From Bacteroidales bacterium (GTDB taxonomy: Bacteria > Bacteroidota > Bacteroidia > Bacteroidales > WCHB1-69), in contig JAFZZT010000001.1 of the NCBI GenBank assembly GCA_017615595.1, positions 1 to 55,816 of the forward strand: 55,816 nt of DNA, read 5' to 3'. The notes under the pieces were generated by a model. It searched no databases and was not told the DNA's origin. It saw only the letters and a list, made by a program, of their open reading frames with translations. Of this stretch, positions 1 to 55,816 are shown one piece after another. The stretch's first letter is position 1. Each line of letters starts with the position of its first letter. The translations under genes were made by a program, and so were the position numbers.

Positions 1-1
1 C

Positions 2-190
2 CTCAGCCTGAAGATGGAGATTTACAACCGCTGGGGCAAGCGGGTTTACCAGCAGGAGAGCAGCGACTCGCTCTGCTGGGATGCCGAGGGCGTCTCCGAC
101 GGAGTCTTCTACTGCGCCATCGACTACTACTGCGCCACCTCTGGAAAGAATCGGCAACACGCGAACACAAGTGTGACGGTGGTGAGGTAA
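2..190 (+). CDS. C-terminal end of a secreted protein with a gliding-motility-type (type IX, type B) sorting domain; 5' end outside window
   Basis: Only the last 62 codons are present. They read IYNRWGKRVY, then a tryptophan-containing WDAEGVSDGVFYC stretch and a final TSVTVVR. This is the usual ending of the CHU_C / gliding-motility-associated C-terminal domain: a beta strand with YNRWG, a W-(D/N)-G-like turn, a 'GVYFY'-like strand and a last hydrophobic strand. In Bacteroidota this domain directs large proteins through the type IX secretion system to the cell surface. The rest of the protein is not in the window, so its function cannot be given. The gene has no close downstream partner: 287 bases separate it from the next start. 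Confidence 0.8.
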   Translation, partial: LSLKMEIYNRWGKRVYQQESSDSLCWDAEGVSDGVFYCAIDYYCATSGKNRQHANTSVTVVR

Positions 191-218
191 GCATTCAATA
201 TTTTTTGTCATTTTATGA

Positions 219-235
219 TTTCCATTTTATGGAAA
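219..235 (+). terminator. Weak hairpin after the first gene, possible terminator
   Basis: TTTCCA and TGGAAA form a 6-bp stem around a 5-nt loop and are followed by an A-rich run (TTTTTTCC if read on the minus strand). The stem is short and AT-rich, so this is a weak candidate. Nothing else is evident between 191 and 405. Confidence 0.25.
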
Positions 236-405
236 AAAATTGTTTCTTTTTGTCAAACATCACGGTCTTCCGTCTTCCAGTTCGGCAAAACATGTGACCA
301 ACACCTTGTCGTACAATAATTTAACAACACGCACGAAAAGAATCTATCAAGTTTACGACAAGTTTTTGGAAATTTGGTTGCGGTGCCAGTGAGCGGGAAA
401 AGTTG

Positions 406-413
406 TATCTTTG
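406..413 (+). promoter_or_regulatory. Bacteroidota -7 promoter element for the glycan genes at 478
   Basis: TATCTTTG matches TAnnTTTG exactly and is followed by CCGCCGC. No clear TTG -33 box lies at 17-21 bases upstream. The predicted start near 420 leaves a leader of roughly 58 nt. Confidence 0.6.
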
Positions 414-477
414 CCGCCGCTATCCGCATTGTCGCAAAACGGTGCGACCGCATTTTTAGGAATGAAGATTATTTAAT

Positions 478-1251
478 ATGAATGAACCGAAAATAATAGG
501 CGTTATCCCCGCACGGTACAAATCCACCCGCTTCCCCGGGAAACCGCTCGCTGACATCTGTGGGAAACCCATGATATGGTGGGTGTATCAGCAGTTCAAA
601 CTAGCCAAAGGGATAAGTGATGTGTTTGTCGCCACCGATGATCAATCAATCGCTAACGTGTGTGAAGACTACCACATGAAATATATCCTCACTTCCGATA
701 AGCACCCTACTCATTTGGACAGACTTGCTGAAGTGGCAGAAAAAATTGAGGCTGATTTCTATATTAACATCAATGGTGATGAACCTCTAATGAAACCTGA
801 ATACATAGAGTGTCTTCTCCCGAATAAATCAATAGACCCTGCCGGATTCTATTTTGCCAATGCCATGACAAAAATCGTCAAACCTGTAGAGGTGAATGAT
901 GTTTCCCGCATTAAAATAGCCACAGACAATCAAGGTTACGCCTTGTATTTAGCAAGAACTCCTATACCATACCCTAAGGCCAGTTCAAATTTTGATTATA
1001 TGAAATTTGTAGGCATACAATGCTTTACCAGAAGTGCCTTGCTCTTTTGCGGAAAAACACCAAGAGGTAAGATTGAAGGTATTGAGGACATCGATGAATA
1101 CAGGTTTTTGGAAAACGGGGAAAAAATCAAATTCATTGAGATTCCCGCAGAAACTTTGTCAGTTGACACAAAAGCGGATCTGGAAGTGGTGCGGGCCGTG
1201 ATTAAAAGACGTATATCCAGCGGAGAAATTGTATTTTACAATGAACAATAA
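478..1251 (+). CDS. KdsB-like CMP-ulosonate cytidylyltransferase (variant)
   Basis: This 257-residue protein is a GT-A-like cytidylyltransferase of the 3-deoxy-manno-octulosonate cytidylyltransferase family (KdsB: CTP + Kdo to CMP-Kdo). The N-terminal nucleotide-binding motif PARYKSTRFPGKP (residues 11-23), ATDD (52-55) and the metal-binding NGDEP (99-103) are present, and the length is normal for KdsB. The stretch normally read as HxSGTDRLAEV is here HPTHLDRLAEVA (76-87), and the usual VQGDEP is INGDEP, so the sugar pocket may differ. It opens a plus-strand run with an aldolase, a phosphatase and a sialyltransferase-like enzyme and overlaps the next gene by 11 bases. I infer activation of a Kdo-like or other ulosonic acid for a surface glycan rather than housekeeping lipid A-Kdo synthesis. 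An ordinary kdsB remains possible. Confidence 0.8.
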   Translation: MNEPKIIGVIPARYKSTRFPGKPLADICGKPMIWWVYQQFKLAKGISDVFVATDDQSIANVCEDYHMKYILTSDKHPTHLDRLAEVAEKIEADFYININGDEPLMKPEYIECLLPNKSIDPAGFYFANAMTKIVKPVEVNDVSRIKIATDNQGYALYLARTPIPYPKASSNFDYMKFVGIQCFTRSALLFCGKTPRGKIEGIEDIDEYRFLENGEKIKFIEIPAETLSVDTKADLEVVRAVIKRRISSGEIVFYNEQ

Positions 1252-2821
1252 TTTTCAAATCCTTGACTGCACCCTTCGTGACGGCGGTTATGTGAATGAT
1301 TTTCATTTTGGCCGTTATGCCATCGGAAAAATTATCTCGCAACTCACCGAATCGGGAATTGATGTGGTGGAGTGCGGCTTTTTGGAAGACGGCGAATATA
1401 ATGCGGACGAATCCGTTTTCCAAACGGTGGAGCAAATCAAGCAATTCATTCCCGCGAACAGGAAACACTCCTTGTACGTGACCATGGCTTGCTATGGGGA
1501 ATATGATATCGCCCAGCTGACACCCTTCGACGGATCGTCCATTGACGGCATCCGGGTCTCATTCCATCATAACGAGATTGCAGAGGCGATGCGTTTCTGC
1601 CACCAGGTGAAGGAAAAGGGATATAAGATTTTTATTCAACCCGTTGGCACAACAAGTTACACGAAAGACCAACTTCTGTATTTAATCCAACAGGTCAACG
1701 AATTAAATCCATACGCATTCTATTTTGTTGACACACTGGGACTAATGCACCAGGAGGATGTTCTTCGGTTTTACAATTTCATAGACCAGCATCTTTCACC
1801 CACTATTCATTTGGGTTTCCACTCGCACAACAACCTGCAACTCTCTTTCTCCAACTGCCAGGCACTTATCCATCATGTGTCCGGTCGTACGCTTCTGCTA
1901 GACGCCTCCGTTTATGGTATGGGGAGAGCTGCTGGAAACCTCAATACAGAACTGATTACCTACTATTTGAACGAGCATGATTCGAAACAATATGAGATAG
2001 AACCCATTTTGGAAATTGTGGATGAGTTCATCCTGCGAATCAGGGAGAATTTCTCGTGGGGATACAGCGTTCCCTACTATCTGGCAGCCATCAACGGTTG
2101 TCACCCGAACTATGCGACCTATCTGAGTGGGAAGCAGACACTGACTGTCCGGAATATCTCCACTATCCTACGGATGATTGAACCCGACAAAAGATCCCTT
2201 TTCGACAAAGAATTGGCAGAGAACAAATATTTGGAGTTCCAATCCAGAAAGATTGATGACAGGGCAGCCGTCAAACAACTGGAAAAAGTTATCACTGACC
2301 GCAATGTCATGTTGCTGGCGCCAGGAGCAACGACAAAGTCCTATAAAAATGAAATCCGCCGCACCATCACTGTAAACAATTGTGTCACCATCTCTGTCGG
2401 ATTTGTTCCGGACGAAATCCGTTGCGATTTCACGTTTTTAAGTAATCTGAAACGCTATAACACGATTTTCAATGAGAAACCACTGCACTCACAACTTATT
2501 CACACGTCCAACATCCAAATCGAGCACCAGGACAAGATTGTGCTCGACTATTCCAGTCTGTTGAACGAATCTGACACCATTATGGACAATTCTGCCATGA
2601 TGGTTCTTAACCTTCTGACCCGTCTCTCACCCAACAAAGTGTTTTTGGCCGGTCTTGATGGTTATCGGTACGGGGAATCCAACTATGCCCAGTCGGATAT
2701 GCTTCAGGAACAGGATAAAGAGCGTTTCGAGAAACTCAATCAGACCATCAAGGTTAGAATTTCTGAACTGAAGGAAGAATTGAACATTGAATTTGTGACA
2801 CCTTCCCTATATAACGACTAA
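1241..2821 (+). CDS. DRE-TIM aldolase (4-hydroxy-2-oxovalerate aldolase-like) with a C-terminal Rossmann-like extension
   Basis: This is a 526-residue protein when started at the ATG at 1241 (an in-frame TTG at 1229 would add four residues). Residues 1-290 form a DRE-TIM metallolyase barrel. The signature LDCTLRDGG is at 8-16, the metal-binding HSH is at 194-196 in GFHSHNN, and GMGRAAGN follows at 226-233. The family includes HMG-CoA lyase, isopropylmalate synthase and the pyruvate-releasing aldolase DmpG; the TLRDG form is closest to DmpG. Residues 355-520 are an extra domain beginning VMLLAPGATT and containing KVFLAGLDGY (466-475). Its pattern recalls DUF115/Maf and GT42-type Rossmann domains. 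Being 5' to a phosphatase and overlapping a KdsB-like gene, it may condense pyruvate with an aldose to make a 3-deoxy-2-ulosonic acid. That reaction is inference. Confidence 0.75.
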   Translation: MNNNFQILDCTLRDGGYVNDFHFGRYAIGKIISQLTESGIDVVECGFLEDGEYNADESVFQTVEQIKQFIPANRKHSLYVTMACYGEYDIAQLTPFDGSSIDGIRVSFHHNEIAEAMRFCHQVKEKGYKIFIQPVGTTSYTKDQLLYLIQQVNELNPYAFYFVDTLGLMHQEDVLRFYNFIDQHLSPTIHLGFHSHNNLQLSFSNCQALIHHVSGRTLLLDASVYGMGRAAGNLNTELITYYLNEHDSKQYEIEPILEIVDEFILRIRENFSWGYSVPYYLAAINGCHPNYATYLSGKQTLTVRNISTILRMIEPDKRSLFDKELAENKYLEFQSRKIDDRAAVKQLEKVITDRNVMLLAPGATTKSYKNEIRRTITVNNCVTISVGFVPDEIRCDFTFLSNLKRYNTIFNEKPLHSQLIHTSNIQIEHQDKIVLDYSSLLNESDTIMDNSAMMVLNLLTRLSPNKVFLAGLDGYRYGESNYAQSDMLQEQDKERFEKLNQTIKVRISELKEELNIEFVTPSLYND

Positions 2822-2826
2822 CTCTT

Positions 2827-3477
2827 ATGAGACCCTATCAAACCATCATTTTCGATCTTGACGGCACTTTGGCAGACACCTCAGAAGGAATCTACAACTG
2901 CATCCGATATGCGCAAAAGAATATGAATCTTCCGCCTATTACGGATGTACAGATGCGTTCGCACATAGGACCGCCGATGCATGAGTCTTACGAAAGGAAC
3001 TTTCATCTGACAGGAACTGAGTTGGAACTTGCCGTCGGTTATCATAAGGAGTACGCCCTGACTAAAGGATTGTATGAGACTTCCCTATACGATGGGGTTC
3101 CCAGATTGTTGTCGCAACTCAAGAGTCTAGGTTCCAAATTAGCCGTGGCCACGCTGAAATATGAGGAAACAGCACAAAAGATGCTCTCTTTCTTGAATAT
3201 CGCCTCGTTTTTTGATGTAATATGCGGTACTTTGTCGGAAGTGAAACTGACCAAAGCGCAATTATTGTTAAAATGTGTTGATTTGTGCCAGGGTGAAAAA
3301 GGCACCGCTCTGCTTGTTGGCGACAGTTCATACGATGCCCTCGGTGCACAGGAGGCTGGTATCGACTTCCTCGGTGTGACCTACGGTTTCGGATTTCTAA
3401 CAAAGGAGGATGTGAATCAATACACTAACATTGGTTGCGCAGGGTCACCAATAGAAATCATCTCTTTCATCAGTTAA
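2827..3477 (+). CDS. HAD-superfamily phosphatase, phosphoglycolate-phosphatase-like
   Basis: A 216-residue haloacid-dehalogenase hydrolase. Motif I is FDLDGTLADT (residues 9-18) with the nucleophilic and acid/base aspartates. A helical cap follows at about 20-85, motif II is VATLK near 107, and motif IV is VGDSSYDALGA near 163. This arrangement is that of Gph/PGP-like class I phosphatases. It starts five bases after the aldolase stop, so translation is probably linked. In a sugar-nucleotide cluster it could remove a phosphate from an aldolase product or precursor, as KdsC or the NeuB-pathway phosphatases do. The true substrate cannot be read from the sequence. Confidence 0.8.
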   Translation: MRPYQTIIFDLDGTLADTSEGIYNCIRYAQKNMNLPPITDVQMRSHIGPPMHESYERNFHLTGTELELAVGYHKEYALTKGLYETSLYDGVPRLLSQLKSLGSKLAVATLKYEETAQKMLSFLNIASFFDVICGTLSEVKLTKAQLLLKCVDLCQGEKGTALLVGDSSYDALGAQEAGIDFLGVTYGFGFLTKEDVNQYTNIGCAGSPIEIISFIS

Positions 3478-3504
3478 AGAACAATCCATAAAACACAGTA
3501 GTCG

Positions 3505-4545
3505 ATGAAACACATTTTCGGCGTTTCGAGCCATCTCACCTTCTATATCACACACCGCATCATTGAGTTGAATCGTTACGACAGAGACGAGTGCCTGCTT
3601 TTTCTGACCCGGAACTATTCGCTTCCGGACAATTTCAACGAGCAGTACCCGCATCAGGTGCACACAGGCTACAATCTGGCCAACAGCAAGAGCGGACGTG
3701 TATTCGCGGGGGCCAATGTCTTCAAGACCTTTCGCAACATCCGGGAGTTTGACGCGCTGATCGACCCCTTTCTGCAAGGGCGGGAGTTCCTCTATTACAC
3801 CCAGGTATGCTCCAACGACCTGACCAGTCTGATGGCCACCAAGAAGAATTGTCGCGGATTTTACGTCATAGAGGATGGTTTAGCCTCCTACCGGAACTTC
3901 AATCCGCAAACGTTTACGGGTGTCCGATATGTGGCGTACAAAACGATCCTGAATCCCCTTTTCCACCGCATCTACGCCTGCAAGAACCATTTCATCGCCT
4001 CTGAATCTCCCAAATTCTTGGGCTGTATCGCCACATTGCCATTCTGTTTCCCACTGCATCAGGACAAGCTGCAGGTGATTGGTCTTCCTTACGAAACCAT
4101 CGAATTGGGTTTCACGCCTGACGCTTTATTGTCCATAGATCCGCTGTATATGCACTTCTCAAAAGAAGACATAAAGCATATTTACACAGAATTGGGGCGG
4201 TTTATTGAAGGGAAACAGTATAAGACCATTGCTTTCAAGTACCACCCGAATTTCTTTGCCGCTGCCAATGCTGAGGTCAAGTTGTTCTTCGAGAAAACAA
4301 TACGCGACATTTTTGGGGAAAGTCTTGTTGAACTGGACAAGTCGGTGGTGCTCGAAAACGTTCTGAAGACCTATTGTTGCGATTTCTATACAGACAACTC
4401 CTCGGTTGCCCTTTATGGAAGCCAGATGGGGGCCAAGTGCTACACATACAAGCCTGTTATGCGGAAATATGCCCCGGAAGAAAAGTTTGAGGAATGGTAT
4501 CCGTCAATTCCTGTTTTGGAAAAGGCATTTTTACCAGTGGGATAG
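3505..4545 (+). CDS. Putative CMP-sugar glycosyltransferase, polysialyltransferase/GT52-like
   Basis: A 346-residue protein without signal peptide. It carries the two short motifs shared by bacterial sialyltransferase families GT38, GT52 and GT80: an acidic pair plus glycine (IEDGLASY, EDG at residues 123-125) and HP (KYHPNF, 247-248). A Ser-Ser pair in DNSSVALYG (299-300) sits where these families have a serine-rich CMP-binding loop. The spacing is that of a GT-B fold, and the length fits GT52. It lies 27 bases after the phosphatase and in series with a KdsB-like activator, so a CMP-activated ulosonic acid is the likely donor. The overall sequence is divergent, so the family call rests on the motifs, length and context. 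Confidence 0.6.
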   Translation: MKHIFGVSSHLTFYITHRIIELNRYDRDECLLFLTRNYSLPDNFNEQYPHQVHTGYNLANSKSGRVFAGANVFKTFRNIREFDALIDPFLQGREFLYYTQVCSNDLTSLMATKKNCRGFYVIEDGLASYRNFNPQTFTGVRYVAYKTILNPLFHRIYACKNHFIASESPKFLGCIATLPFCFPLHQDKLQVIGLPYETIELGFTPDALLSIDPLYMHFSKEDIKHIYTELGRFIEGKQYKTIAFKYHPNFFAAANAEVKLFFEKTIRDIFGESLVELDKSVVLENVLKTYCCDFYTDNSSVALYGSQMGAKCYTYKPVMRKYAPEEKFEEWYPSIPVLEKAFLPVG

Positions 4546-4573
4546 TTTCCATCGTCAAGTCCGTGAAATTGTG

Positions 4574-4581
4574 TATTTTTG
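4574..4581 (+). promoter_or_regulatory. -7 promoter element ahead of the GT2 gene
   Basis: TATTTTTG followed by CC fits TAnnTTTG, 26 bases before the GT2 start codon. It could start a second transcript within the glycan run. No -33 TTG was seen at the usual distance. Confidence 0.45.
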
Positions 4582-4607
4582 CCGATATTTTATGATGTGA
4601 TAATCTT

Positions 4608-5618
4608 ATGATCAAACTCTCCGTTATACTTCCCGTTTATGGTGTGGCCGAATACATTGAGGCCTGCACAAAATCGCTCTTGGCACAGACACTCCAAGAG
4701 GTCGAGTTCCTTTTTGTGGATGACCACGGCCCTGATGACAGCATCGCCATCTTAAAGCGCACCATCGAGGGGCACCCGCGGGCCTCGCAGTTCCGCGTGC
4801 TCACCCCCGAACACAACCTTGGCGCCGGCATGGCCCGCAACTTCGCCATCCCGGAAGCCCAAGGCGAGTACATCTCCTTCATCGACCCCGACGACACGGT
4901 CGAGCCCGACATGCTGGAGGTGCTCTATAATAAGGCTAAAACATTGGACAGCGACATCTGCTGCTGCTATATGCAGAAGTGCTTCCCCGACGGCTCTACC
5001 GGCGATCTGCTCGTCAACCCCCATGTGGAGGAAGGCGAGCTGACCCACGAAAAACGCGCCCATGTGCTGACACATTACGTCTCCCTTTTCGCATCCATGA
5101 TCTACCGGCGGGAGATGGTTCTCTCCCATGACATCCGCTTTCCCGAGGACCGCGCCGCCGACGATAGCTTCTTCGTCTCTTGTGTCTGGATGAAGGCCCG
5201 CAGCGTAGCCTACGTCGACCGTCCGCTGTATCACTATCTGATCCGTCCGGGTTCGGTGACCACCACGATGCAAAGCGACAAGTACAAAAAACGTCTGGCA
5301 GTGTTCGGCAAACTAATGCAATACGCCAAGGACCACGGGGCATACGACGAGTTCAAGCCCGAGTTGGACTACATGTATCTCAAGAAGGGGTATCTCTCCT
5401 CTGTGGCCAACTACATCCGCAACAGCAAACGTCCCCAAACAGCAACCTACCGGGAGATTTACGACGAACTGCTGAAACAAGTTCCTAACTACAAGGAAAA
5501 CACCTACTATCGCAGCAACAAGGTGATGCAAGCTCTGTTCATGCTATTACGCTGCTGCCCGTCACTGGCCACGGTTGCACTGCGCAGGTATATCAAGAAA
5601 AACAACATAATTAGCTAA
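4608..5618 (+). CDS. Family 2 glycosyltransferase
   Basis: A 336-residue GT-A glycosyltransferase. The N-terminus LSVILPVYGVAEYIEAC, the nucleotide-binding VDDHGPDDS (residues 38-46), the NLGAGMARN segment and the metal-binding DPDD (FIDPDDTVEP) are the standard GT2 markers. The C-terminal third (about 230-336) is basic and helical, with a hydrophobic stretch near the end (FMLLRCCPSLATVAL) that may associate with the membrane. It transfers a nucleotide-activated sugar to a growing surface glycan on the cytoplasmic face; donor and acceptor are unknown. It is followed five bases later by the FAD protein. Confidence 0.9.
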   Translation: MIKLSVILPVYGVAEYIEACTKSLLAQTLQEVEFLFVDDHGPDDSIAILKRTIEGHPRASQFRVLTPEHNLGAGMARNFAIPEAQGEYISFIDPDDTVEPDMLEVLYNKAKTLDSDICCCYMQKCFPDGSTGDLLVNPHVEEGELTHEKRAHVLTHYVSLFASMIYRREMVLSHDIRFPEDRAADDSFFVSCVWMKARSVAYVDRPLYHYLIRPGSVTTTMQSDKYKKRLAVFGKLMQYAKDHGAYDEFKPELDYMYLKKGYLSSVANYIRNSKRPQTATYREIYDELLKQVPNYKENTYYRSNKVMQALFMLLRCCPSLATVALRRYIKKNNIIS

Positions 5619-5623
5619 CCAAA

Positions 5624-6859
5624 ATGGATTTAATAATTGGAGCCGGAATTTCCGGATTGAGTTACGCCGCCGCCACCAAAAACGATTATCTCATCATAGA
5701 AAAAGAGAATGAGATAGGCGGTTACTGCAAGACGATTTATTCGGGAGACTATGTCTGGGACTACTCCGGACACTTCTTCCATTTTCAACGGGAAGCCATC
5801 AAGGATTATGTAATGAGCCGGCTGAGCGATGAAGAGATGCTCAAAGTTCACAAGTTCACCCAAATTTACTACAAAGGGCTGCATGTGGACTTCCCCTTCC
5901 AGATGAACATTCACCAACTGGACAAAGAGGAGTTCATCGATTGTCTATACGATTTGTTCACCATAGAGGACAATGTGGAAATAAACTCCTTCAAGAGCAT
6001 GTTATATGCCAAATTCGGCAAGTCCATTGCCGAAAAGTTCTTGATTCCCTATAACGAAAAGTTATACTCCACCGATTTGGACAAACTGGACACCGATGCC
6101 ATGGGGAGATTTTTTCCATACGCCAACAAAGAACAGATTGTCAAGAATTTCCGAAACTCAAACAACCAGTCTTACAACGCCTTTTTCCTCTATCCGAAAC
6201 GTGGCGTCATCAAGGTGGTGGAGTCCGTGGCTTCGCATGTGGACAAATCCAAAATCAGCTTCAACGAGTGGCTTGTTTCAGTGGATATGTCCACCAAGAC
6301 GGCAGTCACCAACAAGCGCACTCTGCATTTTGACCATTTGATTTCCTCTGCGCCATTCCCGAAACTGCTGGATATGTGCAGTGTGGAATATGACAAATCC
6401 ATCTACTCATGGAACAAGGTGCTGGTGTTCAACCTCGGATTTGACAAAAAAGGTCCGGAGACCAAAAACAATTGGATTTATTTTCCAGACAGGGATTTGG
6501 TGTTTTATCGCGTTGGATTCTATGACAATATCATCGGTCAGGACAAAATGTCACTGTACGTGGAGATCGGGTTCAATCACAAAGAGAGTCATGTGGATGT
6601 GGGGCAACAGCTTGATCGCACGTTAGCGGATTTACAGAAAGCCGGCATTGTGACAGACCAGCAGTTAGTGGCCTCCCACCATGTGATGATGGATCCCGCA
6701 TACGTACACATCACCACTGCATCAGAAACCGACAAAGTTCAGAAAAAAGAGTTACTCGCAAAATCGAACATCTACTCTATCGGCAGATACGGTTCTTGGA
6801 CCTATTGCTCCTTGGAGGACAATATCTATGAAGCCTTTTGTTTGGCGGAATCATTATAA
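5624..6859 (+). CDS. FAD-dependent amine-oxidase/protoporphyrinogen-oxidase-like protein (UDP-galactopyranose-mutase-like)
   Basis: A 411-residue flavoprotein. The dinucleotide-binding GAGISGLSYA is at residues 6-15, IIEKENEIGGYC at about 23-34 completes the Rossmann beta-alpha-beta unit, and a DYSGHFFHF segment follows. The C-terminal IGRYGSWTYCSLEDNIYEA is the second FAD contact seen in the protoporphyrinogen oxidase/UDP-galactopyranose mutase group. Relatives are frequent in capsule and O-antigen loci, where UDP-galactopyranose mutase makes the furanose form. Here the sequence is too divergent to assign that reaction. Its last 34 bases overlap, tail to tail, the 3' end of the YfhO gene on the other strand. 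Confidence 0.7.
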   Translation: MDLIIGAGISGLSYAAATKNDYLIIEKENEIGGYCKTIYSGDYVWDYSGHFFHFQREAIKDYVMSRLSDEEMLKVHKFTQIYYKGLHVDFPFQMNIHQLDKEEFIDCLYDLFTIEDNVEINSFKSMLYAKFGKSIAEKFLIPYNEKLYSTDLDKLDTDAMGRFFPYANKEQIVKNFRNSNNQSYNAFFLYPKRGVIKVVESVASHVDKSKISFNEWLVSVDMSTKTAVTNKRTLHFDHLISSAPFPKLLDMCSVEYDKSIYSWNKVLVFNLGFDKKGPETKNNWIYFPDRDLVFYRVGFYDNIIGQDKMSLYVEIGFNHKESHVDVGQQLDRTLADLQKAGIVTDQQLVASHHVMMDPAYVHITTASETDKVQKKELLAKSNIYSIGRYGSWTYCSLEDNIYEAFCLAESL

Positions 6860-9318
6860 GCTTCTCCTCTCCGATAATACCACGCCAAACTTCCCGCCAT
6901 CAGCAGCAACATCAAAATTGAGATCAGCAGGGTGATTTTATCCCACTTATGCATCAGCGGGGCTTCATTCTTAAATTCAATCTTGTGCTCGCCAGCGGGA
7001 ATCACCATGGCGCGCAGGATATAGTCAGCGCGGAAATACTCCGCAGGCTTCCCATCTATGTAAGCTCTCCAGTCGGGAGCATAATAAACTTCGGAAAAGA
7101 CTGCCAACTGATCCTTGGAGGTCTTTGTCTTATAGACCACGTAATCAGGATTATACGGCTTCTGGTGCACCATCTCAATCACCGAGTTGCTATCGCGCTC
7201 GAGGTTCTTGCACTGCACCATAGCGGCAAAACGCTGGTCGATGACGGCCGTGTCAGCCGGATTCATCTCATTGAGAGCCAAGATCTCCGCATTGGGATCT
7301 TCCACCAATTGACACACATCCACAAACCATGCATTGCCTAATGCGTCGGGATTGCGCTGCACCATCGGTTGCCCGTCCTGACCCCGCATCACCACATAGC
7401 GGGCATTCAGCATGTTCAGCACATTGGGGTTGATGTGGCGGGAGAGATAGAAGTCGATGATATCTTGATAACGGCGCAGTTTAGCCGCACTATATCCACC
7501 AATCTGATGATGGAACGCTGACGGATAAGAGTCGTTGAACGTATTAACAGAGAGATCGAAGACACGATAATCCTCGTCTTTGAGTTGTTCTGCATACTGA
7601 TCCAGCATCTGGTCAACTTGAGATGGTTTCAGTTTGGTCTTCTTCTCATTGACAAAATTAGAATCGTTGAGATAGCGACGATCCACGCCCCACAAGTCGA
7701 ACAGCACCAGACATGCCAGTACTCCGATAATGATGCCTGATTTCTTGATTTTCTCGTTGATATACAGCCACAAGAAGGCTGCTGAGAGGAGAATCAGCAC
7801 CAGAGAGCGCCAGGAGTCGGACATAAAAAGCGCCTTACGGTCTTGAATGAGGACATCTTGGATAGTGTCCCATTGAGGACCATATTGGGCAGCCATCTGC
7901 ACATCGCTGGCGCCGGAAAACGAGAAGCCGCCCGACAATGCCATCATAAGCAGAATGAAACCGGCCGTGATACCCGTGGAGATGTAAAGCCCGAGATTCA
8001 ACTTCTTTTTTTCAACCGGATTCTCCTTGTCAAAAACGGACTTCAATGCCAGTACAGCCATAATGACCATGGTCACGTTGGCCATCACCAAACTCATAGA
8101 AGGTGTGCGGAACTTGTTGTAAAGCGGCAGATGTTCAAATAGGAAGCTGTTGAAGCCAGTCAGATTTTTGCCCCAGGACATCAGAATGGCAAGAATGGTT
8201 GCCAAGAGAATCCACCAGCGTTCAGGGCCCTTCACCACGAAAAGGCCGAGGACAAACAGGAAGATAACGATGGCGCCAAAATAGACTGGACCTGAGGTAA
8301 AGGGTTGGTCACCCCAATAGAGCGGCGCCTGTTTCTGACGGAAGTTCTTGTAGAATTCGGAATCTGTGCCGACCGTTTCGCCAGAGCCTCCACCGTATGC
8401 GCCGGGAACAAGCAGGGTGTAGGTTTCTCCTTTTCCGTAGCTCCAGCTATAGGCATAATCGATGTCCAAGCCATCGGAAGCGGCGATGGACTTAGCTTCG
8501 CCGTCCTTGTATAGATCTTCCGGGGTGACGGTGATTTCGGAGCCACCACGCATAGTTGCCTTGGCATATTCGCGGTTAACCACGAGATGCCGTGCGTTGC
8601 TACCCAAGGCAAAAACGCATCCCACCAGCAGCACGCCGACCCCTAACATAAAGGATTTTAAATGCTTGTCTTTGATAGCATAAATCAGATATGCCAGGCC
8701 CAAGATAATGCCCACCAACATAGTATAGTATGTTATCTGAATGTGGTTGAAGGATATCTGCAAAGCCAGGGCCATGGTAAAGAGAATGCCTCCCCACACA
8801 TATTTTTTACGAAACGCCAACAACATACCCCCTAAAATGGGCGCCATCATAGCCATGGCCCATCCTTTCGTGACATGTCCAGCCTCTATGATGATGATAT
8901 TGTAACTCCCTAATCCAAAGGCCAATGCCCCCAGCAGACTCAGCCAAGGATTGCATCCTAACGCTAAAAGGCTGACATAAAAACCTATCAAATACAGGAA
9001 TATCATGGCAATGTTACGTTCCCAGCCCAAAGGGCGCATAATAAGGAGAGACCTTATTGGATTCAAAACTGTTTTTTGAGGGGAAGTATAAATCTGATAT
9101 GAGGGCATACCGCTGAACATTGAACTAGTCCAAGAGGTATATTCTCCTGTTTTATCATGAAAATCCACCTGTTCCTTCGACATAGCTTGCGACTTTAAGA
9201 TATCTCCTTGCTGGATGACTTTGCCATCAAAAACGGGAGACATATAGACCGCGGCAACCAAGAAGAAAAAGAAAATAATGCCACAATGAATTAAGGATTT
9301 TTTGAGGATGGGTTTCAT
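6826..9318 (-). CDS. YfhO-family polytopic membrane protein
   Basis: An 830-residue integral membrane protein when started at ATG 9318 (MKPILKKSLIH). The reading frame extends eight codons further upstream, but that segment overlaps the promoter zone. There is an N-terminal helix (FFFFLVAAVYMSPVF), about a dozen further hydrophobic segments, a large extracytoplasmic part at about 575-790, and a last helix close to the C-terminus (LLISILMLLLMAGSLAWYY). This is the YfhO/GT-C-like layout. YfhO of Gram-positive bacteria is linked to glycosylation of lipoteichoic acid; in Bacteroidota the role is not established. Its setting among glycosyltransferases suggests lipid-linked sugar transfer outside the membrane. 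That is inference. Confidence 0.85.
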   Translation of the reverse strand: MKPILKKSLIHCGIIFFFFLVAAVYMSPVFDGKVIQQGDILKSQAMSKEQVDFHDKTGEYTSWTSSMFSGMPSYQIYTSPQKTVLNPIRSLLIMRPLGWERNIAMIFLYLIGFYVSLLALGCNPWLSLLGALAFGLGSYNIIIIEAGHVTKGWAMAMMAPILGGMLLAFRKKYVWGGILFTMALALQISFNHIQITYYTMLVGIILGLAYLIYAIKDKHLKSFMLGVGVLLVGCVFALGSNARHLVVNREYAKATMRGGSEITVTPEDLYKDGEAKSIAASDGLDIDYAYSWSYGKGETYTLLVPGAYGGGSGETVGTDSEFYKNFRQKQAPLYWGDQPFTSGPVYFGAIVIFLFVLGLFVVKGPERWWILLATILAILMSWGKNLTGFNSFLFEHLPLYNKFRTPSMSLVMANVTMVIMAVLALKSVFDKENPVEKKKLNLGLYISTGITAGFILLMMALSGGFSFSGASDVQMAAQYGPQWDTIQDVLIQDRKALFMSDSWRSLVLILLSAAFLWLYINEKIKKSGIIIGVLACLVLFDLWGVDRRYLNDSNFVNEKKTKLKPSQVDQMLDQYAEQLKDEDYRVFDLSVNTFNDSYPSAFHHQIGGYSAAKLRRYQDIIDFYLSRHINPNVLNMLNARYVVMRGQDGQPMVQRNPDALGNAWFVDVCQLVEDPNAEILALNEMNPADTAVIDQRFAAMVQCKNLERDSNSVIEMVHQKPYNPDYVVYKTKTSKDQLAVFSEVYYAPDWRAYIDGKPAEYFRADYILRAMVIPAGEHKIEFKNEAPLMHKWDKITLLISILMLLLMAGSLAWYYRRGEAYNDSAKQKAS

Positions 9319-9353
9319 ATTATCAACTATTATTAAATTCAAAAAATAGGCTG

Positions 9354-9361
9354 CAAAAGTA
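9354..9361 (-). promoter_or_regulatory. -7 promoter element for the YfhO gene
   Basis: Read on the minus strand this is TACTTTTG followed by CAGCC. It lies 35 bases before the chosen YfhO start at 9318, which supports that start over the upstream in-frame codon at 9342. It is only 12 bases from the oppositely directed element at 9374. Confidence 0.6.
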
Positions 9362-9373
9362 CGAAAAATTACC

Positions 9374-9381
9374 TATCTTTG
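9374..9381 (+). promoter_or_regulatory. -7 promoter element for the GT4 gene at 9401
   Basis: TATCTTTG followed by CAG, 19 bases before the ATG at 9401. The leader would be only about a dozen nucleotides. It is back to back with the YfhO promoter. Confidence 0.6.
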
Positions 9382-9400
9382 CAGTTCAAAATTCTAAACG

Positions 9401-10525
9401 ATGAAAATTATCATACTCGGAACAGCATACCCTTATCGTGGTGGTCTCTCCGCCTTCAACGAACGGCTCGCCTACGAATTTCAAAGCCAAGGCCACGAGG
9501 TGGAAATCTATACCTTCACACACCAATATCCCGATTTCCTGTTTCCAGGCAAGACGCAATACAGCACCGAACCCGCTCCCGAAGGACTCCACATTGTGCG
9601 CAAGGTACACTCCTACAATCCGTTCAACTGGTTCAAGGTAGGGTGTGAGATCAAGCGCAAAAAGCCCGACCTGATGATCACCAAGTTCTGGCTACCGTTC
9701 ATGTCGCCCTGTTTTGGCACCATCGCGCGGATCGTGCGCAAGAACAAGCACACCAAGCTGATCTCCATCCTTGACAACGTCATCCCACACGAGCACCGCA
9801 TCGGCGACAAGGCGTTTGTCCGTTACTTCATCCGCCCTACAGACGGCTTTGTGGCCATGTCGAAGTCGGTGCTGGCGGATTTGCGACTCTTCACCCAAGA
9901 CAAGCCCGCCGTTTTTTGTCCGCACCCGCTCTACGACCACTATGGCAAACGCTTGACACGCGAGGAGGCCCTCTCTTTGCTGAATCTCAGTCAGGATCTC
10001 CGCTATGTCTTGTTCTTCGGATTCATCCGCACCTACAAAGGTCTGGACCTGTTGCTGGACGCTTTCGCCGACCATCGGCTAGAAGAGGCCGGGGTGAAAC
10101 TGCTGGTAGCGGGAGAGTTTTATGGTGACCCGACTCCCTATCTCAACAAAATCAAGGAGTTGGGCATTGAAGACCGTGTCGTGCTCTGCACCGACTTCAT
10201 CCCCGACAGCGAGGTGAACCGATACTTCAGCGCAGCGGACATTGTGGCGCAACCCTACAAGACCGCCACGCAGAGCGGCGTCACCCAAATCGCCTTCCAC
10301 TTTGAGAAACCGATGTTGGTGACCAATGTGGGCGGACTGGCAGAAATTGTCCCGGATGGCAAAATCGGCTATGTCGTTGAACCTGACAGCCAGCAGATTG
10401 CCGACGCCCTGTGCCAATTCTTCGCCGAGAACAAGCAAGAGGAATTTGAGAACAACATTGTGGAGGAGAAGAAAAAATATGCCTGGCCAAGATTCTTAGA
10501 GGCGATAGAAAAGGTTAGACAATGA
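9401..10525 (+). CDS. Family 4 glycosyltransferase
   Basis: A 374-residue GT-B glycosyltransferase. The N-terminal MKIIILGTAYPYRGGLSAF has the glycine-rich acceptor-side loop. The C-terminal half has FFGFIRTYKGLDLLLDAF, LLVAGEF and then a TQSGVTQIAFHFEKPMLV/NVGGLAEIV segment, with the nucleotide-binding E-x7-E-like region of GT4 enzymes. It is a retaining transferase using an NDP-sugar, probably for lipopolysaccharide or capsule. It stands just upstream of heptose kinase and heptose guanylyltransferase genes, so a heptosyl donor is conceivable. It has its own promoter, divergent from YfhO. Confidence 0.9.
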   Translation: MKIIILGTAYPYRGGLSAFNERLAYEFQSQGHEVEIYTFTHQYPDFLFPGKTQYSTEPAPEGLHIVRKVHSYNPFNWFKVGCEIKRKKPDLMITKFWLPFMSPCFGTIARIVRKNKHTKLISILDNVIPHEHRIGDKAFVRYFIRPTDGFVAMSKSVLADLRLFTQDKPAVFCPHPLYDHYGKRLTREEALSLLNLSQDLRYVLFFGFIRTYKGLDLLLDAFADHRLEEAGVKLLVAGEFYGDPTPYLNKIKELGIEDRVVLCTDFIPDSEVNRYFSAADIVAQPYKTATQSGVTQIAFHFEKPMLVTNVGGLAEIVPDGKIGYVVEPDSQQIADALCQFFAENKQEEFENNIVEEKKKYAWPRFLEAIEKVRQ

Positions 10526-10544
10526 TACATATCCGCAATTTATG

Positions 10545-10552
10545 TATATTTG
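10545..10552 (+). promoter_or_regulatory. -7 promoter element ahead of the heptose kinase
   Basis: TATATTTG followed by CC, 66 bases before the ATG at 10619. The leader contains a 10-base direct repeat AAGGTTAAAA (10578-10587 and 10590-10599) of unknown meaning. Confidence 0.6.
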
Positions 10553-10618
10553 CCTTCCCGATAGATTAAGATAAATCAAGGTTAAAATAAAGGTTAAAAA
10601 GCTATACATCACCCGATT

Positions 10619-11641
10619 ATGATCATTCGCAGCAAAGCACCTCTCCGATTAGGCCTCGCCGGCGGCGGCACCGATGTATCTCCATTCTCTGACATCTATG
10701 GAGGCGCCATCCTCAACGCCACGGTGAACATGTACGCCTACACCACACTCGAGCCGTTAGACAACGGCCAGATCGTCTTTGAAAACCCTGCCAAGGAGGA
10801 ACTCGGAGAAACCCATACGGCTACCGATGCACTGTCCCCGGAAGGATACTTCATCCTGCATAAAGGGGTCTATAACCGCATTGTCAAACAGTTCACGCAC
10901 AAGCCCTTGTCGTTTAAGATCAGCACCTTCGTGGATGCACCTCCCGGCTCCGGCTTAGGCACCTCCTCCACCCTTGTGGTATCCATTCTCGGTGCTTTTG
11001 TCGAGTGGTTGAAACTGCCCTTGGGCGAATATGACATCGCCAAGCTGGCATACGAGATCGAGCGGGTGGACTTGCAGATGGCAGGTGGCAAACAAGACCA
11101 ATACGCCGCCACCTTCGGCGGATTCAACTATATGGAGTTCATCGGCGACAACGTGATTGTCAACCCGTTGCGCATCCGTCAGCGCTACCTTGACGAGCTG
11201 GCACACAACCTCGTGCTCTACCACACGGCCACGAGCCACGTCTCGGCCAAGATCATCGAGGAACAGCAGAAGAACGTCACGGCGAAAAAGCAGAAGTCCA
11301 TTGATGCCATGCTCGCGCTCAAGGAGCAGGCCTTCCACATGAAGGAGGTGCTCTTGAAGGGCGATTTGGATGCTATCGGAAAGATTCTGGACGAGGGTTG
11401 GCATCACAAGAAACAGATGGCCGACAGTGTCTCCAACGCCTTCATTGACGAGGTCTATGAGGCAGCCATTGCGGCAGGCGCCACGGGCGGCAAGATCTCC
11501 GGTGCGGGCGGCGGCGGCTTCATGTTCTTCTACTGCCCCTCCAATGCCCGCTATCGCGTCATCGACCGACTGGCGGAGTTCGGCGGCCAGTCGAAACGCT
11601 ACGAATTTGTGACCGAAGGTCTGAAGACATGGACGATGTAA
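10619..11641 (+). CDS. hddA: GHMP kinase, D-glycero-D-manno-heptose 7-phosphate kinase-like
   Basis: A 340-residue GHMP-superfamily kinase. It starts IIRSKAPLRLGLAGGGTDV, the sugar-binding opening typical of HddA. The ATP loop is PPGSGLGTSSTLVVS (about residues 107-121), and the third motif is KISGAGGGGFMFFYC (about 291-305). HddA phosphorylates heptose 7-phosphate at C1 to give the alpha-1,7-bisphosphate in the GDP-heptose pathway. Next downstream is an HddC-like guanylyltransferase, which supports this assignment. The other two enzymes of the route, GmhA isomerase and GmhB phosphatase, are not in the window. Confidence 0.8.
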   Translation: MIIRSKAPLRLGLAGGGTDVSPFSDIYGGAILNATVNMYAYTTLEPLDNGQIVFENPAKEELGETHTATDALSPEGYFILHKGVYNRIVKQFTHKPLSFKISTFVDAPPGSGLGTSSTLVVSILGAFVEWLKLPLGEYDIAKLAYEIERVDLQMAGGKQDQYAATFGGFNYMEFIGDNVIVNPLRIRQRYLDELAHNLVLYHTATSHVSAKIIEEQQKNVTAKKQKSIDAMLALKEQAFHMKEVLLKGDLDAIGKILDEGWHHKKQMADSVSNAFIDEVYEAAIAAGATGGKISGAGGGGFMFFYCPSNARYRVIDRLAEFGGQSKRYEFVTEGLKTWTM

Positions 11642-11645
11642 GATT

Positions 11646-11685
11646 CCCCTTCTATGTAGAAGGGGTGCCCGCAGGGCGGGGTAGT
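11646..11685 (+). repeat. REP-like double-hairpin intergenic element
   Basis: CCCCTTCTA-TG-TAGAAGGGG (11646-11665) is a perfect 9-bp inverted repeat. It is immediately followed by TGCCCGCAGGGCGGGGTAG, whose GCCC/GGGC arms form a second small hairpin. The 'aaggggtgcccgcagggcggggt' type of string is, from memory, a dispersed intergenic repeat in Bacteroidales genomes. Only this copy was seen in the window. It fills most of the 61-base gap between the kinase and the nucleotidyltransferase and would form a strong structure in the mRNA. Confidence 0.6.
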
Positions 11686-11702
11686 AGAAAAAGACACGAA
11701 TA

Positions 11703-12410
11703 ATGACAACAATAATACAAAAGGAAGCAATTATCTTGGCGGGTGGGTTCGGCACCCGGCTCCAGGGTGTGGTGAAGGACGTCCCCAAGCCCATGGCCCC
11801 TGTCAACGGAAGACCTTTTCTAACCTATATCCTTGATTATCTGATAGATTACAACTATGCCAAAGTCATTCTTTCGGTGGGTTATCTGCATGAAAAAATC
11901 GAGGAATATTTCGGCAATCACTACAAAAGTCTGGAGATAGATTATGCGGTGGAGACGGAGCCATTAGGCACGGGCGGCGGCATTGCGTACGCCATGTCCA
12001 AATGTTCCACCGATCATATACTGGTCATCAATGGCGACACTATGTTCAAAGTGGAGCTCTCTGCGTTTGAGCGTTTCCATGAGGAGAGACAGGGCTTGCT
12101 CTCCATCGTCTTGCGCGAGGTGGAGGATGTGAGTCGCTACGGCAGTGTCACCATCGATGATGACAACACGATTGTTCACTTTGCCGAGAAGGGTGCCACT
12201 GAAGGTCGAGGATTCATCAATGGCGGTGTATATCTCATCGACCAAGGATTGTTAGACACCTATCCGCAACCCGTCAAGTTCTCTTTTGAGCGAGATCTAA
12301 TGGAGAAGCTCTATGCGACCGAGCCTTTCTATGCCATGCCCTCAGACGGATACTTCATTGACATCGGCATTCCCGAGGACTATGCCCGGGCACAGGTGGA
12401 ACTCATCTAG
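11703..12410 (+). CDS. hddC: Sugar-1-phosphate nucleotidyltransferase, HddC-like heptose 1-phosphate guanylyltransferase
   Basis: A 235-residue nucleotidyltransferase with AIILAGGFGTRLQGVVKDVPKP (signature GGFGTRL, residues 14-20, and catalytic lysine in VPKP). LGTGGGIAYA is near 89-98 and the metal-binding INGDT is near 112. Length and motifs match D-glycero-alpha-D-manno-heptose 1-phosphate guanylyltransferase, which makes GDP-heptose from the HddA/GmhB product. A glucose- or mannose-1-phosphate enzyme is a less likely alternative given the neighbouring HddA-like kinase. Its TAG stop is shared, through the palindrome CTAG, with the stop of the convergent gene on the minus strand. Confidence 0.8.
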   Translation: MTTIIQKEAIILAGGFGTRLQGVVKDVPKPMAPVNGRPFLTYILDYLIDYNYAKVILSVGYLHEKIEEYFGNHYKSLEIDYAVETEPLGTGGGIAYAMSKCSTDHILVINGDTMFKVELSAFERFHEERQGLLSIVLREVEDVSRYGSVTIDDDNTIVHFAEKGATEGRGFINGGVYLIDQGLLDTYPQPVKFSFERDLMEKLYATEPFYAMPSDGYFIDIGIPEDYARAQVELI

Positions 12411-13660
12411 TACCCGAACACCTTTTCCGCCTCTTTCATCTTTTCGCGCACCGGCACATCGAACGGGCAGCGGTTCTCGCACGCCCCGCACTCGACGCAT
12501 TCGCCTGCGTGATGTTCCAGTTTCTTGTATTCGGCGGCCAGCTCGTCCGTGACTTCGCCAGCCAAGACGGCTTTATCCAACAGTTTGTTCACCTTGGCAA
12601 TGTCGATGCCCACGGGGCACGGGTCGCAGTGCGAGCAGTAGGTGCAGCCGCCCTTGCCGGCATCAGCCTGGGCCGTGGGCTTGCTGAGTGCAGCATTGTA
12701 GTCTTTCTCGGCGTCAGTAGCCTTAAGATAATGCAGATATTCATCCACTTTGCTGGCATTATCGATGGTGCACAGGGCCGTAGCCACGCACGGTTTGGCC
12801 AGCACGTATGCGAAGCATTGCTCGCGGGTAAGCGCTGTCTTCAACGGCGACTTTTCGGCATCCAGCAGACGGTCACCGCCGCCGAATGTCTTCATCACCG
12901 TGATGGCAATATGGTGCTGAGCACAATAATCGTACAGTTCCACACGGACAGGGTCGATGCCCGGCAACATATTCTCGAAAGTGGTAGGATCCCACGGATT
13001 CTTGCCTGACACCACGCGGTCGAAGGCCGGGTTCAAGCTGAACATGATGACCTCCACGATACCGCTCTTGGCAATGGCGAGGGCCACCTCCGCATTGTGG
13101 CTGCTCACGCCGATATGCTTGATCTTGCCCTCTTTTTTCAAATCCTGGACATATTGCAGATAGTCACTGCCTTGCACGGCCTCCCAGTCCTCCATCTTGT
13201 CGAAGATGTGCATCATGCCGATGTCGATATAATCGGTGTTCAGGCGGGTGAGCAGGTCTTCAAAACCCTTTTTGCATTTGTCCACCTCACGGGTGCGCTC
13301 ATGGCTCTCGCCGTTCCAGTAGCAGCCGATGTGGCCTTGGATAATCATCTCCTCGCGGCGGTCGCCGAGGCCGTATCCGATGTTGCTACGCACCTTGGGG
13401 TTGGCATCGTAGATGTCCATGTAGTTCATACCGTGGTCGAGGGCGTAGGTCACGAGCTCTCGGGAGGTGGCCGAGTCGATTTCATCAAAACCGCCGCAGC
13501 CGAGTCCAATCACACCCACGCGCAGGCCCGTACTGCCCAACGTGCGATACTCCATATCAGGATTTTCCACAAAAGTCTTCTTCTTATGACAAGAGACCAT
13601 CACACATGCAGCCATCAAGATAAAGATGATGGACATACTAACAAGTTGTAATCTTTTCAT
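12407..13660 (-). CDS. Aldo/keto-reductase-like protein with two 4Fe-4S clusters and a lipoprotein-like signal
   Basis: A 417-residue protein. Residues 1-24 are a signal peptide ending VMVSC (Cys24), a plausible lipobox. An aldo/keto-reductase barrel begins MEYRTLGSTGLRVGVIGLG (from about 36). The barrel keeps the catalytic aspartate in NYMDIYDAN and the histidine in MMHIFD. The position of the catalytic tyrosine (D plus five) is asparagine, and IIQGH stands where IATK normally carries the lysine. The C-terminus has CTYCSHCDPCP and CVECGACENRCP, two cluster-binding sites. A soluble enzyme starting at Met36 is possible, but the upstream codons look like a real export signal. It follows the C10 protease by 40 bases on the same strand. 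The reaction is unknown. Confidence 0.75.
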   Translation of the reverse strand: MKRLQLVSMSIIFILMAACVMVSCHKKKTFVENPDMEYRTLGSTGLRVGVIGLGCGGFDEIDSATSRELVTYALDHGMNYMDIYDANPKVRSNIGYGLGDRREEMIIQGHIGCYWNGESHERTREVDKCKKGFEDLLTRLNTDYIDIGMMHIFDKMEDWEAVQGSDYLQYVQDLKKEGKIKHIGVSSHNAEVALAIAKSGIVEVIMFSLNPAFDRVVSGKNPWDPTTFENMLPGIDPVRVELYDYCAQHHIAITVMKTFGGGDRLLDAEKSPLKTALTREQCFAYVLAKPCVATALCTIDNASKVDEYLHYLKATDAEKDYNAALSKPTAQADAGKGGCTYCSHCDPCPVGIDIAKVNKLLDKAVLAGEVTDELAAEYKKLEHHAGECVECGACENRCPFDVPVREKMKEAEKVFGY

Positions 13661-13700
13661 ATCTGATTCATTTAAAATTATTATTCGATATCTTTCATTA

Positions 13701-16679
13701 TCAATGTTTTACCACGACAGGTTTGGCAAAGAGACGAACCTCTTGGTCGGTGCCCACCAGCAGATAGGTTCCATTGGGCAGGTGGCGCACCGACAACCTC
13801 CACTCCTCTCTCCTACCCTTCCAGCTACGGCAGAGTCTGCCCTGCATATCATAGAGCAACAGCTGGTCAACAGGAGCGCCGGAGACATACAGCACATCGG
13901 AAACGGGATTAGGGTAATAGTTCAGGTTGACAGCAGGATAGTCTTCGACACCATAGCCCTGCGTGTAGATAAAGATCGAATCCACGGCTGTACAAGGGGA
14001 GTTATCCATCGAGGCAGTGACTTTATACCATGTCGGCATGATGGGGCACACCTCAATCTGGGCAGTAACCTGACCTGTACTCCAAAAGTAATGGTCTGCC
14101 CCATAAGCCGTTAAGATGGCCGTCTCGGGATAATACAGCGCATCATTGGTCATGGACAGACACAGCTCAGGATGCGGATGTACGGTCAGATGCATCGTGA
14201 CCACGCTGTCGCAACCCAGGCTGCTGACAAAGGTAACGGGATAGTCGCCAGAAGTGTAATATGTGATGCCATTCCAGACGTAGTAGTTGCAAGTCTCAGC
14301 AGTAAAGTCTGCAGAGACACTTGGATTAACCGAGAGCTGCAGCACCGTGAGTGTGTCGTTCGCATAATAGAAATAGCTTCCCGAGTCGGTGGCCACCTGT
14401 CCATGGAAGAGATAGGAGTCTCCCTCGCAGATCAGCGCTGAGACCGTGTCCACATGGGCCACCACCTGCACTAAAACATCGGTGGTCACCTCGGCAGCGG
14501 CATTATCCGCATAGACTGCCGCGATGTGATAGGTGTAGGAGCCCGACTGCGTCACAATATCGTCATAGTAGTTATGGGAGGTAGTGCCTACCAGAAGAGT
14601 GTCACGGCTGATTTGATAATGGTCAAGGGTGGGTGGCAGCGACTGGAACTGTGCTCTTAACGAGAAGTTCTTGCCCACCCCGTAGAAGCTCCACGAGATG
14701 CTGCCAGAGGCATAGTGTCGGCCCGCTATCTCCCCCTTCTCGGGTTCATAGGTGGCGGTATTGCCCACCGGAAGGGTATAGGAGCCACCGGGGGCCTCGA
14801 CATAGATGCCGTACCATATCTCTTCTCCCAAGACGATAGGCACGGGCGTCTGCAAAGCCACCGTATTCCAGGCATTGCTATTCAACTGGCTGAGATTCAA
14901 CACTTGCTCCAGCACTTGCGTGCCCGGGGACAAGGTATAGCCATCATAGCTACCTCCTTGATAAACCACCAGTTTGCAGGCTGTCACTGCCGACTTTAGA
15001 TAGAAGGTGATATGGGTCAGCTGGGCGGGATAAAAAGCCACCAGATCGGTGTCGCAGAGACGATACATGATGGTGCGGGCATAGTCAGTGCTATAGCCAT
15101 AGTTCGTGCTGTGGGTAGTCTCGCCATGGGTGAAAGACTGTTGGGACACGGCCGGCGGATTCCATGTCAGATGGACGGCAGGGGCGGTGTACACCGCATT
15201 GGGATTTTGCGGGGCATTGTGCGCCACCGGTATTGCCTCACCCCTCAAAGTGACTGTGGCAATAAGGCTGTCATAGTTCAAGGTGATGGTGCCGTAGTGG
15301 GTCTGCTGTGCCGTGGTGGCAGCCTGATAGCGCACATAGAGGAACTGGTTGCCCGAGTTCAGCACGGCAGTATCCGCGAATGGATCTGTCCCGTTGCTGA
15401 TGGTAAAGTCACCCGACACCGTGGCGATCACCTGCTGACTGCCGTTGACGCTGATGACGCGCATCCGTGCCGTGTCGGCAGAACCGCTGACGCTATACAG
15501 GGAGAGTTGCTGGGTGCTGGGCTTCATCATCGCCCGATCCACATAGATATTGACAACCGCACCTTGTGAAGTGGTAAAGTCGTGAGTGCCAGGGGTAAGG
15601 TCTGACAGCAGGAAATAGCCGTTGTTGGAGCCGCTCCATCCCCAGTTAAAGTGGAAGTAGTTCTGGTCATCGTAGCCATCGCAGACAAAAGAGTGGCCGC
15701 CGCCTTCCCCCTGCCCCCGATAGATCACCGGCCGCAGGTTGTTAAGCTGACCCTTGATCAGGTTCGACCAGTTGGTGGCCGAGTAATTGCTTTTGGACTT
15801 ATAGGAAGGGTTAGACGTATATCCGAAATAGGTGGTCAGAGCATTAGGGGTATGGCTGGTGTAGGCGCTGCTGCCATCGTTCCCATAGTCCATGTCCACC
15901 GAGACCCCGCAGTGATAGATCAGCTGGGCCACCGCCTGTCTCTGGGCGGCGGGAGTAGATGAAGTCACTCTGTAGGGCATCAGGGAATAGTTGTATGTGG
16001 TGGCGCCAAAATTGGCCGACTCCGTACCATAGTCGCTAACATAGCTGTAGCTTCCGCTTCCTTGGGTCGGATACTCCCAATACCGCAGCACCTGCGCCAA
16101 GGCCGTGGCCACGCAACCTGCATAGGCATGCCCGCCGGGGCCATCCACATCCGCTGGGCAAAGGTCGTTATAATAACTATTTTGATCCCAGAGCGTTGAG
16201 AGTAATGGGGGCACCACAACCTCGTTGCGGAGCGTCTGTGGGTGTTGCTCTAACATATCTCGCCACAACGGGTGCTCCACACCTGCTATGTTCGGGGTGT
16301 TTCGAAGATAGTCCTCTATCTCAGCCGCATAATCGTCAAAAAAATCGGTTAAGGCTGGCATCACCTGGTCCACATCGAAAGGTCCTTCCGTGGAATAGGC
16401 GATGACAGGCGTGATCCGGTTGTCGGCGGACACGATCACATAGCCGTCACTCACATTGTAGATATAGAAAACCGGTAGCGCCTTGTCGAAGCCAGACAAG
16501 GGCGCATAATAGGTATAAACCTTTTCAGGATAGGATCCCGTCACCTCCGACTGGGTCTTCCACTGGTAAAAAATCGTGGCTACCTGCCTGGCTGTCGTAC
16601 TATCCACCGGACTTGCCCATGAAATCATAAAAGAGGACAGCAGCCATCCTAACAAGAAGTATATTTTGAACTTTCGCAT
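13701..16679 (-). CDS. Secreted C10-family (streptopain-like) cysteine protease with type IX secretion tail
   Basis: A 992-residue protein. The signal peptide (1-22) is followed by a Spi/propeptide domain (about 25-130, including GYVIVSADNRITPVIAYS). The C10 peptidase domain (about 155-375) has catalytic Cys189 in HAYAGCVATALAQVLRYW, His329 in GGGHSFVCDGYD, and the FNWGWSG box near 344-350. Streptopain and interpain belong here. Beyond 380 there are beta domains: an abnormal-spindle-like stretch, a cleaved-adhesin-like region (about 510-680), a fibronectin-like segment, and two modules of the type CxxYxWxGxxYxxSGxY. The end, YYPNPVSDVLYVSG then a final VVVKH, is a type A type IX sorting domain. 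It should act outside the cell, on host or dietary protein. Expression is from the promoter at 16700. Confidence 0.9.
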   Translation of the reverse strand: MRKFKIYFLLGWLLSSFMISWASPVDSTTARQVATIFYQWKTQSEVTGSYPEKVYTYYAPLSGFDKALPVFYIYNVSDGYVIVSADNRITPVIAYSTEGPFDVDQVMPALTDFFDDYAAEIEDYLRNTPNIAGVEHPLWRDMLEQHPQTLRNEVVVPPLLSTLWDQNSYYNDLCPADVDGPGGHAYAGCVATALAQVLRYWEYPTQGSGSYSYVSDYGTESANFGATTYNYSLMPYRVTSSTPAAQRQAVAQLIYHCGVSVDMDYGNDGSSAYTSHTPNALTTYFGYTSNPSYKSKSNYSATNWSNLIKGQLNNLRPVIYRGQGEGGGHSFVCDGYDDQNYFHFNWGWSGSNNGYFLLSDLTPGTHDFTTSQGAVVNIYVDRAMMKPSTQQLSLYSVSGSADTARMRVISVNGSQQVIATVSGDFTISNGTDPFADTAVLNSGNQFLYVRYQAATTAQQTHYGTITLNYDSLIATVTLRGEAIPVAHNAPQNPNAVYTAPAVHLTWNPPAVSQQSFTHGETTHSTNYGYSTDYARTIMYRLCDTDLVAFYPAQLTHITFYLKSAVTACKLVVYQGGSYDGYTLSPGTQVLEQVLNLSQLNSNAWNTVALQTPVPIVLGEEIWYGIYVEAPGGSYTLPVGNTATYEPEKGEIAGRHYASGSISWSFYGVGKNFSLRAQFQSLPPTLDHYQISRDTLLVGTTSHNYYDDIVTQSGSYTYHIAAVYADNAAAEVTTDVLVQVVAHVDTVSALICEGDSYLFHGQVATDSGSYFYYANDTLTVLQLSVNPSVSADFTAETCNYYVWNGITYYTSGDYPVTFVSSLGCDSVVTMHLTVHPHPELCLSMTNDALYYPETAILTAYGADHYFWSTGQVTAQIEVCPIMPTWYKVTASMDNSPCTAVDSIFIYTQGYGVEDYPAVNLNYYPNPVSDVLYVSGAPVDQLLLYDMQGRLCRSWKGRREEWRLSVRHLPNGTYLLVGTDQEVRLFAKPVVVKH

Positions 16680-16699
16680 ACCTTACATTTTTAAGGTTG

Positions 16700-16730
16700 C
16701 AAAAATAAAGAAAAAATCGAAAGAAGACAA
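16700..16730 (-). promoter_or_regulatory. Promoter for the C10 protease gene (-33 TTG, 20 bases, TATTTTTG)
   Basis: On the minus strand TTG (16730-16728) is followed after 20 bases by TATTTTTG (16707-16700) and then CAACC, 20 bases before the ATG. This fits the Bacteroidota primary promoter pattern. Confidence 0.65.
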
Positions 16731-16906
16731 CGGCATTTCACCGTGGTCAGCGATGTGCACCGCATCATCTTTGCTCTTTTCATCCACGGCTAGGCCACAT
16801 CATCCTCAAGCATTTCCTATATTCTTAATTTGCAAAAGGTTATAAAAAAAGTGTATTGTTGAAAAATAATCCATCCGGTATGCCACATTTTTTCCATAGA
16901 AAAGTG

Positions 16907-16914
16907 TAACTTTG
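16907..16914 (+). promoter_or_regulatory. -7 promoter element for dnaE
   Basis: TAACTTTG followed by TAG, 45 bases before the dnaE ATG. It is the only TAnnTTTG element in the window not followed by C. The rest of the 280-base gap (16680-16959) shows no other feature. Confidence 0.6.
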
Positions 16915-16959
16915 TAGCTGTTAAAAAACGCCCTTAGAAAACCATTTAACCATTTTAGT

Positions 16960-19900
16960 ATGAGCAACTTCACACATCTTCATGTACACACCCAATACTC
17001 TATTTTGGATGGCATGTCCTCCATACCCGGCTTAGTTGAGAAATGTCGCGCAACTGGCATGCAGGCCATCGCCGTCACCGACCATGGTGTCATGTACGGC
17101 ATCAAAGAGTTTTACGATTATGTGAAAAAGACCAACGGGAAAGTCAAAGACACCATCCAGGACTTAGAAGAGAAGTTGGGCACTTTGGAAGATGAGGAGG
17201 CAAAAGCGGAGTGTCAGCAAAAGATAGAGGCGGAGCGCAAGAAGATCATCAAGCCCATCTTCGGATGTGAGGCATACGTTGCCAAGAAGACACCCACCAA
17301 CCCGACTGGCGACCATACTGTCAGAGAGCACAAGGAGAATGGTTACGGAGAGCACCTCATCCTATTGGCCAAGAACGAGACCGGCTATCACAACCTCTGC
17401 AAGATGATCTCCTTAGCCTGGATTGAGGGTTTTTATTACAAGGCGCGTATCGACCATGAGATGCTGGAGAAGTATCACGAGGGCATCATCGTCTCCTCTG
17501 CCTGTCTGGCGGGTGAGATTCCTCAGCAGCTGTTGTCAGGGCATTACGAGAAGGCCAAAGAGTCTGCCCTGTGGTTCAAGAGCATCTTCGGCGAGGATTA
17601 TTATCTGGAATTACAACGGCACAAGACAAATGTGCCGGGTGGAGACCAGACGACATACGAGCACCAAAAGATTGTCAACGAGCAGTTGATACGGTTGTCT
17701 GCCGAGACGGGCATCAAGCTCATTGCCACCAACGACGTTCACTTTGTGGATGCTTCGGATGCGGAGGCGCACGACCGTCTGATCTGTGTCAACACCAACT
17801 CTCGCATTGACGACCCCGACCGTTTGCACTACACCAAGCAGGAGTGGCTGAAGACGCCGGAGGAGATGGCCGCCATCTTCGAAGACATCCCGGAGGCGTT
17901 AAGCAACACGCAGGAGATTGTCGACAAGGTAGAGACCTTCGCGCTGCAGCATTCGGCCATCATGCCCAAGTTCGACATCCCGGAAGAGTTCGGCACCGTG
18001 GAGACCTACAAAGAGCGTTTCAGCGAAGAGGACCTTCGGGCAGAGTTCAAGACTGGGGAGGACGGTGAAGACCCCATTGAGAAGTTGGGAGGATTGGAGA
18101 AGGTTTACCGCATCAAGCTGGAAGCTGACTATCTGCGCAAGCTCACCTACGACGGGGCTGTGCAGCGTTACGGGGACCCCGTGCCGCAGGAGGTGCAAGA
18201 GCGTATCGACTTCGAGTTGGAGGTTATGCGCAACATGGGTTTCCCTGGCTACTTCCTCATCGTGCAGGACTTCATCGCTGCCGCCCGCAACATGGGTATC
18301 TCCGTAGGTCCGGGCCGTGGCTCCGCCGCCGGCTCCGTCGCCGCCTATTGTCTGCGCATCACCGACATCGACCCCCTGAAATATGACCTGCTGTTCGAGC
18401 GTTTCCTCAACCCCGACCGTATCTCCCTGCCCGATATCGATGTGGACTTCGACGATGAAGGGCGCTATCGTATCCTCGACTGGATCACCCAGAAATACGG
18501 CAAGGAGAGAGTGGCCCACATCATCACCTACGGCACCATGGCCACCAAGTCCAGCTTGAAAGACGTGGCCCGCGTGCACAACCTGTCGGTTGCAGAATCC
18601 GACAAGCTCACCAAGATGATCCCCGACCGTCTGCCTGACGATCCCAAGACGCACAAAGCCACCAAGGTCAACATCCAAAACTGTCTCCGTTATGTGCCGG
18701 AATTCAAGGATGCCTACGACAAAGACCCCAAGATCAAGGAGATCATCGACTACGCCTCCCAGCTGGAGGGCACTGTGCGCCAGGTAGGCATCCATGCCTG
18801 CGGTGTCATCATCGGCGCTGACGACCTGATGAACTTCGCCCCGCTCTCCACCGTGGAGGACAAGAAGACCAAAGAGAACATCATCGTTACTGAATATGAA
18901 GGATCTGTCGTGGAGGATGTCGGCCTGATCAAGATGGACTTTTTGGGCCTCTCCACCCTGTCTGTCATCCGTGAGGCTGTTTCCAACATCAAGAAGTCCA
19001 AGGGCATTGACATCGACATCGACAAGATCCCTTTGGATGATGAGCTGACCTATCAGCTTTACTGTCAAGGCGACACCATCGGCACGTTTCAGTTTGAATC
19101 CCCGGGCATGCAGAAATACCTCCGCGAGCTGCAGCCCTCCACCTTTGAAGACCTCATCGCTATGAACGCTCTCTACCGTCCGGGACCTATGGACTACATC
19201 CCGCAGTTCATCGACCGCAAGCACGGTAGGGAGAAGATCGAGTACGACATCCCCATTATGGAGAAGTACTTGAAAGACACCTACGGCATCACTGTCTATC
19301 AGGAGCAGGTGATGCTCTTGTCGAGACTCTTGGCCAACTTCACCCGTGGCGAGTCCGACACCTTGCGTAAGGCCATGGGCAAGAAGCTCAAAGACAAGCT
19401 GGATGCCTTGAAGCCCAAGTTCATCGATGGCGGCAGTGCCAACGGGCATGACCCCAAAGTGCTGGAGAAGATCTGGGCCGACTGGGAGAAGTTCGCCTCC
19501 TACGCTTTCAACAAATCGCACGCCACCTGCTACTCTTGGGTCGCCTATCAGACCGCCTACCTGAAAGCCCACTACCGCGCCGAGCTGATGGCTGCCAACC
19601 TTACCAACAATGTCAACGACATCAAGAAGATCACCCAGTTTGTGGAAGACTGTCTCAAGAGTGGCATTGTGGTCAAGGGTCCTGACATCAACGAGTCCGA
19701 CCAGACCTTCACGGTCAACAAAGACGGCGATATCCGTTTCGGTTTGTCGGCACTGAAGGGCGTGGGCGCCAGCGCCGCCGACAGCATCGTGGAGGAGCGC
19801 AACGCCAACGGGCCCTACAAGAGCTTCATCGACTTCATGACACGCGTCAACCTGCGCAACTGCAACAAGCGGTGCATCGAAGTGTTGGCACAGAGCGGTG

Positions 19901-20775
19901 CCTTCGAGAGCATCGGCAAAGAACATCGAGCACAATATTTTGTCACAGACAAAGATGGTCGTACCGTCATCGACAAATGCATTTCCTACGCCAACAAGAG
20001 TGACAACGCCGCCAAGAATCAAACCTCCCTGTTCGATGCCTTTGAAGAAGCGGAGGATACCGCCATCACCATTGACTTCCCCACCTGTGATCCTTGGAAT
20101 GGTCTGGAACGGGCCAAACGGGAATATGAGGTAGCGGGTTTCTACATCTCCGGCCATCCTCTTGAGGAGTTCAAATACATCATCGAGAACTTCACCAACA
20201 CCGATTTATCCAGGATGAGCGATGACAACCACCTCGTCAAAATGGCTTCCACGGGCAAGGGTGTCCAATTTGTCGCCATGGTCAGCAAAGCGGTGGTTGC
20301 CATGGACAAGTCTCAGCGCAACTTCGGCATCTACACCATGGAAGACCAGCAGGGCTCCTGGACCTGGCGTCTCTTCCGGGAAGACTTTGACAAATTCAAA
20401 TGGGCGCTGGAAGAGGGGAAACGCGTCTTCGTCAATGCCAGTGTCTCCGTACGGCAATACACAGACAAAGACGGCAATCAACGGAAATTCATCGATGTCA
20501 AGCCGGTGATGATTTGCAGTCTGGAAGATGCCTACGAGAAACTGTGCAAGGTGGTCCGTATCGCCGTGCGGATTCAGGACATCTCCAAAGACGTCGCTCA
20601 TGAAATCCTGGAGCAATTAAAGAAACATAAAGGGAAGACAGAGTTCAACCTACGCATTGTTGAGGCCAACAATGTGTTTTTCAGCGACTTCTTCAACTTC
20701 ACCGTCACCATCGATCCACAATCGTTCCTTAAAGACTTTCGTCTTTCCATCCCTTACAAAGTAGAATTAGCATAA
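16960..20775 (+). CDS. dnaE: DNA polymerase III alpha subunit
   Basis: A 1271-residue replicative polymerase. It has an N-terminal PHP domain (FTHLHVHTQYSILDGMSS, VTDHGVMYG), interrupted at about 55-95 by a charged coiled-coil insert (DLEEKLGTLEDEEAKAEC) before IFGCEAYVAKK, an insertion position common in Bacteroidota DnaE. The polymerase core has GPGRGSAAGS and the catalytic aspartates D492 and D494 in LPDIDVDFDDEGR, then QLEGTVRQVGIHACGVII and NALYRPGPMDYIPQFIDRK. A helix-hairpin-helix region lies near 920-960, and an OB-fold is at about 1090-1200. It synthesises the chromosome with the beta clamp. It begins a probable three-gene transcript with NfeD and the Omp85-type gene. Confidence 0.97.
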   Translation: MSNFTHLHVHTQYSILDGMSSIPGLVEKCRATGMQAIAVTDHGVMYGIKEFYDYVKKTNGKVKDTIQDLEEKLGTLEDEEAKAECQQKIEAERKKIIKPIFGCEAYVAKKTPTNPTGDHTVREHKENGYGEHLILLAKNETGYHNLCKMISLAWIEGFYYKARIDHEMLEKYHEGIIVSSACLAGEIPQQLLSGHYEKAKESALWFKSIFGEDYYLELQRHKTNVPGGDQTTYEHQKIVNEQLIRLSAETGIKLIATNDVHFVDASDAEAHDRLICVNTNSRIDDPDRLHYTKQEWLKTPEEMAAIFEDIPEALSNTQEIVDKVETFALQHSAIMPKFDIPEEFGTVETYKERFSEEDLRAEFKTGEDGEDPIEKLGGLEKVYRIKLEADYLRKLTYDGAVQRYGDPVPQEVQERIDFELEVMRNMGFPGYFLIVQDFIAAARNMGISVGPGRGSAAGSVAAYCLRITDIDPLKYDLLFERFLNPDRISLPDIDVDFDDEGRYRILDWITQKYGKERVAHIITYGTMATKSSLKDVARVHNLSVAESDKLTKMIPDRLPDDPKTHKATKVNIQNCLRYVPEFKDAYDKDPKIKEIIDYASQLEGTVRQVGIHACGVIIGADDLMNFAPLSTVEDKKTKENIIVTEYEGSVVEDVGLIKMDFLGLSTLSVIREAVSNIKKSKGIDIDIDKIPLDDELTYQLYCQGDTIGTFQFESPGMQKYLRELQPSTFEDLIAMNALYRPGPMDYIPQFIDRKHGREKIEYDIPIMEKYLKDTYGITVYQEQVMLLSRLLANFTRGESDTLRKAMGKKLKDKLDALKPKFIDGGSANGHDPKVLEKIWADWEKFASYAFNKSHATCYSWVAYQTAYLKAHYRAELMAANLTNNVNDIKKITQFVEDCLKSGIVVKGPDINESDQTFTVNKDGDIRFGLSALKGVGASAADSIVEERNANGPYKSFIDFMTRVNLRNCNKRCIEVLAQSGAFESIGKEHRAQYFVTDKDGRTVIDKCISYANKSDNAAKNQTSLFDAFEEAEDTAITIDFPTCDPWNGLERAKREYEVAGFYISGHPLEEFKYIIENFTNTDLSRMSDDNHLVKMASTGKGVQFVAMVSKAVVAMDKSQRNFGIYTMEDQQGSWTWRLFREDFDKFKWALEEGKRVFVNASVSVRQYTDKDGNQRKFIDVKPVMICSLEDAYEKLCKVVRIAVRIQDISKDVAHEILEQLKKHKGKTEFNLRIVEANNVFFSDFFNFTVTIDPQSFLKDFRLSIPYKVELA

Positions 20776-20781
20776 AAGAGT

Positions 20782-22143
20782 ATGAGAATAAAGAGCATCA
20801 TCATCCTGCTGGCATGCTGTCTGATGTATGTCGTCGGCACTGCCCAAAGCAGTCATCAAATCTATTATTATACCATCGATGACAACATCGCCAAGCCTGC
20901 GGTACGCAAGACGGAGAAGGCGGTGAAGGAGGCAACGGAGCAAAAAGCCGACTATCTGTTGTTGGAGCTCAACACCTTCGGCGGCGAGCTGGATGCGGCG
21001 GACAAGATCCGCACCTTACTGCTGAACGCCCCCATGCCGACCATGGTCTTCATCAACAACAATGCGGCCTCGGCTGGCGCTTTGATCTCCATCGCTTGCG
21101 ACAGCATCTACATGGCCTCCGGTTCCTCCATCGGCGCCGCCTCGGTTGTCAACCAGGAGGGGGAGATCATGCCCGACAAGTACCAGTCGTACATGCGCTC
21201 CCTCATGCGGACCACCGCCGAGAAGAATGGTCGCAACCCCGACATCGCCCAGGCCATGGTCGATCCCGACATTGAGGTCAAGGGGATCTCCGAGAAGGGC
21301 AAGGTGCTGACCTTCACGACGGAGGAGGCCATCCAGCACGGTTTCTGCGAAGGGGCTGCCGACAGCAAGGAGGCGGTGCTGGCCCAAGCGGGACTGGAGA
21401 GCCACACGCTCATCGAACAGAAGCTGAGCTGGATCGACAAGATCATCCTTTTCCTCGTCAACCCTGTGGTCAGCAGCATCCTCATCATGTGCATCGTTGG
21501 CGGCATCTACTTTGAGTTACAGGCGCCTGGCATCGGGCTGCCCCTCGCCATCGCCATCACTGCCGCCCTACTCTTCTTCGCACCGCACTATCTGGAGGGG
21601 CTGGCCCAGCACTGGGAGATCCTGCTGTTCATAGTCGGTGTCGCTCTGCTCATCCTGGAGTTTTTCGTCATCCCGGGCTTCGGCGTGGCAGGTGTCTCCG
21701 GCATCGTCCTCATCGTGGGCGCGCTGGTCCTGACCATGATCTTCAATGTCGGCTTCCACTTCAAATTCAACCCCACCTTCGATGGTGCCTACGAGGTAGC
21801 CAAGAATCTGGTCATCGTCCTTTTCAGCATGGTGTCGGGCTTCTTCATTGCCCTGTGGCTTTGCAAGAAGGTCATCACCGCCAAGACCCGCTTCGGCACC
21901 ATCGCCCTCAACACAGAGTTGACAGCCGACCAAGGGTTCATCGCCCAGGACATGCACCTGCAAGAACTGGTCGGGAAGGAAGGAACCGCCGCCACCTTCA
22001 TGCGCCCCGCCGGCAAGATTGAGATTGACGGCAATCTCTACGACGCCACCTCCGAATACGGTCTCATCGACAAAGGAAGTCCTGTCGTGGTCGTCAAGTT
22101 TGAGAATGCCCAGCTCGTAGTCCACAAATCAAATCCCGATTGA
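20782..22143 (+). CDS. NfeD-family membrane protein with ClpP-like serine protease domain
   Basis: A 453-residue full-length NfeD. It has a signal peptide (about 1-21), then a ClpP/SppA-like domain with the Ser-Lys dyad: Ser97 in NNNAASAGALISIA and Lys133 in MPDKYQSYMRSLMR, as in archaeal 1510-N. After it come about five transmembrane segments (roughly 225-345) and a C-terminal OB-fold (about 385-448). Such proteins cleave membrane proteins near stomatin partners and are thought to act in membrane quality control. No stomatin/SPFH gene is adjacent. It starts six bases after dnaE and shares TTGA with the start of the next gene. Confidence 0.9.
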   Translation: MRIKSIIILLACCLMYVVGTAQSSHQIYYYTIDDNIAKPAVRKTEKAVKEATEQKADYLLLELNTFGGELDAADKIRTLLLNAPMPTMVFINNNAASAGALISIACDSIYMASGSSIGAASVVNQEGEIMPDKYQSYMRSLMRTTAEKNGRNPDIAQAMVDPDIEVKGISEKGKVLTFTTEEAIQHGFCEGAADSKEAVLAQAGLESHTLIEQKLSWIDKIILFLVNPVVSSILIMCIVGGIYFELQAPGIGLPLAIAITAALLFFAPHYLEGLAQHWEILLFIVGVALLILEFFVIPGFGVAGVSGIVLIVGALVLTMIFNVGFHFKFNPTFDGAYEVAKNLVIVLFSMVSGFFIALWLCKKVITAKTRFGTIALNTELTADQGFIAQDMHLQELVGKEGTAATFMRPAGKIEIDGNLYDATSEYGLIDKGSPVVVVKFENAQLVVHKSNPD

Positions 22144-23597
22144 GCCGCGCCTATCGCCATATCGCCATCCTGCTGACTGCGCTGCTCTGTCTCCAGACGC
22201 TGACAGCCCAACGTCACCAACCCCTCATCCCAGAGACTTTCACGATGGAGGAGTACCCCGCCATCGCCGAGCGGGTGCTGACCTATATGGAGAACCACGG
22301 CTATCCCTTCGCTTCCATATCCTTGCGCACCGACAGCCTCACCAAAAAGCCCGTCATCCATCTCGACACCGGCGTCTTCATCACCTTCGACTCCATCGTG
22401 GTCAAGGGCGATGCCAAGCTATCCACTAGTTATCTGTATCCCTATTTAGGCATCAAAAGAGGTAGTCCCTACAATGAATCCATTGTGCGGCAAATAGACA
22501 AGCGACTCGCCTCCCTTCCGTTTGTGAGCATAGCCCGTCCCAGCGGTGTGGCCTTCTTCCAAAACAAAGCCGTCGTCTATCTATACCTTAACAAACAGTC
22601 CGTCAACCAATTCGATGGATATATAGGCATTACGCCCCAAGACGAGAACACGGGCAAGGTTGCCGTCAACGGCGAGTTGGAGTTATCCCTCACCAACCTG
22701 TTCAAGATCGGCGAGCACATCGATCTGCATTGGCAAAGCAGCGAACGCTATTCACAATATCTGGACATCTCGGCACAGTTCAACTATCTTTTCAAGACGC
22801 ACTTTGGCATTGAAGGCAACTTCAGCCTTGACAAGCACGACACCTCCTATCTGCTGCTTCACTACCACATCGGCATCCCCTACTCCTTCCATCATCGCAA
22901 CACCCTGACGCCCTACTTCGACTTCCGCAGCTCCACCGTGATGAATCCGGCATTGCTCGACTTCACCTCCGACTCTGTCTGCATAGACTACCGCAAGCGG
23001 ATGTATGGTCTTCGGCTATATGTTCGCGAGACGGATGCGCCTTTTGTTGCCCGGAAAGGCTTTGAAATCGAAGCGGATCTGTCGGCAGGCAGACGGGTAA
23101 TCCGAAAGAACTCACAAGTGGATGACGATCTCTACGATGGCCTCCAGATGCAGAAGACGGACTATCGGCTGTACGGACTGGTCCGCGGATATATTCCTGT
23201 CTGGAAGTATTTCTCCATTGTCACCACCGGGCAGTTTGGCAGCCTGCTGACGGGAAACCACTATTACAACGAGCTCTTCTCCATTGGCGGGGAGCGGGGC
23301 ATACGGGGCTTCAACCCCAACGACCTCGCCGCCTCCACCTTCCTGCTCTACTCGCTGGAGTTCCGATATCATTTCATGAAGAACTCCTTTGTAAACCTCT
23401 TTTTTGACGGGGGCATTTACGAGCAGTCCTTACATGGTTTTTATTCGAAAGACTATCCCTTCGGTTTCGGTGTCGGCATCAACCTGTCGGTTCGGGCAGG
23501 CCTCTTCTATCTGAACTATGCGTTAGGGCGACAACAAGGGAATCCCATCTCCTTCAAGACAGGCAAGATACATTTCGGCATCAAGGTAGGTTTCTAA
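22140..23597 (+). CDS. Omp85/BamA-family outer-membrane beta-barrel protein, TTG start
   Basis: A 485-residue protein. The only sensible start is TTG at 22140, overlapping the NfeD stop as TTGA. It gives a good signal peptide (AILLTALLCLQTLTAQ) directly after. A single POTRA-like domain follows at about 75-145 (FITFDSIVVKGDAKLST ... VRQIDKRLASLPFV), and then a 16-strand-size barrel. The Omp85 signature GGERGIRGFNPNDL, with the (V/I)RGF lid-lock motif, is at about 382-395. The chain ends in phenylalanine (FGIKVGF), as recognised by the BAM machinery. It is shorter than BamA (five POTRA domains), so it is an accessory or TamA/TpsB-like member. Substrate unknown. Confidence 0.85.
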   Translation: MSRAYRHIAILLTALLCLQTLTAQRHQPLIPETFTMEEYPAIAERVLTYMENHGYPFASISLRTDSLTKKPVIHLDTGVFITFDSIVVKGDAKLSTSYLYPYLGIKRGSPYNESIVRQIDKRLASLPFVSIARPSGVAFFQNKAVVYLYLNKQSVNQFDGYIGITPQDENTGKVAVNGELELSLTNLFKIGEHIDLHWQSSERYSQYLDISAQFNYLFKTHFGIEGNFSLDKHDTSYLLLHYHIGIPYSFHHRNTLTPYFDFRSSTVMNPALLDFTSDSVCIDYRKRMYGLRLYVRETDAPFVARKGFEIEADLSAGRRVIRKNSQVDDDLYDGLQMQKTDYRLYGLVRGYIPVWKYFSIVTTGQFGSLLTGNHYYNELFSIGGERGIRGFNPNDLAASTFLLYSLEFRYHFMKNSFVNLFFDGGIYEQSLHGFYSKDYPFGFGVGINLSVRAGLFYLNYALGRQQGNPISFKTGKIHFGIKVGF

Positions 23598-23603
23598 TAA
23601 AAT

Positions 23604-23621
23604 CCGAAAGTGATTTTTCGG
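23604..23621. terminator. Small inverted repeat between convergent genes
   Basis: CCGAAA and TTTCGG form a 6-bp stem around six bases between the convergent Omp85-type and TolC genes. It could act as a weak terminator in both directions, but no long T run follows on either strand. Confidence 0.3.
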
Positions 23622-23645
23622 CCTGGAGAAGCCGCGAGCAGACGA

Positions 23646-24998
23646 CTATTTAGACACCAACTGACGATAGCGGACCTCCGCCATACGGTAATCAATACGC
23701 ATATCCGTCTGCTGGTCAAGGGCCTGCTGATACAGCGCCTGGGCTTCCAAGAGGTCTGACACGGAGGAGAGTCCTGCCTGATAGTTCTGGCGGACAGTCT
23801 GCAGGTTGGCTTCCGCCTCGGCCACCGTCACCTCGGCGAGTCCTATTTGCGCATAGCGCTCTTGCAGGTTGTTCCACACCTGCATCGTCTCCAGGGACAT
23901 CTTCTCGGTATAATCCTCATAATCGTTGCGGGCGACCTGCTGTTTGAGCGAAGCCTCTTTCAGCTTATAGGAATTCTCCCACCAGGCCGTCAGCGGCACT
24001 TGCAAAGAGGCGAAGACCAGTCCATTGGTGGAATAATCATCAAAAATGAGGTTGCCGTATGCAATACCGGCCCCCACCATCAGATGCGGGAGCGCCTCGC
24101 CCAAGACCATCTTGCGTTGCAGTTGGGTGGCCTCCATCTGCAATTGCAGCAAGCGGGTCTCTTTCCTATTGGCAACGGCCTCCTCCATATCTGCATAGAG
24201 AGATTCCGGGACAGGCATCACCGCCGGAATCGTATCAACCAGCTGCAGCTGTTCATCATAGGGAACTCCTATCATTTGGCATAATGCCCTTTGGGCCAGC
24301 TGAATACCATTCTGTATGCGAAGCATATTGGACTGCATCTCCGTACGTTTCATGGAGACCTTCAGCACCTCGTTGCGGGTAAGAAGTCCCGCCTTGAATG
24401 CCCCCTCCACATCGCGATAGAGCGTATCCAGAAAGTCGAGGGCCGCCATGACCGTCTCGCGTTTTGCCTTCAGCGAGACGACCAGCCAATAGCTCTGCTC
24501 TGTCTTGAGGAGAACCTCCTGCTGTTGGAGTTCATATTGCAGCTGGGCAGCCTCCACCCCCACTCCGGCGAGTTGGTTGCCATGGACGATCTGGCCGCCC
24601 ATATAGACCGGCTGCATCAGGGTGGCGCCGACCGTAACCCCTTTCTCTGCAAATGACAGCGACTCGGGGATGCCCAATGCGTGGCCATACTCCATGTAAA
24701 AATTGTGCAGCCATTGTCGGGCGGTAGCGTTATCAATATCGTCAATGCCATACTCCACCAATGGGTGCAGGGCATGATAGCCGAGAGCTGTCCCGCTCAC
24801 ATTGGGGAAGTATTTGGTAAAGGCCTGCTTCTTGACCATCCTGGCCATCTCCACACTCAGCGCAGCATTCTTGACAGCGGCATTATGCTGCAACGCCAGC
24901 GTCAGGCAGCTGTCCAACGAGAGCGACTGTCCTTGGAGACCCAGAGAAAGGGACATACATAGTCCCATGATCATGATAGCGATTTTCAGATTCCTCAT
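23646..24998 (-). CDS. TolC-family outer-membrane efflux protein
   Basis: A 450-residue outer-membrane factor. It has a signal peptide (about 1-23, ending GLQGQS), then the first TolC repeat with LSLDSCLTLALQHN and long alpha-helical stretches. The second repeat ends in QTVRQNYQAGLSSVSDLLEAQALYQQAL, the QxNYxAGxxSxxDLLxAQ motif of this family. It forms a trimeric channel-tunnel that joins the RND pump and adaptor encoded just upstream. Its ATG overlaps the stop of the RND gene (ATGA). The chain lacks a terminal aromatic residue (ends QLVSK), which is not rare for TolC. Confidence 0.92.
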   Translation of the reverse strand: MRNLKIAIMIMGLCMSLSLGLQGQSLSLDSCLTLALQHNAAVKNAALSVEMARMVKKQAFTKYFPNVSGTALGYHALHPLVEYGIDDIDNATARQWLHNFYMEYGHALGIPESLSFAEKGVTVGATLMQPVYMGGQIVHGNQLAGVGVEAAQLQYELQQQEVLLKTEQSYWLVVSLKAKRETVMAALDFLDTLYRDVEGAFKAGLLTRNEVLKVSMKRTEMQSNMLRIQNGIQLAQRALCQMIGVPYDEQLQLVDTIPAVMPVPESLYADMEEAVANRKETRLLQLQMEATQLQRKMVLGEALPHLMVGAGIAYGNLIFDDYSTNGLVFASLQVPLTAWWENSYKLKEASLKQQVARNDYEDYTEKMSLETMQVWNNLQERYAQIGLAEVTVAEAEANLQTVRQNYQAGLSSVSDLLEAQALYQQALDQQTDMRIDYRMAEVRYRQLVSK

Positions 24999-27900
24999 TT
25001 TTTATCCCTCCGTTTAAAGATCTGCCAGTAGGCCACGGGCAGTACAGTGACAACTAATGGTAATGAAAAGATGGTGCCGAAACAGATCACAACACCCATC
25101 GGCATCCAAAGGGCGGTATGGGCCACGATCATGGGCATCACACCCAATGCAGTGGTGGCGGAAGTCAGGAAGATGGGACGCATACGGCGCTTGCCCGCCT
25201 CGAAGCCTGCCTCTTTGGCGCTCTTATGCTGCTCGGTGCGCAACATCTCCGCATATTCAAACATGATGATCGCGTTACGGACGATGATACCGATCAGACT
25301 CACCACACCCAACACGGCCGTGATGCTGAAGTCGAGCTGGAAGATAAACAGGCCCAGCGAGGCGCCGAAGATACAGATCAGGCTGGCTGAGAGCGTCAGC
25401 ATCACGACATCTATCTTGGCGAAATGGTACAGCAGGAAGACGAAGAGCACCAGGACAGCGGCAATGAAGCTCAGCGCTATCTGCGGGATGACCTGGCCAT
25501 TGATGCTGGTCAGTCCGCCGTAGGAGATCTCCACCCCTTGGGGCTTGTTCTTCGACAGGTTCTTGTCGATATATTTGTCCAAGACCTTGATCACTTCGGG
25601 CTGGCTATAGCCCTCGCGCAGGTCCGCGCCCACCGTGACAGTCCGCACACCGTTCCGATGGTTGATGACCGCATCGCTCCAGGCCGGTATCACCGTGGCC
25701 ACTTGGCGCAGGGGCACCCACACGGACGGTATTGAGGTGGGGACCAAAAAATCCTCCATATCCTGATAGCTCATCCCCGCTTGGTCGCGGGTGGTGTAGA
25801 GCATCACCGGCACCTTATAGTCGCCTTCCCACACCGAGGTGAGCATCTGGCCATCGAGAGCGGAGGAGAGATACACGGAGAGCATGCTCTGGGTGACTCC
25901 CAATCGCATAGCCTCGTCACTATTCAGCTCCACCCGGATGTTCTGAGACGTCTCATCCATGTCAGAATGCACCCAGAGCATCGAGGGTTGGGTGTTCATG
26001 AAGCACTTCAAGGAGTCGGCCATCTGTTTCAGCACGTCAAAGTCATCCCCTGTCAAGCGCACCTCCACCGGGTTCTTCACAGCCTGATAGTCAATCTGCT
26101 TAAAGCGGACATAGCAGTTCGGGAAATGATGGGCGTAGCGCTCCGAGTAGTCTTTGAGGACATGGCGGGTATCCTTTTCGGATCTGGTGTTGACGATGAA
26201 CTGGGCATAGTTCTTGTGGGCCATCTGAGGGGCGTATGTGGCGTGAAAGCGTGGCGAAGAGCATCCGATGAACGAGGTCACGGAGGTCACGCGGGGATCG
26301 CGCCGCAAGATGTGCTCCATACTGTCGGCCACCATGGTCGTCTGCGCCAACGAGCTGCCCTCCGCCAGGTGAATCTCCACGGCAAAGCACTCGCGATCGG
26401 CCTTCGGCAGCATCTGGATGTGCAGACGAGAGAACATCAAGACACCCATCCCGATGGCGAAGAAGGCGAACAGGACGACAAAGGTAGGATTTCTAAAGCA
26501 CCAGGCGAGAAGATTCTCATAAAGATTCTGCAGCCATTCAAAGAAACGGTTCTGCGCCGCGGCAAAACGGCCGATCTGCATACCCGGTCGATGGCGATGG
26601 ATATAGCGAGTCGCAATATAAGGAATGATCCAGACGGCGTAAAAGATGGAGCATATCAGGGCAAAGGCCACCGTAAAGGGAAACAGCTGCACGAAATCGC
26701 CCAAGGGCCCCGTGATGATGCGCGTCATGGGGAAGAACATGCCCGAGATGGCCAGAGTGGCCAGCGACATGGGCACGAAAAGCTGCTTGGTACTCTTCAC
26801 CGCCGAATAGAGATTGGAATGCCCGCTCTGAATCATATCGGTATAGCCGTCGATGACGATGACTGAGTCGTCCACGATCATACCGAGGACCACGATCAGC
26901 GCCGCCAGTGTCACCGTGTTCATCTCGATGCCGCAGATATACATCAGCCCCATGGTGATGGCGGTACACACCGGCACGCTGGAACTGGAGACCAGGGCCG
27001 TGCGCAAGGGGAAGAGCAGCAACATGACTGCGATGACCACGATGATGGAGAAGAGCAGATCGCGCAGGAACGACATCACCGACTTGTCCACCACCTTGGG
27101 TTGGTTGGTGATGCGGTGCATATCCACATCGGGCGGTATCTCTTGGCGGGTCTGGTCGATGATCTTCTCCACCTTCTTTCCAAAGGCGACTATATTGTTG
27201 CCGGGATTCATCTCCATGGAGATCAGCACGGCGGGGGCTCCATCGTATTTGATGCAGCTCTTGGGTTCGGCGTAACGGCGCTCGATGGTGGCGATGTCGC
27301 GCAGGCGGACCACGCTGCCGGAAGGGTCGGCATAGATGATCTGCTCGCCAAGTTCGTATTCTGACTGGTAGGGGATGTCCAGGAAGACCAGCGCCTCACC
27401 GGCCTCGTTGTCCACGCTGCCACTGACGGTACGCAGGCCTTGGGTGGCCAGCTCCACCAAGAGGGAGCGCTGGCTGATGCCGTAGGAAGCAAGCCTCTCC
27501 TGGTCCACCAGCACGGCAATCTCCTCCTTCTGCTGGCCCGTAATCTTGATACGGCCCATCTCGGGGATGGCGCGCAAGTTGTCGCACAGACGGTTGGCAT
27601 AGTCCTCCAGCTCCCGCGGGGTGCGCTCCGGCGACTCCACGGCCAGCAACATAGAGGCCGTATTGCCAAAGTCGTCCACCACGACCACCTCCAGCACACC
27701 CGCCGGCAACGAGGTCTTCTTGAACAGCTGCAGCCCATGTCGGATCTTGGACCACACCTCGTCTTTATGCTTCACGGCGGTGTTAAGTTCAACGTAAATA
27801 TAGACGGCACCGTTCTCTGTCGTGGAGTAGGTCAGCTTTTTGTTGACCTCCTCGTAGGTAAAGAGGAAACGCTCCAGGGGCTTGGTCACCTGTTCCTCGA

Positions 27901-28090
27901 CCTCCTGCGCGGAGGCACCCGGGTAGATGGCCGCCACCACACCCTGTCGGATCGTGAACTGAGGAAACTCATCCTTGTTCATCTGCGTCAAGCCAAAGAT
28001 GCCAAACAGGACCAGGCAGCTCACAATAAAGAAGATGATATTGTGACTGCGGATGGCGGCAAGGATATGGTTGGACTTACGCTTCGACAT
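24995..28090 (-). CDS. RND efflux transporter inner-membrane permease (AcrB/MexF-like)
   Basis: A 1031-residue proton-driven pump. The layout is TM1, a large periplasmic loop, TM2-6, TM7, a second loop and TM8-12. The proton-relay aspartates are in MIVDDSVIVID (about residues 407-408). TM1 is IIFFIVSCLVLFGIFGL, and the end is LPLVVTVLPVAYWQIFKRRDKK. The sequence is closer to the CusA/MdtB-type multidrug exporters than to heavy-metal CusA, because no methionine cluster is visible. It takes substrates from the periplasm or inner leaflet and passes them to TolC. It lies in the tetR-lipoprotein-adaptor-pump-tolC operon. Confidence 0.95.
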   Translation of the reverse strand: MSKRKSNHILAAIRSHNIIFFIVSCLVLFGIFGLTQMNKDEFPQFTIRQGVVAAIYPGASAQEVEEQVTKPLERFLFTYEEVNKKLTYSTTENGAVYIYVELNTAVKHKDEVWSKIRHGLQLFKKTSLPAGVLEVVVVDDFGNTASMLLAVESPERTPRELEDYANRLCDNLRAIPEMGRIKITGQQKEEIAVLVDQERLASYGISQRSLLVELATQGLRTVSGSVDNEAGEALVFLDIPYQSEYELGEQIIYADPSGSVVRLRDIATIERRYAEPKSCIKYDGAPAVLISMEMNPGNNIVAFGKKVEKIIDQTRQEIPPDVDMHRITNQPKVVDKSVMSFLRDLLFSIIVVIAVMLLLFPLRTALVSSSSVPVCTAITMGLMYICGIEMNTVTLAALIVVLGMIVDDSVIVIDGYTDMIQSGHSNLYSAVKSTKQLFVPMSLATLAISGMFFPMTRIITGPLGDFVQLFPFTVAFALICSIFYAVWIIPYIATRYIHRHRPGMQIGRFAAAQNRFFEWLQNLYENLLAWCFRNPTFVVLFAFFAIGMGVLMFSRLHIQMLPKADRECFAVEIHLAEGSSLAQTTMVADSMEHILRRDPRVTSVTSFIGCSSPRFHATYAPQMAHKNYAQFIVNTRSEKDTRHVLKDYSERYAHHFPNCYVRFKQIDYQAVKNPVEVRLTGDDFDVLKQMADSLKCFMNTQPSMLWVHSDMDETSQNIRVELNSDEAMRLGVTQSMLSVYLSSALDGQMLTSVWEGDYKVPVMLYTTRDQAGMSYQDMEDFLVPTSIPSVWVPLRQVATVIPAWSDAVINHRNGVRTVTVGADLREGYSQPEVIKVLDKYIDKNLSKNKPQGVEISYGGLTSINGQVIPQIALSFIAAVLVLFVFLLYHFAKIDVVMLTLSASLICIFGASLGLFIFQLDFSITAVLGVVSLIGIIVRNAIIMFEYAEMLRTEQHKSAKEAGFEAGKRRMRPIFLTSATTALGVMPMIVAHTALWMPMGVVICFGTIFSLPLVVTVLPVAYWQIFKRRDKK

Positions 28091-28102
28091 GAAATCAGGT
28101 TG

Positions 28103-29143
28103 TTAGTGTTGGTCAGAATGGATGAGTACAGGAGCGTTGGGGTACAGTTTCTGCATGCCGGCGGTCACCAGCGTGTCGCCAGGCTGGAGGCCGCTGCTGA
28201 TGAGGACGCCATTCGCCACGAAGCCTGACGACTGGACGATGACGCGCTGCGCCTTGCCATGGCGGACGAGCCACACGCATTGTCCCTGTGGATGCGTCTG
28301 CACACTCTTGGCGGGTATGACAAGTCCTTTGGACGAGGTATTCTGCTTATGGAAGCGCACCTTGCAGACCATGCCGGGCAGGAGTTCCGCCGGCGGGCGC
28401 ACAAAGAGAGCCTTCACATTATAGCTATGTACCACGCGGGAGGCCGACACACCGCTCTCGGTGATCTTGACCTTCAGCGCTCTGTCTTGAAGGGCAGGCA
28501 CTATGACCGTGGCCGTATCACCGACATGGATAGCGGCTATATCATCTTCTGGAACGGAAAAGGACACCGACAGAGAATGGACATCGAGAAGGGTTACGGC
28601 TGGCACGCCGGGCAGCAGTGTCGCCCCGGCCTGCGCCTCGCAACGATCCACCACTCCTGACACAGGGGCATGGAGATCGCAATCGTCCAGCTGCTTCTTC
28701 GCCATCTGCTCCATGGCACGCGCCTTGTCCAGGTTGGTCTGCATCTCCACCCACTTGACTTCGGCCACGCTGCCCTGCTCGTACACCTGCTTGAGGCGTG
28801 CGTATGCGTCCTCGGCCTGATCGAGGGTGGCCTTGGCCGACTGGTAAGCATTACGCGCACTAGTCTTGTCCACTGATGCGAGCAGCTGACCGGCACGGAC
28901 CTTGTCGCCAGCCTTCACATAGACCTTCTCCACCCGGCCGCCCAAGGGGAAGCCCAACGAGATGGAGAGGTTTTCCGTGACATCGCCCACATAGGTTCGG
29001 GATAGAGAACCGCTGATCGTGTCCACCGTCATTACGGTCACCTCCACCGGCTCCACGGCCCGATCCTCCACCAAGTGTTTGCAGGAGGTGAGCGGCAGCA
29101 GCAGCAATGCCATCATCAACCAAGATTCAATATTATATTTCAT
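28103..29143 (-). CDS. RND efflux periplasmic adaptor (membrane fusion protein), lipoprotein
   Basis: A 346-residue adaptor, starting at ATG 29143. The open frame extends 40 codons further, but the signal peptide begins at this methionine. MMALLLLPLTSCKH gives lipobox LTSC, so it is a lipoprotein anchored in the inner membrane. A lipoyl/barrel-sandwich hybrid half (SISLGFPLGGRVEKVYVKAGDKVRAGQLLA), a helical hairpin (about 95-140), the second lipoyl half (DLHAPVSGVVDRCEAQAG) and beta-barrel and membrane-proximal domains follow in the usual order. It couples the pump to TolC. It is 41 bases downstream of the small lipoprotein gene and 12 bases upstream of the pump gene. Confidence 0.93.
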   Translation of the reverse strand: MKYNIESWLMMALLLLPLTSCKHLVEDRAVEPVEVTVMTVDTISGSLSRTYVGDVTENLSISLGFPLGGRVEKVYVKAGDKVRAGQLLASVDKTSARNAYQSAKATLDQAEDAYARLKQVYEQGSVAEVKWVEMQTNLDKARAMEQMAKKQLDDCDLHAPVSGVVDRCEAQAGATLLPGVPAVTLLDVHSLSVSFSVPEDDIAAIHVGDTATVIVPALQDRALKVKITESGVSASRVVHSYNVKALFVRPPAELLPGMVCKVRFHKQNTSSKGLVIPAKSVQTHPQGQCVWLVRHGKAQRVIVQSSGFVANGVLISSGLQPGDTLVTAGMQKLYPNAPVLIHSDQH

Positions 29144-29184
29144 TGTTTCAATCCTTTGTTTGTAAAACAACATGTCTTGGCAAG

Positions 29185-29685
29185 CTAATTCTTCTCGGCC
29201 AAAATGGTTATTTTCTCGGCATGGAGGCGAATCTGCGTGCCATCTTCCGGCCTGCCGGTCCATTGTTCCTCCACGAGGATCATATCATCGCAGATAATGC
29301 CGCGGCCAGCGCTTTGCACCGTGTAAACTTCGCCCACCTGCGTGATGCCCGCCAGAGAGTCGGAAATGCTGAAACGGGTGGTGAACTCGTAAGGAGCGAA
29401 GAAGATGGAGTCACCTTGGATTTTGCCGGTGCAGGTATGAGCACCGCCACCCATCTCGTTAAAGGTGATGAGGACATCGCCCTTCTTGCCATGCCTGTCC
29501 AGCATGATGTTCATCTGTCCCTGTTTGGTGGCCAGGGTGGAAACCGTGTGGTTCTCTTCATCCGTAAAGGTTACCAGGCCCGACTGTTTATAGCTATAAT
29601 CGCCTGTCACCTTGCGGGATGGGGTATCACATGAGACACTTAGAAGAAGCAGTGTTGGAAGCAGAAAAGTGAGAATCTTTTTCAT
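29185..29685 (-). CDS. Small lipoprotein of unknown function in the efflux operon
   Basis: A 166-residue protein with a lipoprotein signal (LLPTLLLLSVSC, lipobox SVSC, Cys19). The mature part is about 147 residues, predicted as a beta-rich calycin-like fold: alternating strands such as GQMNIMLDRHGK, DVLITFNEMGGGAHTCTG and SIFFAPYEFTTRFSISD. It contains two further cysteines (HTCTG, IICDD). No known family is recognised. It sits between the tetR gene (17 bases) and the adaptor gene (41 bases), so it is probably co-regulated with the pump. It may bind a pumped compound or help the adaptor; that is inference only. Confidence 0.75.
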   Translation of the reverse strand: MKKILTFLLPTLLLLSVSCDTPSRKVTGDYSYKQSGLVTFTDEENHTVSTLATKQGQMNIMLDRHGKKGDVLITFNEMGGGAHTCTGKIQGDSIFFAPYEFTTRFSISDSLAGITQVGEVYTVQSAGRGIICDDMILVEEQWTGRPEDGTQIRLHAEKITILAEKN

Positions 29686-29702
29686 ATTGTAATGCAGTAT
29701 CG

Positions 29703-30350
29703 TTAATTCAAGGATTTAATGGGATCAAATTCAGGAAGCTTTTGCTCGGAGAATCTCATGAAGATGCTGTTGATGATAAGATCTATCAACATTTCGTAGG
29801 AGGATTTATACTGTTCATACTTATCTTCTATAAAGAAAGTATAGCTTAATCCGTTAAGCGTCACCTGTAGCATATCGGCAAAGGCTGAAGCCTGCTTCTC
29901 CACTTTATCAGACAATTCGTCCGAGAATCCGGAGGACCACACTCGCTTGAAGAATTGGCGTTCCCAAAGTTTGAATTGGTTTTTCACTTGGTTCAGTTCC
30001 CGGAAGCGCACCCCGCGGTCTTTGAACATACGATCGCGCAAGGCCACACGGAGATTCTCAGCTGCGGCTATCAGCTGCACACGCAGCAGGAGATATTGGC
30101 GCAGACGAGGCAGGAAGAGTTGGGAGTCATCTTCCGTCAACGTTTCCAGGTCGGTGCGGATACTGTCTATTTCGGAAGAGACCAGCTTCATGAACAGCTC
30201 CTCCTTATTGCGGAAGTAGTTATAGATAGAGCGTTTGGATTTATGGGCCTCGCGGGCGATCTCCTCCATGGAGGTCTTCTCAAAGCCGTACTTCTGGAAC
30301 AGGGAGGCGGCCACCTCCTGTATCGCTGCATCTGTCTTCAACTTGTTCAT
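29703..30350 (-). CDS. TetR/AcrR-family transcriptional regulator, first gene of the efflux operon
   Basis: A 215-residue TetR-type repressor. The N-terminal helix-turn-helix is AAIQEVAASLFQKYGFEKTSMEEIAREAHKSKRSIYNYFRNKEELF (about residues 8-53), close to the family consensus. The C-terminal part (60-215) is all-helical and variable, as expected for ligand-binding and dimerisation. As the first gene of the operon it would control its own transcript together with the pump by binding near the promoter at 30377. Loss of binding on ligand contact would raise efflux, the usual TetR/AcrR logic. Confidence 0.93.
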   Translation of the reverse strand: MNKLKTDAAIQEVAASLFQKYGFEKTSMEEIAREAHKSKRSIYNYFRNKEELFMKLVSSEIDSIRTDLETLTEDDSQLFLPRLRQYLLLRVQLIAAAENLRVALRDRMFKDRGVRFRELNQVKNQFKLWERQFFKRVWSSGFSDELSDKVEKQASAFADMLQVTLNGLSYTFFIEDKYEQYKSSYEMLIDLIINSIFMRFSEQKLPEFDPIKSLN

Positions 30351-30376
30351 TTTTGCACATTTATCGTTTACAGGTG

Positions 30377-30384
30377 CAAAAGTA
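30377..30384 (-). promoter_or_regulatory. -7 promoter element for the tetR-efflux operon
   Basis: On the minus strand this reads TACTTTTG followed by CACCTG, 26 bases before the tetR ATG. An A/T-rich run follows upstream. No clear palindromic operator could be picked out by eye. Confidence 0.6.
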
Positions 30385-30599
30385 CATTTTTTTTTAAAAT
30401 AAGCTGTTAAAAATTGTATTCGCGGACACTTTTTGCAGATGGAACATCATTCCAGTATTAGGGAGATCAACCGGCAGGAGTCGGGAGTCGTGCGGTGGGG
30501 GGGGGGTGTTCTTATAATATAATATATTGTAGGGCGTCATAAAAGGGATCGGGCAGGCCTGTTGAAAATGCCTGTTGATAAAAAAATATGCGCAAAGTG
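30385..30599. other. Non-coding stretch between divergent tetR and rplC, with a G10 tract
   Basis: The whole gap is 398 bases (30351-30748). This part holds no credible gene, tRNA or rpsJ remnant on either strand. It contains a run of ten G at 30497-30506, then an AT-alternating stretch (ATAATATAATATATT, around 30513-30528). Confidence 0.6.
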
Positions 30600-30627
30600 T
30601 TGTGATATAGAAAATAATGTATATTTG
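30600..30627 (+). promoter_or_regulatory. Promoter for the rplC-rpsS operon (TTG, 17 bases, TATATTTG)
   Basis: TTG at 30600-30602, then 17 bases, then TATATTTG at 30620-30627 followed by CAGG. It gives a leader of about 115 nt before rplC, long for this organism. It is the only promoter seen for the ribosomal genes here. Confidence 0.7.
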
Positions 30628-30656
30628 CAGGCTTTTTAGTACATACCGCAAAAGAA

Positions 30657-30684
30657 CAATAAACAACTGATTTACAGTTTATTG
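30657..30684 (+). promoter_or_regulatory. Leader hairpin(s) upstream of rplC, possible autoregulatory site
   Basis: CAATAAAC (30657-30664) can pair with GTTTATTG (30677-30684) across 12 bases. Within it AACTG (30665-30669) can instead pair with CAGTT (30675-30679), so the two structures exclude each other. This is in the transcribed leader of an operon that includes L4, whose binding to its own leader controls the S10 operon in E. coli. Function here is inferred from position only. Confidence 0.35.
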
Positions 30685-30748
30685 AATCAAGGAATGGCAT
30701 TACTGAAAATGCAGAATGAATTAATAATTTATACAAACTAACAAAAAA

Positions 30749-31378
30749 ATGTCAGGATTAATAGGAAAGAAAATTGGGATGACTAGCATCTACGATGCCT
30801 CCGGCAAGATGGTGCCGTGCACAGTGATAGAGGCTGGTCCTTGCGTTGTCACGCAAGTCAAGACCATCGAAAAGGATGGTTACAGTGCAATCCAATTGGG
30901 TTACGACGAAAAGAAAGAGAAAAACACGACGAAATCCCTGAAGGGTCATTTCGCCAAGGCCGGTACCACGCCGAAGAAGATCGTCCGCGAGTTCACTCGT
31001 TTTGAGGAAGGTCACAAGAAGAGTTTCGGTGAGGTGTTGGACGTTACCATCTTCTCTGAGGGAGAGTTTGTCGATGTAAGCGGCATCTCCAAAGGTAAAG
31101 GATTCCAGGGTGTCGTGAAGCGCCACGGTTTCGGCGGTGTAGGCGACAGCACGCACGGTCAGCACAACCGTCTGAGAGCCCCCGGTTCTATGGGTGCATC
31201 CTCCTACCCTTCTCGCGTATTCAAGGGAATGCGTATGGCAGGCCAAATGGGCAATGCCAAGGTAAAAGTCATCAACCTTCAGATTTTGAAGATTGTGAAG
31301 GAAAAGAATTTAGTTTTAGTGAAAGGTTCTGTACCCGGAGCTAATGGATCTTATATAATTATTGAGAGATGGAGTTAA
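30749..31378 (+). CDS. rplC: 50S ribosomal protein L3
   Basis: A 209-residue L3, full length. The N-terminus [19 protein letters not shown], the [34 protein letters not shown] loop that reaches the peptidyl-transferase centre, and the ending [17 protein letters not shown] are all typical. It binds 23S rRNA and starts assembly of the large subunit. Usually rpsJ (S10) lies directly upstream. Here rplC is the first gene, with its own promoter. Its 3' end overlaps rplD by ten bases. Confidence 0.98.
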
Positions 31379-31998
31379 CAGTTTATAATATAGACGGCAG
31401 TGCAACTGCCAAGACGGTCACCTTGAATGACAAGATCTTCAATGTGGAACCCAACGATCATGCCATCTGGCTTGATGTGAAACAATATTTGGCAAATCAG
31501 AGACAAGGTACGCATGACACTCTGGAGCGTTCTACCGTTTCCGGAAGCACCCGCAAGCTGAAGAGACAAAAAGGTACTGGCGGCGCCCGTGCCGGCAGCA
31601 TCAAGTCTCCGACCATCCGCGGCGGTGCCACCGTGTTCGGACCTCATCCGAGAGACTACTCCTTCAAGTTGAACAAGAAACTCAAGAGAGTGGCCCGTTT
31701 CTCTGCCTTCACCTACAAACAGCAGGAAGGCAAGATCACCGTGGTGGAAGACTTCACCTTTGAAGCCCCGAAGACCAAATCCTACACGGCCATGCTCAAG
31801 AACCTCAAACTCGAAGGCCAGAAGACGCTGCTCTTGACGGCCGACAACGACAAGAACATCTTCTTGTCTTGCCGCAACCTGCAACGCACCAAAGTCATGC
31901 GCGCCATTGAGGCCAACACCTACCACGTGCTCAACGCCGGTCACCTCATCATCTCCGAGAGCGGTCTGACCGAGTTGAATAAAATGTTAGGCGAATAA
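31369..31998 (+). CDS. rplD: 50S ribosomal protein L4
   Basis: A 209-residue L4. The exposed loop that lines the exit tunnel is visible as [16 protein letters not shown], then [21 protein letters not shown]. The globular part ends [21 protein letters not shown]. The start ATG lies inside the last codons of rplC, giving translational coupling. L4 is also the autogenous regulator of the S10 operon in enterobacteria; whether that applies here is unknown. Confidence 0.98.
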
Positions 31999-32028
31999 TT
32001 TATTATCAACCCGTAAAGATTTCAAACA

Positions 32029-32319
32029 ATGAGTATCATAATAAAACCCATCATCAGCGAAAAGATGACGCAGACGGCTGAAAAGTACAACCGTTATGGT
32101 TTCATGGTGACCCGCACAGCCACCAAGCCGGAAATCAAAAAGGAAATCGAAGCCGTTTATGGAGTGAAAGTAGTCCGCGTAAATACGCTCATCCAACGCG
32201 GAAAAGCCACGAGCAGAAACACTAAGGCTGGCGTCATCACAGGTCAGAAGAACAACTTCAAGAAGGCCTACGTGTTCGTGGACAAAGAACAAAAAATTGA
32301 TTTTTACAGTAACATTTAA
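32029..32319 (+). CDS. rplW: 50S ribosomal protein L23
   Basis: A 96-residue L23: [25 protein letters not shown], then [23 protein letters not shown] and a basic [19 protein letters not shown] loop. It sits at the tunnel exit and docks SRP and trigger factor; the SRP RNA gene itself is at 41209 in this window. It is 30 bases from rplD and five bases from rplB. Confidence 0.98.
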
Positions 32320-32324
32320 GAGCA

Positions 32325-33149
32325 ATGGCATTAAAAAAGTACAAACCAGTAACGCCGGGTCAGCGCTTCAAAGTAATCAGCGCATTTGATGACATTACCA
32401 CCAACAAGCCGGAAAAGAGTTTGTTGTGTCCCAGACATGAGACAGGCGGAAGAAACAACAGTGGTAAGATGACGGTACGGTACCGCGGAGGCGGTCACAA
32501 GAAGATGTACCGTATGATTGATTTCAAACGTGAAAAAGACGGAGTTCCCGCAACGGTCAAGACGATCGAATACGATCCGAACCGCTCCGCCCGTATCGCT
32601 TTGGTATTCTATGCCGACGGTGAGAAACGCTACATCGTGGCTCCTCACGGCATCAAGGTTGGCCAAGTGATCCAAAGCGGCTCCGGCGTGGCTCCCGATT
32701 TGGGCAACTGTCTGCCTATCGGCGAGATCCCGTTCGGCTCCATCATCCACAATATCGAGATGAGACCTGGTCAGGGTGCCAAGATCGCCCGCAGCGCCGG
32801 CTCCTACGCCCAGCTGATGTCTCGTGACGGCCGCTACGCCGTTATCAAACTGCCTTCTGGCGAAACCCGTATGATCCTCTGCGCTTGCAAGGCCACCATC
32901 GGCATCGTCTCCAACGTTGACCACAGCCTCGAAGTTTCCGGTAAGGCCGGTAGAAGCCGTTGGTTAGGCAGACGTCCTCGCAACCGTGGTGTCGTCATGA
33001 ACCCTGTCGATCACCCGATGGGTGGTGGTGAAGGTCGTGCTTCCGGTGGACATCCTCGTTCTCGTAACGGCATGCCTGCTAAGGGTTACAAGACCAGACG
33101 CCCGAAGAAGAACTCTAACCAGTATATCATTGAAAGAAGAAAGAAATAA
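32325..33149 (+). CDS. rplB: 50S ribosomal protein L2
   Basis: A 274-residue L2, full length. It has the RNA-binding OB-fold and SH3-like domains ([41 protein letters not shown]) and the highly conserved C-terminal [22 protein letters not shown] (about residues 225-246) with the histidine of the peptidyl-transferase region. It bridges 23S domains and is needed for subunit joining. Confidence 0.98.
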
Positions 33150-33167
33150 TCTTAAAAGCATAATACT

Positions 33168-33446
33168 ATGAGTCGTTCATTAAAAAAAGGTCCCTATATA
33201 CACTACAAACTGGAGCAACGCGTACTCGATGCTCAGGCATCTGGTAAGAAATCGACGATCAAGACTTGGTCCCGCGCTTCTATGATCTCCCCGGATTTCG
33301 TAGGTCTTACCATCGCTGTCCACAACGGCAACAAGTTCATCCCCGTCTATGTGACTGAGAACATGGTCGGCCACAAACTTGGTGAGTTCGCCCCCACCCG
33401 TATATTCAGAGGACACGCAGGACAAAAAGACAAAGGTTCCAAATAA
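33168..33446 (+). CDS. rpsS: 30S ribosomal protein S19; last gene of this ribosomal block
   Basis: A 92-residue S19: [41 protein letters not shown], then [22 protein letters not shown]. It forms the head of the small subunit with S13. In Bacteroidota rplV and rpsC normally follow at once. Here the operon stops at a strong terminator about 60 bases later. Confidence 0.98.
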
Positions 33447-33508
33447 CAAAGACGGAACCACGACGCTGCTTTCTTCCAAAGATTATACATCTACACAACA
33501 TAATCACG

Positions 33509-33538
33509 AATCCCTTCCCGCCGGAAGGGATTTTTTTT
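33509..33538 (+). terminator. Rho-independent terminator after rpsS
   Basis: AATCCCTTCC and GGAAGGGATT form a perfect 10-bp stem with the loop CGCC, followed by eight T. It is the strongest terminator in the window and ends the ribosomal block. Confidence 0.92.
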
Positions 33539-33554
33539 AATTACCTCCCACCTT

Positions 33555-33585
33555 TTTGCCTCTCTCAAAAAAAAATCTATCTTTG
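33555..33585 (+). promoter_or_regulatory. Promoter for the paired membrane-protein genes (TTTG, 19 bases, TATCTTTG)
   Basis: TTTG at 33555-33558, 19 bases, then TATCTTTG at 33578-33585 and CATT. This is a full match to the Bacteroidota -33/-7 pattern, 32 bases before the ATG at 33618. Confidence 0.75.
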
Positions 33586-33617
33586 CATTTTCAATCACAT
33601 CCCAAAAAAATATCAAC

Positions 33618-34535
33618 ATGACAGACGAAAAGGATGACCGCGACCTTAGCGGAGACAAGACAGAGCAGGACCCCTCCAAAGGATACGTCAATATTGTAAT
33701 CAACAAGTATGAGCATCTGGTTGCTGCCCTGAGCAAACCCAAGACATTAGTCAAGACCATTATCGTCATTTCCACGATAGTGATGACCATCTTTGTCGGA
33801 ATTGCCCTCATTGCGCTGATGCTGCGGCAATACTACCCCTACAATTCGGTGCGGTCTAACAAATACGGCGCCACTATCATTAAAGATGAAGATACGGAAA
33901 TAATATATTGGCTCTTTAACTCCGCAGACCTCTGGGCCAACAGCGGCATTGAGGTGAAAGAGGGGGACATTATCTCCGTGCGCACATCGGGAGCTTTTAA
34001 CACCGCCATCCACCACCTGACGGATGACGCAAAAAATAATAAACCACAGTACAGATGGATAAGCCCTACTGGAGGCAAGCAGTCTGACGAGACACGAGAC
34101 CTCCTCCGAAATAAATACCGTATAGCGCCCAACGAAGAGCCTAACGTGATCTTAATGCAAGTCGTAAAGGAAGAAATTAGCAAGCACCTAAGTCCTTTGG
34201 ATCCGAACAATGTAAAAGAATACGCACCCTACTTTGACGGACGTTCAAGATCAGGGCAATCGCCTGAAATCTATGTCATCGGAATGGAGAAGGAGAACAT
34301 CAAGATTCACCAGGACGGCATTCTGCACTTCGCAGTCAATGACATTGCCCTGACAGATGCTATTATAGACTCGATGAGAGGGCATGAAAATGAACTCAAA
34401 TTGGACTCCACAAAAATCTCAAATAACAATAAGGAACCTGAATTGGATTATTACGAAAAGAATAACCTTGTAAATGCCTGGTTCACCGACAATGTGGGAT
34501 CTTTTTTAATAGTTATTGAACGTAAACGCCAGTAG
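33618..34535 (+). CDS. Membrane-anchored protein with a lectin-like (PA-IL-type) beta domain, paralogue A
   Basis: A 305-residue protein of no named family. A charged N-terminus (1-45) is followed by one membrane helix (about 47-69, IIVISTIVMTIFVGIALIALML) and an extracytoplasmic beta-rich part. That part has YWLFNSADLWANSGIEVKEGDIISVRTSGAF (about 97-127), a central loop, a DGILHFAVNDIALTD segment (233-247) and WFTDNVGSFLIVI (288-300). The pattern W-x2-(S/T)GI-x-V-x2-GD, SG, LxFxVND and DNxG is that of LecA/PA-IL-like galactose-binding lectins. The next gene repeats it. It starts a two-gene unit with its own promoter. Function unknown; cell-surface or periplasmic sugar or ligand binding is a guess. 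Confidence 0.7.
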   Translation: MTDEKDDRDLSGDKTEQDPSKGYVNIVINKYEHLVAALSKPKTLVKTIIVISTIVMTIFVGIALIALMLRQYYPYNSVRSNKYGATIIKDEDTEIIYWLFNSADLWANSGIEVKEGDIISVRTSGAFNTAIHHLTDDAKNNKPQYRWISPTGGKQSDETRDLLRNKYRIAPNEEPNVILMQVVKEEISKHLSPLDPNNVKEYAPYFDGRSRSGQSPEIYVIGMEKENIKIHQDGILHFAVNDIALTDAIIDSMRGHENELKLDSTKISNNNKEPELDYYEKNNLVNAWFTDNVGSFLIVIERKRQ

Positions 34536-34537
34536 CC

Positions 34538-36208
34538 ATGCCGTCCATCATACAAGCCATCAAGGATGCCATCCTCACCGAAATCTCTTCCGATGTCCGC
34601 ATTCAGGATCGATCATTCTGGTCTCAGCTGTTAGAGGAAAAGAAAAAAGACCATGACCCTTCTGCCTGGTCCATGCGATGGAAAGTGCGAACTGATAAGC
34701 CCTTTATCGTGACCAGATTCCTTTTCCGATGCCTGTACAACATTCTCCTCTGCTTCATCTGGCTCTGCAACACCATCTACGAGTTCATTTTCCGATGGTT
34801 CTCAGGACGGTGGCGGGGGTACTCCAAGGAAGAGAGTAAAGATATCAAAGGTCGTGATATTTTCAAGAGAGGCATTCGACCCTCTGCAGGCATCAATATC
34901 ATCTTGGCAGGTGTGGCACTGGTGGCCGGCATTGTAGCCATCGTGTACATCATAGTCTTCAACATCAACAATGTGGTGTTGGCGCCCAGCAACCTGCGTA
35001 CCAACACCAATGGCATCATCTCCATTGACCAGCCGGGATTGGAAACCCAACACTACTTCCTCCTTAATGCGGCCAACTTTTGGACCCCTACCGGCATTGC
35101 CCTCTCAAAAGGGGATAAGGTCTACATCACCGCTTCCGGCAGCATGTATGGCGACATCTATAACATGGATACATGCTCTCGGATGAATAAGAAACTAGAA
35201 TATTCCCGAAGCATCATCGGCCCTAACTACTTGCAAAATAAAACTGGCACACTTAACACGAAATACTGCATATATGGTCGGAACCCCTTTGACAAAGATG
35301 CCCGATTTGGTTCCTTGCTGTATCAAGTTTCTCCGCCTATTCCAGGTCCGAAACCCTATAACACAGACGGAGACACCACCATTCAACAAATAGTATTTGA
35401 CACGAATACACAAAAGAAAAACGATGCTGTATACCAATTTGAAGTGAAGGAGCATGGCGATCTTTACTTCTGCTTCAACGATATACTATTGGATACTACG
35501 ATTCTTAAAAAACTCGAATCTGATTATTTCAGAGATACTTCCAACCGAGATTTAAAAAAACTATACAAACCTCTTCTTGAGTGCGGATGGTATCGGGATA
35601 GCTTGAAAAAAATTGACAACATAGCTTTTAAGAAAGACACATCCTCTGTAGTCATTAAGATATGCTCTTACAAGAAAAAAGATTCTATTCAGAACGTTTT
35701 AGATTCCATCCGTAAAGGCTGCATTATCAATCCCTTAAATACAAATAGTTGGGAGTCCACATCACAGAATAGCCTTAATATTCAAAAGGATATAAACAGA
35801 TGGCTCTGGCTTCCCAACACTCCAGTTTTTTTGAATATTGACATAGATTCCAGCGGCTTATCACTTTTAGACATCCTGAAGAAAGCAAATTGGGTTGATA
35901 TAACGGAACACGATCCAACCATCTGGTTTCAAGACAATATCGGAGAAGTGCTGATTAATGTGCGCGTGGAGCATAACCTTGGGCATACTGCCATACCTTT
36001 CCCTAAAAAAATGATGACTTTGTGTTACCGCGGCGTGGAGCATTTCCGCAAATGGCCTAAAAAAAGACACCTTACCATGGCAGGATACATGCTCCTTGCC
36101 ATAACCTTAGCTTGCCTCGAACCTGTCATGATCCGGGGCATCCGCAAGATTCGGAGAAGAAAAGACAAGGCCAAATCCTCTTCTGAGCAGGCGACGGAAG
36201 CGCTATAG
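34538..36208 (+). CDS. Membrane-anchored protein with a lectin-like (PA-IL-type) beta domain, paralogue B
   Basis: A 556-residue relative of the preceding gene, starting two bases after its stop. An N-terminal cytoplasmic part (1-55) leads to hydrophobic segments at about 57-83 and 118-143. The outside domain then reads YFLLNAANFWTPTGIALSKGDKVYITASGSMYG (about 173-205), FGSLLYQV (258-265), HGDLYFCFNDILLDTT (306-321) and WFQDNIGEVLINVRV (about 465-480), aligning with paralogue A. A last helix follows at about 513-532 (MAGYMLLAITLACLEPVM), then a basic tail. It has a 140-residue insert between the FND and DNxG blocks that paralogue A lacks. No enzyme motif is visible. The stop is shared with the convergent gene through CTATAG. 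Confidence 0.7.
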   Translation: MPSIIQAIKDAILTEISSDVRIQDRSFWSQLLEEKKKDHDPSAWSMRWKVRTDKPFIVTRFLFRCLYNILLCFIWLCNTIYEFIFRWFSGRWRGYSKEESKDIKGRDIFKRGIRPSAGINIILAGVALVAGIVAIVYIIVFNINNVVLAPSNLRTNTNGIISIDQPGLETQHYFLLNAANFWTPTGIALSKGDKVYITASGSMYGDIYNMDTCSRMNKKLEYSRSIIGPNYLQNKTGTLNTKYCIYGRNPFDKDARFGSLLYQVSPPIPGPKPYNTDGDTTIQQIVFDTNTQKKNDAVYQFEVKEHGDLYFCFNDILLDTTILKKLESDYFRDTSNRDLKKLYKPLLECGWYRDSLKKIDNIAFKKDTSSVVIKICSYKKKDSIQNVLDSIRKGCIINPLNTNSWESTSQNSLNIQKDINRWLWLPNTPVFLNIDIDSSGLSLLDILKKANWVDITEHDPTIWFQDNIGEVLINVRVEHNLGHTAIPFPKKMMTLCYRGVEHFRKWPKKRHLTMAGYMLLAITLACLEPVMIRGIRKIRRRKDKAKSSSEQATEAL

Positions 36209-36532
36209 CATCCGTTCCAACTCCCCAACAAGCAGAGTCTCCATGGCACCGATTTTCCGGTCTGCCTCTATCAGCTTTCGGATGTCGGCCAGCACAACCT
36301 GTTTGTCGGAATCATCCCGCACATACAATTCCTTCTTCTCCTGCAAGAGTTGAAGGATTTCCGAGTCATTCATCGTATTGAAGAGTTTGCGGACTTTCAC
36401 CACATCGGCGGGGGTGCTCTTCTCCAATATGACACTCATCTCGTCCGGTTTGATCTTCCCGTCAAGATTGGCCACATAGAGCATTAACAACACAATGAAT
36501 TCTTCTTTGGTGATATTGGTATCCATATCCAT
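36203..36532 (-). CDS. Small TerB-like helical protein
   Basis: A 109-residue acidic, all-helical protein. TKEEFIVLLMLYVANLDGKIKPDEMSVI (about residues 8-35) resembles the first helices and DG-x-I-x3-E turn of TerB-like domains, and the ending IEADRKIGAMETLLVGELERML continues the helical bundle. TerB domains are linked to membrane-associated stress complexes. The cysteine-free sequence has no catalytic signature. Start is either ATG 36532 or ATG 36526 (MDMD). It converges on paralogue B and may or may not act with it; the two have separate promoters. Confidence 0.65.
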   Translation of the reverse strand: MDMDTNITKEEFIVLLMLYVANLDGKIKPDEMSVILEKSTPADVVKVRKLFNTMNDSEILQLLQEKKELYVRDDSDKQVVLADIRKLIEADRKIGAMETLLVGELERML

Positions 36533-36556
36533 GAAAATTTATATTCAATTAGGGAG

Positions 36557-36587
36557 CAAAGATAAACAAATTTCACAAATAGTGCAA
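36557..36587 (-). promoter_or_regulatory. Promoter for the TerB-like gene (TTG, 20 bases, TATCTTTG)
   Basis: On the minus strand TTG (36587-36585), 20 bases, TATCTTTG (36564-36557) then CTCC, 24 bases before the first ATG. It interlocks with the divergent MBOAT promoter. Confidence 0.65.
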
Positions 36588-36591
36588 TCAT

Positions 36592-36618
36592 TTTGCAACC
36601 AGATATTTTCTATCTTTG
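36592..36618 (+). promoter_or_regulatory. Promoter for the MBOAT operon (TTTG, 15 bases, TATCTTTG)
   Basis: TATCTTTG at 36611-36618 is followed by CCGCCGC, the same 15 bases as at the promoter at 406. A TTTG at 36592-36595 is a possible -33 box, though at a short 15-base spacing. The ATG is at 36641. Confidence 0.6.
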
Positions 36619-36640
36619 CCGCCGCAAAACAATCGGACAG

Positions 36641-38062
36641 ATGCTTTTCAACTCACTGGAATTCGCCATATTTCTCCCCATCGTGTTCCTGCTCTACTGG
36701 TTCGTGTTCCAGCGCAACCTGAAAGCGCAGAACCTCTTCATCGTGGCAGCATCCTACTTCTTCTATGGCTGCTGGGATTGGCGTTTCCTGTTCCTCATCG
36801 CCCTCACCTCCCTCTGCAGCTGGGGCAGCGGCCTCCTGATAGAACGGCACCGGGGCCACCCCGTGGCCAAGGCCGTCCATATCCTCAACATCGTGCTGAA
36901 CCTCGGCATCCTGGCCCTCTTTAAGTACTACGACTTCTTCGCCACCTCGTTTGCGCGCGCCTTCCTGCACGGGAACACCGATGGTCTGCTGCTGCACCTC
37001 GTCCTCCCCGTGGGCATCAGCTTCTATACTTTCCAAGCGTTGAGCTACAGCATCGATGTCTATCGGCAGAAGATGGCACCCGTGCGCGACATCATCCAGT
37101 TCTTCGCTTTCGTGAGCTTCTTCCCCCAGCTGGTCGCGGGCCCCATCGAACGGGCCACCAACCTGCTGCCGCAGTTCGGGCAGGCGCGGCATTTCGACTA
37201 CGACACCGCCGTGGACGGTCTGCGACAGATCCTGTGGGGACTCTTCAAGAAGATAGCCATCGCCGATGGCTGCGGCCTCTTCGTGGATCGCGTCTTCGGC
37301 GCATACCAGGAACAAAGCGGCTTCACGCTGGCCATCGCCGCGGTGCTGTTCGCCTTCCAGATCTATGGCGACTTCTCCGGCTACTCCGACATCGCCATCG
37401 GCACGTCCAAACTCTTCGGCATCCGCCTGATGCGCAACTTCAACAACCCCTACTTCAGCCGCGACATCGCCGAGTTCTGGCGGCGTTGGCACATCTCGCT
37501 GACCACCTGGTTCCGAGACTATGTCTATATCCCGCTGGGCGGCAGCCGCGTATCCAAGGCGAAGATTGTGCGTAACACGTTCATCATCTTTCTGTTGAGC
37601 GGATTCTGGCACGGGGCCAACTGGACGTTCCTCGCCTGGGGCGCCTATCATGCCCTGCTCTTCCTGCCGCTCATCCTGCTGGGACGCAACCGCAAATACA
37701 CCAACACCATCGCCGAAGGCCGGGCACTGCCCTCCCTCACCGAACTGCTCCAGATGACCCTCACCTTTGTCCTCGCCGTCATCGGCTGGGTCTTCTTCCG
37801 CGCCGACACCATCTCACAGGCCTGGCACTATCTGACACTCATCCCCCATGGCGGACAACCCGACCTCACCGGACTCGCGCCACTCTGCGCCTACATCCTC
37901 ATCATGCTGACAACCGAATGGCTCAACCGCTCACGCGAACACGGACTCGACCTGCGCAATATCAAGTCCCATCCCCTGAAATTCACGATATACTACCTCA
38001 TCATCATCATCCTGTTCCTCTCCTACAACGGCACGGAATCCTTCATCTATTTCCAATTCTGA
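36641..38062 (+). CDS. MBOAT-family membrane O-acyltransferase (AlgI/DltB-like)
   Basis: A 473-residue polytopic enzyme starting at ATG 36641 (MLFNSLEFAIFLPIVFLLYW); an upstream in-frame extension lies over the promoter and is rejected. About ten transmembrane helices are seen. The characteristic GPIERATNLLPQF (about 165-177), RRWHISLTTWFRDYVYIPLGGSR, and the catalytic histidine in LLSGFWHGANWTFLAWGAYHA are present. Family members pass acyl groups, often acetyl, across the membrane to extracellular glycans with an SGNH partner. Exactly such a partner follows two bases downstream, so O-acylation of a surface polysaccharide is likely. Confidence 0.93.
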   Translation: MLFNSLEFAIFLPIVFLLYWFVFQRNLKAQNLFIVAASYFFYGCWDWRFLFLIALTSLCSWGSGLLIERHRGHPVAKAVHILNIVLNLGILALFKYYDFFATSFARAFLHGNTDGLLLHLVLPVGISFYTFQALSYSIDVYRQKMAPVRDIIQFFAFVSFFPQLVAGPIERATNLLPQFGQARHFDYDTAVDGLRQILWGLFKKIAIADGCGLFVDRVFGAYQEQSGFTLAIAAVLFAFQIYGDFSGYSDIAIGTSKLFGIRLMRNFNNPYFSRDIAEFWRRWHISLTTWFRDYVYIPLGGSRVSKAKIVRNTFIIFLLSGFWHGANWTFLAWGAYHALLFLPLILLGRNRKYTNTIAEGRALPSLTELLQMTLTFVLAVIGWVFFRADTISQAWHYLTLIPHGGQPDLTGLAPLCAYILIMLTTEWLNRSREHGLDLRNIKSHPLKFTIYYLIIIILFLSYNGTESFIYFQF

Positions 38063-38064
38063 TC

Positions 38065-39006
38065 ATGAAAAAGTTCCTCCTCCGACTATCGATATTTACA
38101 CTCATCCTCTTCGTGCTGGCACTTGGGGCGGACCTCCTCATCACCCGTCAGTTCAAAAAACTCGAGTCGTCCCCGTTCGCCAACTGGAACGACATCTACC
38201 GGGGAGACATCCAAAGCGACCTGCTCATCATGGGCAGCTCGCGCGCATACGTGCAGATGAACCCCCGGATATTGGATAGCATCCTACACATCAACAGCTA
38301 TAACTTAGGGATGAACGGACGGGCGGTGGAGTCGCAAATGGTCAAGTACCATGTGTATCGGCACGAGGGAAACCGCAAGCCCAAGGTCATCCTGTACGAG
38401 ATCTACCAAGGCACGTTGTACACCAGCAATGGCTACGACCGCATCCAGTTTGTGCCCTATCTTCGGGATTTGTTTCTTTGGAAAGAGATTCGTCCTGTGG
38501 ATCATTTCACCTGGGCAGACGCCCTCATTCCAATGTGGCGTTATCGGAAATACAAATCAGACATCTTGGCCATCTTAAAAGGCACCTCTTTCTATCAACG
38601 GGCCGAGCATCAGGTTTACAAAGGCTTTGTTGACTACGACAAACCCTGGGATGGCAAGAAGTTAGCGAGCCTGGACACCATCCGTTACGGGCGAAATCCT
38701 TTAGCCATCAACGAGTTGAAGAAATTCCTGTCAGCGTGCAAGGAAGAGAACATTTCCGTGGTATTCGTCATTGCGCCTTTCTATATCGGCGCAACGGAGA
38801 AGATTGAAGACCTGCCCGGCATGTACAAACTGTTTCACGAAATTACCGACCCGTACGGCGTACCCATCCTAGACTACACCTACCATCCATTATCATACGA
38901 CACGACCTACTTCTACAATGCCTCACACCTCAACAGGAAGGGGGCAACCTTATTCTCCATACAGCTAGCGCACGATTTGGATTCCCTGAACATCATACCT
39001 AGATAA
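38065..39006 (+). CDS. SGNH-hydrolase-like partner of the MBOAT protein (AlgJ/DltD-like)
   Basis: A 313-residue protein starting at ATG 38065. One N-terminal membrane anchor (about 5-25, LSIFTLILFVLALGADLLI) leads to an extracytoplasmic SGNH domain. The nucleophile block is LLIMGSSRAYVQM (about 53-65, first serine pair). The oxyanion Gly/Asn block is YNLGMNGRA (about 82-90), and the last block is YNASHLNRKGA (about 288-298) with the catalytic histidine. The DxxH aspartate is here asparagine (NASH). With the preceding MBOAT it would complete acyl transfer to a glycan in the periplasm. Confidence 0.8.
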   Translation: MKKFLLRLSIFTLILFVLALGADLLITRQFKKLESSPFANWNDIYRGDIQSDLLIMGSSRAYVQMNPRILDSILHINSYNLGMNGRAVESQMVKYHVYRHEGNRKPKVILYEIYQGTLYTSNGYDRIQFVPYLRDLFLWKEIRPVDHFTWADALIPMWRYRKYKSDILAILKGTSFYQRAEHQVYKGFVDYDKPWDGKKLASLDTIRYGRNPLAINELKKFLSACKEENISVVFVIAPFYIGATEKIEDLPGMYKLFHEITDPYGVPILDYTYHPLSYDTTYFYNASHLNRKGATLFSIQLAHDLDSLNIIPR

Positions 39007-39023
39007 ACAAACAACAAAGACGT

Positions 39024-39647
39024 ATGAGAAAAACCCTTCTACTGATCATCATGCTGGCAGGATGCCTGGCTTTCGGGCAAAAGCATACTTTGTTGTTATA
39101 TGGGCCTGATGACAACGGAGAGATCTACACAAGTCTGGAAGAGGCACTGGAAACTCATGGTCCGGTGTATCGGCTAAAGCTGACGAAATTGCCTCAACGG
39201 GACTCTCTACCCGAAGCACTTTTCCTGTTGACAGACCTACGGGAACTCACGGTAAAGGGATGTCGGCTCAACATCGTCAACAGAGATATCGCCAAATTAT
39301 CACATCTCCGCATCCTCAATCTGGATCGCAACAAACTGGTACGGCTACCCGACGCCATCGGCGATTTACAGGAACTAGAGATGTTGATCATCAGTCGCAA
39401 TATGATTGAAATCCTCCCAGACTCCATCTCTAAACTCACAAAACTTCACACCATCGATGCATGGGACAATCCCATGTATCTTTTACCGGAAAGCATAACC
39501 AAGCTGCGAAAAACCTTAAAAACTATCGATTTACGGCAAATTCCATTGACAAAAAAGGAATATGAAGCCATGGAAAATCTCCTTCCAGAAACAGAAATTC
39601 TCTTCACCGACATCTGCGAATGCGAAAACAGACGGGATCATAACTGA
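39024..39647 (+). CDS. Secreted leucine-rich-repeat protein
   Basis: A 207-residue protein with an N-terminal signal (LLLIIMLAGCLAFGQ; LAGC could be a lipobox, making it a lipoprotein). Residues about 70-180 hold four or five 23-residue leucine-rich repeats of the LxxLxxLxLxxNxLxxLPxxI type, e.g. SHLRILNLDRNKLVRLPDAI and QELEMLIISRNMIEILPDSI. Such repeats bind proteins. It is 17 bases after the SGNH gene, probably in the same transcript, but no link to acylation is known. Confidence 0.8.
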   Translation: MRKTLLLIIMLAGCLAFGQKHTLLLYGPDDNGEIYTSLEEALETHGPVYRLKLTKLPQRDSLPEALFLLTDLRELTVKGCRLNIVNRDIAKLSHLRILNLDRNKLVRLPDAIGDLQELEMLIISRNMIEILPDSISKLTKLHTIDAWDNPMYLLPESITKLRKTLKTIDLRQIPLTKKEYEAMENLLPETEILFTDICECENRRDHN

Positions 39648-39722
39648 TTCGGATTGCCCCAAAAAAATCAATGTAAATTAGTCGGATTAGAAATTTTTTA
39701 TTCATCCGAATTAATTTTTATA

Positions 39723-39730
39723 TATATTTG
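39723..39730 (+). promoter_or_regulatory. -7 promoter element for speA
   Basis: TATATTTG followed by CCGCC, 28 bases before the ATG at 39759. The upstream part is very AT-rich; no TTG at the expected place. Confidence 0.6.
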
Positions 39731-39758
39731 CCGCCTGATATTTTAATACTTACTAGAG

Positions 39759-41174
39759 ATGAAGACCAAGTACATCGACCTTATTCAGCAGACCTACGAA
39801 TTCCCTCAAGAGGGCTTTAGCGTAGAGGATAACGAATTGTTATTCAACAATGTACCACTTATGGATGTCATCAAACAATATGGCACGCCATTGAAGATCA
39901 CCTACCTGCCCAAGATCTCGGAGAACATCCATAAAGCGAAGAGATACTTCAACGTTGCGCTTGCCAAAGCGGATTACCAAGGTTCGTACCATTACTGCTA
40001 TTGTACGAAAAGTTCTCATTTCGAGTTTGTATTATCCGAAGTGCTCAAAAACGATGTCCATTTGGAGACTTCTTCTGCTTTTGATCTGAATTTAATTGAA
40101 ACTTTACATGAATTAGGTCAATTCGAGAAGACCAACTACATCATCTGCAATGGTTGCAAAAAGCAGGCATACATCGACAACATTGCGATGATGTTGGAGA
40201 AAGGTTATGAAAACACGATACCGGTATTGGACAGCAAGCGGGAATTTGACTTGATTGAGAAATGTGTGACCAAACCCTGCCAGGTCGGCATCCGCATCGC
40301 GTCAGAAGAGGAGCCGCGTTTTGAGTTCTACACCTCACGTTTAGGCATCCGATACAACGACATCATCCCATTTTATCAAGAGCGCATCAAGAAAAACCCG
40401 AATTTCAAGTTGAAGATGTTGCACTTCTTCATCAACACGGGCATTCATGATACAGCCTACTATTGGAACGAATTGACGAAGTGTGTCAACCTGTATTGCG
40501 ACCTCAAGAAGATCGCGCCGGAGTTGGACTCTCTGAACATCGGCGGCGGCTTCCCCATCAAGAACTCGTTGTCTTTTGACTACGACTACGAGTACATGGC
40601 AGAGGAGATTGTCTCGCAGATCAAGCAGATATGCACGCGCGAGGGCGTGATGGAGCCGGAGATCTTCACCGAGTTCGGATCTTACACAGTCGGTGAGGCC
40701 AGCGCCGTGCTCTATTCCATCTTGCAGCAGAAACGCCAGAACGACAGAGAGTTGTGGAACATGATCGACAGCTCCTTCATGACCACCCTGCCCGACTCCT
40801 GGGCCTTGAACCAGCAGTTCATCATCTTGGCCATCAACCACTGGGATCGCGCCTACGAGAGAGTCTTCCTCGGCGGCCTGACGTGCGACAGCATGGACTA
40901 CTACAACTCGGAGGCCAACCTCAACGCCGTCTTCCTCCCGCAGATAGACTCCAACGCTTACCGTGGCGAAGAGAGTGACGACATCCAATACATCGGACTC
41001 TTCAACACGGGTGCCTACCAAGAGGCTCTGGGCGGTTACGGCGGCATACAACATTGCCTCACTCCCGCGCCGAAACACATCATCATAGACCGTGACGAAG
41101 AGGGCGAAGTGACCACCAAACTGTTTGCTAAAGAACAGAGTTACAAGTCGATGCTTAAAATTTTGGGCTACTAG
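39759..41174 (+). CDS. speA: Arginine decarboxylase (fold III, PLP-dependent, Bacteroidota type)
   Basis: A 471-residue pyridoxal-phosphate enzyme of the alanine-racemase-fold decarboxylases. The PLP lysine is Lys84 in YCTKSSHFEF, substrate and PLP contacts are in GGGFPIKNS (about 263-271) and EFGSYTV, and the inter-subunit catalytic cysteine is Cys376 in TCDSMDYY. The family (SpeA, LysA, NspC) decarboxylates basic amino acids. The length and the CNGCKKQAYI segment fit the Bacteroidota arginine decarboxylase, which makes agmatine for polyamines. Diaminopimelate or carboxynorspermidine decarboxylase is less likely. The stop codon lies in GGGCT-act-AGCCC, a small hairpin. Confidence 0.82.
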   Translation: MKTKYIDLIQQTYEFPQEGFSVEDNELLFNNVPLMDVIKQYGTPLKITYLPKISENIHKAKRYFNVALAKADYQGSYHYCYCTKSSHFEFVLSEVLKNDVHLETSSAFDLNLIETLHELGQFEKTNYIICNGCKKQAYIDNIAMMLEKGYENTIPVLDSKREFDLIEKCVTKPCQVGIRIASEEEPRFEFYTSRLGIRYNDIIPFYQERIKKNPNFKLKMLHFFINTGIHDTAYYWNELTKCVNLYCDLKKIAPELDSLNIGGGFPIKNSLSFDYDYEYMAEEIVSQIKQICTREGVMEPEIFTEFGSYTVGEASAVLYSILQQKRQNDRELWNMIDSSFMTTLPDSWALNQQFIILAINHWDRAYERVFLGGLTCDSMDYYNSEANLNAVFLPQIDSNAYRGEESDDIQYIGLFNTGAYQEALGGYGGIQHCLTPAPKHIIIDRDEEGEVTTKLFAKEQSYKSMLKILGY

Positions 41175-41195
41175 CCCACTATTCGATATTTTTTA

Positions 41196-41203
41196 TATTT
41201 TTG
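41196..41203 (+). promoter_or_regulatory. -7 promoter element for the SRP RNA gene
   Basis: TATTTTTG followed by CGGTC. The predicted start, about 6-7 bases on, coincides with the GGG at 41209 that opens the terminal stem of the SRP RNA. Confidence 0.7.
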
Positions 41204-41208
41204 CGGTC

Positions 41209-41312
41209 GGGTAAGTCTTGTACGATCTGCTCCCTTTTAACTCCCCCAGGACAGGAATGTAGCAAGGGTACATTGGTTGTAGCGATGCGATATAAGTAGC
41301 TTGCCCTTTTTT
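41209..41312 (+). ncRNA. ffs: Signal recognition particle RNA (4.5S-type, small bacterial)
   Basis: The domain IV core is visible: CAGG-ACA-GGAA-TGT-AGCA (around 41247-41264), i.e. the GGAA tetraloop closed by ACA/TGT and flanked by the symmetric CAGG/AGCA loop that binds Ffh. CTCCC and GGGTA arms lie outside it. The 5' GGGTAAG (41209-41215) pairs with the 3' CTTGCCC (41300-41306), closing a single long hairpin, and a run of seven T follows as terminator. Size is about 100 nt. It has its own promoter and no Alu domain, as expected for small bacterial SRP RNAs. The T run ends ten bases before the next start codon. Confidence 0.92.
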
Positions 41313-41323
41313 TATGTAACGAT

Positions 41324-41941
41324 ATGATCTTAAAGATATACCCAGAGAATCCCAACCAACGCCATGTCAGCAGAGTCATCGACTGTCTGCAGGATGGCGG
41401 CATTGTCATCTACCCCACCGACACCATCTACGGTATGGGGTGTGACATCTTCAAGCAGAAGAGCATCGAGCGCATCACGGAGATATTGGGAGACCGCAAG
41501 AAAAAAGACTCCATGACCTTCATCTGCGCCGACCTCAGCGACATCTCCAACTACACGAAACCCATCCCCAACAATATCTTTAAGGTCATGAAGAAGGTGC
41601 TCCCCGGACCGTTCACCTTCATCCTCGAAGCCAACAACAACGTACCCAAGTTGTTGCAGAGCAAGAAGAAAACCATCGGCATCCGCATTCCCGACAATCC
41701 CATCATCCTGGAGATTGTGCGGCAGTTAGGGCATCCCATCCTTTCCACCTCCGTAAAAGACGAAGACGAGATTATTGAATACACGACCGATCCCGAACTC
41801 ATCTACGAACGGTTCGACGACATGGTGGACATTGTGATTGACGGCGGTTACGGCGACAACACCCCCTCCACCGTGGTGGATTGCACCAGCGGCGAAATCG
41901 AAGTCATACGTGAGGGGAAAGGAGACATCAACCTTCTATAG
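41324..41941 (+). CDS. L-threonylcarbamoyladenylate synthase family protein (YciO/YrdC/Sua5)
   Basis: A 205-residue single-domain YrdC protein: GGIVIYPTDTIYGMGCDIF (about residues 26-44), then KKKDSMTFICADLSDIS (about 59-75) and GIRIPDNPIILEIVRQLGHPILSTSV (about 123-148), with the KxR/SxN-type ATP and substrate pocket. TsaC/Sua5 make threonylcarbamoyl-AMP for t6A37 of tRNAs. The KKDSMTFIC form is nearer the YciO subgroup, whose own role is less certain, so no symbol is given. Transcription may come partly from read-through of the SRP RNA promoter. Its end overlaps the convergent O-antigen-ligase-like gene by 14 bases. Confidence 0.85.
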   Translation: MILKIYPENPNQRHVSRVIDCLQDGGIVIYPTDTIYGMGCDIFKQKSIERITEILGDRKKKDSMTFICADLSDISNYTKPIPNNIFKVMKKVLPGPFTFILEANNNVPKLLQSKKKTIGIRIPDNPIILEIVRQLGHPILSTSVKDEDEIIEYTTDPELIYERFDDMVDIVIDGGYGDNTPSTVVDCTSGEIEVIREGKGDINLL

Positions 41942-43457
41942 CCTTCTGCTCAGGCCAATATAACAGCAACATCGGCAGCATCAACGAAAACATCATTCGC
42001 CCTGTTTGGGCTTCCAGCGTGTCCTCAATCACCATGGACATGAGCAGCAGCATCACCAGACCCACATAGACATAGTTGACCTGTTTGCGCATCCGCACGA
42101 AGGGGTACACCATCATGAACACAAAATACAGGATGATGGGAATGCCGCACTTCAGACCTAATGTGAGCATCTGATTATGGCATCCGCGTTGTTTTTTATA
42201 GGCAATGGAAGACTGATCAGCTTCGAGTTGCGCATCCACCTCGTCTTTATCGTCCCCCAGTCCAACGCCCAGCAGCGGGTGTTGTCTGTAAATCTTCCAG
42301 GATGTCTTCCAGAGTTCCAATCGTTCCAAGAGAGAGGAGTTCTCGATATAATCGCAACATTGGTACAGGGCGATGGAGAAATAGGTCGGATACAGGGTGC
42401 TCCTGAAATCCATGTTTCTGGGATAAAGATAGTTGGGAATACCTCTTTCGATATTGCGGATATCCTTATGTTCCAGCGACATAAGCGCTTCATAGTCTTT
42501 ATGCAGCCCCTTGGAGTTCAGGTAACGGACGAGCACGTTCTCCCTGCTTTCCGTCAAATCGGAGTCTGAGCGGAGAGCCCAGGCTTCTTGCAGTTCCTCT
42601 CGACAGACATAATAGCCGATCCGGTGACCGTTCTCTATAGGCGTGTTAAGGTCAAAGGTGTATGGATTCCCCATGGCCGTCTCGCGGGTTGTCACCAGAT
42701 GGTCTTTGTCGGCGAAGAACTGCACCGTGATGATGACGAGATAGGTACACAAGAGGACAAACAGGGCCAGGACAATACCGCTTTGCCACTTCAGGCTCTT
42801 CGGGGCCACGATCAGCCGCCAAAGGGCATAGCAGAATGTCAGCACCAGGATACACACAATGCCTGTCATCGTATGGGAGAAAATCGCATAGACGAAGAAG
42901 AGCAGGGCCAGCAAACCGTACAGCGAGCGTTGTATGCCGGCCATGTCGCTGAGCACCATGAAAGCCACTGACAGCACGAAGGAAAGCACCACGCAGAGGC
43001 TAAAGCGGATATGGTCCACAAAGAGGGATATGTCGCGCATTTCCACCACGTTATGGGCCACCCAGTAGAACCAGGAGGAGATACAGCAGAAAAGGGTGCT
43101 GAGGATAAAACCATGGAGGATAAAGCGGGTGGCTTTAGGGGTCAGCGGGCGGGAGGTCGTCAACAGAACCGGCATGAAGACCAGCGGCAGCTGCGCCAAC
43201 AGCTCGTGACCAGCACTTGTCCAGTTGTCGTTACGGAACAATCCTATGAACAGGAAGAGGTAGAGTGCCGCGAAGACAAAACCGACCTTCTGATTGCAGA
43301 TGCGCTGCCATTTCTCCTTCCAGTCCCACTCTACCACCCAGTTGAGGAAGAGCAGGAATGTAGATAATCCCATCAGAAAATGGGACAGGGGCAGCGAGAC
43401 CACCAGCAGGGTCAGGCACAATACATATATACTATAGTGGATGTCGAGTCTTTTCAA
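41928..43457 (-). CDS. O-antigen ligase/polymerase-like membrane protein (Wzy_C family)
   Basis: A 509-residue polytopic protein with about eleven membrane helices. The large periplasmic loop (about 255-425) ends in the Wzy_C signature: PLLGVGLGDDKDEV, then CHNQMLTLGLKCGIPIILYFVFMM with the conserved HNQxL. WaaL-type enzymes move lipid-linked O-antigen onto lipid A core; Wzy members polymerise it. Which of the two is done here is not decided by sequence. It follows the S41 protease gene by four bases and is probably translated from the same mRNA. Confidence 0.85.
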   Translation of the reverse strand: MKRLDIHYSIYVLCLTLLVVSLPLSHFLMGLSTFLLFLNWVVEWDWKEKWQRICNQKVGFVFAALYLFLFIGLFRNDNWTSAGHELLAQLPLVFMPVLLTTSRPLTPKATRFILHGFILSTLFCCISSWFYWVAHNVVEMRDISLFVDHIRFSLCVVLSFVLSVAFMVLSDMAGIQRSLYGLLALLFFVYAIFSHTMTGIVCILVLTFCYALWRLIVAPKSLKWQSGIVLALFVLLCTYLVIITVQFFADKDHLVTTRETAMGNPYTFDLNTPIENGHRIGYYVCREELQEAWALRSDSDLTESRENVLVRYLNSKGLHKDYEALMSLEHKDIRNIERGIPNYLYPRNMDFRSTLYPTYFSIALYQCCDYIENSSLLERLELWKTSWKIYRQHPLLGVGLGDDKDEVDAQLEADQSSIAYKKQRGCHNQMLTLGLKCGIPIILYFVFMMVYPFVRMRKQVNYVYVGLVMLLLMSMVIEDTLEAQTGRMMFSLMLPMLLLYWPEQKAIEG

Positions 43458-43461
43458 GGAA

Positions 43462-45099
43462 TCAGTTTTTGGGAGAGAGGATTTTCTGATAACGCTGTTG
43501 GTCGAGCAAGATACCCTTGGCAGTACTCACCTCCGGATCAAAGCCCAGCATATTCTGATAACGTCCTTTCTGATAATAATAACGAACCACAATCTCGGTG
43601 CTCAGGTATTCTTTGATCTCTTCTTTGTAGGTCTCCAGGTCGCGGGATTTATCCTCCTCCAGTTTAGCCTTGAGCGCTTCATACTCCTTCTTGATTTTAG
43701 AGAAGCCCTTCACCTCCTCCGCATCTTTTTTGAAAAGTTCGAGCGCCTTCTCCATATCCGTTTCATACGTAAACTCCTTGTCCTTCAAAAAATTCAGAAA
43801 ATCCGCATAGATAGCATCGTCCACCTTGAACTGATCGGCGGGAGGGATGGTTGGATGAGTGGCGTGATATTGGTTGGCGTAATCAAAGATCAAATTGTTG
43901 ACCACGAGCGCATACAGGACATCGCTCAAGATCGTATCCTCGGTGAGTACATCTGGTTCCACGCCGCCCTTGTCATAGACGGTGCGTCCGTGTTTGGTCT
44001 TGAAGGCCACGGCCAGAGAGTCCGGGATCTTGTAGGCGCCTTGGGTGGTATCCTTTTCAAAATATTCGATATTCTGGACGCAGCGGCCAGAGGGGATGTA
44101 GTATTTGGCCACCGTGATCTTCATCGAGGTATTGAAGTCGAGGGGCAGCACATTCTGCACCAGGCCCTTGCCGAAGGTCTTCTTGCCGACAATCACGCCA
44201 CGGTCGAGGTCTTGGAACGCGCCGGCCACGATCTCGGAGGCGGAGGCGCTGTGCTCATTGACGAGCACCACCACGGGTATCTCCTTGTCGGTGACGGGCA
44301 TAGAGGTCTTGTGGACGCGCTGCATCTCCGGAATCTTGCCTTTGGTCTCCACAATCTGGACATTCTGATCCACGAAGATGTTCATGATGTTGACGGCCTC
44401 GTGGAGCAGACCGCCGCCGTTGTTGCGCAGATCGAGGATGAGATAGCGCATCCCCTCCTTCTTGAGCTGGAGGAAGGCGCTGCGCACCTCCTCACCGGCC
44501 TTGTCCGTAAACTGATCCAGCTTGATATAGCCCACCTCATCGCCGATCATGCCGGAATAAGGAATGTTGGGCATCTTGATCTCCTCACGCACAATCGTGA
44601 ATGTCAGGGTTTTGTTCTCTGTGGGACGGAACACTTCAATGGTCATCGTGGAGCCGGGTTGTCCCTTCATGGCCGCGCTCACATCTTCGGAGTTCTTGCC
44701 CTCCAGCGATTGTCCGTTCACCTTCTTCACAATATCCCCCGCCCGGAGTCCGGCTTTCTGTGACGGGGTATTCTCGTATGGTTCAGAGATGACCACATCC
44801 TTGCCCTTCTGTTGAATGAGTGCGCCGACTCCACCATATTGGCCAGTCGTCATCATACGCACATCTTCAATCTCCGACTCCTTGTAGTAAACGGTATAGG
44901 GGTCCAAGCTGGCCAACATCGCATCGATGGCCGTCTCGGTCAGTTTGCCGGGAGATATCTCATCGGCGTATTTGTCATTTAATTCTTTGAGGATGGAGAC
45001 AAAAATATCGACATTTTTCGCTATGTCAAAGTCATTTTGTGCAAAAGCCGGCATCGTGAAGATAGCCGCAAATAACCATACAAGCAGTTTACGCTTCAT
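43462..45099 (-). CDS. S41-family carboxyl-terminal processing protease
   Basis: A 545-residue exported protease. The signal peptide (1-20, ending AFA-QN) is followed by an N-terminal helical region, a PDZ domain (about 85-172, GGVGALIQQKGKDVVISEP ... GDIVKKVNGQ) and the S41 core. The core has YIKLDQFTDKAGEE, LDLRNNGGGLL, the catalytic serine in NEHSASASEIVAG (281-293) and the lysine in VGKKTFGKGLVQ (about 304-315). A long charged helical tail ends the protein. CtpA/Prc relatives trim or degrade envelope proteins in the periplasm. It is the first gene of a unit with the ligase-like gene, driven by the promoter at 45124. Confidence 0.95.
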   Translation of the reverse strand: MKRKLLVWLFAAIFTMPAFAQNDFDIAKNVDIFVSILKELNDKYADEISPGKLTETAIDAMLASLDPYTVYYKESEIEDVRMMTTGQYGGVGALIQQKGKDVVISEPYENTPSQKAGLRAGDIVKKVNGQSLEGKNSEDVSAAMKGQPGSTMTIEVFRPTENKTLTFTIVREEIKMPNIPYSGMIGDEVGYIKLDQFTDKAGEEVRSAFLQLKKEGMRYLILDLRNNGGGLLHEAVNIMNIFVDQNVQIVETKGKIPEMQRVHKTSMPVTDKEIPVVVLVNEHSASASEIVAGAFQDLDRGVIVGKKTFGKGLVQNVLPLDFNTSMKITVAKYYIPSGRCVQNIEYFEKDTTQGAYKIPDSLAVAFKTKHGRTVYDKGGVEPDVLTEDTILSDVLYALVVNNLIFDYANQYHATHPTIPPADQFKVDDAIYADFLNFLKDKEFTYETDMEKALELFKKDAEEVKGFSKIKKEYEALKAKLEEDKSRDLETYKEEIKEYLSTEIVVRYYYQKGRYQNMLGFDPEVSTAKGILLDQQRYQKILSPKN

Positions 45100-45123
45100 T
45101 TTCTATCTTTCTTTTAAGGGCGG

Positions 45124-45131
45124 CAAAGATA
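45124..45131 (-). promoter_or_regulatory. -7 promoter element for the S41 protease gene
   Basis: Minus-strand TATCTTTG followed by CCGCCC, 24 bases before the ATG at 45099. Confidence 0.65.
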
Positions 45132-45254
45132 ATAAAAATGCGGGAATGGTGCCACACCTCGTCACAACATCAAGTATATTATTGATTTCAAGCTTGGTAA
45201 AAAACTGTTTGCATTTTAAAAGAAAAAAAAAGTATAAAAAAGACAAATTTTTCG

Positions 45255-45262
45255 TATGTTTG
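45255..45262 (+). promoter_or_regulatory. -7 promoter element for the HdrB/HdrA-like genes
   Basis: TATGTTTG followed by CAGCC, 27 bases before the ATG at 45290. Upstream is a long A-rich run with no TTG box. Confidence 0.55.
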
Positions 45263-45289
45263 CAGCCTATCTTTTTTGAATCTTAGAAT

Positions 45290-46345
45290 ATGGGAAAACG
45301 CTTTTGGAACGAATATCAGAAGACTATCGCAAAGGATCATTTCTTTTACGAGCGCAGCTGCATACGACAGACTTTCTTTCCAGGCTCCGAGGCCGCCTTT
45401 CTCAACATCATACGGAATGACCTGGGTTTAGACATATATGACTCTTCGCACCAGCACACTTGCACGGGTATCGGGTATCATGCGGACGTGGTTCCCTTTG
45501 AGACCACGATGACCATTGTCGCCCGGCTTTTCTCCTTGATGACGGAGAAGGGTTACGAGAACTATGTGCCATCCTGCGTCACCTCCTTCGGCATATTCAC
45601 CGAAATCATGGAGAAATGGGAAGAGAACCCCGCCTTACTGGAGCAGGCGCGCGAGTTGCTGCACAAAGCCACGGGCCGCACCTTCGAGTTGCCCAAGAAC
45701 ATCGCCCACCCCTCCGACATCATATTTTCGTATCGTAACGAGTTGAAGGAGAAGATGAAATATCAGCTGGTGAACCGCTTCACGGGCAAGCCGCTCAAGG
45801 TGGTGGAGCACATTGGCTGCCACTACGCCAAAATATTCCCGAAACACGGTGTGGGCAACGCTGAGTTCCCCTACGTGCTGGCGGGCATGATTGAGTCTTG
45901 GGGCGGTGAAGTGGTGGACTATCCGGAGAGACGCCACTGCTGCGGCTTCGGCTTCCGCCAGTATCTGGTACAGGAGAACAGAGGCTACTCTGTCGCCAAC
46001 TCCCGCAAGAAGTTCGAGTCCATGGAGCCCTACGAGCCCGACTTCATCGTGGCCAACTGCCCGGGTTGTGCCATGTTCCTCGACAAATGGCAGTACACCA
46101 TCGCCGAGATGGAGCACAAGACCTACGACAAAGAGGGCTACGGCATCCCGGTGCTCACCTACGAAGAGATGGCAGGGCTGCTGTTGGGCTACGACCCTTG
46201 GGAACTGGGACTTCAGCTTCATCAGGTGCAGTGTGAGAGCCTGCTAAACAAGATTGGCGTGGAATATGACCCCAGAACCAAATACAACGGCTACGGCGGC
46301 AAGATCCTGCCCAAGCCCAACAAACCATCCGTACTCAAAGTTTAA
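45290..46345 (+). CDS. HdrB-like (CCG-domain) heterodisulfide-reductase-related protein
   Basis: A 351-residue protein with two cysteine-rich CCG-type regions. The first has Cys24, Cys58 (HTCTG, so a single rather than double Cys) and Cys96 (PSCVTS). The second has Cys177 (HIGCHYA), Cys217-Cys218 (HCCGFGF) and Cys257/Cys260 (NCPGCAM), the pattern that in methanogen HdrB holds non-cubane 4Fe-4S clusters. In non-methanogens such proteins pair with HdrA flavoproteins to move electrons in disulfide or quinone-linked reactions. An HdrA-like gene follows directly. No HdrC ferredoxin gene is next to it, and the real substrate is unknown. Confidence 0.85.
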   Translation: MGKRFWNEYQKTIAKDHFFYERSCIRQTFFPGSEAAFLNIIRNDLGLDIYDSSHQHTCTGIGYHADVVPFETTMTIVARLFSLMTEKGYENYVPSCVTSFGIFTEIMEKWEENPALLEQARELLHKATGRTFELPKNIAHPSDIIFSYRNELKEKMKYQLVNRFTGKPLKVVEHIGCHYAKIFPKHGVGNAEFPYVLAGMIESWGGEVVDYPERRHCCGFGFRQYLVQENRGYSVANSRKKFESMEPYEPDFIVANCPGCAMFLDKWQYTIAEMEHKTYDKEGYGIPVLTYEEMAGLLLGYDPWELGLQLHQVQCESLLNKIGVEYDPRTKYNGYGGKILPKPNKPSVLKV

Positions 46346-46382
46346 TCTCATCCACTATAACTATCCGAAAAACAACTACAAC

Positions 46383-47390
46383 ATGTCAAAAATCGCCATT
46401 ATAGGAGCCGGTCCCGCCGGCATTGAGGTTGCCTCCATCTTAGCCAAGCACCATGAGATAGACCTCTTCGAGCAGGAAGCCGCTCCATTATGCAACATAC
46501 GCAACAAAGCCCTTTTGTTTCCGGACTTCACCTCCGCGGACGAGTTGGCGGACCAGCTGATGCTCAAGCTGGAGCATCCCCACATCGCCACCCATTACGG
46601 TGTCAAGATCCAGGACCTCCGGCGTGACGGAAGTGGCTGGCAACTCACCGACTCCGCGGGCAATGCCTATCCCGCCGACTATGTGGTGCTGGCTACCGGC
46701 TACGAAGTCTTCGACGCGCACAAGAAAGAAGAGCTGGGTTACGGCATCTACCCCGGCATCATCACCTCTTTGGATTTGGAGAAGATGATCAAGACGGGGA
46801 AGGTGACCAACACCATCGGGGATCCGCCCAAGACCGTCTCTTTCCTGCAGTGTGTCGGCTCCCGTGACGAGAAGTCGGGCAACCACTACTGTTCCAAGGT
46901 GTGCTGTGTGACAGCTGTCAAGCAAGCCATCGAGGTGCGCAAGTTGTTGCCGAACACCGCCATTTACGTCTTCTACATGGACCTCCGCATGTGGGGTCAG
47001 GGGTTTGAGGAGATGTACCGCACGGCGCAGGAGCAGTACGGCATCAACTTCGTCAGAGGCCGTATCTCGGAGGCCGCCTCCACCTACGACCAGCGGGTGC
47101 AGCTGAAGGCCGAGGACACCCTGATGGGATTGCCCCTCAATATGAGCACCGACCTGTTGGTGCTGATGGTCGGCATGTGCGCTTCGGTAGGCACGAAAGC
47201 CTTGGCCCAAGCCGCCGGCATCGCAGGCGACTACGGCTTTGCGCAGAGCGTGTCCGAGCATTTGCGCGACAACCTGACGGAGCAGGAAGGACTCTTCGTG
47301 GCCGGCGCCTGCAAGCGCCCCATGTCGGTCAACGACACCATCCAGGACGCCCGCGCCGCCGCCATCACCATTCTTGAAAAAATATCATAA
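46383..47390 (+). CDS. HdrA-like FAD-dependent oxidoreductase
   Basis: A 335-residue flavoprotein starting at ATG 46383 (MSKIAIIGAGPAGIEVASIL); a longer frame upstream overlaps the HdrB-like gene and is not used. FAD-binding GAGPAG is at 8-13. The HdrA hallmark FLQCVGSRDE, then YCSKVCCVTAVKQA (about 155-185), is clear, and a late glycine-rich GLFVAGACKRPMSVNDTIQDA binds the flavin again. The short N-terminus lacks the extra Fe-S domain of methanogen HdrA. It probably forms an electron-transfer complex with the HdrB-like neighbour. Confidence 0.85.
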   Translation: MSKIAIIGAGPAGIEVASILAKHHEIDLFEQEAAPLCNIRNKALLFPDFTSADELADQLMLKLEHPHIATHYGVKIQDLRRDGSGWQLTDSAGNAYPADYVVLATGYEVFDAHKKEELGYGIYPGIITSLDLEKMIKTGKVTNTIGDPPKTVSFLQCVGSRDEKSGNHYCSKVCCVTAVKQAIEVRKLLPNTAIYVFYMDLRMWGQGFEEMYRTAQEQYGINFVRGRISEAASTYDQRVQLKAEDTLMGLPLNMSTDLLVLMVGMCASVGTKALAQAAGIAGDYGFAQSVSEHLRDNLTEQEGLFVAGACKRPMSVNDTIQDARAAAITILEKIS

Positions 47391-47408
47391 ACATAACCTT
47401 TCTACGAT

Positions 47409-49355
47409 ATGAGTTATATTGAATTCGACAAAAACGACCTCGTCAACCTGCACTTCTCCACATCGCGGGAGATCTTGCGGTGCAGCCGGACAGGTTCTTT
47501 CGCCACCACCACCCTCGTGGGCCTCAACACCCGGAAGTATCACGGCCTCTTCATCGTGCCGCAAGACCGGATGAACGGCGACCGGCATCTGCTGGTCTCC
47601 AGCCTCAACGAGACAGTCGTCATCAACAACATGGATTTCCATATCGGCAACATCCAATACAAAGGTGGCATCATCGAGCCCAAGGGGAACAAATACCTCC
47701 AGCACTTCACGGCCGACAACATTCCGTCATACCTGTACCGTGTGGGGAAATTCAACTTCTCCAAGGAGTTGCTGTTCCTCAACAACGCCGACAGACTGAT
47801 CATCAAATACACCATTCTGGACGACTTTGAGAGCGCCTCGTTCATCTTCAACCCGCTGCTCGCCTTCCGTTCCATCCATAGCCTCACCCACTGCAACGAT
47901 GCGGTCAACACTGGCTATGAGACGGTTGATCAAGGCATTGGATACTGCCTGTACAACAACTACACGCCTGTCTATATCCAATGTTCCGAGCCGATTTATT
48001 ACGAGCATGGTCCGCAATGGTACCGAGATGTGGAATACCAGGAGGAGCTGAATCGCGGCTATGAAGGTCATGAGGACCTGTACATGCCCGGTCGTTTGAC
48101 AGCCCGGGTGTCGGCCAAGGAGTTCTACATCACCATTGGCACGGAGCCCACCGACCCCACGAAGCTCTCCGAGCTCTATGAACAGGAGAGCATCTATCAC
48201 ACCAACCGTTCTTCTTTCTTCAACTGTCTGAAGAATGCGGCGGAGCAGTTCATCGTCAAGCGCAACGGACACACGGAGATCATCGCCGGTTATCCTTGGT
48301 TTGGCCGCTGGGGTCGCGACACCTTCATCGCCTTGCCGGGCCTGACGCTCGCGCTCAACAAGCCGGATCTCTGCAAGGAGATCATGGACAATATGATTGC
48401 CGAGATGAACGAAGGTCTCTTCCCCAACATCGGCAACGGGGACGCTGCCGCCTACAACTCCGTGGACGCGCCACTCTGGTTCTTCAGGACCCTGCAGCTC
48501 TATGCTGAGAAGACCCGTAGCAAGCGCAAAATCTGGGAGGAGTATGGGGACACGATGAAGAAGATCCTCAACGCATACCGCTATGGCACCCTCAACCACA
48601 TCCATCGTTTGGACAACGGGTTGATCTATGCCGGCGGCGAGGGCTTGGCCTTGACGTGGATGGACGCCATCGTGAACGGCACGCCCGTGACGCCGCGTAC
48701 CGGATGCCAGGTGGAGATCAACGCCCTCTGGTACAACGCCGTCAAGTTCAGCCTTGAGGTGGCGCAAAGCGCCAAGGACAAAGAATTCGTCAAGGAATGG
48801 GAAGCGCTCATCCAAGACTTCCCGGCCGTCTTCAAGGAGCATTTCTGGTCCAAGGAGATCGGCTATCTGGCCGACTACATCAACGGCGACTACCAGAACT
48901 TCCAGGTGCGGCCCAACATGATGATCGCAGCCTCCCTGCCCTATTGTCCTGTCAGCGAGAAGATCCGCCAGCTTGTCTTGAAGCGCACTTGCGAGGAGCT
49001 GCTGACCGAGAAGGGCATCCGCAGCCTCTCCCCCAACGATTCGGAATACAAGGGACACTATTTCGGCAACCAGGCAGAGCGCGATGCCGCCTACCATCAG
49101 GGAACCTGCTGGATCTGGCTGCTCTTCCCGTTCACCGATGGCATGTTCGCCGTCTATCAAGACTCCTGCATCCCCTTCATGGAGAAGGTGTTGTACCGTT
49201 TCGACAGCTGCATGACCCACTATGGCATCTCCACCATCGCGGAGATCACGGACGGCGACCCGCCCTACAAACCCAACGGCTGCATCTCCCAAGCATGGAG
49301 CGTGGCTGCGCTGCTGTACATCAAATGGCGTATTGAGCAGCATACTAGAAAATAG
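47409..49355 (+). CDS. Glycogen debranching enzyme (amylo-alpha-1,6-glucosidase type)
   Basis: A 648-residue enzyme. The N-terminal GDE domain (about 1-260) begins SYIEFDKNDLVNLHFSTSREIL and includes LVGLNTRKYHGLF. The C-terminal (alpha/alpha)6 domain starts near 285 with the conserved YPWFGRWGRDTFIALPGL and continues with YNSVDAPLWFFRTLQ and ALTWMDA, with its acidic catalytic residues. It removes alpha-1,6 branches from glycogen or related glucans in the cytoplasm. It is the first of three adjoining alpha-glucan genes (debrancher, GT4, GH57), an arrangement known from Bacteroides. Confidence 0.92.
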   Translation: MSYIEFDKNDLVNLHFSTSREILRCSRTGSFATTTLVGLNTRKYHGLFIVPQDRMNGDRHLLVSSLNETVVINNMDFHIGNIQYKGGIIEPKGNKYLQHFTADNIPSYLYRVGKFNFSKELLFLNNADRLIIKYTILDDFESASFIFNPLLAFRSIHSLTHCNDAVNTGYETVDQGIGYCLYNNYTPVYIQCSEPIYYEHGPQWYRDVEYQEELNRGYEGHEDLYMPGRLTARVSAKEFYITIGTEPTDPTKLSELYEQESIYHTNRSSFFNCLKNAAEQFIVKRNGHTEIIAGYPWFGRWGRDTFIALPGLTLALNKPDLCKEIMDNMIAEMNEGLFPNIGNGDAAAYNSVDAPLWFFRTLQLYAEKTRSKRKIWEEYGDTMKKILNAYRYGTLNHIHRLDNGLIYAGGEGLALTWMDAIVNGTPVTPRTGCQVEINALWYNAVKFSLEVAQSAKDKEFVKEWEALIQDFPAVFKEHFWSKEIGYLADYINGDYQNFQVRPNMMIAASLPYCPVSEKIRQLVLKRTCEELLTEKGIRSLSPNDSEYKGHYFGNQAERDAAYHQGTCWIWLLFPFTDGMFAVYQDSCIPFMEKVLYRFDSCMTHYGISTIAEITDGDPPYKPNGCISQAWSVAALLYIKWRIEQHTRK

Positions 49356-49386
49356 ATTTAATGTAATGAATAAATACTGAAACGAT

Positions 49387-50664
49387 ATGAGAGTATTAAT
49401 GTTTGGATGGGAATTTCCACCGCACATCTCCGGAGGTCTGGGGACCGCCTGCTACGGTCTCACCAAGGGACTTTCGCTGAATGGCGTGGATGTTACTTTT
49501 GTCATGCCCAAAGCTTCTGGCGACGAGGATCCGACCTACGTGCGGGTTGTCAACGCCAGCGATGTGGAGGTGGACACCCGCATGGCCAGTTTTTATACCG
49601 GAAACCGCCAAGTCTCCTATCTGCAAGTCAACACCAACCTGATACCCTACGTCGGGTTGGACGACTACTACAACGTGGTGAACCAGATTGACAGCGGTCT
49701 TATCAACGAATACACGACAGGAGAGAAACGCAAATATGTCTTCACCCCTGGTTATGGGCCGAATCTGATGCAGGAGGTAGCCCGCTATGCGGAAGTGGCG
49801 ACAGAGATCGCCAAGAACGAAGAGTTTGACATCATCCATGCCCACGACTGGCTGACCTATCGTGCCGGCATGGCTGCCAAGAGAGTCAGCGGCAAACCAC
49901 TGGTGGTACACATTCACGCCACCGAGTATGACCGTTCCGGGGAGAACAACCGCAACGATATCGTCTATAACCTGGAGCGCGAGGGCATGATGGCCGCCGA
50001 TGCGGTGTGCGCCGTCAGCAACCTGACCCGCCAGATAGTCATCGAGAAGTACGGCATCCCCGCCGAGAAGGTCTATACGTTGCACAATGCAGTGGTCCCG
50101 AACCCCCAGAAGCACGCCTTCGCCAAGAATGTGGATGAGAAGATCGTCACCTTCTTGGGCCGCGTCACCTTCCAAAAAGGACCCATCTACTTCGTGGAGA
50201 CCGCCAAGATGGTGCTGGACCGCGACCCCAACGTGCGCTTCGTGCTGGCCGGTGACGGAGATATGATGAAAGTCGTCATCGACCGCGTGGCGGAACTGGG
50301 CATCTCCGACCGATTCCACTTCACCGGTTTCCTCCGCGGCACCGACATCGACAAGATGTTCGGCATGAGCGATGTCTATGTGATGCCCTCCATCTCCGAG
50401 CCCTTCGGCATCTCCCCGTTGGAGGCCATGCAGTCGAAAGTGCCTGTCATCATCTCCAAGCAGTCTGGCGTTTCCGAAGTGTTACACTACGCCATCAAGA
50501 TCGACTTCTGGGACATCAACGCCATGGCCGATGCCATCTACGGCATCCTACACTCCCCTGCCCTTTACAAAGTATTGTCTGTAAAAGGTTACGAAGAAGC
50601 CAACAACCTCAAATGGGAGGATGTGGCCAAAAGACTCAAATTGATTTATGAAAAATATGCATGA
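49387..50664 (+). CDS. Family 4 glycosyltransferase, glycogen-synthase-like
   Basis: A 425-residue GT-B enzyme. MFGWEFPPHISGGLGTACYGL carries the glycine-rich GGLG loop of starch/glycogen synthase relatives. IIHAHDWLTY, HIHATEYDRSGENN, TFLGRVTFQKGPIYF and SISEPFGISPLEAMQ (with E-x7-E) follow in order. It likely builds an alpha-1,4-glucan or maltooligosaccharide from an NDP-glucose. It lies between the debranching enzyme and a GH57 enzyme, one base before the latter's chosen start. A role in glycogen metabolism is strongly suggested by context. Confidence 0.92.
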   Translation: MRVLMFGWEFPPHISGGLGTACYGLTKGLSLNGVDVTFVMPKASGDEDPTYVRVVNASDVEVDTRMASFYTGNRQVSYLQVNTNLIPYVGLDDYYNVVNQIDSGLINEYTTGEKRKYVFTPGYGPNLMQEVARYAEVATEIAKNEEFDIIHAHDWLTYRAGMAAKRVSGKPLVVHIHATEYDRSGENNRNDIVYNLEREGMMAADAVCAVSNLTRQIVIEKYGIPAEKVYTLHNAVVPNPQKHAFAKNVDEKIVTFLGRVTFQKGPIYFVETAKMVLDRDPNVRFVLAGDGDMMKVVIDRVAELGISDRFHFTGFLRGTDIDKMFGMSDVYVMPSISEPFGISPLEAMQSKVPVIISKQSGVSEVLHYAIKIDFWDINAMADAIYGILHSPALYKVLSVKGYEEANNLKWEDVAKRLKLIYEKYA

Positions 50665-50665
50665 T

Positions 50666-51853
50666 ATGAAAAAGATATGTTTCCATTTTCAGATTAGCCA
50701 GCCTTTCCGGTTGCGCACCTATCGGTTCTTCGATATCAACGAACGACACGACTATTTTGACGATTATCAAAATCACTACCTCACCCAGCGTCTTGCGGAA
50801 CGTTGCTATCTACCCGCCAACAAGATGATGTTGGAGTTGATCGAGAAATACAACAAGCAGTTCAAACTCAGCTTCAGCATCTCCGGCAGCTCCATCAACC
50901 TCTTCAAGCAGTACTGTCCTGAGGTCATCGACAGCTTCAAGAAGCTGATTGCCACGGGTTGTGTGGAGATTACCGGCAACACCTTCACCCACAGTATCGC
51001 CTCTCTGAACAACAAGACCACCTTCCTGGAGCAGGTTCGTCTGCAGGAGAAGCTGTTGAAAGAGACCTTCGGCGTGAAGCCCAAGAGCTTCTGCAACACC
51101 GAGATCATCTATTCTGACGAGATCGGGGAATGGCTCAGCGAAGCCGGATACCAGGTGGTCCTCTCGGAGGGCGCACGCCACATCCTTGGCTGGAAGAACA
51201 CCTCCTACGTCTATTGCAACCCCTATCAGACCGACCTCCGCCTGCTGTTAAGAAGCTACAAGCTTTGCGACGACATCACCCTGCGTTTCCAAGACCGTTC
51301 CTGGGACCAGTACCCGCTGACTGCCGACAAGTACATGCAGTTCCTGCATGACACCATGGGCGAGAGCGACGGTCCCCTCTTCAATTTCTTCTGGGACTAC
51401 GAGACCATGGGCGAGCACTACCCCGCCGAAACCGGCATCTTTGACTTCTTCAGCAACCTGATTGACAGACTGTCCACGCATGGTGACTTCCAGTTCATCA
51501 CACCTTCCGACATCATCACGATGGACACGCCTGTCTCCACCCTCCACGCCCCTTGGCCCATCTCCTGCTCCGGTGAGGAAAAAGACACTAATGAGTGGAT
51601 CGGCAACTCGCTGCAACAAGAAGCCTTCGAGCAACTCTTCAAGCTGGAAGACCTCTACAAGAAATCCAAGAACAAAGAGGCTAAGCTGGCTTGGCTCCGT
51701 CTGCAAGGCGCCGATCATTTCAACTTCATGAGTGACAAATGGCTGGAGCATCGTTTTGTCAAACGCAACTTCGAGGTTTATCCATCGCCTTACCAAGCAT
51801 TCATCAACTACATGAATGTGCTAAACGACATCAAAATACAGCTCTCCAAATAG
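50666..51853 (+). CDS. GH57-family alpha-amylase/glucanotransferase-like enzyme
   Basis: A 395-residue GH57 protein started at ATG 50666; an earlier in-frame ATG at 50648 overlaps the GT4 gene, and a start here gives the usual KKICFHFQ opening. The catalytic nucleophile glutamate is Glu146 in FCNTEIIYSDE, and the acid/base aspartate is Asp244 in FWDYETMGEH. The first conserved region, usually HQP, reads SQPFRL (Ser11), losing the histidine. Family members cut or rearrange alpha-1,4-glucans. With the two preceding genes it forms a glycogen-handling set. Confidence 0.88.
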   Translation: MKKICFHFQISQPFRLRTYRFFDINERHDYFDDYQNHYLTQRLAERCYLPANKMMLELIEKYNKQFKLSFSISGSSINLFKQYCPEVIDSFKKLIATGCVEITGNTFTHSIASLNNKTTFLEQVRLQEKLLKETFGVKPKSFCNTEIIYSDEIGEWLSEAGYQVVLSEGARHILGWKNTSYVYCNPYQTDLRLLLRSYKLCDDITLRFQDRSWDQYPLTADKYMQFLHDTMGESDGPLFNFFWDYETMGEHYPAETGIFDFFSNLIDRLSTHGDFQFITPSDIITMDTPVSTLHAPWPISCSGEEKDTNEWIGNSLQQEAFEQLFKLEDLYKKSKNKEAKLAWLRLQGADHFNFMSDKWLEHRFVKRNFEVYPSPYQAFINYMNVLNDIKIQLSK

Positions 51854-51875
51854 CAGGCGAGCGCACTCATTCACC

Positions 51876-54161
51876 GTGACACGCCGCCTGATTCTATCGC
51901 TTATCATCCTACTCTACATAACCGTTTCTCCCCATGCTCAGGAATTGCGAGGGACGGTTATAGAAGTGTCCTCCGGGGATACCACCCTGGTTGCCATGGC
52001 TACCATCCAATGGCTGCACACCGACATCGGCACCTTCACGGATGCCAACGGTCAGTTCGTCATCCAGCGCGCCAAGACCGACACGTTGGTGGTCAACTTC
52101 CCCTTGTTGCCGCCCGACACGGTTGTCGTCCCCAAATCCTTACAAGACATCGTCATCCATCTGGACCGCAGTCGGCAGCTGCCCGAGATCCGCATCGAGT
52201 CCGGAGACGGCTCCTATGTGTCAGCAAAACCCATCCTGACCACCGTCATCACCCAGGAGGGCCTGCGGCGCGCGGCCTGCTGCAACCTGGCCGAGAGCTT
52301 TGAGGGCACCATTGCGGTCGATATGGAGTTCTCGGATGCCGTCACGGGCGTCAAGCAGATCTCCATGTTAGGATTGGCGGGCACCTACAGCCAGATCATG
52401 ATCGAGAATGTGCCCTACATCCGGCTGCTCACCCAGCAGTTCGGACTTGGCTTTGTGCCCGGCAGCTGGATGGAGTCCATCCACGTCTCCAAAGGCGTCA
52501 CCTCCGTCACCAACGGCTACGAGGCCATCAGCGGCCAGATAGACGTAGAGTACAAGAAGCCGGAGACCAACCGCGAGCAGCTCTTCCTGAACCTCTACGG
52601 CAACAGCATGGGGCGCGGGGAAATCAGTCTCAACACCCGTTTCAAGGTGGACAAGAAAGAGCGCGCCAGCACCATGCTGTTCTTGTCAGCCAACGACCAG
52701 TTCGCCAAATTGGACATGAACAGGGACGGCTTCATGGACGCGCCCCGCGACCGGCAGATCAGCGTGATGAACCGCTGGGATATCATCATCCCCAACAAAT
52801 ACACCCACCGGACATTGCTCAACTTCTCTTGGGGCAATCGTTTCGGCGGACAGATGGCATACAAGCCTTCGCGTGGCGATGACTGGTACACCTGGACACC
52901 CGAGGTATATGGCTTCAAGATCGACAACAAGAAGTGGGACTTCATCACCAAGAACGGTTTCATCCTGCCCCGAAACGAGGAGAGCATCGGCACCATCATC
53001 CACTATACCGGGCATCTACTGCGCTCGGTCACCGGATCCCACCTCTATGTGGGCAAACAGCATTCTTTGTATGCCAACTTTCTCTACACCGTCAAGCTTG
53101 GCGAGAAAGGACGGCACAAGGTCACTACGGGGGCCAGCTTCCAGTTCGACAATCTGAACGAGGAGTTTTGCGACACCCCGGCAAACTTATCATTCCCCAT
53201 GCATACTCGGGAGATGACACCAGGTGTCTTTGCAGAATACGCCTTCATTCTGAATGACAAATTGGTGGTGATGCCAGGATTCCGTTTAGACTACAACATC
53301 CCGCAGCAAAGACTATACTGGGTTCCCCGCCTGCATATCAAATGGCAGATGGCCAAGAACAGTTCCATGCGACTTTCCGCAGGCAAAGGGTATCGCACGG
53401 CCCATGTCCTGGCCGAGAATTTCACCCTGCTGAACTCCAACCGAGAGTTCCGTTGGGAAGGCAGTTATAACCCTTCCGAAAACGGAATCCCCGAGGAAGC
53501 CTACAATATGGGGATCAGCTTCGTACAGCAATGGCGGATGAAAGGCGGCACCGCCTCCTTCTCCATCGATTACTTCTACACCACATTTGTCAATCAGATG
53601 ATATTGGACTTAGACCAAAGTACCCATTACATATATGTATATAACCTCAATGGTGACTACAACGGCACGGGCAACCGGTCGCGCTCGCACGCCGTGCAAG
53701 CAGAGTTGATTCTCAAGCCTCTGCCCCGCTTTGAGTTGCTGTTTGCCTACCGCTACAACGATGTGCGCTACAGTGTGCACGGCATCATGCGGGAGAAAGA
53801 CCTGATGAGTCCTCACAAAAGCATTGTAAGTATCAGCTATAATACGAAATATGACAAGTGGAAGTTCAATGTCACGCTGCATGTGAACGGTCCCGCGCGC
53901 CTGCCCGACACGCACATGAATCCCGAACCCTACCAGCGTCCCGACTACTCCAAGACGTACGCTCTGCTCAACGCCCAGATCACCAAGAAATTCAGAAGAT
54001 GGGAGATCTATGTCGGTGCAGAGAACATCCTGAACTACAAGCAGAAAGATGCCATCGTAGCCGCCGACAACCCATTCGGAGAGTACTTTGACGCCACCAT
54101 GATCTACGCCCCCATCACCGGCATCATGGGTTATGCGGGTGTCCGTATCATCTTACAGTAA
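51876..54161 (+). CDS. TonB-dependent outer-membrane receptor, GTG start
   Basis: A 761-residue receptor beginning at GTG 51876, which places a good signal peptide (LILSLIILLYITVSPHAQ) directly after. A CarboxypepD_reg-like domain (about 25-95) is followed by the plug (about 100-225) with AACCNLAESFEG, SMLGLAGTYSQIMIENVPYI and HVSKGVTSVTNGYEAISGQIDVEYKKP. The barrel then runs to GVRIILQ. This plug type recurs in Bacteroidota receptors; its ligand is not known to me. No SusD gene accompanies it, so a polysaccharide-utilisation SusC role is unlikely; a metal or cofactor is possible. The adjacent pair of cysteines is notable. Confidence 0.9.
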   Translation: MTRRLILSLIILLYITVSPHAQELRGTVIEVSSGDTTLVAMATIQWLHTDIGTFTDANGQFVIQRAKTDTLVVNFPLLPPDTVVVPKSLQDIVIHLDRSRQLPEIRIESGDGSYVSAKPILTTVITQEGLRRAACCNLAESFEGTIAVDMEFSDAVTGVKQISMLGLAGTYSQIMIENVPYIRLLTQQFGLGFVPGSWMESIHVSKGVTSVTNGYEAISGQIDVEYKKPETNREQLFLNLYGNSMGRGEISLNTRFKVDKKERASTMLFLSANDQFAKLDMNRDGFMDAPRDRQISVMNRWDIIIPNKYTHRTLLNFSWGNRFGGQMAYKPSRGDDWYTWTPEVYGFKIDNKKWDFITKNGFILPRNEESIGTIIHYTGHLLRSVTGSHLYVGKQHSLYANFLYTVKLGEKGRHKVTTGASFQFDNLNEEFCDTPANLSFPMHTREMTPGVFAEYAFILNDKLVVMPGFRLDYNIPQQRLYWVPRLHIKWQMAKNSSMRLSAGKGYRTAHVLAENFTLLNSNREFRWEGSYNPSENGIPEEAYNMGISFVQQWRMKGGTASFSIDYFYTTFVNQMILDLDQSTHYIYVYNLNGDYNGTGNRSRSHAVQAELILKPLPRFELLFAYRYNDVRYSVHGIMREKDLMSPHKSIVSISYNTKYDKWKFNVTLHVNGPARLPDTHMNPEPYQRPDYSKTYALLNAQITKKFRRWEIYVGAENILNYKQKDAIVAADNPFGEYFDATMIYAPITGIMGYAGVRIILQ

Positions 54162-54191
54162 TTGAATATTCCGATATTTTTTATAACTTTG
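54162..54191 (+). promoter_or_regulatory. Promoter for the repeat protein gene (TTG, 19 bases, TAACTTTG)
   Basis: TTG at 54162-54164, directly after the receptor stop codon, 19 bases, then TAACTTTG at 54184-54191 and CCC. The leader to the ATG at 54273 is about 75 nt. Confidence 0.7.
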
Positions 54192-54272
54192 CCCACTGAA
54201 ATATAACAATGGCAAGGCGAAGACATAATTGCTGATTTTGCAACCTAGTCAACGCCATCAAATCATCCATCA

Positions 54273-55816
54273 ATGAAAAAAACGATTGCACTTCTCTGTA
54301 CGCTTTTGTGCTGTGTCTTCAGCATTCTGGCGCAAGCACCCGAAAAATTCACCTATCAAGCCGTGGTGCGAAACACCAACAACCAGCTGTTACCCAACAC
54401 GCAGGTAGGTGTGCAGGTGGTCATACTGCAAGGCAGCGCGCAAGGTAGTATAGTCTATGGCGAGAGACACACAGAGAGTACCAATGCCAATGGTCTGGTA
54501 ACGCTGATTATCGGGGAAGGAAATATCATCGCAGGTCATTTCAGCAACATCAATTGGGAAAACGGAGTATTCTTTATCAGTGTGGGTATAGACCCTGCTG
54601 GCGGCACCGACTACTCTATATGGTCCACACAACAGCTGCTGAGCGTGCCCTATGCCCTGTACGCCAACGAGGCGGGCAATGGCTTCAGCGGCGACTACCA
54701 CGACCTCACCAACACACCCACCATCCCCACCATTCCGACTAATGTGAGCGCTTTCACCAATGACGCAGGATATATCACCATGGATTCTATCCCGGAAATT
54801 CCCAATGTCCCTAACGATGTCAGTGCCTTTAACAATGACGCGGGATACATCACCATGGACTCCATACCTCCCATCCCCTCTGTCCCGACCAATGTGAGCG
54901 CTTTCACCAATGACGCGGGGTATATCACCATGGATTCTATCCCGGAGATTCCGAACATCCCTAACGTTGTCAGTGCCTTTAACAATGACGCGGGATACAT
55001 CACCATGGACTCCATACCTCCCATCCCCTCTGTCCCGACCAATGTGAGCGCTTTCACCAATGACGCGGGGTACATCACTTCATACACCGAGACCCAGACT
55101 CTTGCCGACGTGACCTTGCAGGGCAACTCCGCCGGCAACCGACAGCTGAAGGATGTGGCCGACCCGACCGAGAGCTACGATGCTGTGAACCTGCGTTTAC
55201 TCACCCAGATGATGGATTCTGCCAGTGCCACGATACAGCAGATGCAACAACAATTGTCCCAATCACAGCAGGAATGGCAGGAAACTCAACAACAGTGGTT
55301 GTTACAACAGCAACAATTGCAGCTGCAATGGCAGAGTGCCCAAGAGCAATGGCAAATACAACAACTGCAATTACAGCAACAGATCGACAGCTTGACGCTG
55401 ATTCTGAATGCCATGGCCGCTGACACTGCTTTCACCCAATGGAACACCTCTGTGGTGAACGAGACGGCCTGCAACGCTTACGAGTGGCACGGGGAAACTT
55501 ACACCCAAAGCGGAGTTTACTTGTACGGCTTCACCAACACTGACGGAACCAACAATGTGGAGGCACTGAATCTGACCATTGTCAATTCTGACACTATCCA
55601 CATACTAATAGAGGCTTGCGACAGCTACCTATGGAATGGTACAACATACACGGAATCAGGTGATTATTCTGCCATGCTAACCAATCAGCACGGCTGCGAC
55701 AGCATCGTGGTTTTGCATCTGACACTCCATTATGGTGCGCACAATGTGGACGTTGACACCGCTTGCGAAAGCTATACTTGGCATGGCATCACCTACCATG
55801 AGAGTGGCGTCTATAC
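54273..55816 (+). CDS. Secreted repeat protein with phage-tail-fibre-like repeats and a Q-rich coiled coil; 3' end outside window
   Basis: The first 514 codons are present. A signal peptide (1-21, ending SILAQ) precedes a domain (about 24-130) with FTYQAVVRNTNNQLLPN and LLSVPYALYANEAGNG, an opening common in large Bacteroidota surface proteins. Residues about 150-270 are five copies of SAF(T/N)NDAGYIT separated by proline-rich linkers. ETQTLADVTLQGNSAGN and DPTESYDAVNLRLL follow. Residues about 312-374 are a glutamine-rich coiled coil. Then come modules of the form CxxYxWxGxxYxxSGxY at 400, 449 and 498, the last cut by the window edge. These also occur in the C10 protease at 13701. It is probably a type IX-secreted adhesin or fibre. 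Confidence 0.85.
   Translation, partial: MKKTIALLCTLLCCVFSILAQAPEKFTYQAVVRNTNNQLLPNTQVGVQVVILQGSAQGSIVYGERHTESTNANGLVTLIIGEGNIIAGHFSNINWENGVFFISVGIDPAGGTDYSIWSTQQLLSVPYALYANEAGNGFSGDYHDLTNTPTIPTIPTNVSAFTNDAGYITMDSIPEIPNVPNDVSAFNNDAGYITMDSIPPIPSVPTNVSAFTNDAGYITMDSIPEIPNIPNVVSAFNNDAGYITMDSIPPIPSVPTNVSAFTNDAGYITSYTETQTLADVTLQGNSAGNRQLKDVADPTESYDAVNLRLLTQMMDSASATIQQMQQQLSQSQQEWQETQQQWLLQQQQLQLQWQSAQEQWQIQQLQLQQQIDSLTLILNAMAADTAFTQWNTSVVNETACNAYEWHGETYTQSGVYLYGFTNTDGTNNVEALNLTIVNSDTIHILIEACDSYLWNGTTYTESGDYSAMLTNQHGCDSIVVLHLTLHYGAHNVDVDTACESYTWHGITYHESGVY
54744..55079 (+). repeat. Tandem 150-bp repeat within the secreted protein gene
   Basis: GTGAGCGCTTTCACCAATGA recurs at 54744, 54894 and 55044, an exact 150-base (50-codon) period. 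Each unit has two 75-base half-units that differ in sequence but both encode SAFxNDAGYIT. The near-identity of the copies points to recent expansion. Confidence 0.9.
55208..55395 (+). repeat. Glutamine-rich low-complexity coding stretch (coiled coil)
   Basis: Dense CAA/CAG codons encode runs such as QQQWLLQQQQLQLQW and QIQQLQLQQQIDSL, with a heptad-like spacing of hydrophobic residues. Probably a coiled-coil stalk between the repeat region and the C-terminal modules. Confidence 0.8.

Follow-up and report, generated by a model that had tools for sequence, protein, structure and literature searches.

In the established routes to CMP-Kdo and the CMP-sialic acids, a synthase that depends on PEP, KdsA or NeuB, takes the first step, and ulosonic acids are the substrates of the named KdsB-type and PseF/NeuA-type cytidylyltransferases. 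We describe here a gene series in a 55,816-nucleotide stretch of Bacteroidales DNA (the window) that resembles the Kdo pathway (KdsD-KdsA-KdsC-KdsB) in encoding a carbon-carbon bond enzyme, a HAD phosphatase and a KdsB-type cytidylyltransferase in one cassette. It differs from that pathway in having a DRE-TIM, HMGL-like protein rather than the PEP-dependent KdsA, and its phosphatase is a HAD_2 protein whose NCBIfam matches do not include any KdsC model. The first-pass annotation had described four closely packed genes on the plus strand, and their coordinates and strand as well as the KdsB and HAD family matches were confirmed. The features are as follows.

478..1251, + strand: KdsB-like cytidylyltransferase, 257 aa (CTP_transf_3, PF02348, E 4.6e-43), the second kdsB of the genome
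1241..2821 (from ATG), + strand: long-form HMGL-like (DRE-TIM) aldolase, 526 aa (HMGL-like, E 6e-19)
2252..2818, + strand: C-terminal part of the aldolase, an alpha/beta domain (PF01973, MptE-like, matched at the family level)
2827..3477, + strand: HAD-family phosphatase, 216 aa (HAD_2, E 4.8e-34)
3505..4545, + strand: polysialyltransferase-like glycosyltransferase, 346 aa (EDG and HP motifs; PF07388 below threshold)
4608..5618, + strand: GT2 glycosyltransferase (PF00535, E 2.5e-28), 62 bp after the preceding gene
5624..6859, + strand: FAD-dependent oxidoreductase (PF13450, PF01593), 5 bp after the GT2 gene
477..3401, + strand: horizontally shared block covering the KdsB-like gene, the aldolase and most of the HAD gene (87.7% DNA identity)

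The aldolase start and the kdsB stop overlap by 11 bp. The tight plus-strand series extends past the four genes through the GT2 gene and the FAD-dependent oxidoreductase (PRK07208-type NCBIfam models match the latter below cut-off), and these two likely belong to the transcription unit of the cassette. No phosphonate cassette was noticed in the window, and one is present in a same-genus allele.

We lean towards the reading that the KdsB-like, aldolase and HAD genes form a mobile cassette whose product is a CMP-activated 3-deoxy-2-ulosonic acid distinct from Kdo. In a PEP-free counterpart of the KdsA or NeuB step, the metal-dependent DRE-TIM barrel would condense pyruvate with a phosphorylated aldose, yielding a 3-deoxy-2-ulosonate phosphate. 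The HAD enzyme would then remove the phosphate in the manner of KdsC, the KdsB-like enzyme would activate the free acid with CTP, and the polysialyltransferase-like glycosyltransferase would move the sugar onto a surface glycan. The Maf/MptE-like C-terminal domain of the aldolase might serve as a second candidate transferase or as a product-handling domain. We infer all of these reactions, as well as the metal, the phosphorylated acceptor and the identity of the sugar, and we regard the cassette as a new variation on the synthase-phosphatase-cytidylyltransferase route.

The aldolase and the genes around it

The aldolase protein has two domains, an HMGL-like barrel followed by a C-terminal one with a weak relationship to PF01973 (Maf/MptE). 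It had been proposed to be a pyruvate-type DRE-TIM aldolase, and the barrel and the nearest named family, 4-hydroxy-2-oxovalerate (HOA) aldolase, agree with this, but the match reaches 80 of 229 bits, far below the cut-off, and the score with TIGR03217 (HOA aldolase) is 63.1 against a curated cut-off of 286 bits. The synthases of the HMGL-like superfamily match it more weakly than HOA aldolase does. The window's protein shares with HOA aldolases of the DmpG/BphI type the barrel, the RDG motif and an HxH pair. Its R13, D14, H194 and H196, invariant in 13 of the 13 long forms aligned, align with the HOA structures at positions that we take to be the metal ligands Asp, His and His and the substrate Arg. 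It differs in Tyr17, which aligns with the HOA His after RDG-x, presumably the catalytic base, and this too weakens the proposal. Further differences are the additional C-terminal domain and the aldehyde dehydrogenase partner of HOA aldolases, which does not adjoin the window's gene. Another related protein is 3DXI, which has the LDCTLRDGGYYTNWDF start and the NLPYMLSGANN motif common to the larger long-form branch but is a 320-residue chain lacking the C-terminal domain. The entry for this solved structure is named just 'putative aldolase'.

PF01973, the MptE-like Pfam family that covers the central domain of Maf, matches 12 of 18 homologous C-terminal domains at E<=1 (best 4e-6), with the window's own copy giving no match. 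In this weak match the domain resembles the Maf flagellin glycosyltransferases, but it is fused to an aldolase barrel and not to the Maf N- and C-terminal domains. Its AF2 model has a mean pLDDT of 72.7, and a PDB profile search with the domain returned a single unrelated hit (E 1.5). Two MptE-like proteins from module loci, one identified by Pfam and one by eye, were compared with it by hhalign; the probability was 6% over 37 columns, a result that speaks against our initial guess.

The long-form aldolases are closely linked to cytidylyltransferases. A cytidylyltransferase lies at most 2.7 kb away in all 18 long-form loci tested, the window and its near-copy L089 included, while a 19th locus, L007, was counted apart as its 3.5 kb contig is too short to tell. 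The chance of such linkage is ~0.5% per locus under random gene placement, and 3 of the 20 short-form loci fetched have a cytidylyltransferase nearby. As a point against the reading, on the window's branch no cytidylyltransferase is present at L036 or seen on the short contig of L007. By best model, 7 of the 18 module cytidylyltransferases are of the KdsB type and 11 of the PseF/NeuA type. The latter are a point of likeness to the nonulosonic acid pathway (NeuB/PseI followed by NeuA/PseF), as is the polysialyltransferase-like glycosyltransferase of some modules.

HAD genes occur in 13 of the 18 long-form loci (11 by model plus the window and L089), and none was detected in L084-L088 (5/18) by the model used, which also misses the HAD of the window. 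L085 has a KDG-type kinase scoring 319 bits, below the 700-bit cut-off of that fusion model, L042 and L090 carry an HpcH/HpaI aldolase, and L091, a same-genus allele, encodes a KdsC-family phosphatase above cut-off. These accessory genes, the HAD, the KDG-type kinase, the HpcH/HpaI aldolase and the KdsC-family phosphatase, agree with ulosonate chemistry.

Instead of a pyruvate aldolase, the DRE-TIM protein could also be a carboligase of another kind, such as a Claisen-type synthase, that uses a 2-oxo acid or a nucleotide-linked sugar, possibly together with TPP partners. Its product, an acid sugar with a branch or a lengthened chain, would then be activated with CMP. TPP-type genes adjoin L091 (by Pfam and NCBIfam), L036 (by annotation), and L007 and L092 (by eye), all relatives on the window's branch, and the HpcH/HpaI enzymes of L042 and L090, being separate pyruvate aldolases, would make a second one redundant. 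The Tyr at the place of the base His points the same way, as do the synthases, albeit weaker matches, within the HMGL-like superfamily. We nevertheless consider this activity unlikely, with an aldolase as the nearest named family, all of R13, D14, H194 and H196 retained, and neither a TPP nor an HpcH gene in the ORF list of the window's cassette.

The cytidylyltransferase and the synthases of the host genomes

The best NCBIfam models for the KdsB-like protein are all KdsB, with the cut-off of one KdsB subfamily exceeded (231 vs 193 bits), and its best solved-structure match is 1gq9, which is named a KdsB and which we take to be E. coli KpsU. The GDEP motif of the fold is present, as NINGDEP. 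The possibility raised earlier that this gene is the only kdsB of its genome, working as the housekeeping enzyme, is ruled out by a housekeeping KdsB on contig C18, to which the window's protein is 33% identical.

The pocket motifs of the window's protein, NINGDEP, KFVGIQCF and DIDEYR, differ from those of housekeeping KdsB. We aligned 7 module KdsBs, two of them near-copies, with 12 housekeeping ones. All 12 housekeeping enzymes retain the His of HIGxYAYR and none of the 7 module enzymes does; for the Gln of LEQLR, a count made by eye gave 10 of the 12 and none of the 7. In the window's protein these residues are replaced by Phe and Glu, respectively. This is a further departure from the Kdo pathway. 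HIGxYAYR is termed substrate-binding in a passage of PMC7717453, and a term search of PMC3149649 did not turn up Kdo-contact numbering for KdsB. The sugar of the cassette is probably not Kdo, because the module KdsBs have lost the His of this substrate motif.

Whole-genome searches placed no KdsA-type or NeuB gene within the window, but found a KdsA on contig C49 of the same genome. NeuB was not found in this assembly (92% complete), and a NeuB feeding the cassette was hence rejected for this genome. The earlier claim that no PEP-dependent synthase is present therefore holds for the locus and not for the genome, whose KdsA could feed the cassette. All five of the window-branch genomes tested (G000, G397, G577, G323 and G512, the window's own included) have KdsA. 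The absence of a nearby KdsA or NeuB, true of the window, does not extend to the nearest relative, where KdsA-KdsD-PseF-type genes lie directly upstream of the cassette, this KdsA being the only one over cut-off in that genome.

The genomes lacking KdsA sit on the other, larger aldolase branch, 20-23% identical to the window's protein. Whole-genome searches found no KdsA in G112 (a single contig), G123 and G402, the last giving weak KdsA matches only, in a 377-aa DAHP-synthase-like frame. All PF02348 genes at E<=0.001 in these three genomes are module genes. A difference from the nonulosonic acid pathway is that no NeuB was found in the genome of the window; G112, G123, G402 and G054 likewise gave none, and it is absent from 11 of the 18 genomes tested. 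No WaaA was found in G112, G123 and G054, and therefore their modules can hardly serve Kdo. G402 has WaaA while KdsA and a housekeeping KdsB are absent, and the cassette product may replace Kdo in the LPS core of such lineages.

The cassette might alternatively activate ordinary or modified Kdo made by KdsA, with the KdsB-like enzyme as a KpsU-like capsule KdsB paralogue and the aldolase making e.g. an acyl- or pyruvyl-type substituent. The KdsA genes of the window's branch, the KdsA-KdsD pair upstream in the nearest relative, the 1gq9 match and the KdsB subfamily score would all fit this. We regard it as rather unlikely in view of the substrate-motif His and Gln gone in 7/7 module KdsBs, the KdsA and KdsD genes left outside the transferred block, and the related modules in genomes without KdsA, NeuB or WaaA.

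The reading of a dedicated, non-Kdo CMP-ulosonate cassette gains from the linkage, the related genomes without KdsA or NeuB, the altered pockets and the block transfer. Support is only partial, because the absence of KdsA fits the locus but not the genome, because KdsA is present in 5/5 window-branch genomes and, together with KdsD, directly upstream of the cassette in the nearest relative, and because Tyr17 aligns with the HOA catalytic His.

Transfer, glycosyltransferase and spread

Over 2929 aligned positions, the three-gene block and its counterpart in a Bacteroidales MAG from a different family are 87.7% identical in DNA; the match begins a single base ahead of the ATG of the kdsB-like gene and ends inside the HAD gene. 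In the same genome pair the housekeeping KdsB and KdsA proteins are 47% and 50% identical, respectively, and the shared block leaves out KdsA/KdsD. Judged from this DNA comparison, the KdsB-like, aldolase and HAD genes travel as one mobile block. In a salvage role, the cytidylyltransferase would activate an ulosonic acid that the cell has scavenged, while the aldolase, reversible in principle as aldolases are, would break down any surplus as a catabolic lyase. This is very unlikely given the joint transfer of the three genes, a HAD phosphatase that has no role in simple salvage, and the lack of any sialic-acid/Kdo transporter or NanA-type gene noticed by eye near the cassettes.

The window's glycosyltransferase scores 16.9 of 23.3 bits with A-2_8-polyST (PF07388), below the gathering cut-off, and has no other family match. 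E-D/E-G and HP motifs are typical of bacterial sialyltransferases, and both motifs claimed for this protein were found, as E123-D124-G125 and H247-P248. Weak homologues are encoded in modules L043, L044 and L048 (tblastn E 1e-6 to 4e-4); those of L044 and L048 exceed the PF07388 cut-off and that of L043 has no match. E123, G125 and P248 are invariant in an alignment of four module glycosyltransferases, and the His of the HP motif is kept in 2 of the 4. The AF2 model of the window's protein is poor (mean pLDDT 56.6) and was left unused.

Relatives of the cassette recur in distant bacteria, some of which show no other known route to such sugars. Three Leisingera plasmids carry the KdsB, aldolase and HAD families side by side. 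The matches in the plasmid collection consist of these three cassettes, HOA aldolases and short forms, and four regions of the latter two kinds were inspected. Phage tblastn hits are only two, both partial, with 22% and 25% identity, and a phage or plasmid origin was rejected.

We tentatively speculate, at somewhat less than even chance, that there is a third, PEP-free CMP-ulosonate route in Bacteroidota and Alphaproteobacteria, built on a protein that combines a pyruvate aldolase with a Maf/Cst-II-like domain, and that this route is the sole source in some genomes. We recognised no description of an aldolase-based CMP-ulosonate pathway in the portions of the open-access PMC literature covered, which is weak evidence of absence. 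If the route is real, the PEP-dependent step would be replaced by an unrelated pyruvate-type barrel, mobile and modular, and annotation as KdsB plus 'aldolase', e.g. on the Leisingera plasmids, would overlook a class of surface sugars. It could also supply a new biocatalyst that produces ulosonic acids from pyruvate, an inexpensive substrate.

The G609 allele has a relative of iron-containing alcohol dehydrogenases as its third gene.

The cassette and the Kdo genes of its genome

These genes probably form a dedicated and mobile CMP-ulosonate cassette, in which a putative DRE-TIM enzyme stands in place of a PEP synthase (KdsA or NeuB). In architecture it corresponds to the Kdo pathway, with a substitution at one step. 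We recognised no paper on an aldolase-based CMP-ulosonate cassette in a literature search limited to open-access papers. The four genes of the first-pass annotation were all recovered at its positions:

478-1251, plus strand: CTP_transf_3/KdsB-type cytidylyltransferase (family models)
1241-2821, plus strand: HMGL-like protein, the aldolase (family models)
2827-3477, plus strand: HAD phosphatase (Pfam)
3505-4545, plus strand: glycosyltransferase (GT), a weak polysialyltransferase relative (family models)

The aldolase starts with an ATG at 1241 that overlaps the stop of kdsB; the remaining intergenic gaps are 5 and 27 bp. Since a GT2 and an FAD enzyme closely trail this series, we infer an operon, probably of six genes. 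A large secreted protein on the minus strand (13701-16679) has, by eye, the look of a C10-type peptidase and a sorting tail.

The claim that no PEP-dependent synthase is present holds for the locus but not for the genome (2.1 Mb, rated 92% complete; the window is its contig C21), which encodes KdsA on contig C49. NeuB was not found in a whole-genome search of this 92% complete assembly. A separate KdsB on contig C18 is 82% identical to the KdsB of a same-genus genome and 33% identical to the KdsB-like protein of the window, so the latter is a paralogue and is ruled out as the housekeeping gene.

The aldolase family and its partner genes

Homologues were collected by a protein search of 395 genomes of the phylum and a profile search of 393 genomes of the order. 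They come in two sizes: the long form (~510-530 aa) carries an additional C-terminal domain, and the short form has ~320-350 aa. The long-form sample holds all phylum-search matches with E < 1e-20 and an open frame > 500 aa that were confirmed as long-form, all order-profile matches covering > 500 of the 513 model positions, and one Leisingera plasmid; it excludes the weaker phylum-search matches in long frames, which are presumably isopropylmalate synthases. Using models partly built from genes of these same loci, we found a cytidylyltransferase within 2.7 kb in 18/18 long-form loci (counting the window and its near-copy L089) versus three (L051, L091 and L092) of 20 short-form loci, the latter a chosen subset of 11 order-profile loci, five phylum-search loci and four plasmids, some clipped by contig ends. 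A 19th long-form locus, L007, lies on a 3.5 kb contig with no cytidylyltransferase on it. An independent Pfam scan of 18 genomes placed PF02348 at the positions of such aldolase-cytidylyltransferase modules in the 15 module genomes besides that of the window. Random gene placement would give a chance linkage of ~0.5% per locus, but sugar genes cluster, which makes the short-form loci a fairer control. Two further Leisingera plasmids have, by annotation, a contiguous aldolase-KdsB-HAD order.

In a quick tree of the barrel domain (39 rows), most of the linked proteins belong to one of two deep groups, either the large GGYYTNW group or that of the window, and the link is clustered (6 changes vs 13.3 when shuffled). 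These groups are not necessarily sisters, and some long branches meet in the tree. The window's group has seven rows (the window, L005, L007, L090, the short forms L091 and L092, and L036), five of them linked; L036 is not, and L007 is not judgeable on its short contig. In L036, a Desulfobaculum plasmid locus, a short window-type aldolase (36% identical) adjoins RfbH and two transketolase-annotated genes, and a model search of the locus found no cytidylyltransferase; it may perhaps encode a branched-sugar route.

Residues R13, D14, H194 and H196 are invariant in 13/13 aligned long forms and align with structures of 4-hydroxy-2-oxovalerate (HOA) aldolases, while Tyr17 occupies the alignment position of the HOA base His. 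By inference, the enzyme would act like a pyruvate lyase or synthase; the curated score puts the window's aldolase outside the HOA family. The C-terminal domain is predicted to be alpha/beta in an AF2 model. PF01973 matches this domain at E<=1 in 12/18 family members, the best at 4e-6, but does not match the window's own copy. Part of PMC11339370 describes the PF01973 domain of Maf as resembling the sialyltransferase Cst-II, and C. botulinum Maf as able to glycosylate with Neu5Ac and Kdo.

By model, 11/18 module loci have a HAD phosphatase. Two more are the HAD of the window (Pfam) and its counterpart in L089/L005, with 84% identity; the model matches neither of these, and it finds no HAD in L084-L088. 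PfkB kinases occur in L084 and L085, the latter nearest KDG-type kinases but under the cut-offs. A second pyruvate-type aldolase, HpcH/HpaI, lies beside the DRE aldolase in L042 and L090 (Pfam) and in L044 and L045 (by eye). Relatives of the window's GT occur in L043, L044 and L048 (tblastn). KdsC-type phosphatases, KDG-type kinases and pyruvate aldolases share 2-keto-3-deoxy acid chemistry, and so the partner genes fit an ulosonic acid product. In genome G577 a cytidylyltransferase and NeuB lie immediately upstream of the L090 module, which includes:

L090, 11295-12380: LdpA-like iron-sulfur protein in an aldolase/HpcH/HAD/KdsB-type module

Genomes without a PEP synthase and the KdsB pocket

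Among 18 genomes tested for KdsA, NeuB and PF02348 genes, both synthases are absent from G112 (single contig, 99% complete), G123 and G402, whose PF02348 genes at E<=0.001 are the module ones only. G402 has weak KdsA matches only, in a 377-aa frame also found by PF00793 and read as DAHP synthase; the loss looks real because G757, the other sampled genome of its genus, also shows weak matches only, and in that family 21 of 39 genomes score above the KdsA cut-off. G054 likewise has neither synthase, and has two further PF02348 matches, one under the cut-off. WaaA and PF00793 genes are absent from G112, G123, G054 and G203 (which has NeuB), and hence the module cytidylyltransferase, of the KdsB type in G123, can hardly serve Kdo there. 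Judged by gene content, and uptake apart, the module would be the sole known possible supplier of this enzyme's substrate in G112 and G123. This evidence is limited in that the KdsA-less genomes all carry large-branch modules, with aldolases 20-23% identical to the window's; KdsA is present in 5/5 window-branch genomes tested (the window's G000, G397, G577, G323 and G512; G636 is outside the five). G402 (module locus L088) has WaaA (PF04413) and no KdsA, NeuB or non-module cytidylyltransferase.

We aligned seven module KdsBs (the window and L005 copies being near-copies) with the 12 best-scoring KdsBs from outside modules. All 12 non-module KdsBs retain the HIGxYAYR His, against 0/7 module KdsBs, which have Phe, Phe, Gln, Gln, Gln, Gln and Ala; RHIGVYAYR is named a substrate-binding motif in part of PMC7717453. 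The Gln of LEQLR, by eye, is present in 10/12 versus 0/7. The Gln of QGDEP, present in five solved KdsBs and 5/7 module KdsBs, is Asn in the window's protein. These differences point to another sugar, probably not Kdo.

Transfer and exchange of cassettes

Window positions 477-3401, covering the KdsB-like gene, the aldolase and most of the HAD with the GT outside, are 87.7% identical in DNA to MAG Tb.RUG.344 (L005/L089, G397). This MAG belongs to another family, and its housekeeping KdsB and KdsA are 47% and 50% identical in protein to those of the window's genome. The GC content is 41-45% in the shared block and 52% in the window from 9000 onward. On these grounds the three genes look to have been transferred as one unit. 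KdsA, KdsD-type and PseF-type genes lie directly upstream of the block in G397, where this KdsA is the single one over the cut-off, which counts against a PEP-free reading.

Next to the window cassette is a gene for a large membrane protein that looks YfhO-like by eye. It is matched in two genomes of the window's genus, G512 (75% DNA identity across 2 kb) and G609 (82% protein identity), so that the three cassettes seem to share one chromosomal place. In the G512 allele (L091), a short DRE aldolase is accompanied by a PseF-type cytidylyltransferase, a KdsC-family phosphatase over its cut-off (126.8 of 106.95 bits) and a TPP enzyme of the acetolactate-synthase type that is split. In the G609 allele, PEP mutase and phosphonopyruvate decarboxylase are both over cut-off:

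L146, 1907-5451 (G609, same genus): phosphonate allele of PEP mutase, phosphonopyruvate decarboxylase and an iron alcohol dehydrogenase relative

We read the locus as a variable surface-glycan site where cassettes for activated acidic groups are swapped. Two genera carry the split TPP enzyme as two adjacent ORFs, in each case next to a PseF-type gene and a short DRE aldolase:

L091, 4234-5867: split acetolactate-synthase-type TPP enzyme (Pfam and NCBIfam)
L092, 439-2044: split acetolactate-synthase-type TPP enzyme (by eye)
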